DNA from: Bacteroidia bacterium
Lineage (GTDB): Bacteria > Bacteroidota > Bacteroidia > UKL13-3
Assembly (NCBI GenBank): GCA_014376805.1
Contig: JACMQU010000112.1
Coordinates: 1-54,932 of the forward strand
Direction of reading: 5' to 3'
DNA: 54,932 nt
Below are positions 1 through 54,932 of the stretch, in pieces. The notes beneath the pieces were generated by a model. The model had not been told where the DNA came from, did not search any database, and saw only the letters and a program-made list of their open reading frames with translations. The stretch's first letter is position 1; every line of letters begins with the position of its first letter. Both the position numbers and the translations under genes were made by a program.

Positions 1-41
1 AATCGAGTAACGCAGGGGAATTTCACCCCTACGTTCTCACG

Positions 42-75
42 GAACCGTGCTTGAAACTCTCGCTTCACACGGCTC
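42..75 (-). ncRNA. Group II intron domain V
   Basis: The minus strand starts GAGCCGTGTGAAGCGAGAGT and ends GCACGGTTC. This is the classic 34-nt hairpin with paired GAGCCGTG and CACGGTTC arms, a bulge and a GAGA-type tetraloop. It is the catalytic metal-binding domain of group II introns. The maturase stop lies 21 nt upstream, which is the normal order. Bases 2-36 form a second C/G-rich hairpin (paired GGGG and CCCC) in the place of domain VI. Confidence 0.92.
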
Positions 76-96
76 TTCAGAATCTTGAATGCAACT

Positions 97-1329
97 TTAC
101 ATAATAGCAAACCAACTCGTTTGTTGCCAATGGGCAAACAGGTAAGGCATTTCTTTCCACTTTTGTTTTAACCAACTAATAGCCTCCAACTTGAATTTGC
201 GGTAATTCCACTTGCACCATTTTACCAATCTTTGGTTAATATGTACATACAGTTTATTCAATGCTTGTTTACCAAAGGCTCCATAGTAGTTTATCCATCC
301 TCTCAGGATTGGATTTAACTCCTTGGCAAGGGCTTGTATGTTCTGCTTACGTTTGTGCAAGTTGTGATACTTTAATATCTGTATCATCTTTTGCATTGCT
401 TTGGGACTTACCCTTGCATCATAAAGCAGTTTATCTCCCTTCTCTTTGGTTTTGAACCAATGTGGCTGAAACCTGTATCCTAAAAAGTCAAATACTTCTA
501 CACTTTCTCCCTCTTTCCGCTTTTCTTTCTGCTTTTCGGTGCAAACTATTTTTGTTTTCTCCGGATGTAACTCCAAGCCACATTCATTGAATCTCTGCTC
601 CAGTGAGCGCAATACAAATGCTGACTGTGCATAACTGCTGCAATGAATAATGATGTCATCGGCGTACCGCTCAAAGTTGAATTTACTCTTCACTGTTTTG
701 CCGATCCATGCATCAAACACCACATGCAGGTAAAGGTTGGATAATAGCGGACTTACCACTCCTCCCTGTGGTACGCCTTTAAGCGTAGGCTGTAACGTTC
801 CATCTTCCATTTGTACCGGTGATTGCAAGATGCGCTCGATATACAGCCACATCCATTTGATGGGACAGTAATGTTTTACTGCCTGCATCAATTTGTCGTG
901 TGGAATGTTATCAAAATAGCCCTTGATATCAAGGTCTATAACCCAACTGTAATAGTTGGTACGATACCTGCACTCACCTATGGCCTGATGTGCATTTTTA
1001 CCCGCTTGATAGGCGTAGCTGTTCACATGAAATCTCGGCTCAACATAAGGTGCTAATATGCTTCGTAGCACCTCCTGTGCAATCCGGTCTGTGAGGGTGG
1101 GGATTCCCAACCCTCTTGTACCGCCATTGCTCTTGGGGATACTTACCCTGCGCACTGCCTGTGGAAAATAACTACCCGAAGATAGTCTGTTCCATAAGGT
1201 ATACAGGTTTTGTTTCAACCGCTTGTCAAACTTTTGCCAGTTTACTCCATCAACGCCATACGTACCTTGGTTGGCTTTTACTTTCTTGTAAGCCTCCCAT
1301 ACTTGTTGTTTACTTATTTCTAAGCGCAT
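97..1329 (-). CDS. ltrA: Group II intron reverse transcriptase/maturase
   Basis: Intron-encoded protein that helps the intron fold and splice and copies it into DNA at new sites. From the ATG at 1329 it has 410 residues. The N-terminus has the usual family start (EISKQQVWEAYKKVKANQG, then GVDG). The reverse transcriptase palm follows, with the catalytic YADD at about residues 222-225 and the preceding PQGGVVSPLLSN motif. A GIIM maturase domain follows, with LNPILRGWINYYGAFG at about 330-345. The C-terminus ends without a recognisable HNH endonuclease (no paired Cys motifs). The frame stays open upstream to 1551, but those residues do not resemble the family and overlap the intron RNA core, so I chose 1329. 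Reading frame and catalytic residues look intact. Confidence 0.93.
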   Translation of the reverse strand: MRLEISKQQVWEAYKKVKANQGTYGVDGVNWQKFDKRLKQNLYTLWNRLSSGSYFPQAVRRVSIPKSNGGTRGLGIPTLTDRIAQEVLRSILAPYVEPRFHVNSYAYQAGKNAHQAIGECRYRTNYYSWVIDLDIKGYFDNIPHDKLMQAVKHYCPIKWMWLYIERILQSPVQMEDGTLQPTLKGVPQGGVVSPLLSNLYLHVVFDAWIGKTVKSKFNFERYADDIIIHCSSYAQSAFVLRSLEQRFNECGLELHPEKTKIVCTEKQKEKRKEGESVEVFDFLGYRFQPHWFKTKEKGDKLLYDARVSPKAMQKMIQILKYHNLHKRKQNIQALAKELNPILRGWINYYGAFGKQALNKLYVHINQRLVKWCKWNYRKFKLEAISWLKQKWKEMPYLFAHWQQTSWFAIM

Positions 1330-1876
1330 CGTTTTGTTTTGGTGGTATCCTCTCCCGGCTTTCACCAGGATTGTACCTGTTAAAACATGAAACAAATTCT
1401 GTGCATCCCTTCGCTCCTCTTTGCTTTCGCAAAGCATCATCACTACTATGAATGCATCTGACTTCCTCCCTGCACATTGGTAATAGACTTGGTGGTAGTA
1501 CCACCTTGAGCTTTCCCTTTTGCATTGCAGCGAGGATCTCTCCTGTTGCAACTAAAAGCCTGTACAAAGTTCCCGCCCTCTTTACTCCGGTATCCGCAAG
1601 GCCCACATCGGTTTACAGCCGCCTTGCTTATCCCACTTCGCGTGTAATCAGTGGTTTTGGATACGTATCATTATTATCGAAGCTTCAACCAAGGGTTCAA
1701 CCGTTTTCGGCTCCTTTGTACTTACCTGCTATGTTCTTTTCCAACAAAGCTTTTCCCGTAACGCTTAACACCAGAAAATTACTCTTCCAGCATCTTACGG
1801 TGGTTTGCATTCGTTGACCGTCAACGCATGCGGTAGGCCTACTACCATCTTTTAGTTACTTTCTCAGGACACACAC

Positions 1877-2617
1877 AGCAGCTATGGACAAGCAATCGTT
1901 ATAACCATCGCCATTGGGGCTAAATACATTTGGTAATGGCTTAATTTCATCGTCTTTCATTACCGATAAAAATAAACTGTCGGTGGCATTGCACCCAAAC
2001 GAATCATTGGCTGTAACGTAATACATAGTTTGCTTAACCGGGTTGGCCACAGGATTGGCTATAGTATTAATGGAAAGGCCCTCTGCCGGCAGCCATAAAT
2101 AATTGTTGCCACCGGTAACATTTAAATAAGCAAGCGGACTATCGCAGGTAATATTGTTTGATTTTGTAACAATTAATTGAAGTGTCTGGATAGTAAGCAC
2201 TATTGTGATGAGGCTATCACAACCTATAGTGTTGCTTATGGTATCGGTATATGTACCGCCGGTATAATACTTATATTTTCCACTGGGCGATGTAAAAGTA
2301 TCACATACAGTTTTATTGCTATTGCTTTGTGATGATAAGCGTTTGTAATGAATATAAAGAATGCTATCACAACGTTGATTTGATATGAGGGTATCTGAAT
2401 AAAAACCACTTATGTTATAAATGTGTTTACCGCTTGGACTTGTTATTGCATTGCAGCTTTCTAAACTAAGGGTATCGCTTGTTTTTGTTTTTGTAAAGTT
2501 TATGGTGATGATGCTATCGCAATGATTGCTGTTTTCTAAAGTGTCATAATAAATGCCGGTGGAATTAAAGTAATAACGCCCGCCTGGAGCTTTATAAACA
2601 CCGCAAAAAGTAGTTCG
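1877..2617 (-). pseudogene. C-terminal part of the broken T9SS type B client (out of frame, cut by the intron)
   Basis: This continues the protein encoded at 2536-4815 in another frame. Reading minus from about 2617 gives three more copies of the approximately 50-residue repeat (for example SPSGKYKYYTGGTYTDTISN and GCDS). An Ig-like segment follows (SPLAYLNVTGGNNYLWLPAEG), then the start of a gliding-motility/T9SS type B sorting domain (PLPNVFSPNGDGYNDCLSIAAV). That domain should run about 60 residues further, but the reading frame enters the group II intron at 1876. The rest of the domain must lie beyond the window's left edge. If the intron splices, the sorting domain would be restored in the mRNA, leaving only the frameshift near 2615 as a lesion. 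Confidence 0.85.
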
Positions 2618-4815
2618 ATGGTATGATAGGTTTGCAATATCTTTAAGCGGAGGGTAATGATGCTGTCTCCATTTTGTTTGTTGGATATTGTATCTAAATA
2701 ATTGCCGGTAACAGTATAAGTATATTTACCACTTGGAGATAACAGGCTTTTACAAACAGTGGTATCAATGGTACTTTTTGATTGCAATACGGTAAGGCGG
2801 ATGATAAGGATACTATAACAACCACGGGCTGTTATAAGTGTATCTTTGTAGGTGCCTGTGCTGTCCCATACATGCTTACCGCCGGGCGATAGCATTTTTA
2901 TTTTTACGGTTGAATCAAGCGTGCTTGTTCTTTGTAAAACAGTAAGATTTACTGTAATGATGCTATCGCAATTTTTTGAGTTGGATATTGTATCGCGATA
3001 GGTGCCCGAAACAATCCATACATATTTACCGCTGTATGAACGCATGCTTTTACATACGCCACTATCAAGCCTGCTGTTGCTTTGCAATCTTTTAAAATTA
3101 ACCCAAAGAATGCTGTCGCAACCCAAGCTGTTGGGTATGGTATCAAAATAATAACCACTGCTGTCCCAAACATATTTGCCACTTGGCGAGCTTAGCTGTT
3201 TGCATGCTGATAGATTGATGGGAATGTAAGGATCGAGTGCTAATACAAAGCCATCATAAAGGGATGTCCCAAATGCGTTACTCTCAACTAAAGCATGTAA
3301 TTTTTTACAGGGTAAACTAATACTATCTGCAAACCATCCTGAAATATAGGAACGGCCTTTTGGGTCGGTTATTGAACCAATATTATAATACCCAAATTGT
3401 ATGTTATTGCCTGTTTGATTTTGGTTGGCAAAAACAGGTTGCGCTGAAAAAATATTGCCCAAACTATCTAAATAGACTACAAATGAAAAGGATTTATTTA
3501 CAAGGTTTACCGGTGTAAATTTTTGCAATTTTAAATCATTACCATTAGTAGACCCGGCTAAAATGTATTGTTTTGTAACATAATTATAATTAGTGGTGTT
3601 GATAGTTGTATTAACATATAAATCTTGCCAATTTAAATTTCCGTTTGTATTAATTTTACAAAGATAACTGCCATAACTACTGCTAAAGAAGGGATCAAGT
3701 AAAAATTCATAATACCATGGAGCGATATCCAGGAGTAACATCAATTCCTGCTTAGTGGTATCAATATTCATGCTGGGCGTAGGAGTATAATTCAAAAGAA
3801 TTTTTTTCGCTATTGGTATTGCCCAAAGGATACTATCATTCTCATTTAACTTAAATAATAAAGTTGTGTGGCCAAACTTTAAAGGCACCGGGTTAGCGCA
3901 TTTTATTGTATCGGCCCTGGTTGTACTAATATTTAATATAATAAAACTATTTTTCCCATCTGTAACCATTTCTACAACTGGTACGTAAGGATTAAGCTGA
4001 TTATATGAAGAGTCTGCATGATTAAAAGTAAGGCGATTTTTTAAAGGCTCTGTTACTGTAAGTAAATTACCATTATCACCAAATTTAAATATAACATATT
4101 TGGTACTAACAAAAAACATGGTTTTATAGCCAGTATCATTGGTTACACTTAAGGTATCAGGAACAGATGAGTTATTGTCTCTAATATTGGGGAAACAAAC
4201 CCTAATTTCATTGTCATTGTTTATGAGCAGTTTCCCAAAATTTCCCGAAATCGAATTTGCAGGCAGAGTTTCTCTTGTTATAGTGTTTAACCAAATAATT
4301 TGGCCGGTGGGGTTAAGTTTGCAAGCTATTGCTGCCAAATAGCCATTAAGATCCGTAATCTTTTTATTGTAAAGTGGCTTTATGGCCTTATTCAATGTTC
4401 CCTTTGCATCATAAATACTCAGTGAATCATATTGTGAAAAAGTGTAACATAAAATCGCTTCGTTAAATGAATTAAATTTGATGTCAAAAGACCATCCAAA
4501 GAAATCGACAGTTCCGGTTGTATAAAAGCATAAATGATATAAATACCTCCCGAAAGCGTCATACTTTATAATAGCTTTAGCAAAAGGATACCCTGGGGTC
4601 GGATTTTTTAAAATAGTTATTGGGATGCCGGCACTGTCAATTATAAAATTTGATCTGTAGTAAATAGCCTGGTAACGATTGCCACTCCTGTCAATAAAAC
4701 TTTTTATAGCCCGCTGATCCCCGCTTGCGCCATATACCCAGCCCGTTTTTATAATCTGCGCGTTTAGTTGGCAAATACTGATAAATACAAATAATAATAG
4801 AATTAGTTTTTTCAT
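2536..4815 (-). CDS. Secreted repeat protein, N-terminal part of a T9SS type B client (frameshifted)
   Basis: Large secreted or surface protein. The start MKKLILLLFVFISICQLNAQ is a clear signal peptide; an in-frame ATG four codons upstream (4827) is less likely. Residues of about 20-530 form a WD/SBBP-like beta-rich region of unknown function. From about residue 530 comes a tandem repeat of about 50 residues with the pattern SPSGKYVW..SG.Y.DTI.N..GCDSI..VNLTVLQ, four copies in this frame and three more in the downstream frame. The frame leaves the repeat near 2615: the last 30 or so residues here are out of frame. Adding one base in minus-strand ATCGAACTACT restores the repeat motif (TI-D/E-TTFC). 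This is either a real frameshift or a sequencing error. No enzymatic motif is recognised. Confidence 0.8.
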   Translation of the reverse strand: MKKLILLLFVFISICQLNAQIIKTGWVYGASGDQRAIKSFIDRSGNRYQAIYYRSNFIIDSAGIPITILKNPTPGYPFAKAIIKYDAFGRYLYHLCFYTTGTVDFFGWSFDIKFNSFNEAILCYTFSQYDSLSIYDAKGTLNKAIKPLYNKKITDLNGYLAAIACKLNPTGQIIWLNTITRETLPANSISGNFGKLLINNDNEIRVCFPNIRDNNSSVPDTLSVTNDTGYKTMFFVSTKYVIFKFGDNGNLLTVTEPLKNRLTFNHADSSYNQLNPYVPVVEMVTDGKNSFIILNISTTRADTIKCANPVPLKFGHTTLLFKLNENDSILWAIPIAKKILLNYTPTPSMNIDTTKQELMLLLDIAPWYYEFLLDPFFSSSYGSYLCKINTNGNLNWQDLYVNTTINTTNYNYVTKQYILAGSTNGNDLKLQKFTPVNLVNKSFSFVVYLDSLGNIFSAQPVFANQNQTGNNIQFGYYNIGSITDPKGRSYISGWFADSISLPCKKLHALVESNAFGTSLYDGFVLALDPYIPINLSACKQLSSPSGKYVWDSSGYYFDTIPNSLGCDSILWVNFKRLQSNSRLDSGVCKSMRSYSGKYVWIVSGTYRDTISNSKNCDSIITVNLTVLQRTSTLDSTVKIKMLSPGGKHVWDSTGTYKDTLITARGCYSILIIRLTVLQSKSTIDTTVCKSLLSPSGKYTYTVTGNYLDTISNKQNGDSIITLRLKILQTYHTIELLFAVFIKLQAGVITLIPPAFIMTL

Positions 4816-4835
4816 TTCTTCAGGCAAAACAAATA

Positions 4836-4870
4836 TACTACATGGAGTGCTTATATCACTCCATGTAGTA
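4836..4870 (-). terminator. Perfect 14-bp inverted repeat, likely terminator
   Basis: The arms TACTACATGGAGTG (4836-4849) and CACTCCATGTAGTA (4857-4870) are perfect complements around a 7-nt loop. The hairpin lies directly after the stop of the secreted protein at 4877-6055 and before the start of the next minus-strand gene. It would act as a transcription terminator or an mRNA-processing hairpin between the two. There is no long U tract. Confidence 0.7.
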
Positions 4871-4876
4871 AAGCAA

Positions 4877-6055
4877 TTATTGTTTAATTACTTTTATTGA
4901 TTTAACAATATTATTTGGCAAATAAACCTGAACATAGTAACTACCTACTTTAAGTTCGCTGGTGTTTAATTCACCATTATCTAAGCTTGTAGTGCTTAAT
5001 ACTTTTCTTCCACTTATATCATACATAACAACTTTTAAAATTTGTTCTTTGCTTGTAAAGTGGAGTAAATTATTAAAAGGTATAGGATAAGCGCTCAATT
5101 CTATATAAACATCTTTTGAAATTTTATCTGTTTTAACGGAAGCAATTAGGCCATCTGGCGGAGGAGGAGCAAGTATATGCGGGCAAATTAATTCACAATT
5201 TGTTTGGCTCACAAAGCTACCGGTTACAGTATTGTAAAGCCCGGTAGCAGGATCGTAAATTTTTGCCTGCAGTTTTTTGGGATAAATATTATAATCCGGA
5301 AAGGGCTGAATTTCACATAAGCCTCCATCACCTGCTGCTGATACAGGCTTCCAACGGCTCGTTGTTTCCCCATTCGCTAAGGTAGTTGTTACCCAGTTAT
5401 AAGTAACTTTGCAACATACATCGTTGCATGGTATATTTTGCGACACTTTAGAACCTGCCGATACATAGAAAGTATCAATATGGCCAAGGTCATTGGGAAC
5501 TCCGGCAAAGAAGGCCCCATTTGGAAAACTTAAGGTTACCAATGAGTAGCAAGCTCCTTTAAAAAACACATCATAACCACCGGCTTGAGTTGTGATACCT
5601 TCTTTATTTAAAAGTTTTGTTATAGCATCTGCTACGGCCGCTTTCATAGAGTTGGTTGTAGGTGGGGCTGGATATATACAACCTAAAGTAGCTGGAGGAG
5701 GAATTATAGTTGGATTTGAAATAACACATCCAGGCAGAAATTGGTTACCCCAAACCGTTTCCCAAAAATCCCTGTTGTCAACAAAAACATAATCGTCAAT
5801 TATAACAGATTTTATACCACCAGGGCAAGTTTTAATTCTGTAATTGATAATAACAAAAACAAAGGGTGCATCGGTTATTATTTCATTACCGTTAATGGGT
5901 GGAGTATAATTAACTGTATTCGTAAATGTACAAAGCGGGATAGTCATTGTCTTCAACGAATCTTCCGTACAATCATCTTTACAAAGATTAGGTTGCGCAA
6001 GCGCACAACTTATTAAAACGGCAAACATGCCAAGGGATAAAAGTAGTTTTTTCAT
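4877..6055 (-). CDS. Secreted protein with T9SS type A sorting domain
   Basis: A 392-residue exported protein of unknown function. Residues 1-20 (MKKLLLSLGMFAVLISCALA) are a signal peptide with cleavage before QPN. The middle is rich in Cys (for example CKDDC and CNDVCC), suggesting disulfides outside the cytoplasm, and in Pro. Residues of about 320-392 are a typical type A C-terminal sorting domain: AYPIPFNNLLHF, then VVMYDISGRKV, then LKVGSYYVQVYL and a basic end. T9SS removes this domain and releases the protein or anchors it to A-LPS. The gene is co-oriented with the disrupted type B client downstream, with a hairpin between them, so the two may be separately controlled. The catalytic role, if any, is unknown. 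Confidence 0.88.
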   Translation of the reverse strand: MKKLLLSLGMFAVLISCALAQPNLCKDDCTEDSLKTMTIPLCTFTNTVNYTPPINGNEIITDAPFVFVIINYRIKTCPGGIKSVIIDDYVFVDNRDFWETVWGNQFLPGCVISNPTIIPPPATLGCIYPAPPTTNSMKAAVADAITKLLNKEGITTQAGGYDVFFKGACYSLVTLSFPNGAFFAGVPNDLGHIDTFYVSAGSKVSQNIPCNDVCCKVTYNWVTTTLANGETTSRWKPVSAAGDGGLCEIQPFPDYNIYPKKLQAKIYDPATGLYNTVTGSFVSQTNCELICPHILAPPPPDGLIASVKTDKISKDVYIELSAYPIPFNNLLHFTSKEQILKVVMYDISGRKVLSTTSLDNGELNTSELKVGSYYVQVYLPNNIVKSIKVIKQ

Positions 6056-6311
6056 TTGTTTTTAAAATTATTGAATAATTAAAATAGGCCTTTGAGGTTT
6101 ATTACAGCAGGCTAAACTGTAAGTATTTTCTAATGATTTAGCGAATACGGCTGCTTGTTTAAGCCATTCACCATGAATGAATATCAACTAAAATAAACTT
6201 AATTGGTATTTAAATAAAGTCCTCCTTTCTTAAATCGAAGTTAAAAGTTTAATTCACAAAAACAACATGTATGTTCTTTTTATAAACAGATAACATCTCT
6301 TCATTGCCAAG

Positions 6312-6560
6312 GTGCAAAATGTAAAGGATGAGTATTTTTTGGCAGCCTTAGGAAAACGAATTCGTTCTATCAGGGAGGCAAAAAAATTAACTCAATTAGA
6401 TTTAGGGTTACTTTGCAATAATCATTCAGAACAAATTGGAAGAATAGAAAGAGGGCAACATAATGTTACTATTTGCTCCTTGCTTTTAATCGCCAATGCA
6501 CTTGAAGTTTCAATGAAAGATCTTTTAGACTTTGATTATGCAGTGCAGCCTAAAAAATAA
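6312..6560 (+). CDS. XRE-family transcriptional regulator (small HTH protein)
   Basis: An 82-residue protein that is essentially one helix-turn-helix of the Cro/C1 type (HTH_3), at about residues 10-68. The pattern is GKRIRSIREAKKLTQLDLGL, then SEQIGRIERGQHNVT, then LLLIANALEVSMKDLLDFD. It should bind DNA as a dimer. The start is a GTG at 6312; no better ATG exists in frame before the domain. It stands alone between a divergent secreted-protein gene and the START-like gene, so its target is not evident. Proteins of this size are common stand-alone regulators in Bacteroidota. Confidence 0.88.
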   Translation: MQNVKDEYFLAALGKRIRSIREAKKLTQLDLGLLCNNHSEQIGRIERGQHNVTICSLLLIANALEVSMKDLLDFDYAVQPKK

Positions 6561-6676
6561 TTGTTATTAATAAGCATTATCAAAAAACAAATAGGTAAGT
6601 TTTTCTCAAAATTACAGGAGTAAAGATTTCTGAAAGCCAAATAAGTTGTATCAATTCTAATAATTTTTAAATATAG

Positions 6677-6706
6677 TTTGTAAAGTCGTTATAAAATATA
6701 TATTTG
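6677..6706 (+). promoter_or_regulatory. Bacteroidota-type promoter of the START-like gene
   Basis: TTTG (6677-6680) and TATATTTG (6699-6706) are separated by 18 bp. This matches the Bacteroidota sigma factor consensus TTTG-N19-TAnnTTTG. Transcription would start near 6712, about 25 nt before the ATG at 6738. Confidence 0.7.
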
Positions 6707-6737
6707 CCATTACCAGTAACGCATAAAAAATCTGATA

Positions 6738-7124
6738 ATGGTTAAGAGTACAAAGAAAAAAATTAGAATGGAATTTGAAATCAAGGCCTCTCCGGCCATG
6801 CTCTTTAATTACATTAGTTCACCGTCGGGCTTGTCGCAATGGTTTTGTAATGATGTTGATATTTACAATAACTTCTATAAGTTTAAATGGGATGGCGATG
6901 AAAACATTGCGGAGATGTTAAAGAAGACCGTTAACAAAGGCATTAGATTTCGCTGGAAGGATACACACCTGGAAGAGTTTTTTGAGTTTGAAATTCAACA
7001 GGATGAACTCACGGATGATGTTGCACTGGTGGTAACAGATTTTGTTGAACCTGCTGATGAAAAAAACGCTATGCTCCTTTGGGAAAATCAGGTTCATGAG
7101 TTAAGAACCCTGCTGGGCGGTTAA
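6738..7124 (+). CDS. START-like domain protein
   Basis: A 128-residue cytoplasmic protein of the START/AHSA1 (SRPBCC) fold. Visible signs are the beta strand KKIRMEFEIKASPAMLFNYI, the SPSGLSQWF helix typical of these proteins, and the C-terminal helix AMLLWENQVHELRTLLGG. Bacteroidota genomes commonly carry this stand-alone START-like protein as a conserved hypothetical. The fold binds hydrophobic ligands in other families, but no ligand can be inferred here. Its stop overlaps the end of the convergent gene at 7101 by 24 bp, and a good promoter lies upstream at 6677-6706. Confidence 0.82.
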   Translation: MVKSTKKKIRMEFEIKASPAMLFNYISSPSGLSQWFCNDVDIYNNFYKFKWDGDENIAEMLKKTVNKGIRFRWKDTHLEEFFEFEIQQDELTDDVALVVTDFVEPADEKNAMLLWENQVHELRTLLGG

Positions 7125-7703
7125 TCCTTGTAAGGACAATACTAACTGATAAAACCCGGCTACTTCTTCAAATAAGTCTACAGTTTTTTTAATGGGTTGA
7201 ACCTGAATAAATTTTAGATAAGGCAATGTTTTTAACGCATTCTTTTCTTCCTTTGTCATAGTTTTCAGCAATTGAAAAGATTGGTGGTTAATATCATTAT
7301 TCCAGATCTGATCGTTAATTAAGACATAAAGATCATTAATTTCTGTAGATTGTTCTATCAGTTCATCTGCTTGAAAATACTTTTGGTTCAGAAAGAACTG
7401 TAAACCTACATATTTGCCCCACCAAAAAACTACCCTGCAAAGCATTTTAAAGCCTTCTCCCGAAATCTTAGGATAATCCAGTACAATGTATGGCAGATCC
7501 TGGTAATTTTCGCCTCTGCTAATCTTATAACCATTTACATTTCCTAACGCTTCAGCTAAATTAATTTGCTGTAATTGTTCTCCCAATATTACCAACTGAG
7601 CCTGTACTTTTTCCATGGCACTTTTTTTGAGTAAAGGATAATAAGTTCCTGAAATTAATTCAAGTTCTTCATTTGTCAGTTTATTTGTCCATTTTTGCCC
7701 CAT
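7101..7703 (-). CDS. Conserved hypothetical protein, about 200 residues
   Basis: I do not recognise a named domain. The protein is cytoplasmic (no signal peptide or membrane segment), mixed alpha/beta, and rich in Gln, Leu and aromatic residues. A central stretch (MLCRVVFWWGKYVGLQFFLN) is strongly hydrophobic with aromatics. I chose the ATG at 7703; a TTG three codons upstream is also in frame. It is convergent and overlapping with the START-like gene and divergent from the LptF/G permease with only a 21-bp gap. A TATGTTTG box on its strand lies a few bases before the ATG. The function is unknown. Confidence 0.75.
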   Translation of the reverse strand: MGQKWTNKLTNEELELISGTYYPLLKKSAMEKVQAQLVILGEQLQQINLAEALGNVNGYKISRGENYQDLPYIVLDYPKISGEGFKMLCRVVFWWGKYVGLQFFLNQKYFQADELIEQSTEINDLYVLINDQIWNNDINHQSFQLLKTMTKEEKNALKTLPYLKFIQVQPIKKTVDLFEEVAGFYQLVLSLQGLTAQQGS

Positions 7704-7709
7704 ATCCCT

Positions 7710-7742
7710 CAAACATAATCAAGCGTGAAGAAGTTTTATCAA
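7710..7742 (-). promoter_or_regulatory. Probable promoter, start-proximal TAnnTTTG box
   Basis: The minus strand reads TATGTTTG at 7717-7710, an exact TAnnTTTG, with TTG at 7742-7740, 22 bp upstream. The expected transcription start (about 7704) coincides with the ATG at 7703, so the transcript would be leaderless or nearly so. The element overlaps the divergent GTG start at 7725. Confidence 0.5.
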
Positions 7743-9188
7743 CTTATTTTAAGAAGTTATCTGGCAGCCTTTATTCCCACCTTCTTAATTGTTATGCTAA
7801 TTTTACTGATGCAGGTTATCTGGCTCTATGTGGATGAGTTAATAGGTAAAGGACTGGAGTGGCAAGTAATAGCAGAACTTATGTTTTATTTTTCGGCAAG
7901 CCTGATCCCACAGGCATTGCCACTATCGGTTTTACTCTCTTCCATTATGACCTTTGGAAATCTGGGTGAAAGTTATGAACTTGTTGCAGCTAAAGCATCG
8001 GGCATTTCCATTTGGAGAATGTTTAAACCTATGGTTGGGCTAATGGTTTTCATTGCCATTTTTGGATTCTTTGTTTCAAATATTCTCATCCCTCAAGCCA
8101 ATCTTAAAAGAGGCTCTCTGCTTTATGATGTGAGGCAGCAAAAACCGGCACTGGCTATAAAAGCGGGAGTCTTCAGCCAGGATATTCCGGGAATTACTTT
8201 AAGGGTAGGGAAAAAAAATAGTAAAACACAGGAACTTCAGGAGATCCTTATTTATGACTTGCGCGAAAGTCAGTTGCATCCGGTAATTATCTTTGCCAAA
8301 CGGGGTAACATGTCCATGAGTGAAGATGGACGGTATCTGTTTCTTACCCTCTTTGAAGGTGCGCGCTATGAGGAAATGGAAAAACAAAAAGGTTATTACA
8401 ATTCTCAACCACATACTACTACTGCATTTTCTGAAGAAAGGATTGCCTTTGACATGAACAGTTTTAAATTTAGCAGAACGGATGAGAACCTGTTTAAACA
8501 TCACTGGGAAATGTTAAACGTATTGGAGCTGCAACATGCCAGTGATTCTCTTGATAAGGTGGCAAAAATTAAGTATAAAGAACTGGCAGATTTTATTAAA
8601 CCCTATTATTATTTTTCGAGGGCCGCTGCAGATAGTACCGGCAAAATTAATGCCCTCCCGCCTATGCAGGTGCAATCAGTTAATCCTGATATTATCAGTC
8701 ATTTTAAAGAACTCCGGGGAGATGGTGTTTATACTGCAGCAATTAACAATACACGCAGTGTTAAAAATATTGTAGAATACAGTATTAATGAATATAATGA
8801 ACTCACTAAAATGAGAGCTCGTCACCGCATTGAATGGCACCGCAAATTTATTTTATCAGTAGCCTGTGTAATCATGTTTTTTATTGGTGCACCGCTCGGC
8901 TCTATCATCCGTAAGGGAGGGTTTGGACTTCCCATTGTAGTTTCGGTTATTCTTTATGTATGTTATCATATCGTCTCTCTTTCGGGTGAAAAATTTGCTA
9001 AAACGCTAGCCTGGAGTCCAGCAGCTGGAATGTGGCTTGGAATAACAGTTTTTGTACCACTTGGCATTTTTTTAAGTTATCAGGCAGCTAATGATTCTAA
9101 AATATTTGATGCTTCGGTGTACATCAATTTAGGCAGAAAACTTAGCAGCGCATTTAAGAAAAAACTAAGTTCCCGATCTCACTTGTAA
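7725..9188 (+). CDS. LptF/LptG family permease (long form)
   Basis: Inner-membrane subunit of the LPS transporter LptB2FG, which extracts LPS and passes it to the periplasmic bridge. Its 487 residues show three N-terminal membrane helices (about 15-130), a long periplasmic beta-jellyroll-like domain (about 140-365, with GVFSQDIPGITLRVGKKN and IFAKRGNMSMSEDGRYLFLTL typical of the family) and three C-terminal helices (about 375-460, including CVIMFFIGAPLGSIIRKGGFG). It starts with GTG at 7725. A second LptF/G-like gene occurs at 22194, so this could be the F partner and that the G partner. That assignment is inference. Confidence 0.9.
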   Translation: MKKFYQLILRSYLAAFIPTFLIVMLILLMQVIWLYVDELIGKGLEWQVIAELMFYFSASLIPQALPLSVLLSSIMTFGNLGESYELVAAKASGISIWRMFKPMVGLMVFIAIFGFFVSNILIPQANLKRGSLLYDVRQQKPALAIKAGVFSQDIPGITLRVGKKNSKTQELQEILIYDLRESQLHPVIIFAKRGNMSMSEDGRYLFLTLFEGARYEEMEKQKGYYNSQPHTTTAFSEERIAFDMNSFKFSRTDENLFKHHWEMLNVLELQHASDSLDKVAKIKYKELADFIKPYYYFSRAAADSTGKINALPPMQVQSVNPDIISHFKELRGDGVYTAAINNTRSVKNIVEYSINEYNELTKMRARHRIEWHRKFILSVACVIMFFIGAPLGSIIRKGGFGLPIVVSVILYVCYHIVSLSGEKFAKTLAWSPAAGMWLGITVFVPLGIFLSYQAANDSKIFDASVYINLGRKLSSAFKKKLSSRSHL

Positions 9189-9236
9189 GCAAATTATTTA
9201 TTGGTATTAATGCCTGAACCATCCTTAATTTAAAAA

Positions 9237-10445
9237 ATGAAGATCCTGCAAATATTTCCTCGCTTTCCCTGGCCTTTAAAAGATGGTGGGTCTGTTGCAT
9301 TTTACAACTCTTTAAACGGGTTCAGGCAAAAAGGGTGTGAACTTACCGTTGCAGTTTTAAATACCAGCAAACACCGGATCAATTTTGAAGAATTACCTGA
9401 ACAGGTTAAGAACCTTGCCGAATTTCATTTGATTGATATTGATAATACCATTACACCCTTAGGTGCTTTCAAAAACCTTTTTGAACAACAATCTTATATT
9501 ATCAGTCGCTTTTATAATAAAGATTTTGAGCAGTTGCTGGTAAATCTGGTTCAGAAAAAAAAATTCGATGCTATTATATTTGAGGGTCTTCAGATTACTG
9601 CTTATATAAATGTGATCAGGCATTTAACCACCGCTAAATGTATTTACAGAGCTCATAATATTGAACAGAATATTTGGTTAAGCCAGGCACTAATTGAAAA
9701 AAACAGTTTAAGGAAAATTTATCTTACTATACAAGCCGGACGTCTGTCAAAATTTGAAATAAATTGTGTTAAAAAATTTGATGCTATCTTGCCAATTACT
9801 TTTGCAGATCAGGAAAATTTTAAAAAATTCGGTGTTAAAACTCCAATGCATGTTATGCCGGTTGGCATAGAACTCAATAAATTTGAAAAGTATAAACCTG
9901 CTAACCAGGGAGCTGTTTTTCATATCGGATCAATGGACTGGATGCCTAATCAGGAAGCTGTTTTATGGTTTTTAAGGGAAGTATGGCCGGAGGTATATAA
10001 GCGAACTCCTTTAGCCCGTTTTATGGTAGCCGGTAGAAATATGCCTGCTGCTTTTTTTTCTATTAACCAGCCTGGTGTTACCATTGCAGGGGAAGTTGAT
10101 AACGGGTATGAGTTTATGCAACAACAGGGTGTAATGGTGGTACCTTTGTTTGCCGGAAGCGGGATGCGTGTTAAAGTAATTGAAGGAATGGCTATGGGCA
10201 AATGTATAGTAGCTACTTCTATGGGTATGGAGGGTGTGCCTGCAAAGGCTGGAATACATTATTTGCCTGCAGACAATGCAAGTGCTTTTGCAGATACCCT
10301 CACAGATTTATTAGAACACCCTGAAAAAGGCGAACAAATAGGAATTGAAGCCAGGAAATTTGTATTTGAACACTATAACAATTCAAAAATAATTGAACAG
10401 GTATTAACATTTATTAAGCAATTAAAACTACCAAGCAAAAGCTAA
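9237..10445 (+). CDS. Glycosyltransferase family 4 (GT-B fold)
   Basis: A 402-residue cytoplasmic or membrane-associated glycosyltransferase. The N-terminal acceptor domain begins MKILQIFPRFPWPLKDGGSV, with the Gly-rich acceptor loop of GT4. YRAHNIEQNIW at about 140-150 is usual in the family. The C-terminal nucleotide-sugar domain holds the E-x7-E-like region with GSGMRVKVIEGMAMGKCIVA at about residues 304-323. The substrate cannot be read from sequence; polysaccharide, LPS O-antigen or protein glycosylation are all possible. The gene follows the LptF/G permease by 48 bp on the same strand, compatible with a cell-envelope role. It has no signal peptide. Confidence 0.9.
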   Translation: MKILQIFPRFPWPLKDGGSVAFYNSLNGFRQKGCELTVAVLNTSKHRINFEELPEQVKNLAEFHLIDIDNTITPLGAFKNLFEQQSYIISRFYNKDFEQLLVNLVQKKKFDAIIFEGLQITAYINVIRHLTTAKCIYRAHNIEQNIWLSQALIEKNSLRKIYLTIQAGRLSKFEINCVKKFDAILPITFADQENFKKFGVKTPMHVMPVGIELNKFEKYKPANQGAVFHIGSMDWMPNQEAVLWFLREVWPEVYKRTPLARFMVAGRNMPAAFFSINQPGVTIAGEVDNGYEFMQQQGVMVVPLFAGSGMRVKVIEGMAMGKCIVATSMGMEGVPAKAGIHYLPADNASAFADTLTDLLEHPEKGEQIGIEARKFVFEHYNNSKIIEQVLTFIKQLKLPSKS

Positions 10446-10499
10446 AACATTCTGTCGGTGTCAAGCCCAAAAGCAGCTTGTGTGTTAAATCTTTAAACC

Positions 10500-11045
10500 A
10501 TGAAACTGATAGATAAAATTAAAAATAAAATCGGCAGATTCCTTTTACATAAAGGAATCTCCAAAAATAAAAATGGCAGAAGTCTTCCGTCGTTCGAACA
10601 ATTACTTGATATTGGGATTGTTTATAATGCCAATGAAAAAAATAATGAAGAAAAGATTAACCTGTTTGCAAATTACCTGAGAGGCCAGGGGAAAAAAGTT
10701 TTCATGCTCGGTTATGTGGATGCTAAAATCTTACCTCCATCCAAAAAATTTCATATCACTTCTGAGTATTTCTGGAAAGAAAAACTTACAAAATTTAACC
10801 TTCCTGATGCCGTTAAGATTGGCCGCTTTTTAGAAACACCTTTCGACCTTTTAATGAATATTTATTATGAAGATGAGTTGCCATTGCAAGCTATATCTGT
10901 GTACTCACGTGCCAAATACCGCATAGGAGCGAAGATTCCGAATGCCCTGGTATATAATGATACCGTAATTGATACCTCAACCAATAAAGACCTGCAAAAT
11001 CTTGCCAGTCAAATGGTGCACTATCTCAAAGTTGTAAGCCGTTAA
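10500..11045 (+). CDS. DUF6913-like conserved protein
   Basis: A 181-residue cytoplasmic protein. The N-terminal amphipathic helix (KLIDKIKNKIGRFLLHKGI) and the segment LPSFEQLLDIGIVYNANEKN resemble a conserved Bacteroidota family that I believe is DUF6913; this is from memory and unverified. Other conserved-looking parts are GKKVFMLGYVD and TPFDLLMNIYYEDELPLQAI. The biochemical role is unknown. It is 54 bp downstream of the glycosyltransferase and co-oriented, so may be co-transcribed. Three copies of a 9-bp repeat begin at its stop codon. Confidence 0.75.
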   Translation: MKLIDKIKNKIGRFLLHKGISKNKNGRSLPSFEQLLDIGIVYNANEKNNEEKINLFANYLRGQGKKVFMLGYVDAKILPPSKKFHITSEYFWKEKLTKFNLPDAVKIGRFLETPFDLLMNIYYEDELPLQAISVYSRAKYRIGAKIPNALVYNDTVIDTSTNKDLQNLASQMVHYLKVVSR

Positions 11046-11070
11046 TAAAGTTAATAAAGTTAATAAAGTT
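11041..11070 (+). repeat. 9-bp tandem repeat, three copies
   Basis: GTTAATAAA is repeated three times (11041-11067), followed by a partial GTTAAG. It overlaps the stop codon of the preceding gene (CGT TAA). It contributes in-frame stops but forms no hairpin, and probably arose by slippage. Confidence 0.85.
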
Positions 11071-11090
11071 AAGTTACCTTTTTGCGGTTC

Positions 11091-12506
11091 TCACACGCTT
11101 AAATTCCCCTCTTTCAACAGCACCATATCACTTATTTCATTCCATCGTTTTACTAATAAAAACATAACAATAGAAACTTCCAGTATAGGAAAAATTACCA
11201 TCCCTGGTGCAGAAACATGTATATCAGGATAAAATGCAGCCCCAAGACCAATATTTTTAGTTAACAAGGGCATAATCACATAAAGCAATAATAAGTAAAC
11301 AAGCATGGCAGTATCAGTACGTTTGCTCCGTCCCGAAAAATTTAATAACAATAATATTCCAATATCTCTGATCACAAAACCGGATATAGATAACCAGAAT
11401 AAAAAAGGCTTCGCACCGCCTTCTAATAAAATATCATGAAAAATATTATCTGACTTACCGTTTTCAGGATAAAACATAAAAAACACTGCTGATAGCAAAC
11501 CAATTAATAATGCCACCGGTAAACTGATGAGCCATAGTGGAACATTTTTAAAGAAATGCCTATATTCTTTATGTGTTAACAAATTTTTTAATAACCTGAA
11601 GTTAACAATACTTTTTGCATCTGTAAAGAATAAAAAATAAACCAAAAAAATCAGCTCGCAAAAAAGCAGTCCGGTTACAACAGCTAATGCTGCAATTCCC
11701 GGATAATTCTGATTCCAGAAAAAATAGCCAAACTGTAGTAAAAAGTTACTCCCAATAAACAGCATCCACCAGGATGGAGTATCGGAGTATTGTAATTCGG
11801 CTCGCATACTTCTGTATAAACCACCAATAATCCAGGCACAATAAAACAATGAACTGAATAAGACAATATCAATTACTCCCAATTTTATACCGTACCAGGT
11901 ATGTAATACATGATCTTCATTTAATATCATCCCCAATCCAAAAATATTTGATAAAAAAGTAAGTAGCAGAATGCCCAAAATAAAAATACTGTTACTTTTT
12001 ATTTTCGACCGGCCATCCGTCTTGCGTAATAATTGAAGTGCCAGTAGTATCATTAATCCGGGTAATGAAATCATAGAAATAATCAATAAAATACCAATCT
12101 TAAATTCGTTTTCCGGCTGCGGCATTTCTATGGCTGTAACCATAAAAATAAGCCAGCAAAAAGAAGCACCATACCAGTTATAAATTGTACTCCCGAATAA
12201 CTTCCCAATAATTAATTTCCATGGGCCAATAATGCTCATCTTTTGCCAGTCCCAGGTCTTTTCATTATATTCTTCCATTATGGCATCGGCAGCATTTTTT
12301 AACCCCCAGAATAAACCTATAAAAACAAATCCTGCAACTGAAAAATAATGCAAGGAACGCCAGGCCTGTTCTGTATCATTGCTATTGGTAAAAATCAACA
12401 CTACTATTAACAAGATAATGGCAGGCATAGCCACCAGTCTTTGCAAACTAAATTCAAGCCAAAGATTTCTGGCAAATTCGGCATTCCATTTTAATATTTT
12501 TTCCAT
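11091..12506 (-). CDS. ABC transporter permease
   Basis: Membrane subunit of an ABC-2-type exporter, 471 residues with about 10-12 hydrophobic segments. Examples are MPAIILLIVVLIFTN near residue 28 and GFVFIGLFWGLKNAADAI near 60. The motif EEYNEKTWDWQKMSIIGPWKL at about 77-97 is characteristic of permeases whose ATPase precedes them: the coupling region E-x-T-WxxQ. It forms an operon with the ATPase at 12506; the stop and start codons overlap as TAATG. The substrate is unknown. Two-subunit exporters of this kind often export small compounds or remodel the envelope. Confidence 0.88.
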   Translation of the reverse strand: MEKILKWNAEFARNLWLEFSLQRLVAMPAIILLIVVLIFTNSNDTEQAWRSLHYFSVAGFVFIGLFWGLKNAADAIMEEYNEKTWDWQKMSIIGPWKLIIGKLFGSTIYNWYGASFCWLIFMVTAIEMPQPENEFKIGILLIISMISLPGLMILLALQLLRKTDGRSKIKSNSIFILGILLLTFLSNIFGLGMILNEDHVLHTWYGIKLGVIDIVLFSSLFYCAWIIGGLYRSMRAELQYSDTPSWWMLFIGSNFLLQFGYFFWNQNYPGIAALAVVTGLLFCELIFLVYFLFFTDAKSIVNFRLLKNLLTHKEYRHFFKNVPLWLISLPVALLIGLLSAVFFMFYPENGKSDNIFHDILLEGGAKPFLFWLSISGFVIRDIGILLLLNFSGRSKRTDTAMLVYLLLLYVIMPLLTKNIGLGAAFYPDIHVSAPGMVIFPILEVSIVMFLLVKRWNEISDMVLLKEGNLSV

Positions 12507-13438
12507 TATGCTTTTGATTGTCTATAGTTGGAAACTGTTTTAATATATTCATCCTGAAGATTCATTTTAACTTGCCCAAACTCTACTATCGGAAGATCAT
12601 TCAACACAAGTATTTTCAATAATTGTTGTGATGATAAAAGTTTTTCATTTAATTTCAAACTTATTCCTTTATCCGTTACAATCACCTCCTTCACACTTTC
12701 CATCGTTTTTATAAATTCTATGAAGGCGTTTGAATACTGGGTAAGGCGTAAAAATATATGGAGGTAATTATCTTTTTCAGTTACTGCCTTTAACAAACGG
12801 TGTTCAATCATCCTGCCCTCTTGTATAACAAGCATTCCGGTAGAATAATCTTCAAGTTCAGCAAGTATATGTGAAGAAACAATTATAGTCATGCCGGCAT
12901 CACGTAACGCCAGCAATAAATGTGATAATGAATAGCGGGCTTCGGGGTCAAGTCCGGATGCAGGCTCATCCAGCAGTAATACTGGTGGCTGGTGTATAAT
13001 TGCCTGTGCTATTCCAACCCTTTGCCTCATTCCACGGGAAAGAGAACTCACCTTTTTATCTAGAAATCCATTTATCCCCGCACGTGTGGCAGCTAATTCA
13101 ACAGCGGCATTAACATTCATACCCGGCTTCATTCTGCTATGCGCAGTAAACCGTAAGGATTGTATTACTGTAAGCTGATCATATAAACCAAACAAGTCTT
13201 GTAAATAACCAACTTGTAAATGAACTTCACGTGGTTGTGTAAAGGCATCAAATCCGTTAATCCGGATCTCTCCTGATAAAGGTTTTGCCAGGGCTGCCAT
13301 ACTTCGTAATAAAGTAGTTTTTCCTGAACCATTCGGACCAACCAATGCAGTAATGGATCCTTCATCAATCTCAAACGAAACTTTATGCAAGGCTCGCTTA
13401 TCTGAATAATCATAAATTAAATCTTTTATAAATATCAT
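12506..13438 (-). CDS. ABC transporter ATP-binding protein
   Basis: Cytoplasmic ATPase of the exporter, 310 residues. Walker A is GPNGSGKTTLLR at about 34-45, the Q loop is at YLQDLFGLYDQLT, the signature is SLSRGMRQRVGIAQAI at about 132-147, and Walker B with the catalytic Glu is PPVLLLDEPASGLDP. The H loop is in SSHILAELEDYS. After about residue 215 comes an extra C-terminal domain of about 95 residues, common in ABC-2 ATPases. It overlaps the permease gene by one base, so the two are translationally coupled. It is the first gene of the operon; upstream is a 345-bp or longer AT-rich spacer. Confidence 0.93.
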   Translation of the reverse strand: MIFIKDLIYDYSDKRALHKVSFEIDEGSITALVGPNGSGKTTLLRSMAALAKPLSGEIRINGFDAFTQPREVHLQVGYLQDLFGLYDQLTVIQSLRFTAHSRMKPGMNVNAAVELAATRAGINGFLDKKVSSLSRGMRQRVGIAQAIIHQPPVLLLDEPASGLDPEARYSLSHLLLALRDAGMTIIVSSHILAELEDYSTGMLVIQEGRMIEHRLLKAVTEKDNYLHIFLRLTQYSNAFIEFIKTMESVKEVIVTDKGISLKLNEKLLSSQQLLKILVLNDLPIVEFGQVKMNLQDEYIKTVSNYRQSKA

Positions 13439-14163
13439 AAAATTTGCATTTTTTTATTATTAAAACAGTATTGAAACATACATATGAATTAACCTGTTTA
13501 ACCACCAATAAACATCGCTTAATTAGCACTTACTATTTCAATAAATAATATATTTCTGTATTCGTAAACCTGCCATCATAAAAATAATATTCTTTTAACA
13601 ATGCTTCTTTTTAAAGTGAAATTTAGTAAATTTTTTTTTGATTTATCATTCACCTGATTTATATTAATTTTTATACTATGGAAGTCTGTTAGATTAAAAT
13701 CAATACAAGAAAAATTTTCTAATCAGCCAATTGTTTCAAAAAGAAAATTAAGCTTAAATCCAACTTCAGCGCTATAATTTTTGTGATCAATTCTATGATG
13801 CCCAACAACATTAATCAAGTAAACTTTAACCTTGAGTTTAATACTTCATTATATCAGTTATACTTAATTGCTAACTTAATATTTAGATATTTAAAAAATT
13901 CATTCACATCTGATGAACAGTTTTTTCTTAGAATTAAGTCTATTTGCAGGGAGTTCGGAAAAGGATCTAATTTTAAAATTAACCTGTTAAAGTTTTAATT
14001 ACAAATAAGTAAATTGTAATAAAATTAGCCGGAATTTAATACGTAAAAAAAAACCATAACCACGACTTAAAAATTATAATAAAGCCGGTAAAATGGATGT
14101 TTATACTATGCTATTAGTTTTAAAAATCAGAAACATAGAAATAACAATAAACCAGGTAACAGA
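13439..14163. other. AT-rich intergenic stretch, one weak small ORF
   Basis: About 725 bp of very AT-rich sequence between the ABC exporter (start at 13438) and the coiled-coil gene (stop at 14164). It carries the promoter of the ABC operon somewhere on the minus strand. The only ORF of note is the weak one at 13783. I see no RNA gene, repeat or recognisable remnant. Confidence 0.6.
13783..13998 (+). CDS. Doubtful small ORF of 71 residues
   Basis: It encodes MINSMMPNNINQVNFNLEFN and continues to a basic Lys/Phe-rich end. It has no known domain. Support is only that the frame is open in AT-rich DNA and that ATAATTTTTG, a near match to the TAnnTTTG box, lies just before the start. Composition matches the surrounding non-coding sequence, so it may be spurious. 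Confidence 0.22.
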   Translation: MINSMMPNNINQVNFNLEFNTSLYQLYLIANLIFRYLKNSFTSDEQFFLRIKSICREFGKGSNFKINLLKF

Positions 14164-14973
14164 TTATGCCGGGTTTATTAATTTATCGTTAAGCCTATTT
14201 AATTCTAATTGCATTTCTTTAGAGGAGTTACTCATTAATTTATTTTCCTCATTTAACCTGTTAGTTTCTTCCCGCATGTTTCTCAGTTCATCTCTCATTT
14301 TATCCATCTCACTTTTCATATTACTAGAAAAATCAGACTTAATTGATCCAAGCTCAGCATCCGTATAAATGCGGTGATTGGAGGTTTCGCTTTTAACAAA
14401 AGCAGTGCTGTTTTCAGCAGTTTCAGAGATTTTAGCATCAATTGAATAGGCTTGCTTATTCAAAGCACTTTTAAGCTTTGAAACTTTCGTATTCATCAGC
14501 ATAAAAACCACTAATGGAATAAGAACAGACAGACCTAATAATACCCAAATTAACATCATCGCATTTGCAAGTGCTTCATCATGTTTGCTTACGTGTGCTT
14601 CTGTATTTTTACGAAACTCCTCGACAGAAAATCGTGTCTGGTTTAATGAATCATTGGTTGAAGATATTTTAAATGCCGTTGAATTTAATATCTCTTCAAC
14701 TTTACTCATTTGTCCACTCAAAGCATTAATTTCTGCTTGTTTGGCATCAATTGCACTTTTAATATTATAGGTGTTTGCAGACATTGATTTTATCTGATTG
14801 CTGATACTTTCCATACCCTCTTCAAAATCCTTTTTTAAAACATACGGGGGAGGTGTTTTAGGTCTTTGCATGGCTGCAGAAGGAGGTGGTGTTACAGGCT
14901 TTGGTGCTTGTTTGGGTTGTGCATGCAAAATAAGAGTGGTTAATACCATTACAAAGGTTACTAGTACTTTCAT
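14164..14973 (-). CDS. Secreted/membrane-anchored coiled-coil protein
   Basis: A 269-residue protein. An N-terminal signal sequence (MKVLVTFVMVLTTLILHA, then QPK) is followed by a Pro-rich linker at about 20-45. A first coiled coil follows at about 48-130 (KDFEEGMESISNQIKSMSAN and onward), then a membrane helix at about 138-160 (LIWVLLGLSVLIPLVVFMLM). A second, longer coiled coil runs from about 162 to 265 with heptads such as MDKMRDELRNMREETNRLNE. The topology suggests one coiled coil outside and one inside the cytoplasm, like a structural or signal-transducing spacer. I recognise no named family. It stands alone. Confidence 0.8.
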   Translation of the reverse strand: MKVLVTFVMVLTTLILHAQPKQAPKPVTPPPSAAMQRPKTPPPYVLKKDFEEGMESISNQIKSMSANTYNIKSAIDAKQAEINALSGQMSKVEEILNSTAFKISSTNDSLNQTRFSVEEFRKNTEAHVSKHDEALANAMMLIWVLLGLSVLIPLVVFMLMNTKVSKLKSALNKQAYSIDAKISETAENSTAFVKSETSNHRIYTDAELGSIKSDFSSNMKSEMDKMRDELRNMREETNRLNEENKLMSNSSKEMQLELNRLNDKLINPA

Positions 14974-15381
14974 AAATCAGGTTCTTTTAAATTAAGTAAG
15001 TAAAAATAAGGTAATTTATATCAGATTATCAATAAAGAAAATGTGGACATCACTATCTGTAAAATTTAAATATATGATTGTTAATGATTTAACTTAAAAA
15101 ATTGATGGAATAATAATATGGAATTAATTTCATTTTTATTACCTGTTTACCTGATTATATAAAAAAATAAATGTTATGTAATCAGGCATATTATCTTTCG
15201 TCTGTAAGATAAACTATATATAAAGAATAATTTTAATGCTATTTATGGGGTTAAATATCCGGCTATTTTTACGTGGTTTCGAAGTAGTTTTTGAATCAAA
15301 TTTCAAATGTTAAATTAGCAAGAACCGGGTCTTAATATAATAACCAGTTTATTATGTTTACATCCATGATTAAAAAGTCTC
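14974..15381. other. Intergenic stretch, nothing recognised
   Basis: About 400 bp of AT-rich sequence between the coiled-coil gene and the start of the AlkA remnant. The minus-strand promoter of the coiled-coil gene should be here. I saw no ORF, RNA gene or repeat. Confidence 0.6.
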
Positions 15382-16260
15382 AAAATTTTTATACCACTTC
15401 CGGAACATTTCAACTTTACAAAATGCCTTTGGTTTCTAAACAGAAATTATAAATGATATTTTATATTGCAGTGAAAAAAGATGAGCTATGAAAAGCATTT
15501 TTATTAAATGACCAAATATTTTTAGTTAGCATTCCGGAAAATAAAAAACAACTGATTGTAAAAATTATTCTGGGTGAACCTACCACAGAAAACAAAAACA
15601 AATAAGTATTTACCTAAGTAATTGGTTTGATCTCAATAGAGACTTGAATTCATTTTATACTTTTCTAAAAAAAATTAACCATCTTCACTACATGGGTGAT
15701 GCTTTTAATAGCTTAAGGTTTGTGGGGAGAAACGACTTGTTTGACGCACTGCAGATGTATAATTAAACAACAGATAAATTTAACTTTTGCCTATAAATTA
15801 AAGCGGAAATTAGTTGAGAAGTTTGGAATTACCATTATTTATGAACTGGAAAAATATCTCTTATTTCCTTCTCCTGAAGTATTGGCATTGGCTATAGTGG
15901 AAGATCTGCACAACAGTTTTAAAAACAAAGTAACATTTTTAATTGGAGTTGCAGCGGCCAAAGAAAATAGAGAGTTAAGCCGTGAAATTTTAATGCCATT
16001 GCTAACCTTTGAAGAGCAACAAAAATTGTTAATGTAAATAAAAGGTATTGGTATCTGGACTGCTAATTATACACTGATAAAATCATTACGAATTCCGAAT
16101 TGTATTCCACATGGCGATGTAGGTTTGTTAAAAGCATTGGTTGACCATAGTATTATAAAAGAAAGAAATGAAACGGATAATATCCGGAAATTTTTTAACA
16201 AATTTAAAGGCTGGGAAAGTTACCTTGTTTTTTATTTATGGCGAAGCCTGACAGGTAAAA
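15382..16260 (+). pseudogene. DNA-3-methyladenine glycosylase (AlkA family), multiply frameshifted
   Basis: Remnant of an HhH-GPD DNA repair glycosylase of the AlkA type, which removes alkylated bases. Joining frames gives, in order: PLPEHFNFTKCLWFLNRNY, AFLLNDQIFLVSIPENKKQL, YLSNWFDLNRDLNSFYTFLK, SLRFVGRNDLFDAL, CIIKQQINLTFAYKLKRKLV and, after an in-frame TAA at 16035, IKGIGIWTANYTLIKSLRIP and PHGDVGLLKAL. It ends with WESYLVFYLWRSLTG. The HhH element (IKGIGIWTANY) and the catalytic Asp (HGD) survive, so function was lost by at least four frameshifts or stops: near 15450, 15500, 15600 and 15755, and at 16035. The family normally has about 290-300 residues, and the remnant spans nearly all of that. 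The gene is clearly dead. Confidence 0.9.
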
Positions 16261-16407
16261 TAAAAGATATAAAGTTCAAACTCCATCATCCATTATTGAG
16301 AGTAATTTATATTGCGTGGTGCATGTAACAACAGGATGAAAAATATATCCTTATACAAGAGCATGTGTCGTCAAATCCATTTATAATTGTCCTGTATATA
16401 TATCATA

Positions 16408-16974
16408 TTAAACAATAATTATATCATGCCTGTAAAGCAATCCGGCTAAGTCATGAACGAGAAACTTCGCCTTTTTTATATTGTTCACTTCCGGGTCGAT
16501 AGAAAAGTTTTTACAGGTGGTAAAATCTATCCCGCTTAGGTTTGAATGAAAGAAAAGTGCATCTAATAAATCGCAGTTTTCAAATGTAGTTTTACTCAAA
16601 TCGGACTCCGTAAAATTGGCGCCGTTAATATGGCAACTTTTAAAGGAACTCTTATTAAATTTTTTTTTATCGAAAGCGGTATAATCAAGGTTACAATTTT
16701 CAAATTGAACAGAGAAACCAAATTCTTTGGTAAGTGAAAAATTTACACCGATTAGTTTACATTCTACAAATTCAACTTCTTGCATTTTGCAAGCATCCAA
16801 CTTTGCATTACTTAAATTGCAATGGAGGAAAGTACACGCCTCAAAATCAATTTGTGACAAGTTTGAAAATGTACAGTTTGAAAATTGAACATTTTCATAT
16901 TCTTTCCTGTTAAATTTTTGCTTTGTATCATCAATATAGTTAAACGCTTCTTTTCTTGATTTCCTGCTAATCAT
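16408..16974 (-). CDS. Pentapeptide-repeat protein
   Basis: A 188-residue cytoplasmic protein made of A(D/N)LxF-type pentapeptide repeats from about residue 28 to 160. Examples are FSNCTFSNLSQIDFEACTFL, NLSNAKLDACKMQEVEFVEC and GANFTESDLSKTTFENCDLL. It should fold as a right-handed quadrilateral beta helix. The layout resembles the McbG/Qnr group, some of which mimic DNA and protect gyrase, but this function cannot be assumed here. No signal peptide is present. The gene is isolated between two decayed genes. Confidence 0.87.
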   Translation of the reverse strand: MISRKSRKEAFNYIDDTKQKFNRKEYENVQFSNCTFSNLSQIDFEACTFLHCNLSNAKLDACKMQEVEFVECKLIGVNFSLTKEFGFSVQFENCNLDYTAFDKKKFNKSSFKSCHINGANFTESDLSKTTFENCDLLDALFFHSNLSGIDFTTCKNFSIDPEVNNIKKAKFLVHDLAGLLYRHDIIIV

Positions 16975-17114
16975 AATTTATAAGAATGTGATGGGCAAGG
17001 TACACGATATCCATTATTTTTTCTCCAGAATTTACCTTAATATTATTGGTCTTACCACTTTCATAAATCCGGATAATTTAATTATGTATGTTGTTAAATA
17101 AATAAGCAGAACTT

Positions 17115-17372
17115 ATGAGAACGTTTATCAATAATTTAGCTGCACCCGACAAAAAGTATTGAAAAACCGCAGATTTAATTTTATTCACGATCCTGATACT
17201 GTTAGTTTTTACTTTTAGAAACACTTTCTCTTACACACAGGAATAAGAAGATATCCCAAACTTTATGAAAGGCTCAAAACCTTCTCTAATTGAACTTTAT
17301 AAAAACAATGCTATTTATAAAAGCTGATTTTTTTACTATAACGCCATTTTTCCTGAACCGCATTTAGTATAG
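17115..17372 (+). pseudogene. Decayed small membrane-protein ORF with three in-frame stops
   Basis: From the ATG at 17115, one frame of 86 codons reads MRTFINNLAAPDKKY, stop, KTADLILFTILILLVFTFRN, then FSYTQE, stop, EDIPNFMKGSKPSLIELYKN, then NAIYKS, stop, and FFYYNAIFPEPHLV, stop. There is no frameshift, only TGA, TAA and TGA. A membrane helix (ILFTILILLVF) followed by a polar tail looks protein-like. I do not recognise the family, and a chance reading cannot be fully excluded. Confidence 0.45.
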
Positions 17373-17403
17373 TGTATATTACCGAATAAGGCATTTGCTG
17401 ATA

Positions 17404-17433
17404 TTTACAAACCGGATGAATTGCTTATCTTTG
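17404..17433 (+). promoter_or_regulatory. Promoter of queE
   Basis: TATCTTTG (17426-17433) is an exact TAnnTTTG box, with TTTA (17404-17407) 18 bp upstream in the -33 position. Transcription would start near 17439, 17 nt before the ATG of queE. Confidence 0.6.
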
Positions 17434-17455
17434 CACTTTCATTACCGTAATATTC

Positions 17456-18079
17456 ATGCTTGCAGCATCCAATAATAACCCGCAATTTCTTCCATTAATG
17501 GAACACTTTTATACCATTCAGGGAGAAGGTTACCATAGTGGCAGGGCTGCATATTTTTTACGCCTGGGAGGTTGCGATATAGGCTGTGTATGGTGCGATG
17601 TAAAAGATAGCTGGGATGCAGCCAAACATCCACAAATAGCAGTTGAACAAATGAAACAATGGGTTGAGCAGGCCAAAGCCAAAATGGTTGTTATTACAGG
17701 TGGAGAACCATGTATGCATAACCTGGAGCTTTTAACACAAACCCTTAAACAGGCAGGTATAGAAACCAATATAGAAACATCAGGAGCTTATCCGTTAACC
17801 GGGTTCTGGACATGGGTATGTGTATCTCCTAAAAAATTTAAGTCACCCTTACCAGAGGTACTTGCAAAAGCCGGCGAATTAAAGATTGTGGTGTTTAACA
17901 AAAGCGATTTTGCCTGGGCAGAACAACAGGCTGTACATGTAAATTCAACTTGTAAATTATACCTGCAACCTGAGTGGGATCAGAAAAACAAGATCTTACC
18001 TTTAATTATTGATTATGTTAAAGAACACCCGCAATGGATGATTAGTTTGCAAACGCATAAGTATTTGAATATTCCGTAA
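17456..18079 (+). CDS. queE: 7-carboxy-7-deazaguanine synthase
   Basis: Radical SAM enzyme that converts 6-carboxy-tetrahydropterin to 7-carboxy-7-deazaguanine on the path to queuosine. Its 207 residues include the iron-sulfur cluster motif C40-x3-C44-x2-C47 (CDIGCVWC), TIQGEGYHSGRAAYFLRLGG before it, and ITGGEP at 80-85 for SAM binding. The C-terminus (LQPEWDQKN and SLQTHKYLNIP) matches the Bacteroidota/QueE form. The short length is normal for this family. It pairs functionally with tgt at 23346, which inserts the later intermediate into tRNA. It is cytoplasmic. Confidence 0.95.
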   Translation: MLAASNNNPQFLPLMEHFYTIQGEGYHSGRAAYFLRLGGCDIGCVWCDVKDSWDAAKHPQIAVEQMKQWVEQAKAKMVVITGGEPCMHNLELLTQTLKQAGIETNIETSGAYPLTGFWTWVCVSPKKFKSPLPEVLAKAGELKIVVFNKSDFAWAEQQAVHVNSTCKLYLQPEWDQKNKILPLIIDYVKEHPQWMISLQTHKYLNIP

Positions 18080-18104
18080 AAACATTGTGTTTCTGTGTAA
18101 GACT

Positions 18105-19088
18105 TTACTCCTTTAATATTTTAAAAGTAAGGGATTTGTTTTCAATCTGAATACTTAACAGATAAATACCGGCATACAACGCTTCGGCATTTATAGAATT
18201 AACAGACAAGTGCTTTCCGCGCATTAATACCTCTCCCAACATATTTGATATGGAATAAGAATAGGGAACGGTAATTCCGTCTAAAAATATAGTTCCCTGC
18301 ACAGGGTTAGGGCCAACTGATACTGTTGTTAAATTATTTTCAATAATTCCGGTAAAAAAAAGTGGAGAACCATAGCTTGTTACAAATTCAACCGAACATT
18401 TAAAATCTACCTTGAATTTCCAATATCTTCTATTAATACATCCTGCCATACAATCTCCCCAGCCATAGGAGTAAATTAATTCAACGTGATCGTTATAAAC
18501 AGAATCTATAATATTATTACCGTCACAACAAAATCCATCGGGATCCGCATAGCGAACACCGGTAACCAATTTAAATAAATTAGCTATTGGTTGAAGATTA
18601 TAATTGCTATCTGATTTAAATGTTACCGTTTTAAAATTATCAGAAGATGTTGGGTAAAATGAACGAAGCTTTAATCCATAATCAGCCATTAGGTTATCAA
18701 TGATTAAATTTCCTGTAGGTATAATTCTTAATTTTAGTTGTTGCATCCAGTTCAGATTTGAATCAGCAACTACATATAAATCATTCATTACTATATCAGG
18801 GAAAGTATGAATATTAAAAATGTTTGTAACAGTATCTCTGGCCGCTAATGTTTTTGCATTAAAAACAGCTATTAAAGCTTTTAATACAATGCTGGAAAAT
18901 TCTGCAGGAATTTTAATACTATCCATATAAGACAAATGATTCCGGTAAATTTTTCCTAAAACCATGCGGTCGGCATCGCCTTTATATTTTATCAAAATAC
19001 TATCAGGTGCTGTACAGGAAGAAGGAACAAATTGTGCATTGGCAACTTGTGTTACCAGAACAAAATAAAACAGAAATATCTTTTTCAT
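18105..19088 (-). CDS. Secreted protein with T9SS type A sorting domain
   Basis: A 327-residue exported protein of unknown function. The signal peptide is MKKIFLFYFVLVTQVANA, with cleavage before QFV. The body has several Cys pairs (DGFCCDG, GDCMAGC), which suits an extracellular protein. Residues of about 255-327 form a type A sorting domain: VSVGPNPVQGTIFLDGI, then YSISNMLGEVLMRGKHL, and at the end LYAGIYLLSIQIENKS. The gene is convergent with queE, 25 bp apart, and stands alone. It is a client of the T9SS whose PorT component is encoded at 24519. Confidence 0.85.
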   Translation of the reverse strand: MKKIFLFYFVLVTQVANAQFVPSSCTAPDSILIKYKGDADRMVLGKIYRNHLSYMDSIKIPAEFSSIVLKALIAVFNAKTLAARDTVTNIFNIHTFPDIVMNDLYVVADSNLNWMQQLKLRIIPTGNLIIDNLMADYGLKLRSFYPTSSDNFKTVTFKSDSNYNLQPIANLFKLVTGVRYADPDGFCCDGNNIIDSVYNDHVELIYSYGWGDCMAGCINRRYWKFKVDFKCSVEFVTSYGSPLFFTGIIENNLTTVSVGPNPVQGTIFLDGITVPYSYSISNMLGEVLMRGKHLSVNSINAEALYAGIYLLSIQIENKSLTFKILKE

Positions 19089-19186
19089 AAATATTGATAA
19101 AACTAATTATTAATTGATAAAAAGCGGGAATATATAATTATTTATTATTTGACCTATTACATGTAACGTTACAATTAATTTTTGAA

Positions 19187-19390
19187 TTATATCGCGCTAC
19201 CTTTCTTAATTTTTATTGCCGGGCCTCCTTCTAAGAATAATGGTTTCACTCTTTTTAGAAAGGCAAAATCATTTCCATATAACAGGCTCAAAACCACCTT
19301 CACAATAAATCCTATAACTGTGTAAGCTTCCCAGTGAGGGCGCATTGCACGGTATTCAGAGGTAACTTGATAGTCTGTTTTTTGTTTAGA
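19187..19390 (-). pseudogene. In-frame 67-codon extension after the methyltransferase stop
   Basis: Directly after TAA (19393-19391), in the same frame, the minus strand reads SKQKTDYQVTSEYRAMRPHW, then EAYTVIGFIVKVVLSLLYGN, then DFAFLKRVKPLFLEGGPAIK and IKKGSAI, then TAA. The amino-acid composition is protein-like and contains a hydrophobic helix. It could be the lost C-terminus of the methyltransferase, or a separate 52-residue ORF from the ATG at about 19345. No family is recognised. Confidence 0.45.
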
Positions 19391-20143
19391 TTATTCCTTT
19401 ACCGCATAAACAACCATTTGTGGTGTTCCCTGTGAAGGTACAAGCATTATTTCCTTAAGTGTAACATTTATAAAACCTGCTAATTTCACTCGGTCACAGA
19501 TATCATTTAAGGAATGTCTGTAAAAAACCGGTGCCGATTTTGCGCCTCCTAATCTGCTATCATGGTATTCGGGTTCACCAGAAAATACAACTTCATCATT
19601 TATAACAGAAGCAATCTGCACTGTTTTTTCAATATCATATAAGGGTACTGCGAAAATATAAGCACCTCCTTTTCTCAGTACCCTGTAGCATTCTGCGTAA
19701 CCCTTCCTATCATCGGGAACATGTTCAAATACCTGGTTTGAAGTAACCATATCAAAGGAATTGTTGTTGAAAGTTAGATGCTGCACATCTTCATTTAAAA
19801 TGCCATTAACAGTTTCACCGAATTTTTTACCTGGAAAGTATTCGCTAAAAACAAGGTTTTTGAAATGCCGTTTTAAAAAATCTAAGGTAGATCCATAAGA
19901 TGATAATTCGTATACATGTTTACTGTAATCGTTATTTACATGGGCTTTTATTACCGGAATTAAAGCGAGGTTGGTAATATTTGCCTTACATGTTAAGCAC
20001 CTTGTTAGAAAAGGATTATTTTTTAAAGATATAAAATAACTTTTGCCGCACAAAGGACATTCGCCTCGTGATATTTTCCATTTATAAAACGGATCAGCCC
20101 AAGATAAATAACGGATAATAGAAGAAATCCTTTTAAACTGCAT
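19391..20143 (-). CDS. Class I SAM-dependent methyltransferase with zinc-ribbon-like N-terminus
   Basis: A 250-residue cytoplasmic enzyme. The N-terminus carries two Cys pairs (CPLCG at about 29-33 and CLTC at about 49-52) like a zinc ribbon. The methyltransferase core of type 11 follows: EYFPGKKFGETVNG, DMVTSNQVFEHVPDDRKGYA, then VLRKGGAYIFAVPLYD. The acceptor is unknown; similar proteins methylate sugars or lipids in envelope pathways. The frame is notable after the TAA at 19391: it remains protein-like for 67 more codons to 19187. The annotated protein may therefore be truncated by a nonsense mutation. Confidence 0.82.
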   Translation of the reverse strand: MQFKRISSIIRYLSWADPFYKWKISRGECPLCGKSYFISLKNNPFLTRCLTCKANITNLALIPVIKAHVNNDYSKHVYELSSYGSTLDFLKRHFKNLVFSEYFPGKKFGETVNGILNEDVQHLTFNNNSFDMVTSNQVFEHVPDDRKGYAECYRVLRKGGAYIFAVPLYDIEKTVQIASVINDEVVFSGEPEYHDSRLGGAKSAPVFYRHSLNDICDRVKLAGFINVTLKEIMLVPSQGTPQMVVYAVKE

Positions 20144-20620
20144 TTTTATTTTTAGTTAGTTTGTAAGATTAAAATATATTTTAAAAAAAAACAAACTTTG
20201 TTACAGCAGGAAAAAAAAAAAGGCTATTGTATCCTCGATCCTTAAAGGCATAGATGAAGATGTAAATTTCAGAAATTTTTATCTGAGCCATCATATTAAA
20301 AGCCTTTTTCAGTACATTTTATTTACTCCGTTTTGTATTTCAGTAAAGATTTAATAGAAGAAAATAAACGCTTTTCATATAATAAATTTTACCAAATAGA
20401 ATATAGTTAACTAATTACTTTATCATGTTTGTTAACATAATATTTAAGCAGGCTGATAAACATGAATTTGCAAAAAGAGCACGCCTGTTTTTGAATTGAA
20501 ACAGGCAAAAGAATACTTTACATTTATAACAACACAGACAAGCATAAATTTGAGAAGAAAGTAAACGTTTTTATTATACAACAAAAATTAATATGTTGCG
20601 CACCTATTAATAAAATCAAT
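20144..20620. other. Intergenic stretch, nothing firm
   Basis: About 480 bp of AT-rich sequence between the divergent methyltransferase and beta-barrel genes. It should hold both promoters. A CATGTTT...AAACATG imperfect palindrome lies near 20424-20464. No ORF or RNA gene is supported. Confidence 0.5.
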
Positions 20621-21199
20621 ATGAAAAAACCCTTATTTAAAATTGCCCTACTGGCTTTCGCTACCCTTTTTGCTGGTGTTGTAAAATCTCAGGTTTCATT
20701 TAATCATTCATTAGGTGTAAGTACCTATTTTGCGTTAAGCACCAATGCTACTGCCAGCGGTTATGGTATTATGTACTCTCCAAGATTAAATTTTCTTGAG
20801 TTAGCAGATGAAACAACTCTTTCAGTTGGAACCCATCTTGGATTGGGCTTTTCAGGTTCTGCAAACTCCCAGTCGGGCTCATCCGGAAGTTTTTTATTAG
20901 ATGCCCCTTTAATGGTAGAATTAAACTTTGGGCAAGCTGCAAATCCAGATGCAAGCTCATCTTTTGGTGGATTTGGTGGAATAGGTTATGGTTTTAATGC
21001 GATGGCTCAATCAAGCAATACTGCCTTCGGAAATTCATCAAGTACATTCAGTGCAAGTGGTATTGTTTTCAATGGTGGTTTGAGAGCTGTAATCAGAGAT
21101 CGTTCAGTTGGTGCCAGAGTTTCTTATATGTTAAATATGACAAGTGGTGGTGCTAATGTTATTGGTATAGGCGTGTTTTATACTTTTGGAATGAATTAA
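20621..21199 (+). CDS. Outer-membrane beta-barrel protein
   Basis: A 192-residue protein of the small OmpA-like barrel/porin group. The signal peptide is MKKPLFKIALLAFATLFAGV with cleavage near KSQ. The mature part is rich in Gly, Ser and Asn and shows alternating hydrophobic strands, such as YGIMYSPRLNFLELADETTL, FGGFGGIGYGFNAMAQ and VGARVSYMLNMTSGG. It ends in VIGIGVFYTFGMN, near a typical barrel C-terminus with a final aromatic residue. The function is unknown. A strong intrinsic terminator follows at 21214. Confidence 0.8.
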   Translation: MKKPLFKIALLAFATLFAGVVKSQVSFNHSLGVSTYFALSTNATASGYGIMYSPRLNFLELADETTLSVGTHLGLGFSGSANSQSGSSGSFLLDAPLMVELNFGQAANPDASSSFGGFGGIGYGFNAMAQSSNTAFGNSSSTFSASGIVFNGGLRAVIRDRSVGARVSYMLNMTSGGANVIGIGVFYTFGMN

Positions 21200-21213
21200 T
21201 TTTTTTTAATTAT

Positions 21214-21250
21214 AAAAACCGGGATATCTTAAATGCATCCCGGTTTTTTT
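21214..21250 (+). terminator. Rho-independent terminator
   Basis: AAAAACCGGGAT (21214-21225) pairs with ATCCCGGTTTTT (21237-21248) around an 11-nt loop and is followed by further T. It lies 15 nt after the beta-barrel gene's stop and before the convergent transporter gene. Confidence 0.9.
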
Positions 21251-21284
21251 GTGCCTATTAAAATAACCTCATTCTGAAAAGAGA

Positions 21285-22115
21285 CTATAATTCCGGATTG
21301 AACTTTCTCTTAAAAAACGGATAGGTAAAAACTGCCATCAGCAGCAGCGATGCACCTGCATAAAATCCGCCACTCATCATTTCACTTTCACCAAAAATAA
21401 GCAATGAAAAAACCACCCCATAAATGGGTTCAAGATTATTGGTTATGATTACTGTTAAAGGATCTATTCTGCGTAAGATCTGCACACTTAATGTAAATGC
21501 CAGTGTTGTACAAAACAAACCTAAGATGATTAAATAAATAAGGTCGTTGCTTCCGGGAAACGGAATTTTAAAAAAATTTCCCTGATATATCTGAATGATT
21601 GATATTGTTAAAAGGGCTCCACTAAATTCATAAAATGTAATTTTACCCGCATCATGTTTTTTTATGAGTTTGCCATTATATATGCCAAACATAGCACCTG
21701 TAAGTGCGGCTAAAACACCGAATAAAATACCCATAGCATAAAATTTTTCAAATTGTAAAATCACCAAAATCCCTGCCGCTATAATTACTCCATATAAAAC
21801 ATCTCCCCAAAAAAAATTCTTTTTGAGCATAATAGGTTGCATAATACTGGCAAACAAAGTAATGGTGCTAAAGCCTGCCAGCGCAATAGATACATTGGCA
21901 ACTTTTATGGCATGGTAAAAAAAGAACCAGTGCAACCCTACTATAGCGCCCCAGCCCAGCAAATAAAAAACATCTTTTAAGGAGCATTTTAATGAAATGC
22001 CTTTATAACGGATATACAAAAACAAACTTAAAGAGGATATCACCAACCTCCACCATACCAGATCAAGCGCTTTTAAACTAATGAGTTTGCCTAATACAGG
22101 GGTAAAACCCCACAA
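21285..22115 (-). CDS. EamA-family (drug/metabolite) transporter
   Basis: Inner-membrane permease with two EamA repeats of five helices. From the TTG at 22115 it has 276 residues, but that start lies inside the first membrane helix. The frame extends upstream without a stop to the LptG stop. The codons before TTG read KTNPYLLLHFIILLWGFTPV, exactly the expected helix 1. The only start-like codon upstream is ATT at 22181, giving 298 residues, nearer the family length. So a rare ATT start, or a lost ATG, is likely. Later repeat motifs include GFSTITLFASIMQPIMLKKN and ITNNLEPIYGVVFSLLIFGE. The substrate is unknown. The gene follows the LptG-like gene in the same orientation. Confidence 0.85.
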   Translation of the reverse strand: MWGFTPVLGKLISLKALDLVWWRLVISSLSLFLYIRYKGISLKCSLKDVFYLLGWGAIVGLHWFFFYHAIKVANVSIALAGFSTITLFASIMQPIMLKKNFFWGDVLYGVIIAAGILVILQFEKFYAMGILFGVLAALTGAMFGIYNGKLIKKHDAGKITFYEFSGALLTISIIQIYQGNFFKIPFPGSNDLIYLIILGLFCTTLAFTLSVQILRRIDPLTVIITNNLEPIYGVVFSLLIFGESEMMSGGFYAGASLLLMAVFTYPFFKRKFNPEL

Positions 22116-22193
22116 TAAAATAATAAAGTGAAGAAGTAGATAGGGATTTGTTTTTAGCTGTTTGATTGCAAAAATTTTAATACTGTAAGTAAC

Positions 22194-23288
22194 TTATTTA
22201 GGTGAACGTTTTAACATTACCAAAGCAATAGCAAAGAACACCAGCGATGGAATCCAAACCGCAATCAAGGGTGGAAGTACGCCCGTATTTCCCATGGTAT
22301 TAAAGATCTGAATAACCAAAAGATAAGTAAAAGTAATGATGAGCCCAACTCCTAAATGAACTCCAACACCACCCCTGCTTTTACCTGATGATACAGCAAC
22401 GGCAAGAATTGTTAATACAAAAAAAGCCACTGGTATAGCCGTTCGTTTATATAATTCAACTTTATATTTATTAACCTGCGGATTTCCTTTATTGGTTTCC
22501 TTTTTTATATAGGCATTCAACTCAGGATTTGTCATGGAAGAAACATAATTTGTTTTCACAAAAAACTCATCAGGTTTCAAATTTAAAATGGTGTCCATAC
22601 GTGCCCCCTTAGAAATTACTTCTCTGTCGTTCACAAAAAGTCTTCTAGAATATGTTTCAAAAGTCCAGCATTGTTTTTGTCTGTTCCATAATAAACGGTT
22701 AGCAAAAGTGCGTTCCACTAATTTACCATTTGCAAAACTTTCGAGGTTAAAGTTAAAGCCCGAACTATCTGCATAGTTGAACGATTCCATATGAATCATG
22801 TTTGAATCATTCAGCATATTATAAATATTATTGTTCTGCGTAACCCTTCTTTCATGAATCCAGTCATCTTCAAACTTAAGCCTGTAACGATCGCAGATGG
22901 GTAGTAACTGTGTATTTAAAATAATAAACATCACAAACAATAAGCCTGAACCAATAAGATACGGACGCAGAAACCGGCCATAACTTAACCCACTGTTTAA
23001 AATGGCTATAATCTCAGTGTTTTGGGCCAGTTTGCTGTTAAAAAACAAGGTAGATAAAAAGATGAAAACCGAACTAAAAAGCCCCATAAAATAGGGGATA
23101 AAAAATATATAATAATCAAAAATAAGTACACTTAATGGCGGTTTACGTTTAATAAAATCATCAATTTTTTCGCTGATATCAATAAAGATAGCGATTAGCG
23201 TAAATAGTAAAACAGAATAAAAAAAAGTCTGTAAATACATTTTTATAATATACCTGTCAATAATCCCTAATTTTAATTTTTCCCACAT
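22194..23288 (-). CDS. LptF/LptG family permease (short form)
   Basis: Inner-membrane LPS transport permease, 364 residues. Its N-terminal part (IDRYIIKMYLQTFFYSVLLF at about 10-29) and the second helix (IPYFMGLFSSVFIFLSTLFF) are typical of YjgP/YjgQ. A periplasmic jellyroll domain of about 160 residues follows (HERRVTQNNNIYNMLNDSN), then three C-terminal helices from about 280 (TAIPVAFFVLTILAVAVSSG). It is co-oriented with tgt, with a hairpin between them, and with the EamA gene. The tgt-lptG order is common in Bacteroidota. It probably works with the homologue at 7725 as the F and G pair; this is inference. Confidence 0.92.
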   Translation of the reverse strand: MWEKLKLGIIDRYIIKMYLQTFFYSVLLFTLIAIFIDISEKIDDFIKRKPPLSVLIFDYYIFFIPYFMGLFSSVFIFLSTLFFNSKLAQNTEIIAILNSGLSYGRFLRPYLIGSGLLFVMFIILNTQLLPICDRYRLKFEDDWIHERRVTQNNNIYNMLNDSNMIHMESFNYADSSGFNFNLESFANGKLVERTFANRLLWNRQKQCWTFETYSRRLFVNDREVISKGARMDTILNLKPDEFFVKTNYVSSMTNPELNAYIKKETNKGNPQVNKYKVELYKRTAIPVAFFVLTILAVAVSSGKSRGGVGVHLGVGLIITFTYLLVIQIFNTMGNTGVLPPLIAVWIPSLVFFAIALVMLKRSPK

Positions 23289-23302
23289 AATTTTAAGCTG
23301 TT

Positions 23303-23339
23303 AAACCCGGCACTGTGAAGCAAAAAACTGCCCGGGTTT
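23303..23339 (-). terminator. Hairpin between tgt and the LptG-like gene
   Basis: AAACCCGGCA (23303-23312) pairs with TGCCCGGGTTT (23329-23339), with one bulged base, around a 16-nt A-rich loop. It could be an attenuator or an mRNA-stability element in the operon. No long T tract follows on the minus strand, so full termination is unlikely. Confidence 0.5.
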
Positions 23340-23345
23340 CCTTAA

Positions 23346-24464
23346 TTATAATTTATTCATCAATACAGGCAAGATATTCTTTTTCCATTGGATAAAGTCA
23401 CCGGCAACAATATGTTTTCGGGCCTCACCTGCAAGCCACATATAAAAGCTCAGGTTCTGTGTACTAGCAATAGTAGCACCTAACATTTCATTACATTTAA
23501 TCAGATGTTTTAGATAAGCTTTCGAATATTCGGGTGTAAACACATCGTCTACCGGCGTATAATCAAATTTCCATTTTTCATTTTTAATATTGATGATCCC
23601 TTTTGAAGTAAAAATAAAACCATGTCTTGCATTTCGGGTAGGCATCACACAATCAAACATATCTACGCCTAAGGCAATACATTCAAGTATATTGGCAGGA
23701 GTGCCAACACCCATTAAATAGCGGGGTTTGTTGAGTGGCAGAATATCACATACGAGTTCAGTCATTTCATACATTTGTTCTACAGGTTCACCTACACTTA
23801 AACCACCTATTGCATTACCCGGCATATCCTGGCTAGCAATAAACTGTGCAGAGGCAATGCGCAGATCTTTGTAAATGCTACCCTGCACTATGGGAAATAG
23901 ATTTTGTTCTACGCCATATAATGGTTCAGTTTCATTAAAACGTTTAACACAACGCTGCAACCAGCGGTGTGTTAATAACATAGAATCATGTGCATATTTA
24001 TGATCACAAGGATATGGTGGGCACTCATCAAAAGCCATAAAAATATCTGCACCAATAGTTCGTTGAATATCTGTTGCTATTTCAGGGGAAAAAAATATTT
24101 TTGAACCATCCAGATGAGAGCGGAAAAATACACCTTCTTCTTTTATCTTTCTGATGGCACTTAAACTAAATACCTGGTAACCTCCACTATCCGTGAGCAT
24201 TGGTTTTTGCCAGTTAATAAATTTATGGATTCCGCCTGCTTTACTAATAACTTCGAGACCGGGTCTTAAAAAGATATGATACGTATTGGCTAAAATAATC
24301 TGTGCTTTGATCCTATCGGCAAGCACAGCCTGAGGCACAGATTTAACCGAACCTTGGGTGCCAACGGGCATAAATATTGGTGTATTAATTACACCACGGC
24401 CTGTTTCAATTATACCGGCACGTGCTTTTGAACCGGTGTCTTTATGTGAGATATTAAATTTCAT
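23346..24464 (-). CDS. tgt: tRNA-guanine(34) transglycosylase
   Basis: Exchanges G34 of tRNAs with GUN anticodons for preQ1, the last shared step of queuosine synthesis. Its 372 residues show the TIM-barrel family pattern: PIFMPVGTQGSVKSV, ANTYHIFLRPGLEVI, LTDSGGYQVFSLS with Asp92, FMAFDECPPYPCDH, then PRYLMGVGTPANILECIALG and GVDMFDCVMPTRNARHG with the nucleophilic Asp. The zinc motif CxCxxC before the last helices is not visible (the region reads DDVFTPEYSKAYLKHLI). From memory, Bacteroidota enzymes also deviate here. It heads an operon with the LptG-like gene. Confidence 0.95.
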   Translation of the reverse strand: MKFNISHKDTGSKARAGIIETGRGVINTPIFMPVGTQGSVKSVPQAVLADRIKAQIILANTYHIFLRPGLEVISKAGGIHKFINWQKPMLTDSGGYQVFSLSAIRKIKEEGVFFRSHLDGSKIFFSPEIATDIQRTIGADIFMAFDECPPYPCDHKYAHDSMLLTHRWLQRCVKRFNETEPLYGVEQNLFPIVQGSIYKDLRIASAQFIASQDMPGNAIGGLSVGEPVEQMYEMTELVCDILPLNKPRYLMGVGTPANILECIALGVDMFDCVMPTRNARHGFIFTSKGIINIKNEKWKFDYTPVDDVFTPEYSKAYLKHLIKCNEMLGATIASTQNLSFYMWLAGEARKHIVAGDFIQWKKNILPVLMNKL

Positions 24465-24518
24465 AAAGTATGCAAAGAAAGGGATTTAGCGTTAAGTTGA
24501 ACGGGGTTCTTTTTATGC

Positions 24519-25214
24519 TTACTCAAAATGCAGCGAAAACTGCAACAATTGCGGCGACATGCTTTGAATGGCATTGGTAAAAATAAATCCATCGCGGTGC
24601 ATGGCATTACCAAAAGTATTACAAACTTTAAGTTCCGGTGAAAATTTGAAGAACTCGAAATAGAAATCAAATCCAAATCCAAATTCATACCCATAGGTTA
24701 TAGGCACCAATGATACAATTGGATTTTGCACACCTCTGTTTTTCTTAATAGTAGAAGCAAAATCGTAACTTAATCTTCCGCCGCCGATCACATAAACCCG
24801 CATGTTTTTTCTGCGTTCAGATTTATATTTAACCAGTAAAGAAAAATCGCAATAAGCCGACTCAATTTTCACCTCCTTTTTAGAGTGTTCAAAATCATAT
24901 TCAAGGTTTCGCTGCACAAAAGAGATCACAGGAGCCATTAAACGAAGATCAAGATACTCGCCTATCCTTAGGTTGGTTATTGCGCCTAATCCTATACCCG
25001 GAAAGCTTTTAACAAGTACATTCCGCATGGTATCATTGGTAAAGAAATTTGTTTTGGTATCAATTAGCATCCTACCTGAGTTCCCTGCCAGCGTAAATCC
25101 AAAATGCAGTCGCTGCTCATCATACTGAGGCAGGTTAATTTGGGCAAGCAAATTACTCACGTTTATAAAAACGAAGCACAAACAAATTATTTGTCGGCGA
25201 TATAAAGGGAGCAA
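24519..25214 (-). CDS. porT: T9SS outer-membrane protein PorT
   Basis: Beta-barrel component or assembly factor of the type IX secretion system needed for gliding-type secretion. Its 231 residues begin with a signal peptide (RRQIICLCFVFINVSNLLA, then QIN). The mature start (NLPQYDEQRLHFGFTLAGNS) is the PorT family hallmark, followed by alternating strands such as YLDLRLMAPVISFVQRNLEY and RVYVIGGGRLSYDFASTIKK. It ends SPQLLQFSLHFE, an aromatic-rich barrel end. It overlaps the 3' end of menG by 28 bp; the menG-porT neighbourhood recurs in Bacteroidota. An ATG a few codons in is also possible as a start. Confidence 0.85.
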   Translation of the reverse strand: MLPLYRRQIICLCFVFINVSNLLAQINLPQYDEQRLHFGFTLAGNSGRMLIDTKTNFFTNDTMRNVLVKSFPGIGLGAITNLRIGEYLDLRLMAPVISFVQRNLEYDFEHSKKEVKIESAYCDFSLLVKYKSERRKNMRVYVIGGGRLSYDFASTIKKNRGVQNPIVSLVPITYGYEFGFGFDFYFEFFKFSPELKVCNTFGNAMHRDGFIFTNAIQSMSPQLLQFSLHFE

Positions 25215-25912
25215 GTTCCGAATGTTAATGGTTTTACAATGATACCTTTATAACCAGCATTTTTCAAATGCACTGCAAATGCCGGACCTTCAGGAAAATA
25301 TTTAACACTCTCCGGAAGATAGCTATAAGCATTCTTACTTTTACTAATGAGATTGCCCCATAGCGGAAGTATATAAGTAAAATAAATGTTATACACCTGT
25401 TTATAGGGAAAGCCCGATGGCTTGGAAAACTCAAGTACAACAAGCCTCCCTCCCGGTTTTAAAACACGAAACATTTCTGATAGTCCTTTATCAAGATTTT
25501 GAAAATTTCTCACACCGAAACCAACGGTTATTGCATCAAATTTATTGTTCTCAAAAGGTAAATGTTCACTGTCTCCCTTTAGCAATTGTATGGTTGTTGC
25601 TAAGCCTTTAATCGCTATTTTTTCTCTGCCAAATACAAGCATTTGTTCAGCAATGTCAATCCCGGTTATCTTATCTGGGTTCAGAATCATGGCTGCCAGC
25701 GCAAGATCAGCCGTGCCTGTGGCAACATCTAAAATTTGTTTTGGATGTATAGGTTCAAGATAAGAAATAGCTTTCTTCCTCCACCCTTTATCAATGCCCA
25801 TAGATAAGATCCGGTTCAAAAAATCGTAGCGGGGAGCAATACTGTTGAACATTTCCTCTATTTGTTCCTTTTTGCTCAGGTTAGAGGTGTAGTCTGGTTT
25901 TACTTCTTTCAT
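25187..25912 (-). CDS. ubiE: Demethylmenaquinone methyltransferase (UbiE/MenG)
   Basis: SAM-dependent C-methyltransferase that makes menaquinone from its demethyl form, acting at the inner membrane face. From the ATG at 25912 it has 241 residues. The start at 25945 adds 11 residues (MLKVQLYLQPE) that do not fit the family. The core has EEMFNSIAPRYDFLNRILSM at the start, SAM motif ILDVATGTADLALAAMIL, TVGFGVRNFQNLDKGLSEMF, then VLKPGGRLVVLEFSKPSGFP. The family signatures YDFLNRxLS and GFGVRN are both clear. Its stop overlaps porT, suggesting coupled expression. Confidence 0.94.
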   Translation of the reverse strand: MKEVKPDYTSNLSKKEQIEEMFNSIAPRYDFLNRILSMGIDKGWRKKAISYLEPIHPKQILDVATGTADLALAAMILNPDKITGIDIAEQMLVFGREKIAIKGLATTIQLLKGDSEHLPFENNKFDAITVGFGVRNFQNLDKGLSEMFRVLKPGGRLVVLEFSKPSGFPYKQVYNIYFTYILPLWGNLISKSKNAYSYLPESVKYFPEGPAFAVHLKNAGYKGIIVKPLTFGTCSLYIADK

Positions 25913-26092
25913 TTCGGGCTGTAAATATAACTGCACTTTCAGCATAAAAAAACATTATCCCTAAATCTTACCTATTGAATCTTAACCCTCTTTAAAAATA
26001 TTACCCTACGGTAAATTAAAAAGTCATTCTTTTTTAGTCTTCACGGTACATCCAATGTTGCCAGGTTTTAGGTGAAGTAGTAAAATTAGCCT

Positions 26093-26100
26093 TACCTTTG
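26093..26100 (+). promoter_or_regulatory. Start-proximal TAnnTTTG promoter box of engB
   Basis: TACCTTTG ends 5 bp before the ATG at 26105. A T-rich TTTA (26067-26070) is 22 bp upstream. With the usual spacing the transcript would begin at or next to the ATG, giving a leaderless or very short leader mRNA. Confidence 0.5.
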
Positions 26101-26104
26101 GGGC

Positions 26105-26737
26105 ATGGATATTAAATCTGCCATATATAAAACAAGTGCCAATGCGCTAAAAGACTGCCCTATGCAGGAGATTCCCGAATATGCTTTTATTGGCCGAAGC
26201 AATGTTGGCAAGTCTTCCCTCATTAATATGCTGGTTCAGAAAAGAGAACTCGCAAGAACTTCCAACACGCCAGGCAAAACGATCAGCATGAACTTTTTTC
26301 TGATAAATGACGAATGGAATATTGTAGACTTACCAGGATATGGTTATGCCCGTCGATCCAAAACACTCAGAAGTACCTGGGAAAAAACCTTGCTTGCCTA
26401 TTTACAGAAGAGAGAAGTGTTGGTTTGCTTATTTGTTTTGATCGACTCCAGAATTGAACCTCAGAAAAGCGATCTCGATTTCATTACTTTTTTAGGTGAA
26501 AAAGCTATTCCTTTCTGTATTGTTTTTACAAAGTTAGATAAAATTAAACCTGCTGAAGCGGAAACCAATATTGAGCAGTTTTGCACTAAATTACTGGAAG
26601 ATTGGGAAGAACTTCCTAAAATCTTTAAAACATCGTCACTTGACCGGACAGGAAGAGAAGAATTATTAAAATACATCACAAAACTCAACAAAGACTTTGC
26701 AAAAATTCAAAAGCAAAAAGACGTGCAGCTGAGATAA
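26105..26737 (+). CDS. engB: Ribosome biogenesis GTPase YsxC/EngB
   Basis: GTPase that assists assembly of the large ribosomal subunit. Its 210 residues carry G1 GRSNVGKSSLINML at about 30-43, the switch I Thr in NTPGKTISMNFF, G3 DLPGYGYARR at about 77-86, G4 TKLDK at about 142-146 and G5 TSS near 178. It is cytoplasmic and usually essential. The gene is divergent from menG/porT, and the menG-engB arrangement is common in Bacteroidota. Confidence 0.96.
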   Translation: MDIKSAIYKTSANALKDCPMQEIPEYAFIGRSNVGKSSLINMLVQKRELARTSNTPGKTISMNFFLINDEWNIVDLPGYGYARRSKTLRSTWEKTLLAYLQKREVLVCLFVLIDSRIEPQKSDLDFITFLGEKAIPFCIVFTKLDKIKPAEAETNIEQFCTKLLEDWEELPKIFKTSSLDRTGREELLKYITKLNKDFAKIQKQKDVQLR

Positions 26738-26742
26738 GATTT

Positions 26743-28980
26743 TTATCTGATCTTATATCTTACTCCTATAAAACCCCTTATGGCATATAAAGAAGTATAG
26801 TTATATTCCGTATCAAAAGTGTAATTATTCGGATTATTTACCACATCATTCACCTTTTTGTCAAAGGGATCAAACGGACGCATAAGCGGGTTTTTGGGAA
26901 GATAATTCCATATATTTTTAACACCGCCATATACTTCAAATCCTTTTGGCAAAACTTTAGTTATTTGTAAGTTCTGGATAGTAAACCACGGTGAATATGC
27001 AGGGCGGTAATCTCCGGGCAAAACAGGAAGGCGCATAGGGCCATAAACCTGGCCTGTATAATCGATGCTTATGCCTTGCTTTTTAAAAGTGTAAGTTACC
27101 TGAAAGGTACCCGAAAATTTTGGCGCATGTATTTGTTGAACATTTTTTAATATGCCAATACTGTCGCGCATTACGGTATATACCTGCATAAGGGTAATGC
27201 CAGCATTTACTTTTAAAGGAAAGGTAAAAGCAGCATCTAAATTAATAGTTACTCCTTTTGATACCGCGTGTTCGGCCAAGTTATCATAAAATATTTTGTT
27301 AGGGTCTTTATCAAAATTGCCTACAATTTTATTGCTGAAATAAGTATAAAACATCGCCGCGTCAAGCCCTATAAATCCTTTTTTAAAATTTAAGTACCTG
27401 CTGTATTGCAGGTTAATATTCCAGCTTTGTTCAGGCTTAATTTTTTCGGTAATTATTACCTGCCTTGCCCCTGTTAAAGCAGCATGGTCTTCGGTAAAAA
27501 TATTTACTACCCTAAATCCATTGCCGGCACTTAATCGTATTGTATTGTTTCGGTTAATGGTGAGTTTATAATTTGCCCGTGGAGAATATATAAACCCATG
27601 AGCTTTATAATAATCAAGTCTCGACCCTAAAAGCAGTGTTTGTTTGCTATCAATGGTAATCTCATCCTGAATAAAAACTCCCGGTAAAAAATTTTGCTGT
27701 AAGGTTGCCGTGGCAGGTGTATTATCATCATAACGGGTGTACTTTAATGCTATTCCGATTAGTGCATCATTGCGTAAATTTATTTTCTTATCCCATAGCA
27801 ACTGATTAAAAGATGTTTGCTGCACCGCATTAAATAAGTTTTTCCCATAAGCCGAATTCTGATCATGAATATTATAGGACAACTGAAACTTTAAGTGTTG
27901 GTTCAGTAATGTAAACGGATGTGAACCCAGCAGTTCAAAACGCTTTGTATAAATTGATTCACCATACACACTATCGCCGCCCCTGAATGATTTATTCCAT
28001 TGCAGCTCACCCCCAAACCTATCTTCATAATAATAACGCACGGCAAGATTGCTGCTTAGTTTTTCTTTGCGGTTATATTGCATTTTCGTAAAAACAGATA
28101 CCCGGTTTTGCAAAGTAATGTCCGTAAAATTATCCTGGTTAAGATCAACCCTATTGTTAAAATTAAAATAGTTACCACTCATTAAAAAACTTAGTTTGCC
28201 AGCTCTTTTAACATAGGATAAATCAAGGTTATTTTCAAGGTAGCTTGATCCAAAATAATCAACGCTTAGCCTGGGTGCTTTATCCGGATTTTTTGTGATT
28301 ACATTAATCAGCCCGCCAACAGCTTCACTGCCATACAAACTTGCTGCCGGACCTTTAACTATTTCCACCCTTTCAATTAAACTGTTAGGTATGCCACTTA
28401 AACCATAAACTGTTGAAAGGGCACTTATGATAGGCATCCCATCAATTAACACCAATGTATAAGGACCTTCAAGACCATTAATATGTATATCGCCGGTATT
28501 GCAAACATTACAGTTAAGTGTTGGTTGAACACCATTAATCATTTGCAATGATTCAAACAAACTGTTGGACGGATTTTTTAAAAAAAACTTTTGTCCATAT
28601 ACCTCAACGGGCACTGGCGAATTTAGCCTGCTAACCTCCTTCATTGTACCACTTATGGTTAGCTCATCAAGATCTGAATGCAGCGATTTGAGTTCAAAAT
28701 TGACTATGCTTTTTTTACCTGCTTCGGTGTTAACCCATACCCCCATTTTAGTAAAACCTATTGAACTGCATTGGATAAAATACCTGCCTACAGGAACATT
28801 TTCTATAACGAACATTCCCTTTTCATCTGATGTAGCCCCTTTTTTAATTTCGGCAATACCCACCGAAACATAAGCAAGGGGTTGGTCGTTATTAGTAATT
28901 TTACCGCTTATGGAAGCATTTTGCGCTTTTAATACGAGACTAAAAATAATACATAAAGTTAAAAATACAAATTTTGGCAT
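26743..28980 (-). CDS. TonB-dependent receptor with CarboxypepD-like domain
   Basis: Outer-membrane active transporter, 745 residues. The signal peptide is MPKFVFLTLCIIFSLVLKAQ. A carboxypeptidase-like regulatory domain follows at about 20-105 (ISGKITNNDQPLAYVSVGIA, then KGMFVIENVPVGRYFIQCSS). The plug domain at about 115-235 contains a Cys pair (NCNVCNTGDIHINGL), TLVLIDGMPIISALSTVYGL and IERVEIVKGPAASLYGSEAV. The 22-strand barrel fills the rest and ends RGFIGVRYKIR. The plug cysteines recur in a subgroup of receptors I associate loosely with metal uptake; the substrate is not proven. The gene is convergent with engB, and its 3' end lies 5 bp from it. Confidence 0.92.
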   Translation of the reverse strand: MPKFVFLTLCIIFSLVLKAQNASISGKITNNDQPLAYVSVGIAEIKKGATSDEKGMFVIENVPVGRYFIQCSSIGFTKMGVWVNTEAGKKSIVNFELKSLHSDLDELTISGTMKEVSRLNSPVPVEVYGQKFFLKNPSNSLFESLQMINGVQPTLNCNVCNTGDIHINGLEGPYTLVLIDGMPIISALSTVYGLSGIPNSLIERVEIVKGPAASLYGSEAVGGLINVITKNPDKAPRLSVDYFGSSYLENNLDLSYVKRAGKLSFLMSGNYFNFNNRVDLNQDNFTDITLQNRVSVFTKMQYNRKEKLSSNLAVRYYYEDRFGGELQWNKSFRGGDSVYGESIYTKRFELLGSHPFTLLNQHLKFQLSYNIHDQNSAYGKNLFNAVQQTSFNQLLWDKKINLRNDALIGIALKYTRYDDNTPATATLQQNFLPGVFIQDEITIDSKQTLLLGSRLDYYKAHGFIYSPRANYKLTINRNNTIRLSAGNGFRVVNIFTEDHAALTGARQVIITEKIKPEQSWNINLQYSRYLNFKKGFIGLDAAMFYTYFSNKIVGNFDKDPNKIFYDNLAEHAVSKGVTINLDAAFTFPLKVNAGITLMQVYTVMRDSIGILKNVQQIHAPKFSGTFQVTYTFKKQGISIDYTGQVYGPMRLPVLPGDYRPAYSPWFTIQNLQITKVLPKGFEVYGGVKNIWNYLPKNPLMRPFDPFDKKVNDVVNNPNNYTFDTEYNYTSLYAIRGFIGVRYKIR

Positions 28981-29087
28981 GAGTACAAAAGTCGCTAAAT
29001 TTTAGCAATTACAAAATTTATTTTTAGGTTTGTCTAAATTTTTATTTAGGCTTTTATATACTATTGCTATTGCAAAATACTTTTATC

Positions 29088-29095
29088 TATTTTTG
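29088..29095 (+). promoter_or_regulatory. Promoter of aroE
   Basis: TATTTTTG is an exact TAnnTTTG box. TTG at 29064-29066 sits 21 bp upstream. Transcription would start near 29101, about 35 nt before the ATG of aroE. It is divergent from the TonB receptor gene. Confidence 0.5.
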
Positions 29096-29136
29096 AACCT
29101 GATAAATACAAATATATTTGTTGCTTAAATTGTGGT

Positions 29137-29901
29137 ATGAAATTATTCGGATTGATTGGGCAAACATTAAAAAACAGCTTTTCGAAAGATTATTTTAATC
29201 AAAAATTTGACAGGCTTTCCTTGCCGTGCCGTTATGAAAATTATGAGCTGGAGAGCATGGCTGATTTTCGGCAACTGTTATCGGATCAACCAACACTATG
29301 CGGGCTTAATGTTACCATTCCTTACAAACAACGTATTATTCCGTATCTCAATTTTATTGATAACAGCGCGCTTAAAACAGGTGCGGTTAACTGTGTAACC
29401 ATTTATAAAGATGAGCATAACAACATAATGCTTAAAGGATTTAATACAGATGTATATGGATTTGAAATTTCTTTATTAAACTTTATTAAACCACTAGCGC
29501 CTCGAGATCGCAGTGGAATTATATTTGGAACCGGTGGTGCAGCAAAAGCTGTATGTTATGTGTTAAATAAATTAAAAATTCCATTTATTCAGGTGGGTAG
29601 AAATGCTGATAATAACAATCATATTCTTTATGAAAACTTAACAGAAGAACTGATTGGTTCAAACCATATACTCATTAACTGCACTCCGGTTGGAATGTAT
29701 CCTGATGAATTGAAACTTTTACCTTTACCCTATCATGCTATTTCCAAAAATCATTACTGTTATGATCTTATTTACCTGCCGGCACAAACAACTTTTTTAA
29801 GCGCCGCAATACAACAGCATGCCCATACAAAAAATGGATTGGAGATGTTACATTTACAGGCCGATAAAGCATTTGAAATATGGATGAAGGAAGAAAAATA
29901 A
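29137..29901 (+). CDS. aroE: Shikimate dehydrogenase
   Basis: Reduces 3-dehydroshikimate to shikimate with NADPH in chorismate synthesis. Its 254 residues include the N-terminal substrate site GLIGQTLKNSFSKDYF, the catalytic Lys64 in NVTIPYK and Asp105 in GFNTD. The NADP-binding GTGGAAKAV lies at about residue 129 and the C-terminal GLEMLHLQADKAFEIWM near the end. The length is slightly short but normal for Bacteroidota. The neighbours are unrelated, so it is probably a single-gene unit. Confidence 0.95.
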   Translation: MKLFGLIGQTLKNSFSKDYFNQKFDRLSLPCRYENYELESMADFRQLLSDQPTLCGLNVTIPYKQRIIPYLNFIDNSALKTGAVNCVTIYKDEHNNIMLKGFNTDVYGFEISLLNFIKPLAPRDRSGIIFGTGGAAKAVCYVLNKLKIPFIQVGRNADNNNHILYENLTEELIGSNHILINCTPVGMYPDELKLLPLPYHAISKNHYCYDLIYLPAQTTFLSAAIQQHAHTKNGLEMLHLQADKAFEIWMKEEK

Positions 29902-29987
29902 TCAGTTAATTTTTGCCAATATTTTCGCAAACTATAATTAAAATTATTCAACAATACTTCTCATTACAAGTGATATTTCTATAAACT

Positions 29988-31562
29988 TTATCTGCTTATC
30001 AATAAAGTATTTGTTTTATGAATGTTTCCGCTTTGCAACTGGTAATAATACATACCTGTTTTAAAGCTTTCTGTATTAAGTTCCAGTTCATGTGTACCAC
30101 ATGGGTATACATTATTTAAAATCTCCATTAATTCTTTACCGGTATTATCAAACAACTTTATACAAACACGTTCACCATTGCAGGTGAATCTTATAGTAGT
30201 TTGTGTATTTGCCGGATTAGGATAATTATCAAGTACTCCGGAACCTGCACCCATTGTTTCTTTTACTCCTGTTGCGGTTTGTATAAAAGGTACCCTATTA
30301 AATTGTTTAAATAAAACTGCTGTAAGATCTGTATCGCTTACTTCGAACCAATCTTTTAATAAAGTGGCATATACAGCTCTAAAATCAAAAGCCATGGGCA
30401 CATTATCATTATTGCCGGCAGTAGTTGGTATAAAAGGATTTGCCCCATATACGCCCCCGTTAACTTTTTTCCCAAAGATAAATAATGGAGCTGCTGCACC
30501 ATGATCTGTTCCCAGACTATCATTCGATTTGATTCTCCTGCCGAATTCTGAGAAAGTCATACCCAATACCCGGTTATCAATACCCAGCAATTCAAGATCG
30601 TTCTGAAAAGCGTTTACAGCGACAGAAATTTTTTGCAACAGGCCAGCATGCGTACCCAATTCGGTGGCACCTGATACAACCTGAGCGGAGTGGTTATCGA
30701 AACCACCAAGGTTTACCATGTACACCCTTGTTTTTAACCCCCCTGCAATTAATTGTGCTACAATTTTTAACTGATCTGCCAGGGTATTGCTTCCTGCAGT
30801 TGGATATAATGTTGATTTATTAGTGGCGGCAATTGCAGCAGCTTTAATACTGCCTGCGTATTGTTGTGTTTGTTGTGCAACCAACCTTACAAATGTAAGT
30901 TCATGCCCTGCAGGAGTGGCAGGAGCCGTATCAACAGTTCCATTTACAAACTGATAGAAGGTTGTAGGATCCGTAATACTCATGCCCAGACTTACAGCAT
31001 TACCCTGGAAAGCAGGTGACACCATTGGACCGATTTGGATCGCCGGCGGATCGGGATAATTTGAATTGGGATAACCTGTAGGATAAGAGGGATATTTTTT
31101 ATCGAGGAAACGACCCATCCAACCCGTATTTTCATTAACATTGCTATCACTTGCCGAAAGCCAGATATCTGTAGACCGGAAATGAGAATAATCCGGATTG
31201 GGATAACCTACACTTTGAATTATACTAACCTTACCATTATTGTATAAATTACGCATTTCCGCTAACGCCGGGTGAAGGCCAGTTGCAGAGGTACCCGTAA
31301 GGCTCAGTACCTTTGTTTCTGGTATGGCAATATTCTGGCGGGCAGCCATTAATTTACTATATTGATCTAAAGGTATTACTGTATTCAATCCATCATTCCC
31401 TCCGTTTAACTGAATCAAAACCAATACCCGGTCTTCATTTCCGGCCTTATTTAAAAAAGCCACCAATGGTGAATCGGAAAAAGTTTTTACTGAAAACCCT
31501 CCCAGCATAACAGGTAAAATTCCTGCACTTAAACTCTTTCCTAAAAATTCTTTTCTGTTCAT
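29988..31562 (-). CDS. DUF1501 protein with T9SS type A sorting domain
   Basis: A 524-residue exported protein of the DUF1501 (alkaline-phosphatase-like, sulfatase-fold) family. The N-terminus MNRKEFLGKSLSAGILPVML looks like a lipoprotein- or Tat-like secretion signal without a Cys. Family signs are VLIQLNGGNDGLNTVIPLDQ at about 47-66, LPHALAEMR-type helices, and MTFSEFGRRIKSNDSLGTDH at about 340-359. At about 445-524 a type A sorting domain follows (LDNYPNPANTQTTIRFTCNG and then GMYYYQLQSGN). It directly follows the DUF1800 gene with an 18-bp gap and is co-transcribed with it. The pair is common in Bacteroidota and Planctomycetes. The function is unknown. Confidence 0.92.
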   Translation of the reverse strand: MNRKEFLGKSLSAGILPVMLGGFSVKTFSDSPLVAFLNKAGNEDRVLVLIQLNGGNDGLNTVIPLDQYSKLMAARQNIAIPETKVLSLTGTSATGLHPALAEMRNLYNNGKVSIIQSVGYPNPDYSHFRSTDIWLSASDSNVNENTGWMGRFLDKKYPSYPTGYPNSNYPDPPAIQIGPMVSPAFQGNAVSLGMSITDPTTFYQFVNGTVDTAPATPAGHELTFVRLVAQQTQQYAGSIKAAAIAATNKSTLYPTAGSNTLADQLKIVAQLIAGGLKTRVYMVNLGGFDNHSAQVVSGATELGTHAGLLQKISVAVNAFQNDLELLGIDNRVLGMTFSEFGRRIKSNDSLGTDHGAAAPLFIFGKKVNGGVYGANPFIPTTAGNNDNVPMAFDFRAVYATLLKDWFEVSDTDLTAVLFKQFNRVPFIQTATGVKETMGAGSGVLDNYPNPANTQTTIRFTCNGERVCIKLFDNTGKELMEILNNVYPCGTHELELNTESFKTGMYYYQLQSGNIHKTNTLLISR

Positions 31563-31580
31563 TTGATTAAAAATTAAATG

Positions 31581-33296
31581 TTAACACAATTGGTATTCTG
31601 CCTGGCCCATTAAATATTTAATTAACCCCTGTAAGCGCGTATTCACTGTAGTCTTTAAAGAAGCATTGGTAGGGGCAGCAACATAAGCATTCCAGGCATC
31701 TGTCCAGTAACTGTTGGTAAGCTGACCAGATAAAAGGAAAGAGATTTTTAGTGTATTTTTTACATTTGCAGAAACAGGGACTGCATAAAACAGAGCCACC
31801 ATCTGATCAATTAATGCATCAGGCAAACCGGGTGTATTAAATTGAGCAGCAAAAGCAACACAATCAAACATTGTTTTAAAACTAAAACGCGAATAACCAG
31901 CATATATAAAATAATCGCATAACTGATTTCGTTTTGGTAAAGAATCGGAGTTGATCCAGAGTTCATGAAATTGCGGATTTTCATAAAAAGCTGCCCAGCC
32001 TGCTACGTTAGGCGGATCACCAATATCCTGATTTAAAAGTACACCATATTGTTGCATAAACAACCAGTGTGCATATTGTTGCTGGGTATTACCCGAACCT
32101 GGAAATACAAGGTTCATTTGCCTAGATAAACCAATTACATGATCCATAGGCTGTTTAATCATACAGCCCATGTTTAAGGTATCAAAAAAATGTTCACTTT
32201 TAAATAACGTATTCAACACCGGTTTAATGTCATAGTTATTGTTCCTTAAAATAGTGGCCAATGGGTTAATGATGTTTGTTTCAACTGTTGAATCAATAAG
32301 ATAATAAACAAAATAGCGATAGATTTTTCTGCAGATATATTTTGCAACTTCCTGTTGCGCAAAGATCATATTAATAAGATCTGTTAATTCATCCATGCCC
32401 GCATTATTTCCAGTTCTACCAGTAATAACAGTATTGTTATAAAATGAAGAGAAAGTTTTATTTATACTATCGTGTTTTGTTGGATCAAAATAGGAGTTTA
32501 TACCTGTGCGGTTATTGCGCCAACCCGTTAACACCTTTGCTGCGGCTTTTACATCCTCTTCGGTATAATGCTGAGGCAGGTCTTTACCAACTGTAAAAAG
32601 CTCTTGCAATTCTCTACCGTAATTTTCATCGGGTGCCGTTTTGGTGTTGGTATCTCCGTTTAAATAAACCAGCATGGCAGGGTCTGTTGTAATCAACTTT
32701 ACCAGGTCTTTAAAATTACCCAGACACATGTTACGTAGCAGATTGTGGTGTTTGTAAAAGTATCTCGAATCCTGAATTGTGTTACCTTCTGTAGAGAAAT
32801 GATTATGCCAGAATAAGGTTAGTTTTTCGCGGATGTTCCTATCCTGATTTAACATTAAACCAGTCCACCATGCCTTTAACGAAGCTCTCCTTGCAGATTC
32901 TATATTAGGATTAATAGCGGCGTTTACCCAAGTCTGCCCATAAGGCACTTCAGGATCCGGCTGATTAGTATTTACACTATAATTGTTAAGTGGTGGCGCC
33001 GGAAGTACTGAAGGAACAGTAAGCAAATAATCTACCATTTCTGTAACGGTATTTGTTCTAAAGAAATCCATATCAGCTTTAGTTACCCCAAATAAAGTTC
33101 TGCGTAACAGGTGAATTTTTTCTGTATCAGACCATGAACCGAGATATGGACTTAAACCTGTAGAAGTCTTTCTCAGATCGGCTGGTAAAACTTTATTAGA
33201 AGGATCCACATAAGGAAAAGCAGTTAAAGTAGTGGGTTCAGCCAAAATACTTTTAGCAGCCTCACCCAGAAAATCACGGCGATGTAATTTTTCCAT
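31581..33296 (-). CDS. DUF1800 domain protein
   Basis: A 571-residue protein of unknown function. The N-terminus has a Tat-like element (HRRDFLGEAAKSI). The family pattern is clear: IHLLRRTLFGVTKADMDFFR at about 61-80, REKLTLFWHNHFSTEGNTIQ, GRELQELFTVGKDLPQHYTE and AAKVLTGWR. The C-terminal part includes GDPPNVAGWAAFYENPQF, again typical. It lacks a sorting domain, unlike its partner DUF1501 protein. The two genes form an operon, with DUF1800 first. It probably works with DUF1501 outside the cytoplasm (inference). Confidence 0.93.
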   Translation of the reverse strand: MEKLHRRDFLGEAAKSILAEPTTLTAFPYVDPSNKVLPADLRKTSTGLSPYLGSWSDTEKIHLLRRTLFGVTKADMDFFRTNTVTEMVDYLLTVPSVLPAPPLNNYSVNTNQPDPEVPYGQTWVNAAINPNIESARRASLKAWWTGLMLNQDRNIREKLTLFWHNHFSTEGNTIQDSRYFYKHHNLLRNMCLGNFKDLVKLITTDPAMLVYLNGDTNTKTAPDENYGRELQELFTVGKDLPQHYTEEDVKAAAKVLTGWRNNRTGINSYFDPTKHDSINKTFSSFYNNTVITGRTGNNAGMDELTDLINMIFAQQEVAKYICRKIYRYFVYYLIDSTVETNIINPLATILRNNNYDIKPVLNTLFKSEHFFDTLNMGCMIKQPMDHVIGLSRQMNLVFPGSGNTQQQYAHWLFMQQYGVLLNQDIGDPPNVAGWAAFYENPQFHELWINSDSLPKRNQLCDYFIYAGYSRFSFKTMFDCVAFAAQFNTPGLPDALIDQMVALFYAVPVSANVKNTLKISFLLSGQLTNSYWTDAWNAYVAAPTNASLKTTVNTRLQGLIKYLMGQAEYQLC

Positions 33297-33530
33297 TGGT
33301 TCAGATTTTTATTAGTATGATAAAGGTAATGGGATTTGGTTTAATTGCAACCGGAATAAAATTTTATAAAGGTTTGCATTAGAAAGTTTGAAGTAATGAA
33401 TGAAGCTAAAATTAAGTGTGCATTAAAATAAGGTAAATGCTATAAGTTTTAAGAAGCATAAGCAATGTTTGATTTATTTTACTTGGTCTTACTATGATTC
33501 TGACGTATTTTTTCTTCTTCTTTTTTACCT

Positions 33531-33538
33531 TAGTTTTG
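33531..33538 (+). promoter_or_regulatory. Promoter of the aldehyde dehydrogenase gene
   Basis: TAGTTTTG is an exact TAnnTTTG box, with a T-rich -33 region at about 33508-33511. The predicted start is near 33544, about 11 nt before the ATG at 33555. Confidence 0.5.
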
Positions 33539-33554
33539 AACTAATATTTTACGG

Positions 33555-34997
33555 ATGCAAAAAATAAAAAATTATATAAATGGCGTGTTAACTGAGCCCG
33601 TTTCTATACACTATATAGATAATATTGATCCATCTACCGGAGAGGTTTATAGTATGTGTGCAGATAGTGATGCGCGCGATGTGGAGTTGGCTTACCAGGC
33701 TGCTGAAGCGGCTTTTGAAGACTGGGCCAACATGCCTGTTGGCAATAGAAGCAGGATTATGTTACGCCTTGCAGAACTCATCGAAAAAAATACGGATAAA
33801 CTTGCATTGGCCGAAAGCATCGATCAGGGCAAACCTGTATGGCTTGCAAAAAACGGTGAGATACCCAGGGCACAATCCAACATTCATTTTTTTGCAACTG
33901 CTATCGAACACTTCTCGTCAGAAGCACACCCAATGGGTAACCATGCCTTAAATTACACCCTGCGCACTCCTATTGGTGTGGTGGGTTGTATTAGTCCGTG
34001 GAACCTGCCATTATATTTGTTTACATGGAAAATTGCACCAGCCCTGGCCGCAGGTAACTGTGTGGTTGCAAAGCCATCGGAAGTTACACCCATGACTGCC
34101 TATTTATTTAGCGAACTGTGCATAGAAGCAGGCTTACCCAAAGGCGTTTTAAACATAGTGCATGGCCTCGGACCAAAGGTTGGATCAGCCATAGTAGCGC
34201 ACGAAAAAATTACAGCCATTTCATTTACAGGCGGAACAAAAACCGGTGCCGAAATAGCAAGGATTGCAGCACCTATGTTTAAGAAATTATCATTGGAACT
34301 TGGTGGTAAAAACCCCAATATTATTTTTGCCGATTGCGATTTTGATAAGGCCGTAAAAGAAAGTGTTAGGGCAAGCTTTACCAACCAGGGAGAGATTTGT
34401 TTATGCGGCTCGCGTTTGTTTATTGAAAGAAGTATTTATGATAAATTTAAAGAGGCTTATATAAAACAGGTAAGCAATTTAAAAATAGGTGACCCCTTAC
34501 TTGATGATACCAAAGTAGGTGCTATTGCAAGTAAGGTGCACTTTGATAAAATTTTAAGTTATATAGAACTGGCAAAGCAGGAAGGTGGTACTGTTTTAAC
34601 CGGTGGCAATATTTATAAACCGATAGGCAGGTGTGCCAATGGTTTCTTTATTGAACCCACAGTAATTGAAGGCTTAAGTTTTGATTGCCGAACCAACCGG
34701 GAAGAGATTTTTGGACCCGTTGTTACCTTACAACCTTTTGATACGGAAGAAGAAGTTTTGATGATGGCCAATAGCACAACATACGGTTTGGCAACCATGA
34801 TGTTTACAGAAAACCTAAGCAGGGCACACCGCATGGCTGCCAATGTAAAAAGTGGTATTGTATGGGTAAACTGCTGGTTGTTGCGCGATTTAAGAACACC
34901 TTTTGGAGGCATAAAACAAAGCGGAGTAGGCAGGGAAGGCGGACTGGAAGCGTTGAGGTTTTTTACCGAAGTTAAGAATGTTTGTATTAAGTTATAA
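33555..34997 (+). CDS. Aldehyde dehydrogenase
   Basis: NAD(P)-dependent oxidation of an aldehyde to an acid. A 480-residue protein, the full family length. It shows VVGCISPWNLPLYLFTWKIA at about 142-161, the general base Glu248 in LELGGKNPNIIF and the nucleophile Cys282 in NQGEICLCGSRLFI. NREEIFGPVVTLQPFDTEEE and PFGGIKQSGVGREGGLEAL follow. The closest class I recall is semialdehyde dehydrogenases such as 2-aminomuconate-semialdehyde dehydrogenase, but the substrate is not established. No pathway neighbours are visible. It has its own promoter. Confidence 0.93.
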   Translation: MQKIKNYINGVLTEPVSIHYIDNIDPSTGEVYSMCADSDARDVELAYQAAEAAFEDWANMPVGNRSRIMLRLAELIEKNTDKLALAESIDQGKPVWLAKNGEIPRAQSNIHFFATAIEHFSSEAHPMGNHALNYTLRTPIGVVGCISPWNLPLYLFTWKIAPALAAGNCVVAKPSEVTPMTAYLFSELCIEAGLPKGVLNIVHGLGPKVGSAIVAHEKITAISFTGGTKTGAEIARIAAPMFKKLSLELGGKNPNIIFADCDFDKAVKESVRASFTNQGEICLCGSRLFIERSIYDKFKEAYIKQVSNLKIGDPLLDDTKVGAIASKVHFDKILSYIELAKQEGGTVLTGGNIYKPIGRCANGFFIEPTVIEGLSFDCRTNREEIFGPVVTLQPFDTEEEVLMMANSTTYGLATMMFTENLSRAHRMAANVKSGIVWVNCWLLRDLRTPFGGIKQSGVGREGGLEALRFFTEVKNVCIKL

Positions 34998-35080
34998 AGT
35001 GTATTAAGGCAATGATGTAAACTGTTTCTTGTTTTACTTATGCAATAGTTTAAAAATATTCTAAAATAAAAAATAAAATA

Positions 35081-35983
35081 TTGTTCATCTTTTTTTTTCT
35101 CATTTCATGCAACTTAAAATCGCAGAACGTAATTGAAATCAGTATACCTGAAAGTTATGAGCTTTCAAACATAATTCTTGCGCTTACAGATTATGGTATA
35201 AATGACAACTGGGAGGTACAGAAACACAGCAGGTATTATAAAGATGTTATCACATTTTTTGAACCCGTTAAAAATCATTTGTTACTAAAAAAAGTAAATT
35301 ACTCGCGCTTATTGTGGGAAGATTACCTAAGTTTTAGAACGGATGCAGTAGCATTTACCATTGATAAGAACAATCTTCTTAAACGGGAATCCGGTTTTCA
35401 TGCAAATCACGGTCATAAGCCATTTGACAAGAACCTAAAGCTTATAAACGATTTTATAACGCAATCTAATTTCAGAATATTTTATAACAACCACCGATCA
35501 TTTTATGACAGCATCATTCACAACTACAGCAATTATTATATGCTTAATGAAATGATGGATTTTCTTAAAACGGAATGTGGCATCATAAAAAAAAGTTCAC
35601 AACAACATCAATACAAAATAATTTTATCGCCATTGGTTTACAGGATGAATTGCCATAGAGACATAAGTAATACTGTGGTGGCAGATTTCCCTACAACGGC
35701 ACTTACATTAATTGATAACCCTGGTGGAAAACCCGATGAAGCAGAAAGGGCAATAGAAATACACACCTTATTTACCGAAGCCGACCATGGTTGTGTGAAC
35801 CCAATCTCCGACAATTCTTATAAGGATCTCAAATCAAAAATAAATTATGAAAGGTGGGATGATCACTCCGGTTATCCTGGCATAAGCATATTTAATGAAT
35901 ACACGACCTGGGCATTGTAGGATGTTTTTGTATTAAAATATTTTCCTTCAATTGCCGATTCTATCTCCACACAATGGCATTAC
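35081..35983 (+). pseudogene. DUF4932 protein, broken by an in-frame TAG
   Basis: A secreted DUF4932-family protein. The start MFIFFFLISCNLKSQNVIEI is a signal or lipoprotein-like sequence. The frame gives 279 residues with SNYYMLNEMMDFLKTECGI, the GHKPFDKNLKLINDFITQS region and GYPGISIFNEYTTWAL. At 35918-35920 a TAG interrupts it. The same frame then continues DVFVLKYFPSIADSISTQWH and YQNGERGF, which is the expected next part. So a nonsense mutation (probably TAT or similar to TAG) has cut the gene. After about 35983 the sequence changes to another family. The ORF as it stands may still be expressed. Confidence 0.75.
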
Positions 35984-36273
35984 CAGAACGGCGAACGTGG
36001 CTTTCTCGCATTGAAGAAGCGGATACTTTTAATTTAAGCATGATAGCATTTAATGAAGATAGGGAAATAAGAAGCACCCTTACAGTTACCAAAATAACCA
36101 ACAGGATTGCCTGGAGCAATGATGGAAAAAAATTAGCATTCACGATCAACATCCCTCCATCAAAAAAAATAAAGCTACAGCCTAATTGGTGGGGTTGTAA
36201 AACACCTTTAAAAAGCAGGAAAGGTATTATGTTAATGGTTTTCAGTAAAGTTGAATTAGTTGCAATCCCTTAA
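35974..36273 (+). pseudogene. Fragment of an S9-type peptidase (beta-propeller part)
   Basis: An open frame of 99 residues reading LSRIEEADTFNLSMIAFNED, then TLTVTKITNRIAWSNDGKKL and AFTINIPPSKKIKLQP. The WSNDGKKLAFT element is typical of WD40-like/TolB-type blades in prolyl oligopeptidase-family (S9) enzymes. There is no start region, propeller repeat or catalytic domain, so this is a remnant joined to the end of the broken DUF4932 gene. The boundary lies within about 35970-36000. Assignment rests on one blade motif. Confidence 0.4.
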
Positions 36274-36414
36274 AATTATCTCAGGTAATATTAACTATGA
36301 TAATGCTTAAACTAAATAAACTAATAATACTATTTAAATACCCGTAAACATATTAATCTTGTTCAATTGGGCTTTCATAAATATTTACTATTTTCGCTTC
36401 AAATTAAAATTGAT

Positions 36415-36729
36415 ATGGAAAACAACGAAAATCAGCAACAGTTGCAAATAGAATTAAGTGAAGAAATGGCGGAAGGCATTTATTCAAACCTGGCTATTAT
36501 AACACATTCAACAAGTGAGTTTGTGATAGATTTTGTAAGGGTGATGCCAGGAGTTCCCAAGGCTAAAGTTAAAGCAAGAATTGTGCTCACTCCCGATCAT
36601 GCAAAACGTTTGTTAATGGCATTGGGCGATAATGTAAACAAATTCGAAGACTTACATGGAGATATTAGTATTAATGAACAAATGCCCCCATTTCCTATGA
36701 ATTTTGGCGGCCCTACCGGACAAGCATAA
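36415..36729 (+). CDS. DUF3467 protein
   Basis: A small cytoplasmic protein of 104 residues from the ATG at 36415. An upstream in-frame ATG at 36367 adds 16 residues (MGFHKYLLFSLQIKID) that do not fit. The core reads LQIELSEEMAEGIYSNLAII, then FVIDFVRVMPGVPKAKVKAR and LTPDHAKRLLMALGDNVNKF. This is the standard DUF3467 pattern, and the family is widespread in bacteria without an assigned biochemical role. The Pro-rich C-terminus (MPPFPMNFGG) is also usual. It is a single-gene unit. Confidence 0.9.
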   Translation: MENNENQQQLQIELSEEMAEGIYSNLAIITHSTSEFVIDFVRVMPGVPKAKVKARIVLTPDHAKRLLMALGDNVNKFEDLHGDISINEQMPPFPMNFGGPTGQA

Positions 36730-36900
36730 ATTTGAGTTGTTACTTTAAAAGTAAACGTTCAGGATGTTTTATATTGATCGTCTGAAATTTTTTGGTTTAA
36801 CATTCTTATCTTACTGAATACTTAATTATGTAATTTACAATATTCCTTGTTTATTGCACATTTAATTAAATGCCCAACATAATGGTATGTCTCCCTATTT

Positions 36901-37854
36901 ATGATCTTCTATAATATTTGCAAATACCTAACCCGTTTTACCAGCAAATTTTATTACGGCAAAATTGTTGTAAGTGGCATGGAAAATATTCCTGCTAATG
37001 TACCTTTGCTGCTTACTATTAATCATCCCAATTCTTTTTTGGATGCGGTGCTTGTAGGTGCCTATCTTAACAGGTCAACCTATTTTCTGGCAAGAGGCGA
37101 CGCCTTCCAAAATAAAATAATATTGCCAGTGTTAAAGGCATTACATATGTTACCCGTTTACCGTTTATCTGAAGGTAAAAATAACCTGAGCAAGAACACG
37201 GAAACTTTCGATGCCTGTCAGGCTATCTTAAAGGAACGTAAAATTGTGCTTATTTTTGCTGAAGGCTTAAGCGAAAATAATTGGGAATTGCGAAGTCTGA
37301 AAAAAGGTCCGGCCAGAATTGCCCTAAAAGCATGGAACAGTAATACTCCTGCTAAAGAATTACAGGTAATACCTATCGGACTTACCTATGAACATTATTC
37401 TGGCGGAGGTAAAAACATTCTGATTAATATTGGCAAACCGGTTACGGCGAAAGAATTTCCGGAAAACGACAGTGAGGCTTTTTTTGTAAAAACATTCAAC
37501 CAAAAAATTTCGGTAGCATTAATAGACCTTATTTATATTAATAAAGATATGATAGAAGATACACCTTTTCATCATAAGTTCAGGGCAAAGTTTCAACAGC
37601 TCGTTAAAGAAAATAAATCCGCACCTGAAGTTATAAATGGATTGCATGAACTTTCTGCAACAGCTACATTTTCAACTTCAATGCGCCTTAAACAAACACT
37701 ACTCTTCTGGCCTCTATATGCTGCATGTGGTAACATTACTAAACAACTTATAAAATCAAAACTATTCTTTGATTCTATCTCTTTTGGTTTGTTCTTGTTT
37801 TTGTGGCCTGTTTACTTACTATTGATCCTGTTGGTTTTATCTGTTTTCTTATAA
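36901..37854 (+). CDS. PlsC-like 1-acylglycerol-3-phosphate acyltransferase family protein
   Basis: Membrane-associated acyltransferase, 317 residues. The catalytic motif HxxxxxD is NHPNSFLDAV (His42, Asp48); acyl-acceptor motif FAEGLS lies at about 119-124. The family position of block III is PVLKALHMLPVYRLSEGK. It ends with two hydrophobic helices (about 280-315), suggesting a membrane anchor. It could acylate lysophosphatidate, an ornithine-lipid-type acceptor or another lipid; the substrate is unproven. There is no clear operon partner. Confidence 0.88.
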   Translation: MIFYNICKYLTRFTSKFYYGKIVVSGMENIPANVPLLLTINHPNSFLDAVLVGAYLNRSTYFLARGDAFQNKIILPVLKALHMLPVYRLSEGKNNLSKNTETFDACQAILKERKIVLIFAEGLSENNWELRSLKKGPARIALKAWNSNTPAKELQVIPIGLTYEHYSGGGKNILINIGKPVTAKEFPENDSEAFFVKTFNQKISVALIDLIYINKDMIEDTPFHHKFRAKFQQLVKENKSAPEVINGLHELSATATFSTSMRLKQTLLFWPLYAACGNITKQLIKSKLFFDSISFGLFLFLWPVYLLLILLVLSVFL

Positions 37855-37901
37855 ATTAAAATTCCTGATAAACTCATCAATCATTCAAACAAATATACCT
37901 A

Positions 37902-38945
37902 TCAATCATTTACCTTATTCAAACCCAGTAAACTTACCATCCAGTAAGGCAGAGGTTTTTGAGTTTTGCGTTTTTTTAGATTAAAGTAAATGCCGAGTTT
38001 TTTTATCAAAGGTACTTTATGTGTTTCTACCATTTCTATGAGTGTGCCATCAGGGTCTTCCACGTATGCAAATCTTCCACCAGATTCACCCATATCAAAA
38101 GTATTGCCACTATCCACAGTAAGTTTATAACGCAATCTTTCCAGATTTGCTTTTAACGTATTCATATTTTCCACATCAAAACACAAATGAATAAATCCCG
38201 GATCACCCCAGAAACGGCCTTCGTAGATCTTCTCTCCTTTGCGATCAAGAGATTGGATCAGTTCTATTTGAATATTGCCTAAAAGCTTGCTAAAAGGGCC
38301 TTTAAAAGGGTTTTCAAAAATTAATAATGCTCTCCTGAAATTCTGATTTTTACTATCTTCCCCCAAATCATTAAACTTACCTGTTACATCATAAATAACT
38401 TTGGAAAAACCGAATCCATTCTGATAGAAGGCGATGGACAGATCAATATTGTTTACCCCAATAATTGCACCACAAACACCTCCCATCATATATGTTTCAT
38501 TTCTAAACCACGATGAATCATTTACCACCTGATACCGGTTGCCATCTTCATCATTTACTAGAAAAGTAGATTGCCCGGAAGGGCCAGGCAGCGGTGAGGT
38601 GCAGGCAGCATCATAATTAATGTTGGCATAAGCTGTTTCAATATCAGTAGATTTAAACTTAACTGCATTGATACCATGATCACCCCAGTGAATTTTCTTT
38701 CCGGCCGTTGGCACTTTGCTTGTAAATTGCCAGATCTCAGCTCCTCCTCCACCATTCATATTCATAGCCAGAATAGCCCGGCGGGAATGCACTGTTCCAC
38801 CCGTATAACGGCTCATTAAGTTTGCCTTTGCTTCATCATCAAATATTTTTACGTTTAGCCCAAAGGTCTTTCTTAACCATGCAAAAGTTGTGGTAGCATT
38901 GCTACAACCAATTCCTACTTGCTGAATTCCGGAGATAAATGCCAT
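37902..38945 (-). CDS. VOC (glyoxalase/dioxygenase superfamily) protein
   Basis: A 347-residue protein with two tandem vicinal oxygen chelate modules. The N-terminal one begins ISGIQQVGIGCSNATTTFAW and the C-terminal module has GVCGAIIGVNNIDLSIAFYQ at about 153-172, then FIHLCFDVENMNTLKANLER and FAYVEDPDGTLIEMVETHKV. The conserved Glu in DPDGTLIEMVE and His in GFIHLCFD could bind a metal. Its SDR neighbour at 38952 shares an operon (6-bp gap), so the two may act on one substrate. The actual reaction is unknown. Confidence 0.85.
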   Translation of the reverse strand: MAFISGIQQVGIGCSNATTTFAWLRKTFGLNVKIFDDEAKANLMSRYTGGTVHSRRAILAMNMNGGGGAEIWQFTSKVPTAGKKIHWGDHGINAVKFKSTDIETAYANINYDAACTSPLPGPSGQSTFLVNDEDGNRYQVVNDSSWFRNETYMMGGVCGAIIGVNNIDLSIAFYQNGFGFSKVIYDVTGKFNDLGEDSKNQNFRRALLIFENPFKGPFSKLLGNIQIELIQSLDRKGEKIYEGRFWGDPGFIHLCFDVENMNTLKANLERLRYKLTVDSGNTFDMGESGGRFAYVEDPDGTLIEMVETHKVPLIKKLGIYFNLKKRKTQKPLPYWMVSLLGLNKVND

Positions 38946-38951
38946 AAAGAG

Positions 38952-39749
38952 TTAGGATAGTTTAAGTTTTTTTACGAGTTTAAAAAATAAATACGGGAAA
39001 CATTTACGCAGGATAATTAATAATAACTCCTGTTGTACAACATATACTTTGCGTTTATTACTGATAATACCACTAATAATTTTCCTTGCACAGGTTTCAG
39101 AACTAATTCCATTAGCCTGCCCATCATCTAATTGCTGATGCGGGTTTCCATCTGCCTTTAGGGCTGCATAAGAAATATTGGTAAAGATGCGTCCGGGAGA
39201 GATGGTGGTAAAGTGAATATTTTTATGCTGATTCTCCAAACTCCAGGATTCAAAAAAACCTTCGAGCGCATGTTTAGAGGCAGCATAAGCACTCCTTTGC
39301 GGAAAACCAAAAGTACCAACAACACTGCTAATTAAAACAATATTTGTATGTGTAGCATTTAGAAGCATAGGCCATAATAATTTTGTTAAATTTACCTGTC
39401 CAAAAAAATTCACTTCCATTATCCTTCTATCCACCTCTATTCCGGTTAGTTCTGCCTGCGAACGCTGACTTATACCTGCGTTATTTATGAGTATATCCAC
39501 ACAATTAAACATCCTGGAGACCGCTATTGCAAAAGTTGCTATAGTATCCGGTTCAGCCATATCAATAAATAGCGTAATACATTTAGCTCCTTTAGTTTCA
39601 CAGTGAATTTTCACCGCAATCAATTCATCCATCCGCCGCCCGGCCAAAATTAATTGAACACCGTCGTCAGCCATTTGTAAAGCCAATGCTTTTCCAATAC
39701 CGGATGAGGCTCCGGTGATGATAACTACTTTATTTTTGAATGGGGACAT
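38952..39749 (-). CDS. Short-chain dehydrogenase/reductase
   Basis: NAD(P)-dependent oxidoreductase of the SDR family, 265 residues. The nucleotide motif is TGASSGIGKALALQM at about 12-26, NNAG is at about 88-91, and the catalytic Ser (LISSVVGTFG) and Tyr-x3-Lys (YAASKHALEG) are at about 143 and 155. The C-terminal hydrophobic end (LLLIILRKCFPYLFFKLVKK) may bind membrane, as in some lipid-acting members. It is immediately upstream of the VOC gene on the same strand. Confidence 0.93.
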   Translation of the reverse strand: MSPFKNKVVIITGASSGIGKALALQMADDGVQLILAGRRMDELIAVKIHCETKGAKCITLFIDMAEPDTIATFAIAVSRMFNCVDILINNAGISQRSQAELTGIEVDRRIMEVNFFGQVNLTKLLWPMLLNATHTNIVLISSVVGTFGFPQRSAYAASKHALEGFFESWSLENQHKNIHFTTISPGRIFTNISYAALKADGNPHQQLDDGQANGISSETCARKIISGIISNKRKVYVVQQELLLIILRKCFPYLFFKLVKKLKLS

Positions 39750-40093
39750 GTACTATTTTATAAGCCATTAAAACTTTCGGAATATATCACAAACTTTTTT
39801 AATTAAAAGTTAACATTTAATTCTTTTAAAAAATATTTTCCGGCAAATAAAAAAACAAACCATATCCATAGTTTAGGGAAACTATTGCCAGGGCTGCTTT
39901 GCATAAACTTAATAATAAATTAGAATATTTTCGTTAAGCTTCCATTATTCCTTATCCATAATCTTTATAACTTTGGGCTAATAAATAAAAATTAAGTAGC
40001 ATCTTAATCCATTTAATTTTTACTTTTTTGATGTATTTAGGGTAAATTAAATCACTTTTAATTCTATAGATTTCCAAAAAAATTAAACATTTG
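39750..40093. other. Intergenic stretch, nothing recognised
   Basis: About 345 bp of AT-rich sequence between the SDR gene and rnhB (both minus strand). The SDR promoter is expected here. No ORF, hairpin or remnant could be supported. Confidence 0.6.
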
Positions 40094-40681
40094 CTACTCC
40101 CCTTTTAACAAAGTAAAAGTCATGCGGTGATAAGGAGTGGTACCGTGTAATTTAATGCCTTTCCGATGTTTTTCTGTAGGGTAACCTTTATTTTGATCCC
40201 ATGAATAATGCGGAAATTCATCGTGCAAAAGGAGCATGTGATCATCCCGATAAGTTTTAGCAAGTATAGAGGCGGCGGCAATGCTCTGAAAGATTGCATC
40301 TCCCTTGATTATGCAGGTGTGTGCTACATTTTTATATTGAATAAAGCGATTACCATCAATAAGCAATAACTGAGGTTCAACACCTAATTGGTCGAGGGCC
40401 CGGTGCATAGAATAAAACGAAGCTTTTAAAATATTTACCTCGTCAATCTCCAGGTTTGAATAACTTCCAACTGCCCAAAATAATGCATTCTGTTCAATCT
40501 CAAAACGAAGACTATAACGCATTTGTTCACTAAGTTTTTTAGAATCATTTAACCCCTTAATACTTTTTTTCGGATCAAGAATAACAGCCGCAGCAAACAC
40601 AGGCCCCGCTAAACAGCCCCTCCCCGCTTCATCACAGCCCGCCTCCAAAACCTTTTTCTGAAAAAACTTCCTTAAACTCAT
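40094..40681 (-). CDS. rnhB: Ribonuclease HII
   Basis: Cleaves the RNA strand of RNA-DNA hybrids, including single ribonucleotides in DNA. A 195-residue protein with the type 2 RNase H signature GCDEAGRGCLAGPV (Asp17, Glu18), SKKLSEQMR at about 47-55, and the third acidic residue Asp109 in LLLIDGNRF. ASILAKTYRDDHMLLLHDEF and YPTEKHRKGIKLHGTTPYHR follow. Length and motifs are complete. A TAAAATTG box on the minus strand (40693-40686) ends just before the ATG. Confidence 0.96.
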   Translation of the reverse strand: MSLRKFFQKKVLEAGCDEAGRGCLAGPVFAAAVILDPKKSIKGLNDSKKLSEQMRYSLRFEIEQNALFWAVGSYSNLEIDEVNILKASFYSMHRALDQLGVEPQLLLIDGNRFIQYKNVAHTCIIKGDAIFQSIAAASILAKTYRDDHMLLLHDEFPHYSWDQNKGYPTEKHRKGIKLHGTTPYHRMTFTLLKGE

Positions 40682-40878
40682 GGGTCAATTTTACAAAACT
40701 CTTTTTAAAAGTTATTAAGAAAAAACTGACATTCAAATGGGAATATGTTTGTGCTATTAAAATTATTAAATAAGCTTGACTGCTACCGGCATTAGGTGAA
40801 AATTAAAATCAGTGAAAACTCTTAACAGGGATAAAAATACTTGCAGCAATTTTTTAAAAATAACCGGTTTTTGGCTCT

Positions 40879-41592
40879 ATGTTAAGCTATGGCAAATGCA
40901 TAAACCGGGCCGATGAAGATGAACTGAATCCATTTCCAGAATACACCAATCCAAGAAACATCAACGCAGGAAATCCGAATATTAAACCCGAACAAATTCA
41001 TTCATTTGAATTTGGCTATAGTATAAAACAAAAGAAATATTCACTGTTCCCAACCTTATATCACAGGTACATTTATGATGGATTTACTGAAATATCCCGC
41101 TACGTGAACGATACGGTTTTTCTTACCACTTTTGCAAATCTATCATCAAACAAAGCTGCCGGACTTGAGTTTATAGTTACAGGAAAGGCAAAGGAATTTC
41201 TTTCACTGAATTTTAATGCTATTGTATTTTATACTGAAAATGATGCGTTTAATTTTGGCTATACAAGTAACAAATCTGCCCATTTATGAACTGCTAAACT
41301 AAGTGCAAATTTTACGGTTACAAAATCTACAGTTGTACAATTTAATGGCAATTACCCTACCGCACAGCTAACCCCGCAGGAAATTATTTTTCCTGTTTTT
41401 GTTCTCAATGCCAGGCTAAAGCATGACCTGTTTAATACATTGAGGTGGCAAAGTGAAATTAACACACTGTTGATCTATGAGAAAACATATAACAAACGCA
41501 AATCACAAATTATTTATATAGGCATAACGTGGCGTTTTGGTTATACCCCTAAAACAGTTCAGGACGAATTGAAGTTTGGTGAGAAATATTAA
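40879..41592 (+). pseudogene. C-terminal remnant of an outer-membrane beta-barrel (OMP_b-brl_3-like) protein
   Basis: Only the last third of a large TonB-dependent receptor-like barrel remains. It reads LSYGKCINRADEDELNPFPE, then YTNPRNINAGNPNIKPEQIH, then FEFGYSIKQKKYSLFPTLYH. An in-frame TGA at 41287-41289 (expected Trp) interrupts it. The frame continues TAKLSANFTVTKSTVVQFNG, then LKHDLFNTLRWQSEINTLLI, and ends GITWRFGYTPKTVQDELKFG. No plug domain or signal peptide is upstream; the break is near 40875. The missing 5' part and the stop show that the gene is dead. Confidence 0.85.
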
Positions 41593-41691
41593 ATTCGGCT
41601 TTGATTTTTTACGCCGTCATTTTTAAATACAATTCAAAAACTTGCTTGCCTTAAATGAATTCTTACCTTTATATCATTAAATTTTACCATA

Positions 41692-42204
41692 TTGTTAAAA
41701 CAAGACCTGTTAATTTTAATTATTCCATTAATTATTTCTAACATATTACATATGGTGGTAGTTAAAAAAAACTGGCTGCCTTTGCTTCAAATCGCAGTAT
41801 CTCAAAAATTATACGGCCCAAATAAAACCGTTCGGGGCTTTTTTGTGCTTACTTTATTAAATGGCCTTTTTGTAATGCTGGCCGGTATATATTTACAGTT
41901 ACATTCTTTATCACATAACTTTTTTATTGGAGCCCTATACGGCTTTATTTATATGTTATTTGAATTACCTAACTCCTGGTACAAAAGAAGGCAGGGTATT
42001 GCAGCAGGTGGAGCAGCACCAAAATACAGATGGCTTTATGCGTTGTTAGATAAAACCGATTCATGCTTTGGCGTACTTCTGTTTTTTTATTTTATTTCTG
42101 ATCCAACCTTAGGGAGCGTGATCCTGTTATTTTTAATCAGTGTATGTTTACATATAATTTTTTCAGCAGTGCTGTTTGGTTTAAGGCTGAAAAAATCGTT
42201 TTAA
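41692..42204 (+). CDS. CDP-archaeol synthase-like (CarS/CdsA superfamily) membrane protein
   Basis: A 170-residue membrane protein with 4-5 hydrophobic segments. It shows the family's conserved order: GPNKTVRGFFV, then MLFELPNSWYKRRQGIAAGG and LLDKTDSCFGVLLFFYF. The Asp/Lys motifs resemble those used by CarS to bind CTP and Mg. The bacterial role is unknown; a lipid nucleotidyltransferase is inferred. The start is TTG at 41692, chosen because it gives the expected N-terminus (MLKQDLLILIIPLIISNILH) and no ATG precedes in frame. Confidence 0.65.
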   Translation: MLKQDLLILIIPLIISNILHMVVVKKNWLPLLQIAVSQKLYGPNKTVRGFFVLTLLNGLFVMLAGIYLQLHSLSHNFFIGALYGFIYMLFELPNSWYKRRQGIAAGGAAPKYRWLYALLDKTDSCFGVLLFFYFISDPTLGSVILLFLISVCLHIIFSAVLFGLRLKKSF

Positions 42205-42318
42205 CAACTGTATAAAATTCAAGTTCAGGATGTATGTTTAATTAACTGAGCTTGGTTATTTATAATTTTAAACTACTCATTTTATTTCCAAAACCGAATT
42301 CAGGTTATAATTACAATT

Positions 42319-42830
42319 TCATATTACCCTAACAGCCCCATGTTTAAATAAGTGCTGTTCACCTCGCATAACGTAACCCAGTTGGTTAGTAACCATTGTG
42401 GTATTGCCTATTTTAAAAGGAAGGACATTACAATAATGATGCCCATACATCCAGTAATTTGCATTTGTACTTTCTATTAATCCATGTAGTTCTGATGCGA
42501 ATGCACTGTTAATATGGCTGTTTATGTATTGTTGAGGATAATGGCTGCGTGTTGGAACATGGTGTGTAATAACAATACGATGCTTATAAGTTGATTTTAA
42601 CAATTCATCTTTTAAAAAAAGCAAGATCATTTTTATGCAGCGTATTATAGTCCGTTATAGATAATTTTCTCCCCCTGTTTCTTATAACATCAAAGTCGTT
42701 TAGGGTTTGTTGAAAAGTTAGTTGTTGTTGCGGGATTATATAGCTCCATAAAATACAAAACATCAATTCAACATTTTTATAAGTTATATTTTGTTGATTT
42801 AGCAAAAAGACATTAAGAAGAAGAATTTCT
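42319..42830 (-). pseudogene. Metallophosphoesterase, truncated and frameshifted
   Basis: Reading minus, one frame carries VFLLNQQNITYKNVELMFCI, then LWSYIIPQQQLTFQQTLNDF and DYNTLHKNDLAFFKR, stop. A second frame continues LLKSTYKHRIVITHHVPTRS, then NANYWMYGHHYCNVLPFKIG and NTTMVTNQLGYV. This is the C-terminal half of a calcineurin-like phosphoesterase with the metal-binding HH and GHHYCN. The two frames are joined by a slip in an A/T run near 42610-42620. The N-terminal half with the first metal ligands (D-x-H and GDxxD) is missing. The family length is usually 250-270 residues. Confidence 0.8.
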
Positions 42831-42951
42831 CCTTCAGGTTTTATTAGAAATTCTTCAGGTAATTCCTATTATTCCTAAACTCCAAATATAAAACAGAACA
42901 ATATTGTATTTTCAGCTATGCCTTAATTATCTCTAAACCCATATCTCTTTA

Positions 42952-43091
42952 CTCATCTCTCATCTCCCATCTCTCATCTCTCATCTCCCATCTCTCATCT
43001 CCCATCTCCCATCTCTCATCTCTCATCTCTCATCTCCCATCTCTCATCTCCCATCTCCCATCTCCCATCTCTCATCTCTCATCTCTCATCT
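42952..43091. repeat. Heptamer tandem array, 20 copies
   Basis: Twenty consecutive 7-bp units CTCATCT or CCCATCT, i.e. C(T/C)CATCT, with no gap. The second position alone varies, in the order T T C T T C T C C T T T C T C C C T T T. Both ends are sharp: before is ATATCTCTTTA and after is CCCTTTAGG. It lies in the spacer between a metallophosphoesterase remnant and the GAF gene, whose stop is 20 bp away. No protein reads through it. Confidence 0.95.
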
Positions 43092-43111
43092 CCCTTTAGG
43101 TTGAAGAATAG

Positions 43112-43651
43112 TTATAGATTATTCTCCAGTTCTTCAATTCTTGTTTTATATTTCCTGATAACCTTACGTGATTGAATCCGCAATTCCATTTCATCAATGA
43201 CAATACTTGCCATTTGCTTTAGCATTTCCTGTTGATCTGAGTTGATATACCGCTGTCGTTTATCAAGCACACAAAATGTTCCCAGATTATAACCTTCTTT
43301 AGTTTTTAATGGTGCTGCTGCATAAAACTGTAACCCAAAATCGCCTGCAACAAGCGGATTACTTAAACAGCGTAAATCATTTCTGGCATCTTCTACCAAA
43401 TATACATCATCCGATAAAATAGCCGAAGCGCACAAGCCAAGATCTTTACCTATTTGCTGTGTTTCTAAACCAAAATGCGATTTAAACCAAATTCTGTCAG
43501 AATCCACGAGACTAATAATGACAATGGGAACATTAAATATTTTCGCTGCAAGCTTGGTAAGTTTATTAAAACTCCCGTCAGCAGGAGTATCAAGTATTTC
43601 CATTTCATAAAGTGCTTCAAGTCTCTCCTTTTCATTTATTGTAACGTCCAT
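43112..43651 (-). CDS. GAF-domain protein
   Basis: A cytoplasmic signalling-type protein of 179 residues from the ATG at 43651. An ATG at 43675 adds 8 residues (MILLSENI) that do not fit. Core: KERLEALYEMEILDTPADGS, then FNVPIVIISLVDSDRIWFKS, then LCASAILSDDVYLVEDARND and FYAAAPLKTKEGYNLGTFCV. This is the GAF form often found at the start of sensor kinases or diguanylate cyclases, but here no output domain follows. The C-terminal end is a basic/acidic helix (RIQSRKVIRKYKTRIEELEN). It could act as a soluble sensor partner. The ligand is unknown. Confidence 0.87.
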   Translation of the reverse strand: MDVTINEKERLEALYEMEILDTPADGSFNKLTKLAAKIFNVPIVIISLVDSDRIWFKSHFGLETQQIGKDLGLCASAILSDDVYLVEDARNDLRCLSNPLVAGDFGLQFYAAAPLKTKEGYNLGTFCVLDKRQRYINSDQQEMLKQMASIVIDEMELRIQSRKVIRKYKTRIEELENNL

Positions 43652-43848
43652 AATATTTTCAGATAATAATATCAAAAGTACACATTTTTAGATACTAATA
43701 CTTCTTTCATGATACCTGTTAATGTAATTAAAACACCAGGATTAATAATATGTGAATCATACAACCTATTACTAAAAATTATATAACACTTTTCAATTGT
43801 TTCTTACTAAAATTTGTATAATTTATAATTAATTAAACAATCATTATT

Positions 43849-44406
43849 ATGGAAAACAATCAAAACCAAACGTCTTCTAACAACAGTAAATCTGAACGTA
43901 AGCTTTTAACAGGTATGTTCATAACTCCAGAAAGTACCGCAAAAGCATATCATACTTTGCATGAGAGAGGGTACACAAAAGACGATATCAATTTAGTTAT
44001 GTCTGACGAAACCCGTAAAAAACATTATTCAGGAGACATGGAGAAAACCGAAGTAGGCTCTCAGGCAGCAGAAGATGCAGGTAAAGGATCTCTGATAGGT
44101 GGTACCATTGGTGCAATAGTAGGTGCAATTGCCGCAATTGGAACCAGTCTTATTTTACCCGGACTTGGCCTTGTTGTTGCCGGGCCTATAGCAGCCGGTT
44201 TAGCAGGCGTGGGCGCAGGAGGTATAACCGGTGGAGTAATTGGTGCTTTGGTAGGCTCAGGGATACCAGAAGACCGCGCAAAAAAATACGAATCAGGCAT
44301 AAAAGAGGGTCATGTAGTTATGGGCGTGCATCCCCGCAATGATGAAGATGCAGATTACTTTGAAAATAAATGGAAAGAGCATAATGGACAGGAAATACAC
44401 AGGTAA
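43849..44406 (+). CDS. Glycine-zipper stress-response-like protein
   Basis: A 185-residue protein. The N-terminal part (RKLLTGMFITPESTAKAYHT and ERGYTKDDINLVMSDETRK) resembles the general-stress YflT/17M-like domain. A Gly-rich hydrophobic core follows at about 78-145 (GKGSLIGGTIGAIVGAIAAI, then GGITGGVIGALVGSGIPED), with GxxxG repeats that can pack as membrane helices. A second small domain follows (YESGIKEGHVVMGVHPRNDE). A membrane-located stress protein is likely (inference). The N-terminus is Asn/Gln-rich. A strong terminator follows. Confidence 0.8.
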   Translation: MENNQNQTSSNNSKSERKLLTGMFITPESTAKAYHTLHERGYTKDDINLVMSDETRKKHYSGDMEKTEVGSQAAEDAGKGSLIGGTIGAIVGAIAAIGTSLILPGLGLVVAGPIAAGLAGVGAGGITGGVIGALVGSGIPEDRAKKYESGIKEGHVVMGVHPRNDEDADYFENKWKEHNGQEIHR

Positions 44407-44427
44407 TAATTTTACTTCACATATAAT

Positions 44428-44464
44428 AAAAGCGCGGTGATATTGTTCATTGCGCTTTTTTTTT
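44428..44464 (+). terminator. Rho-independent terminator
   Basis: AAAAGCGC (44428-44435) pairs with GCGCTTTT (44452-44459) and is followed by a run of nine or more T. It lies 22 nt after the stop of the glycine-zipper gene. Confidence 0.88.
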
Positions 44465-44591
44465 ATCCCATTGCCTTATTTAAAGCATTATTTTAACAAT
44501 AAACTAATGCGTATTGTTCAGATAGTTTTGTAATTTTTTTTATTTACCGGTCTAAAAAAAAACGACTTGTTTAAAACCAATTGTAATCATT

Positions 44592-44599
44592 TAATTTTG
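44592..44599 (+). promoter_or_regulatory. Promoter of the UbiA-family gene
   Basis: TAATTTTG is an exact TAnnTTTG box. A TTG at 44567-44569 sits 22 bp upstream. The predicted transcription start is near 44605, about 9 nt before the ATG at 44614. Confidence 0.45.
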
Positions 44600-44613
44600 A
44601 ACCTTATTGGCTT

Positions 44614-45450
44614 ATGATTAAATCAAATATTTTTATAGCATTAGCGGCAGTATTTCTTGCTATTGAAACACAAATTCAATTGGGTATGAATCCGCAATGG
44701 CATCCGTATTTATTTATTATTTTCTTTGCCACTTTATTTGAATATAATTTGCATCGGTTTATTACTGTTGTAACCAACAAACAAGCTTTAAACAACGAAA
44801 AACATCATTGGGTAAAAGAGCATTTAATACTGTTTTATATAGTAGTTGCGCTATCTGCTATCGGATTTATAATCTCCTTGTTTCTGGCTCAAAAAGCAGT
44901 GCTTATTGCATTGGCTCCTATTGGTTTATTAACATTGTTTTATTCATTCCCGGTTGTAAAATTTTTTAGACTTCGGGAGGTCCCAGGTTTAAAGGTTTTT
45001 ATGATCGCTTTTATATGGTCGGCACTAACCGTTTTGTTACCACTTATACACACACCCATTTCTTTTAGTAAGGTGCAGGGAACAATAATCCTTATTGAAC
45101 GTTTTCTTTTTATCCTCGCCATTACAATCCCATTCGACATTAGAGATATGGAAGGAGATAAACAATACGGGTTAAAAACAATCCCCCTGCTTATAGGTGA
45201 ACAAAAATCAATAACATTTGCCAATAGTAGTATTGTTTTATTTGTAATCATCTCTACTATCCATTATTTAAAAACAGGATCAACAGGCATCCTTTTCGCA
45301 TTTATCATTTCTGCCTTCAGTACCTTATTGTTTTTAAATAACAAAAAAATAAGACTCCTCCCATATTATCATTATGGAATTTTAGATGGTACAATGCTCC
45401 TTCAGGGACTTCTTGTATATCTGTTCTATTTTATTGAAATAAATATCTAG
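44614..45450 (+). CDS. UbiA-family prenyltransferase-like membrane protein
   Basis: A 278-residue protein with about eight membrane helices. The second Asp-rich motif is clear: PFDIRDMEGDKQYGLKTIPL at about 174-193. The first motif (usually NDxxD) is replaced by FEYNLHRFI at about 42-50, without the aspartates. So Mg-prenyl diphosphate binding may differ or be lost. Related proteins join prenyl chains to quinone, haem or other rings, and the substrate here is unknown. It stands alone after the glycine-zipper gene. Confidence 0.78.
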   Translation: MIKSNIFIALAAVFLAIETQIQLGMNPQWHPYLFIIFFATLFEYNLHRFITVVTNKQALNNEKHHWVKEHLILFYIVVALSAIGFIISLFLAQKAVLIALAPIGLLTLFYSFPVVKFFRLREVPGLKVFMIAFIWSALTVLLPLIHTPISFSKVQGTIILIERFLFILAITIPFDIRDMEGDKQYGLKTIPLLIGEQKSITFANSSIVLFVIISTIHYLKTGSTGILFAFIISAFSTLLFLNNKKIRLLPYYHYGILDGTMLLQGLLVYLFYFIEINI

Positions 45451-45482
45451 CAAATAAATCTACTCTAATCAGTAAGTAAAAA

Positions 45483-46075
45483 AAAATCCTTCAAGAAGTA
45501 TAATGGAAAGTAAATTTATGTCAATATTTTTCGGTGTGTTTATATTGATTCTCCTGTACACTTTTTTTATAAATTATTTTGTTTTTGTCCTTCATCATTA
45601 TCATTTTTCTTAGGTAGCATTTTTTCAATTTGCACATCGCATTCAACAATTTTAAATTGAAGATTAATATATATTTTGTATTCGTGTCTTAAAGCAAAGA
45701 GATAATGATATTTACCATTTGTAAGTAGTGCCATTGTTATCTCTTCTTCTCATTTTTTACAATTGCCATTTCTTAAGGAGGCAAATTTTTGAGAATTCAA
45801 TTCACCTTTACAAACGGCATCAATAATTTTTAATCCGGTTAATCCCGTAACATCATTTACACCTATATCTAATCTGAAATTATGCAATCTTAAATACTTT
45901 TGCATTTTGCGGGCAATATCTGCTGCTTGCTCTAATAAATTTGCTTCATGCCTGCAATAATATCCAGGATGTTCAGTAACTTCATCAGGTAAAAACTTCT
46001 ACTTTATAAACCTAAGGTATGTAGTTTTTGAATCCATCGACAATCCTGCACATCGCTTTTGGCTTAAGCGGGTGG
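45483..46075 (-). pseudogene. IS110-family transposase remnant
   Basis: Joining minus-strand frames gives AKSDVQDCRWIQKLHTLGL, then LPDEVTEHPGYYCRHEANLL, then EQAADIARKMQKYLRLHNFR, then DVTGLTGLKIIDAVCKGELN and EEEITMALLTNGKYHYLFAL. It ends INTPKNIDINLLSIIL. The order and motifs match the middle and N-terminal part of IS110-type transposases (DEDD/RuvC-like). Frameshifts and in-frame stops occur: TAA after HTLGL, TGA after RNGNCKK and a shift near 45580. The C-terminal Transposase_20 domain and both ends of the element are absent. No target duplication is visible. It is a dead, degraded element. Confidence 0.85.
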
Positions 46076-46110
46076 GTTGCGGGTAATGGCTTTATTTATT
46101 TATAATGAAG

Positions 46111-46605
46111 TTATTTGTCAACTGTCTTCTTCAACTCCTCAACAATCTTCGCCACAGCCGGGCAAATAAGGGTATTATTAAAAGTGATTTTAAGCTTTTG
46201 CAACTGGTCTCTTTGTTGTGTATGCGGATATTCCCTGCAGGCATTAGGCCTGTTTTCATAAACTTTGCAATAATGATCATCGCCTAAAAATACGCAGGGC
46301 ATTTGTTTAAAAACATAATCTTTATCCTCATCAATTTTTAAGTATTGATCTACAAATAAAGATGGTTTTGTTTTAAAGGCTTTTGCCAGCCGGTCTATAT
46401 CTTTATTTAATAACAAAGGTCCGGTTGTTTTGCAACAATTAGCACATTGCATACAGTCTATTTCCTCAAATGCCTCATCGTTTAACCGGTTTATGGTTTG
46501 ATCCAGATTAGATATTCGCTGCTTCTTAAGTTTCTCCAGAAACTTCTTGTTTTCCAACTGCTTTTGATAGGCCGTGTCTAAATATTTTTTGTAGGCAGGA
46601 TTCAT
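46111..46605 (-). CDS. YkgJ-family cysteine-cluster protein
   Basis: A 164-residue protein with the family's metal cluster: CMQCANCC at about 56-63, CVFLGDDHYCKVYENRPNAC at about 101-120 and further REYP. These Cys residues probably bind iron-sulfur or zinc; the family's biochemical role is unknown. The N-terminal coil (KKYLDTAYQKQLENKKFLEK and onward) is basic. The stop lies about 36 bp from the IS110 remnant. It is co-oriented with the next minus-strand gene but separated by about 40 bp. Confidence 0.9.
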   Translation of the reverse strand: MNPAYKKYLDTAYQKQLENKKFLEKLKKQRISNLDQTINRLNDEAFEEIDCMQCANCCKTTGPLLLNKDIDRLAKAFKTKPSLFVDQYLKIDEDKDYVFKQMPCVFLGDDHYCKVYENRPNACREYPHTQQRDQLQKLKITFNNTLICPAVAKIVEELKKTVDK

Positions 46606-46647
46606 TTGAAAGGTGTATGCTATTTATTAGCTTCGGACGAAGGTAAC

Positions 46648-47439
46648 TCAGGGTAATGAAAAAATAATCGTTTTAGCACCCGCATAATTCCCACTGCTGT
46701 CAAAAGGTTTTATGGTAACTTCATTAATTTTCACTTTAGGATCAGCAAAGGTATTGCCGCACATACCCCATGATATATCCATGCCGAGATTATGATCTGA
46801 ACAAATAAACGTCTCCTTGTTCAAGGTTACTTCATAAAATACAGGATATAACTTTAGATCGTAAAACTTAAAAGTCAGGTCCGAAAATGAATTATCGGTA
46901 ATAGGGCACGCAAAAAAAACCGACAAAGTGGGTGCTGAAGATTGGCGGGCGTCATGGATAGAAAAGGTAAGTGAATCAGATTTCCATTGAGGCGCATTTT
47001 TATCAACTTTACCGGTTACTATCCATCTTTTCGATTCAACATAACCTTTAAATATATTTCCTAAAACCGAATCAGTAGCGGATGGCAATAAAACTAAGAG
47101 AAGAATGCTATCATTAAGCTGAAATGCAGAGGCCGGTTTTAACAAAATCTGTCCATTTGATTCAGCAAAATATATTTGTTTTATCTCTAATTTAATTTTG
47201 CCTCTTTTGGTGGAAAAAGCATAGAAAGAAAAATGGGGAATTGTATTTTTAAATTTATAATCACGCTCCGAAAAGCTAAGCAAGAAGAGGGAATTTGCGG
47301 CAATATGCGAATTTCGGGGAAGCACTTCAATCCATTGGCCCTCACAACAAGCCAAAGCATCACTTCTCCAAAAAATACCGATAGCCAAAGGTATCCATAT
47401 TAAATAATTTTTAAAATTGAATCTGTGTTTAACAGTCAT
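46648..47439 (-). CDS. Secreted hypothetical protein
   Basis: A 263-residue exported protein I do not recognise. The N-terminal hydrophobic segment (YLIWIPLAIGIFWRSDALA) reads as a signal peptide with a Cys pair after it (ACCEG). The mature body is beta-rich with several Cys (SVFFACPIT, ETFICSDHN, ISWGMCGNTF), suggesting disulfides. There is no sorting domain at the C-terminus. The neighbours, ribBA and YkgJ, do not suggest a function. Confidence 0.7.
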   Translation of the reverse strand: MTVKHRFNFKNYLIWIPLAIGIFWRSDALACCEGQWIEVLPRNSHIAANSLFLLSFSERDYKFKNTIPHFSFYAFSTKRGKIKLEIKQIYFAESNGQILLKPASAFQLNDSILLLVLLPSATDSVLGNIFKGYVESKRWIVTGKVDKNAPQWKSDSLTFSIHDARQSSAPTLSVFFACPITDNSFSDLTFKFYDLKLYPVFYEVTLNKETFICSDHNLGMDISWGMCGNTFADPKVKINEVTIKPFDSSGNYAGAKTIIFSLP

Positions 47440-47470
47440 TTGAATAAATATTATGCATGCTAATTACCTT

Positions 47471-48679
47471 TTATTCCGCTTTTAATTCATGTCCCATTTT
47501 ATCTCTTTTAGTATCGAGGTATTTTTTGTTATGCGGATTGGGTGTAACTGCCAGCGCAACGTTTTCAACAATCTCTAATCCATAGCCAATAAGTCCGGCG
47601 CGTTTAGTTGGATTATTCGTCATTAAACGCATTTTATGAACCCCCATTTCACGCAATATCTGAGCGCCAACTCCATAATCGCGTTCATCCATTTTAAAGC
47701 CCAATTGCAAGTTAGCATCAACAGTGTCTAATCCTTGTTCCTGAAGTTTGTAAGCCTTAAGTTTATTGGTAAGTCCAATGCCCCTGCCTTCCTGATTAAT
47801 ATAAAGTATCAATCCTTTACCTTCTTTTTCAATCATCTCCATTGCCTTGTGTAACTGGTCGCCGCAATCGCAGCGCATTGAATGGAAAATATCTCCGGTA
47901 ATGCACGATGAATGCACCCGTACAAGCACTGGTTCGTTTTCTTCCCAGGTACCTTTTTGCAAAATAATATGTTCTTCTCCGGTATCAATTTGTTTGAAAG
48001 CAGTTAGCACAAAATCGCCATAATGTGTAGGCATGTCAACTGAAATAATTCGCTGAATAAGGCACTCATTTTTTAAGCGGTAAGCAATAAGATCTTTGAT
48101 CGTAACCAGCTTCATATCAAATTTTTCTGCAATACGTATCAGATCCGGCACTCTGGCCATTGTACCATCTTCATTTAAAATTTCTACTATACAACCTGCC
48201 GGTTCAAAACCTGCTAAACGTGCAAAATCTATCGCCGCTTCTGTATGTCCTGCACGCCTAAGTACCCCTTCCGGACGAGCCTTTAGCGGAAAAATATGTC
48301 CGGGCTTACCGAAATCCTGAGGCTTGCTATCAGGATCAATTAATGCCTGAACCGTTTTAGAACGATCCTGTGCAGAAATGCCTGTAGTACAACCTTTACC
48401 CAATAAATCTACTGACACTGTAAATGGTGTTTCATGCAAAGTTGTATTATCATTTACCATCATATCAAATTTTAATTCATGACAACGGCTTTCAATCAGA
48501 GGGGCGCAGATTAAGCCACGTCCTTCTTTGGCCATAAAATTAATAATTTCAGGGGTAACATTTCGTGCAGCCGTTAAAAAATCACCTTCATTTTCACGGT
48601 CTTCATCATCAACAACAATGATCATTTTGCCATTTTTAATATCTTGAATGGCTTCTTCTATCGTATGAAATTTAAACAT
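47471..48679 (-). CDS. ribBA: Bifunctional DHBP synthase / GTP cyclohydrolase II
   Basis: Two riboflavin-pathway enzymes in one chain of 402 residues. Residues of about 1-200 are 3,4-dihydroxy-2-butanone 4-phosphate synthase, with [21 protein letters not shown] and [17 protein letters not shown]. From about 205 the GTP cyclohydrolase II domain has the zinc site [19 protein letters not shown], the GTP-binding [20 protein letters not shown] and the late [19 protein letters not shown]. Both catalytic sets look complete. It feeds FMN/FAD synthesis. No FMN riboswitch was seen upstream. Confidence 0.97.
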
Positions 48680-48902
48680 AAGTACAAGCTAAAAGTTATA
48701 AAGGTTTGAACCAAACCCATTAAAAATAGTATTTTGCTCAATCGGCAAATATCATATCCGAAACTGATACTGCCCAATAAAAAAACATGATTTATATTTA
48801 GGGCCGCAATATGCGGATTTTATAACTACAAACGATAAAACAATAATGTTTTGGATCAGATAAAATAGAGATACATTGATAGAATAAGCCTAAAATTGCA
48901 GT

Positions 48903-50810
48903 ATGAATTATTTGCGTGCCGAGAACCTGGCCAAGAGATTTGGAGAGAGAATACTTTTTGAAGGAATTACTTTTACACTGGTAAAAGGTGAGCGTGTTGC
49001 CCTGATTGCTAAAAACGGCACAGGTAAAACATCTCTGCTGAACCTGTTAACCCAAAATGACGAACCCGACGCGGGCTCAGTTACCATAGACAAAAATATT
49101 AAATGGGCATACCTTGAACAGGAACCCTCTTTTGAAGATCTGGATACAGTATGGCAGGCCGTGTTTAATTCGGATAACGAATTACTGAAAGTGGTTGCTG
49201 AATATGAACTGGTGCTGGAAGATATAGAACAAACACCGGATGATGTTAAACTACAAAACAGGCTTCAGGATTGTATGGAACAAATGGATACCATGAATGC
49301 CTGGGATATTGAAGCACGGGTTCATACCATATTAACACAATTAAACCTGCATCATCACCTGCATCAGCCAACTACCTCCTTAAGTGGTGGTCAGAAAAAA
49401 AGGTTGGCTCTGGCAAGGGTATTGATTCAGAGCCCGGATATGCTGATTATGGATGAACCCACCAATCACCTGGATATACAAATGATTGAGTGGCTGGAAG
49501 GCTATTTAAAATCTCAGGATGTTACGCTGTTGGTGGTAACACATGACAGGTATTTTCTGGATAATGTATGCAATGAAATTATTGAACTCGACCTTGGGCA
49601 ACTGTTTGTGTACAGAGGCAATTATGCGTACTTTTTAGAGAAGAAAGATCAGCGGGAAACCTATCAGGCCAAAGAAGCAGACCAGGCCCGCAAACTGGCA
49701 CGTAAAGAACTGGAATGGATGCGCAGGCAACCAAAAGCACGTACCACAAAATCTAAAAGTCGTATTGATGCCTATTACGATGTAAAAGAGAAAGCAGCCT
49801 TCAGAAAAGATGAGTCGGTAGTGGAAATTAACATGCAAATGCAACGCATGGGTAAGAAAATTCTTGAGGTGTATAATCTTACAAAAAATTATGGTGATCA
49901 GAAAATAGTTGATAACTTTACTTATTTATTTACGCCGGGAGAACGCATAGGTGTGATTGGGAAAAACGGGGTAGGCAAAAGTACATTCTTGAATATGCTT
50001 TTGGGTTTAGAGATGCAGGATACAGGAAAAATTTCAAAAGGAGATACTGTTAAATATGGTTATTATGGACAACAGGGTCTGCCCATAAAGGAAGATAAAC
50101 GTGTAATAGAAGTGATCACAGATATTGCAGAATATCTGGAGATGGGAAAAGGTCAGAAATTAACGGCTGCAGGCATGCTTAAGCTGTTTTTGTTTGACCC
50201 TAAAACGCAACACAACTATGTAAGCTCCTTAAGTGGTGGCGAAAAACGACGACTTTATCTGCTCACTATTTTAATGAAAAAACCAAATTTTTTAGTATTA
50301 GATGAGCCTACCAACGACCTTGATATTGAAACATTAAATGTACTGGAAGAGTTTTTGGAAGGTTTTGAAGGCTGCCTGCTGGTGGTTACGCACGACAGGT
50401 ATTTTATGGATACGCTCGTTGATAAACTTTTTGTATTTGAAGGCGAAGGAAAGATCCGCGACTTTAATGGAAATTATCAGGATTATATAAATGAACTGGA
50501 AGATAATAAACAAATTGCCATTGCTAATAAACAGGCATTAAATCAAAAAAATAAGCCGGCTGCAAAAGCAGTAGTATCTTCCGCTGTGTTAAAAGTTGAA
50601 AAGAAAAAATTATCCTACAAAGAGCAAAAAGAACTGGAAGAACTGGGCATGGAAATAGAAGGCCTGCAACTAAAAAAAGCCGATTTGGAACACCACTTAT
50701 CCAATGGTAGCAGCAACCATGAAGAACTAACAGGCTGGAGCAGGGAAATAGAACAGTTTACAAAGCAACTTGATCAAAAAGAGTTGCGGTGGCTGGAGTT
50801 GTCTGAGTAA
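48903..50810 (+). CDS. ABC-F family ATP-binding protein (Uup-like)
   Basis: Soluble tandem-ATPase of the ABC-F class, 635 residues, acting on ribosomes or DNA-related processes rather than transport. The first domain has Walker A AKNGTGKTSLLNL at about 37-49, signature SLSGGQKKRLALARVL and Walker B MLIMDEPTNHLDIQ. A linker (about 245-310, KARKLARKELEWMRRQPKAR) carries the P-site-tRNA-interaction motif zone. The second domain has GKNGVGKSTFLNM, SLSGGEKRRLYLL and FLVLDEPTNDLDIE. The C-terminal coiled coil (about 555-635) matches Uup and its DNA-binding tail. It starts right after a TAAAATTG box. Confidence 0.92.
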   Translation: MNYLRAENLAKRFGERILFEGITFTLVKGERVALIAKNGTGKTSLLNLLTQNDEPDAGSVTIDKNIKWAYLEQEPSFEDLDTVWQAVFNSDNELLKVVAEYELVLEDIEQTPDDVKLQNRLQDCMEQMDTMNAWDIEARVHTILTQLNLHHHLHQPTTSLSGGQKKRLALARVLIQSPDMLIMDEPTNHLDIQMIEWLEGYLKSQDVTLLVVTHDRYFLDNVCNEIIELDLGQLFVYRGNYAYFLEKKDQRETYQAKEADQARKLARKELEWMRRQPKARTTKSKSRIDAYYDVKEKAAFRKDESVVEINMQMQRMGKKILEVYNLTKNYGDQKIVDNFTYLFTPGERIGVIGKNGVGKSTFLNMLLGLEMQDTGKISKGDTVKYGYYGQQGLPIKEDKRVIEVITDIAEYLEMGKGQKLTAAGMLKLFLFDPKTQHNYVSSLSGGEKRRLYLLTILMKKPNFLVLDEPTNDLDIETLNVLEEFLEGFEGCLLVVTHDRYFMDTLVDKLFVFEGEGKIRDFNGNYQDYINELEDNKQIAIANKQALNQKNKPAAKAVVSSAVLKVEKKKLSYKEQKELEELGMEIEGLQLKKADLEHHLSNGSSNHEELTGWSREIEQFTKQLDQKELRWLELSE

Positions 50811-50969
50811 CCGTTATAAGTTTTGAGTTAGGAGTTAGGAGTTATGACATTGTGATCCGTAGCTTTACAATAAATTTTGGTTATTTTGTATGACACCGGA
50901 TTTCAATTACAATTGAAAATCAAAAATTAACCCATCAATAATTAACCATCAATAACTAATTCCCTCCTT

Positions 50970-51326
50970 ATGCTATCAAACAGATCTCTCAACACGCCAA
51001 TTTCATTTAATCATTTTCTTGAGGTTGAACTGCGGGTGGGCACCATCATTGATGTTAAACCATTTGATGAAGCGAGGAAACCGGCTTACAAACTTTGGGT
51101 TGATTTTGGATCGTTTGGCATCAAAAAAAGCAGTGCGCAAATTACCGTGAATTATACCCTTGATGAATTAATAGGTAAACAAATTATTGGAGTCATTAAT
51201 TTTGAACCTAAACAAATAGCGGGATTTATTTCAGAGTTTCTGGTAACGGGTTTTGAAGATACACGTGGAAATATTGTGTTGGCGCAGCCCCAATGTAAAG
51301 TGCCTGATGGGGGAAAGTTGCTATGA
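50970..51326 (+). CDS. csaA: tRNA-binding protein CsaA
   Basis: A 118-residue OB-fold protein of the EMAP/Arc1p tRNA-binding type. It reads FLEVELRVGTIIDVKPFDEA at about 16-35, KPAYKLWVDFGSFGIKKSSA, then LIGKQIIGVINFEPKQIAGF and VLAQPQCKVPDGGKLL at the end. CsaA is described as a small tRNA-binding protein with chaperone-like activity. The start at 50970 is ATG; residues 1-10 vary. The end overlaps a GC-rich repeat cluster at 51326-51405. Confidence 0.93.
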   Translation: MLSNRSLNTPISFNHFLEVELRVGTIIDVKPFDEARKPAYKLWVDFGSFGIKKSSAQITVNYTLDELIGKQIIGVINFEPKQIAGFISEFLVTGFEDTRGNIVLAQPQCKVPDGGKLL

Positions 51327-51405
51327 GAGACGGGTGTTCGCATGGCATGCGCAAGGCACTCCTTTTCGCATACCGTGCGCATGGCACCCCGCTGTGGGGT
51401 ATCGG
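51326..51405. repeat. GC-rich repeat cluster after csaA
   Basis: Directly after csaA and before the convergent exonuclease gene, the sequence becomes GC-rich with near-direct repeats TGCGCAAGGCA and TGCGCATGGCA. It also has a GCATGC palindrome and a hairpin ACCCC-GCTGT-GGGGT (51386-51400). It could be a convergent terminator region or a degraded repeat element. Confidence 0.5.
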
Positions 51406-51415
51406 TAATGGAAGA

Positions 51416-52807
51416 TTATACAACGGCGATTTTCATTTGGGTATATACCTTATAGCCTTTGCTTTTTTCTCCGCTAACCACCGGCGCAAGAACCGATTCC
51501 ATAAGGCTATTGAGGCGCAAGGGCTGGGCCATTTCTTTAACAATGTCAAAATCCAACTGATCTTTTAAAGAAGTAAATGTAAACCCTACATAGTTTCCGG
51601 GTTCATAAACTATTACGCATTGTTCGTTATAATTACGACCCTTACCTATTACATAATAAGCTTTTTTTTCTGTCATTAATTTATCAAAAAATACCTGTGC
51701 TCTCTGGTTGTAAGCAGCCACATTTTCCTGCACCATACAATAGCCATCGCAAACATTTTGTTTTATCTGAATGCAGGTATCATTGTTGGTTTGGCTGTTA
51801 CATAATTTAGGACATAAGTTATAAACAGCAATAAGTTCATTGAGGTACTGCAACGCAGCACTATGGCTGTTAAAAGTTACCAGTGGCCTTTGTTCTTTTC
51901 TTACTTTATCAATGCCAAATCTGATCTTGCCATTCTGATCAAGATAATCGAACAAGCCAAAAACCTGCGGAACTCTTTTCTGAGCTCGGTTCTCATCTGG
52001 CCATAAGCGGCGAATCTCATGACTTTCAAGGATTATGGCAAGCAGCTCATTGCCCGTTGGCACATGGCTGAACCCATGAATATCCCGCATAAAATTTTGT
52101 TTTTGCTTTGTCTTCAGATCACCACTAAAATGGGACCCCACCCTTGACAGTATATTTTTGGCTTTACCCACATAAACCGCAAGACCTTTATCATTTACAA
52201 AATAATATACACCGGGTGCTTTTGGCAATTTTTCAAAATCACTTTTATTAACGTTAGGAGGAAGGTTTTGTTCTTTTGATCCGCGCTTTAAGGAATCATT
52301 AATGTGTTTGTCCTGATCATTTTTGAGGAGGTATTCAAACAAACCAACAGTTGCAAGTGCATCTCCACCGGCTCTATGTCTGTTCTCCAAATGAATTCCA
52401 AGAGCAGAACAGATATTGCCCAGGCTGTAAGAACGGTAACCCGGAGCTATTTTTCTGCTTAGCCTTACGGTACATAATTTTTTAACCTGCAAGTCAAAGC
52501 CCCATTCAGACAATTGTTGTTTAATAAAGCTATGATCGAAATTAACATTATGTGCAATAAAAATATTACCGGCTAAGAGGGCATATAATTTAGCTGCTAT
52601 CTCACCAAAGACCGGCGAATGTGCAACCATATTATCAGTTATTCCTGTAAATGCCTGTATGTAGGCAGGAATCTGCATCTCAGGGTTGATAAGTGTTTCA
52701 AAATGATCTATGATGCGTTCGCCGTTATGTATGTAAACCGAAATTTCGGTGATGCGGTTCTGGTTAGCATGTCCCCCTGTTGTTTCTATATCTACAATTG
52801 CGTACAC
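51416..52807 (-). CDS. DEDDh exonuclease fused to GIY-YIG nuclease
   Basis: A 463-residue cytoplasmic protein of two nuclease domains. Residues 1-165 are a DnaQ-type 3'-5' exonuclease: AIVDIETTGG (Asp6, Glu8), IAHNVNFDHSFIKQQL, then ENRHRAGGDALATVGLFEYL. Residues of about 203-290 are a GIY-YIG domain: LPKAPGVYYFVNDKGLAVYV, then GKAKNILSRVGSHFSG. The C-terminal half (about 300-463) has a Cys-containing segment (NLCPKLC, DTCIQIKQNVCDGYC) like the UvrC/Cho-related extension. This fused arrangement resembles the Cho/UvrC-like group known in other bacteria; DNA repair or DNA processing is inferred. It is convergent with csaA. Confidence 0.92.
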   Translation of the reverse strand: MYAIVDIETTGGHANQNRITEISVYIHNGERIIDHFETLINPEMQIPAYIQAFTGITDNMVAHSPVFGEIAAKLYALLAGNIFIAHNVNFDHSFIKQQLSEWGFDLQVKKLCTVRLSRKIAPGYRSYSLGNICSALGIHLENRHRAGGDALATVGLFEYLLKNDQDKHINDSLKRGSKEQNLPPNVNKSDFEKLPKAPGVYYFVNDKGLAVYVGKAKNILSRVGSHFSGDLKTKQKQNFMRDIHGFSHVPTGNELLAIILESHEIRRLWPDENRAQKRVPQVFGLFDYLDQNGKIRFGIDKVRKEQRPLVTFNSHSAALQYLNELIAVYNLCPKLCNSQTNNDTCIQIKQNVCDGYCMVQENVAAYNQRAQVFFDKLMTEKKAYYVIGKGRNYNEQCVIVYEPGNYVGFTFTSLKDQLDFDIVKEMAQPLRLNSLMESVLAPVVSGEKSKGYKVYTQMKIAVV

Positions 52808-52905
52808 ACCACAAAAATAACATAATTAAACTTATGTTTCAATCATCAAACAACTAACCTTGTCATATTTTGTAAACAGAAGTAAACAATTGCTCATAAA
52901 AAAAT

Positions 52906-52913
52906 TAATATTG
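52906..52913 (+). promoter_or_regulatory. Possible promoter box of dapA
   Basis: TAATATTG is a near match to the TAnnTTTG box (one mismatch), 16 bp before the ATG at 52930. No good -33 partner was seen at the normal spacing, so support is weak. Confidence 0.3.
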
Positions 52914-52929
52914 CCATAAATTTACCAAT

Positions 52930-53796
52930 ATGAGAGGAACAGGAGTTGCATTAATAACGCCATTTAAAGTGGATTTAAGTATTGATTTTGATGCGTTATC
53001 TAATATTATTGAACACTGTATTAACGGAGGGGTGGAGTATCTGGTTGCCTTGGGTACTACCGGAGAAAGTGTTACCTTAAATAAGGAAGAAAAGAAACAG
53101 GTATATCACTTTATAGTGCAACAAACAAAAGGCCGTGTGCCAGTTATTGCCGGTATTGGTGGCAACTACACACAGGAGGTTTGTGATACCATTAAAGCTT
53201 TTGATTTTACCGGTTATGATGCCATATTATCTGTGAGCCCATTTTATAACAAGCCAAACCAGGAAGGAATTTTTCAGCACTATATGGCAGTTCAGGAAAT
53301 AGCACCTCTGCCTATTATCTTATATAATGTACCAGGCCGTACCGGTAGTAATATTACTGCTTCTACCACACTCCGACTCGCGAATGCAAGCGAGAAATTT
53401 GTTTCTATAAAAGAAGCCAGTGGTAACCCCGAACAGTTTATGGATTTGCTGAATGAGAAGCCTCCGGGTTTTGATATTATATCGGGTGATGATAACTTAA
53501 CTCTCCCTTTTTTGGCTATGGGTATGAGTGGTGTCATATCAGTGATTGCACAGGCATATCCGAAAGAGTTTACGAGTATGGTACGTTTAGGCCTAGATGG
53601 TAAATTTGAAGAAGCAAGGCAGTTGCATTACAAATTGTATAACATAATGAAAGGCATCTTTTTGGATGGCAATCCCGGTGGCGTAAAATTAGTGATGAGC
53701 GAAATGGGTCTGTGTAAAAATGTGGTGCGCCTGCCACTTGCTCCGGTTGGTAATGATGTTGCAGATAAGTTGAGAGCTTTGATGGGGAAGATTTGA
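52930..53796 (+). CDS. dapA: 4-hydroxy-tetrahydrodipicolinate synthase
   Basis: Condenses pyruvate with aspartate semialdehyde, the first committed step of lysine and meso-diaminopimelate synthesis. Its 288 residues form a complete TIM barrel: LGTTGESVTLNKEEKKQVYH at about 41-60, YNVPGRTGSNI with Tyr132 and Lys161 in SIKEASGNP as the Schiff-base residue. GDDNLTLPFLAMGMSGVISV follows at about 182-201. The last segment PVGNDVADKLRALMGK is typical. It is probably a single-gene unit. A decayed gene follows. Confidence 0.96.
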   Translation: MRGTGVALITPFKVDLSIDFDALSNIIEHCINGGVEYLVALGTTGESVTLNKEEKKQVYHFIVQQTKGRVPVIAGIGGNYTQEVCDTIKAFDFTGYDAILSVSPFYNKPNQEGIFQHYMAVQEIAPLPIILYNVPGRTGSNITASTTLRLANASEKFVSIKEASGNPEQFMDLLNEKPPGFDIISGDDNLTLPFLAMGMSGVISVIAQAYPKEFTSMVRLGLDGKFEEARQLHYKLYNIMKGIFLDGNPGGVKLVMSEMGLCKNVVRLPLAPVGNDVADKLRALMGKI

Positions 53797-53856
53797 TGTT
53801 GGGTGTGAGTGGTATTCTGCTTGTGATTTGTGGCTTTGGGGGGAATGAAAAAAGCT

Positions 53857-53880
53857 CGCAGAGGCGCAGAGACGCAGAAG
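53857..53880. repeat. CGCAGAG-type octamer repeats
   Basis: Three consecutive near-identical 8-bp units: CGCAGAGG, CGCAGAGA and CGCAGAAG. Runs of this kind (CGCAGAGACGCAGAG) recur in intergenic DNA of several bacterial genomes. It lies between dapA and a decayed ORF. Confidence 0.7.
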
Positions 53881-53980
53881 GGATGTTGGTAGATTTAAGT
53901 ATGTAGGAAAGTTTAGGCTATACCAGAAAAATAGATATCCAACATAAATGATAAAAAATTATTAGATAAAATAAAATAGT

Positions 53981-54415
53981 ATGCTCAAAACTTCTATTAT
54001 TATAAAAGTCTTTTTAGTACTTATTTATTTGCTGGTGACGCTTCTCATCAAAACTGATAAGGATATGCAAATTTAAGACAGCCTTTTAGTTGGTAGTTTT
54101 CGCATGATTGACTCGCCAAAGGTTATTTTAAATCTGCTACCTGGAAATGTGTTTACCCGGGAAAACCAAATCTCCGAAAAATATTATGGTGACGGAAACC
54201 GGGAAGCCAAAAAAATGAATTAACAAGCTTAACACTTGACTTCGGGAATGGAGAAACCCTACTCCTAAATTATTTTTCACAAGATGGTTAATTGATTAGT
54301 GCAAACATAAGCAACTACAAAGTGAAGTTACGAAAGACCGCAAGTAGTAACTAAAAAAGATACAGCCGTTAAACTCATTAATAAATATTTTTCAAATGAT
54401 CAATGTGAAAAATAA
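53981..54415 (+). pseudogene. Decayed small membrane-anchored protein gene, several frameshifts
   Basis: ATG at 53981 starts MLKTSIIIKVFLVLIYLLVT, with a single membrane helix, then TDKDMQI and a TAA. The same frame continues DSLLVGSFRMIDSPKVILNL, then YYGDGNREAKK. A shifted frame carries TSLTLDFGNGETLLLNYFSQ DG, stop, then LISANISNYKVKLRK. A third gives VVTKKDTAVKLINKYFSNDQ and CEK, stop. The parts look like one protein of about 140 residues destroyed by stops and frameshifts. The family is not recognised. Confidence 0.55.
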
Positions 54416-54581
54416 AAAAACAGATTTAGACATAGACTTCATCGGAGAGCAAGGTTCACTTACAATTGAAGAAGAAAAAGCACTAAGTGATTTTTTTAAA
54501 CAACGTAAATTAAAAACCTACAAAATGAATTCCACTACAAAGAAAATCAAACCAAAAAGACGCGCAAAATCTATAGCATGA
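54396..54581 (+). CDS. Small acidic-helix/basic-tail protein, 61 residues
   Basis: An open frame of 61 residues that overlaps the decayed gene's end. The core DIDFIGEQGSLTIEEEKALS followed by DFFKQRKLK looks like a short recurring Bacteroidota motif, seen in small proteins of unknown role, some next to toxin-like genes. The tail (TTKKIKPKRRAKSIA) is strongly basic. A second small ORF follows at 54745. A GTG four codons in is an alternative start. Function is unknown; a DNA-binding or antitoxin-like role is speculation. Confidence 0.5.
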   Translation: MINVKNKKTDLDIDFIGEQGSLTIEEEKALSDFFKQRKLKTYKMNSTTKKIKPKRRAKSIA

Positions 54582-54732
54582 AACTGCTCACGGGAATAGC
54601 ACTCAGGCATAATAAAGCAAAATGATAAGTGGCAAAACAGCATGACGCAGTGTCCAAATTTATTAATAAAGCCTGGGAGGAATTGATAAGGTATTTGAGT
54701 ACGCATCATTTTCATTAAGTCGTAAAATATTA

Positions 54733-54740
54733 TAACTTTG
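54733..54740 (+). promoter_or_regulatory. Start-proximal TAnnTTTG box
   Basis: TAACTTTG is an exact TAnnTTTG box ending 4 bp before the GTG at 54745. A T-rich stretch (54709-54712) is 20 bp upstream. The transcript would begin at or next to the GTG. Confidence 0.45.
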
Positions 54741-54744
54741 TAAG

Positions 54745-54915
54745 GTGGCAACTTTAAAAGAATTAAACAAAAAAAAGAATACTAAAATAAGAATAGATAA
54801 GGCACTGAATAAATACAGTAATGTTGTTTTATTCCCGGATAAATTGGAGAAAGCAAACGAAATGCTACGGATTATTGGACTTCCGAAACCTGGAATTAAG
54901 AAGCGAAGCAAATAG
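54745..54915 (+). CDS. Small basic protein, 56 residues
   Basis: Starting GTG, it reads MATLKELNKKKNTKIRIDKA, then LNKYSNVVLFPDKLEKANEM, then LRIIGLPKPGIKKRSK, then TAG. The composition is protein-like: basic, amphipathic and without low complexity. A longer antisense frame (54663-54911) is present but looks like a shadow. It resembles no family I can name. The preceding promoter box and the closeness of the 61-residue ORF suggest a two-gene small-protein unit. The GTG start is the only plausible one. Confidence 0.45.
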   Translation: MATLKELNKKKNTKIRIDKALNKYSNVVLFPDKLEKANEMLRIIGLPKPGIKKRSK

Positions 54916-54932
54916 AATAAATTGCTTAGCCA

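What the first reader, a model, noticed from the sequence alone, without database searches (positions are those of the whole stretch)
2..1876. Group II intron inserted inside a T9SS type B sorting domain
The 5' exon reads PLPNVFSPNGDGYNDCLSIAAV, the hallmark start of the gliding-motility C-terminal domain, and is cut at a GTGTG intron start. Insertion in this domain would block secretion of the protein unless the intron splices. Splicing would restore the domain, so the intron would need to remain splicing-competent if the client is useful.
Basis: partly seen in the sequence, partly recalled or inferred. Interest (0 to 1): 0.75.

Follow-up and report, generated by a model that had tools for sequence, protein, structure and literature searches.

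The report
Mobile intron splitting a secretion signal
A self-splicing mobile element sits inside the part of a bacterial surface-protein gene that encodes the export signal; the site is unusual, but the element is of a well-known kind and the gene it interrupts looks already damaged.

Summary
Observation confirmed. A complete group II intron lies on the minus strand at 1874..2, with Rfam D1-D4 and domain V/VI matches and an intact reverse transcriptase/maturase. Window position 1 is a contig end, but contig C161 of the same bin repeats the last 141 bases exactly and goes on with the missing exon. Joining the exons restores the frame and completes a T9SS type B sorting domain (CHU_C 75.7 bits; halves 17.8 and 44.4). 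An intron-free ortholog aligns across the junction without a gap.

Its functional reading is weaker. The host gene changes frame near 2605-2614, where two orthologs do not, so splicing alone gives no full-length product unless that is an assembly error. The EBS1 hairpin pairs with only 3 exon bases, a chance-level score and the lowest of 11 introns scored. None of 25 domain V tails from other genomes has a sorting-domain motif in the flanks held.

Best reading: an ordinary mobile retroelement insertion at an unusual place; splicing is possible but unproven.

The parts
2..1874 (-). group II intron, 1873 nt, 5' GTGTGTCC ... CTCGAT 3'
   Evidence: Rfam matches at both ends; boundaries from relatives and the in-frame join
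1724..1846 (-). conserved D1-D4 core
   Evidence: RF01999, 78.9 bits
1633..1654 (-). EBS1 hairpin; EBS1 itself at 1645..1639
   Evidence: lines up with the hairpin whose loop pairs with its exon in relatives; with its own exon only 3 base pairs
97..1551 (-). intron-encoded reverse transcriptase/maturase, intact open frame, YADD present
   Evidence: open frame; TIGR04416 399.3 bits, cut-off 300; PF00078, PF08388; YADD
2..77 (-). domains V and VI; bulged branch-site A at window position 8, seventh base from the 3' end
   Evidence: RF00029 58.4 bits; fold
1..1 (-). first base of the 3' exon; contig end. The exon continues on G000:C161 (L004:141 on)
   Evidence: 141-base exact overlap
1875..4827 (-). 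host gene, 5' part: repeat-rich protein with the first quarter of the type B sorting domain next to the intron
   Evidence: tblastn of the G016 and G026 orthologs; CHU_C positions 3-21 of 86
2605..2614 (-). change of reading frame inside the host gene, upstream of the intron
   Evidence: G016 match moves from frame -2 (4815-2605) to frame -1 (2614-1877); a run of five T lies at 2609-2605

Best explanation
A bacterial group II intron retroelement, probably a fairly recent arrival, inserted in the sense orientation into the codons of the type B sorting domain of one T9SS-substrate gene in an uncultured Bacteroidota bacterium. Shown: complete ribozyme ends and an intact maturase; exons that join in frame and match an ortholog without a gap. 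Inferred: the maturase helps the RNA splice out at least some of the time, which makes the insertion tolerable; unspliced message gives a protein without its export signal. The client is probably not under strong selection, since its frame is already broken upstream, its family is patchy in the genus and the genome holds many other sorting-domain genes. The site is best read as an off-target (ectopic) insertion, not a regulated switch.
For: Intron core and maturase. Exact 141-base overlap with C161 and in-frame completion of the domain. Gap-free alignment with the intron-free G016 ortholog, 61% over 88 residues; for the 3' exon, 7 of the 8 host-gene homologs from other genomes compared (61.6-92.0 bits) score above the best other sorting domain of its own genome (52.4 bits); the eighth (G036, 44.3 bits over 39 residues) does not. 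GC of the intron 43.6% against 35.7% of the gene. Frame break. Weak EBS1-IBS1 pairing. 18 other sorting-domain matches in the genome, two of them weak. No match to the 763-aa part in 7 of 19 genus genomes, and an in-frame stop in the G014 homolog. One IEP copy in the bin. Nearest named relatives by the neighbouring kinase gene are Bacteroidota MAGs.
Against: The frame break may be an assembly error; a run of five T lies within it and no reads are held. The RNA ends and maturase look intact, which fits a working intron. The link between C46 and C161 rests on overlap and homology, not on a spanning read, and the gene downstream on C161 is not the one beside the G016 ortholog. The chance-level pairing does not show that splicing fails.
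Confidence: 0.7

Rival explanations
1. The client is functional and the intron splices efficiently; the frame break is an assembly or sequencing error.
For: In-frame, length-conserving join; intact ribozyme ends and maturase; one frame change seen in about 980 codons of 5' exon, with a run of five T inside it. (Raised from 0.20 to 0.22, and the best explanation lowered from 0.72 to 0.70, on noticing that T run.)
Against: EBS1-IBS1 pairing is 3 base pairs, a score reached by 13% of 5000 random 12-mers. The gene family is patchy and broken in another genus member.
Confidence: 0.22
2. The GU repeat at the 5' junction allows shifted splice sites, giving alternative products or a secretion switch, by analogy with C.te.I1.
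For: EBS1 pairs better when the junction is slid into the intron: score 5 at +3 and 6 at +4 to +6, against 3 at 0; +3 and +6 are in frame. C.te.I1 uses a 5' site shifted 8 nt upstream (PMC3919590, abstract and passages).
Against: The slide would place part of the conserved GTGTG start in the exon, and goes the opposite way from C.te.I1. A repeat makes good pairing in several registers likely by itself. Upstream registers at -14 and -13 score 4.8 but are out of frame.
Confidence: 0.04
3. Assembly chimera: C46 and C161 hold two different intron copies in two different sorting-domain genes.
For: The contig breaks one base beyond the intron, as expected if more than one sequence follows the intron end in the sample (inference). 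The downstream gene on C161 differs from that in G016.
Against: The C161 exon fits the same ortholog as the C46 exon, in frame and without a gap, and scores higher against it than against the other sorting domains found in its genome. Only one other domain V copy was found in the bin (C29, 88% identical).
Confidence: 0.04

Closest known systems
Mobile bacterial group II introns with RT/maturase IEP (TIGR04416; Rfam RF01999 + RF00029)
   Same: Domains, IEP, termini and the place of the EBS1 hairpin
   Different: Sits within a protein-coding gene; PMC8919778 (passages) says such introns often nest in intergenic regions or other mobile elements, with some in essential genes. Pairing to its exon is poor. 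IEP matches among the 5000 best plasmid records are all under 60% identity
[quoted passage not shown] abstract and passages)
   Same: Group II intron in a gene for a cell-surface protein, where splicing decides the C-terminal part
   Different: C.te.I1 has no IEP (PMC4424553, passages), four domain 5/6 motifs and shown alternative splicing; here one intron with its own IEP and no RNA data
T9SS type B sorting domain (TIGR04131 / PF13585)
   Same: The joined exons score above both curated cut-offs
   Different: Interrupted in the DNA by the intron

Membership tests
bacterial group II intron retroelement | domain V/VI with bulged A | tested here: met
   RF00029 58.4 bits; fold
bacterial group II intron retroelement | D1-D4 core | tested here: met
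   RF01999 78.9 bits
bacterial group II intron retroelement | RT and maturase domains in the IEP | tested here: met
   TIGR04416 399.3 bits; PF00078, PF08388
bacterial group II intron retroelement | GUGYG start and AY end | tested here: met
   GTGTGTCC ... CGAT
bacterial group II intron retroelement | EBS1-IBS1 pairing with the 5' exon | tested here: inconclusive
   hairpin present; 3 pairs, score 3 against 4.3-7 in 10 other introns, three of them copies of one element
bacterial group II intron retroelement | EBS2-IBS2 pairing | tested here: inconclusive
   no consistent position across the introns scored
bacterial group II intron retroelement | splicing and mobility | not testable with these tools
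   no RNA data
T9SS type B sorting domain | model score over cut-off after joining the exons | tested here: met
   TIGR04131 48 bits (cut-off 35); PF13585 75.7 bits (cut-off 27)
T9SS type B sorting domain | export through the T9SS | not testable with these tools
   no expression data
C.te.I1-like alternatively spliced intron | several domain V/VI motifs downstream | tested here: not met
   one domain V/VI in the window and only that same one in the first 20000 bases of C161
C.te.I1-like alternatively spliced intron | shifted 5' splice site | tested here: inconclusive
   shifted registers possible on paper only

The most novel reading that the evidence does not exclude
Splicing of the intron acts as a gate on T9SS export: unspliced or shifted products stay in the periplasm and spliced product reaches the surface, with the GU repeat giving several junction registers.
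Probability: 0.03. Interest if true: 0.65.

Novelty: new member of a known kind. Interest (0 to 1): 0.25.

Why it matters
It is a clear case of a group II intron inside the codons of a bacterial export signal, with an intron-free ortholog to compare, and it gives a concrete junction to look for in metatranscriptomes. If the spliced message were found it would show that a T9SS substrate depends on a ribozyme for export; if not, it is one more selfish insertion. Four searches paired group II introns with Bacteroidetes surface proteins, T9SS, gliding motility and C-terminal secretion signals (5 of 5, 2 of 2, 10 of 19 and 0 of 0 papers listed). No listed title or abstract start describes such an insertion; I opened passages of one of these papers (PMC5887026), which mentions T9SS genes and a group II intron protein separately. 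The library lacks most subscription journals.

Tried and rejected
Close relatives of the IEP in genome contigs and viral contigs by peptide patterns: none confirmed. EBS2: no consistent site. Preference of this intron family for sorting domains: not seen. Of 28 distinct domain V tails caught by the pattern, two are the two contig ends of the window intron (both with the motif, which serves as a positive check), one is C29 and 25 are from other genomes; none of these 26 has the motif in the flanks held. The pattern missed some loci (for example those of G044), and several contigs end near or inside the intron, so not all flanks could be read. Host protein's 763-aa N-terminal part: no NCBIfam or Pfam match at E 0.1. 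Solved relatives of the IEP (15 distinct chains, best E 1.1e-46, an RT/maturase) did not settle the intron class, which I leave open.

EBS1 scoring used loops chosen by eye; four introns examined (L095, L096, L099, L101) were dropped for want of a clear loop or because of N; L094, L103 and L106 are copies of one element in one genome, so 11 introns stand for 9 loops. The scoring scheme is mine, and choosing loops by eye may favour the relatives.

Full report
What is there. The window is contig C46 (1-54932) of a 183-contig genome bin, 88.5% complete. On the minus strand, 1874..2 is a group II intron: Rfam D1D4-2 at 1846-1724 (78.9 bits) and domain V/VI at 77-2 (58.4 bits). Domain VI folds with a bulged A, the seventh base from the end. 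An open frame of 484 codons (97..1551) holds the reverse transcriptase and maturase domains (TIGR04416 399.3 bits; PF00078 and PF08388) and YADD. Intron GC is 43.6%, the host gene's 35.7%, which fits a later arrival (inference).

The missing exon. Position 1 is a contig end. Searching the bin with the intron gave three places: itself, C161:1-141 at 100%, and a diverged copy on C29 (88% over 78 bases). C161 begins with exactly the last 141 bases of C46. An overlap of 141 is what MEGAHIT leaves at a branch with its largest default k (recalled). After the intron end, C161 continues in frame: AAV|AQFKEVTFSIFNKWGESVF...TLLR and stop. Of nine combinations of three 5' and three 3' boundaries, three keep the frame; the canonical GTGTGTCC / CGAT pair is one of them, and it gives exactly the ortholog's length. 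The joined part scores 75.7 bits against CHU_C and 48 against TIGR04131; the 5' part alone scores 17.8 and 13.6, the 3' part alone 44.4 and 22.7.

Control by orthologs. A same-genus genome (G016) has an intact gene of 1044 codons without the intron, and G026 of the same family one of 1043. The joined product aligns with G016 without a gap, 61% over 88 residues; the 3' exon alone matches at 60% over 67. For the 3' exon, 7 of 8 host-gene homologs from other genomes score 61.6 to 92.0 bits, above the best other sorting domain of its own genome (52.4 bits); the eighth, from G036, scores 44.3 over 39 residues. So C161 most likely carries the continuation of the gene on C46. Neighbour genes agree on one side only: the upstream gene is shared with G016 (by eye), the downstream histidine kinase of C161 is on another contig in G016.

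The client. The G016 match runs in frame -2 over 4815-2605 and in frame -1 over 2614-1877, and the G026 match changes frame likewise: the gene loses its frame upstream of the domain. A run of five T lies at 2609-2605, and no reads are held, so an assembly error cannot be excluded. If the break is real, splicing alone does not yield the exported protein. The family is patchy: 12 of 19 genus genomes, the own one included, match the 763-aa part at E 0.001, some of them only weakly; the G014 homolog has an in-frame stop. The bin has 18 other matches to the sorting domain, two of them weak.

Pairing. In a related intron without an IEP from genome G038 (whose contig length equals that of the UKL13-3 chromosome; no IEP match), the EBS1 loop pairs perfectly with 7 bases of its exon. 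A corresponding hairpin lies at a similar place in others. With the scheme, ten other introns (eight distinct loops) score 4.3 to 7 with their own exon; 104 mismatched loop/exon pairs average 2.16 (sd 0.87, 16 at 3 or more, maximum 5). The window intron scores 3, a value reached by 13% of 5000 random 12-mers. Sliding the junction 4 to 6 bases into the GU repeat raises it to 6; of the slid registers +3 (score 5) and +6 stay in frame. I read the weak pairing as an off-target insertion or later drift; it does not prove that splicing fails.

Spread. Among 147 genomes (relatives, own included), 20 gave a DNA match to the intron, most of the listed matches at domain V/VI; IEP matches at E 1e-60 were in 4 of 147, own included, and at 1e-90 in 12 of 395 genomes of the class, own included. 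In the genus, 5 of 19 genomes, own included, have a domain V/VI match at E 0.001, 4 of them over the cut-off. None of 25 domain V tails from other genomes has a sorting-domain motif in the flanks held. On this sample the site is a one-off.

Prior knowledge. [quoted passage not shown] PMC8919778 (passages) notes that such introns often lie in intergenic regions or mobile elements. PMC9143113 (passages) gives evidence that type B domain proteins are held at the surface by PorP-like proteins. The present case is a new member of a known kind at an unusual site.

Noticed in passing
L005 (G000:C29) 7621-8204, minus strand: A second group II intron of the same genome, domain V/VI 59.1 bits, with no RT match or RT frame in the 507 bases held upstream of domain V; the contig ends there, inside D1 by alignment. 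Probably an ORF-less intron that could borrow the window intron's maturase.
   Followed up: partly
L094, L103, L106 (G367, three copies): An IEP-bearing group II intron that begins directly behind a domain V/VI of another group II intron (41 bits in L103; 39.3, just under the cut-off of 40, in L094 and L106); its EBS1 loop matches the intron end CTCGAT, with one mismatch in the L103 target.
   Followed up: partly
L083 (G038, apparently Bacteroidetes bacterium UKL13-3) 3202-2511, minus strand: Complete group II intron of 692 nt without an IEP, with perfect 7-base EBS1-IBS1 pairing.
   Followed up: partly
window 2200-3300, minus strand: The host protein carries tandem repeats of about 50 residues of the type SPSGKYxWDSTGxYxDTIxNxxGCDSI (by eye); no NCBIfam or Pfam model matched them.
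   Followed up: no
window 4877-6055, minus strand: The gene next upstream encodes a protein that ends in what looks like a T9SS type A sorting domain (by eye) and has look-alikes beside the host-gene orthologs in G016 and G026.
   Followed up: no
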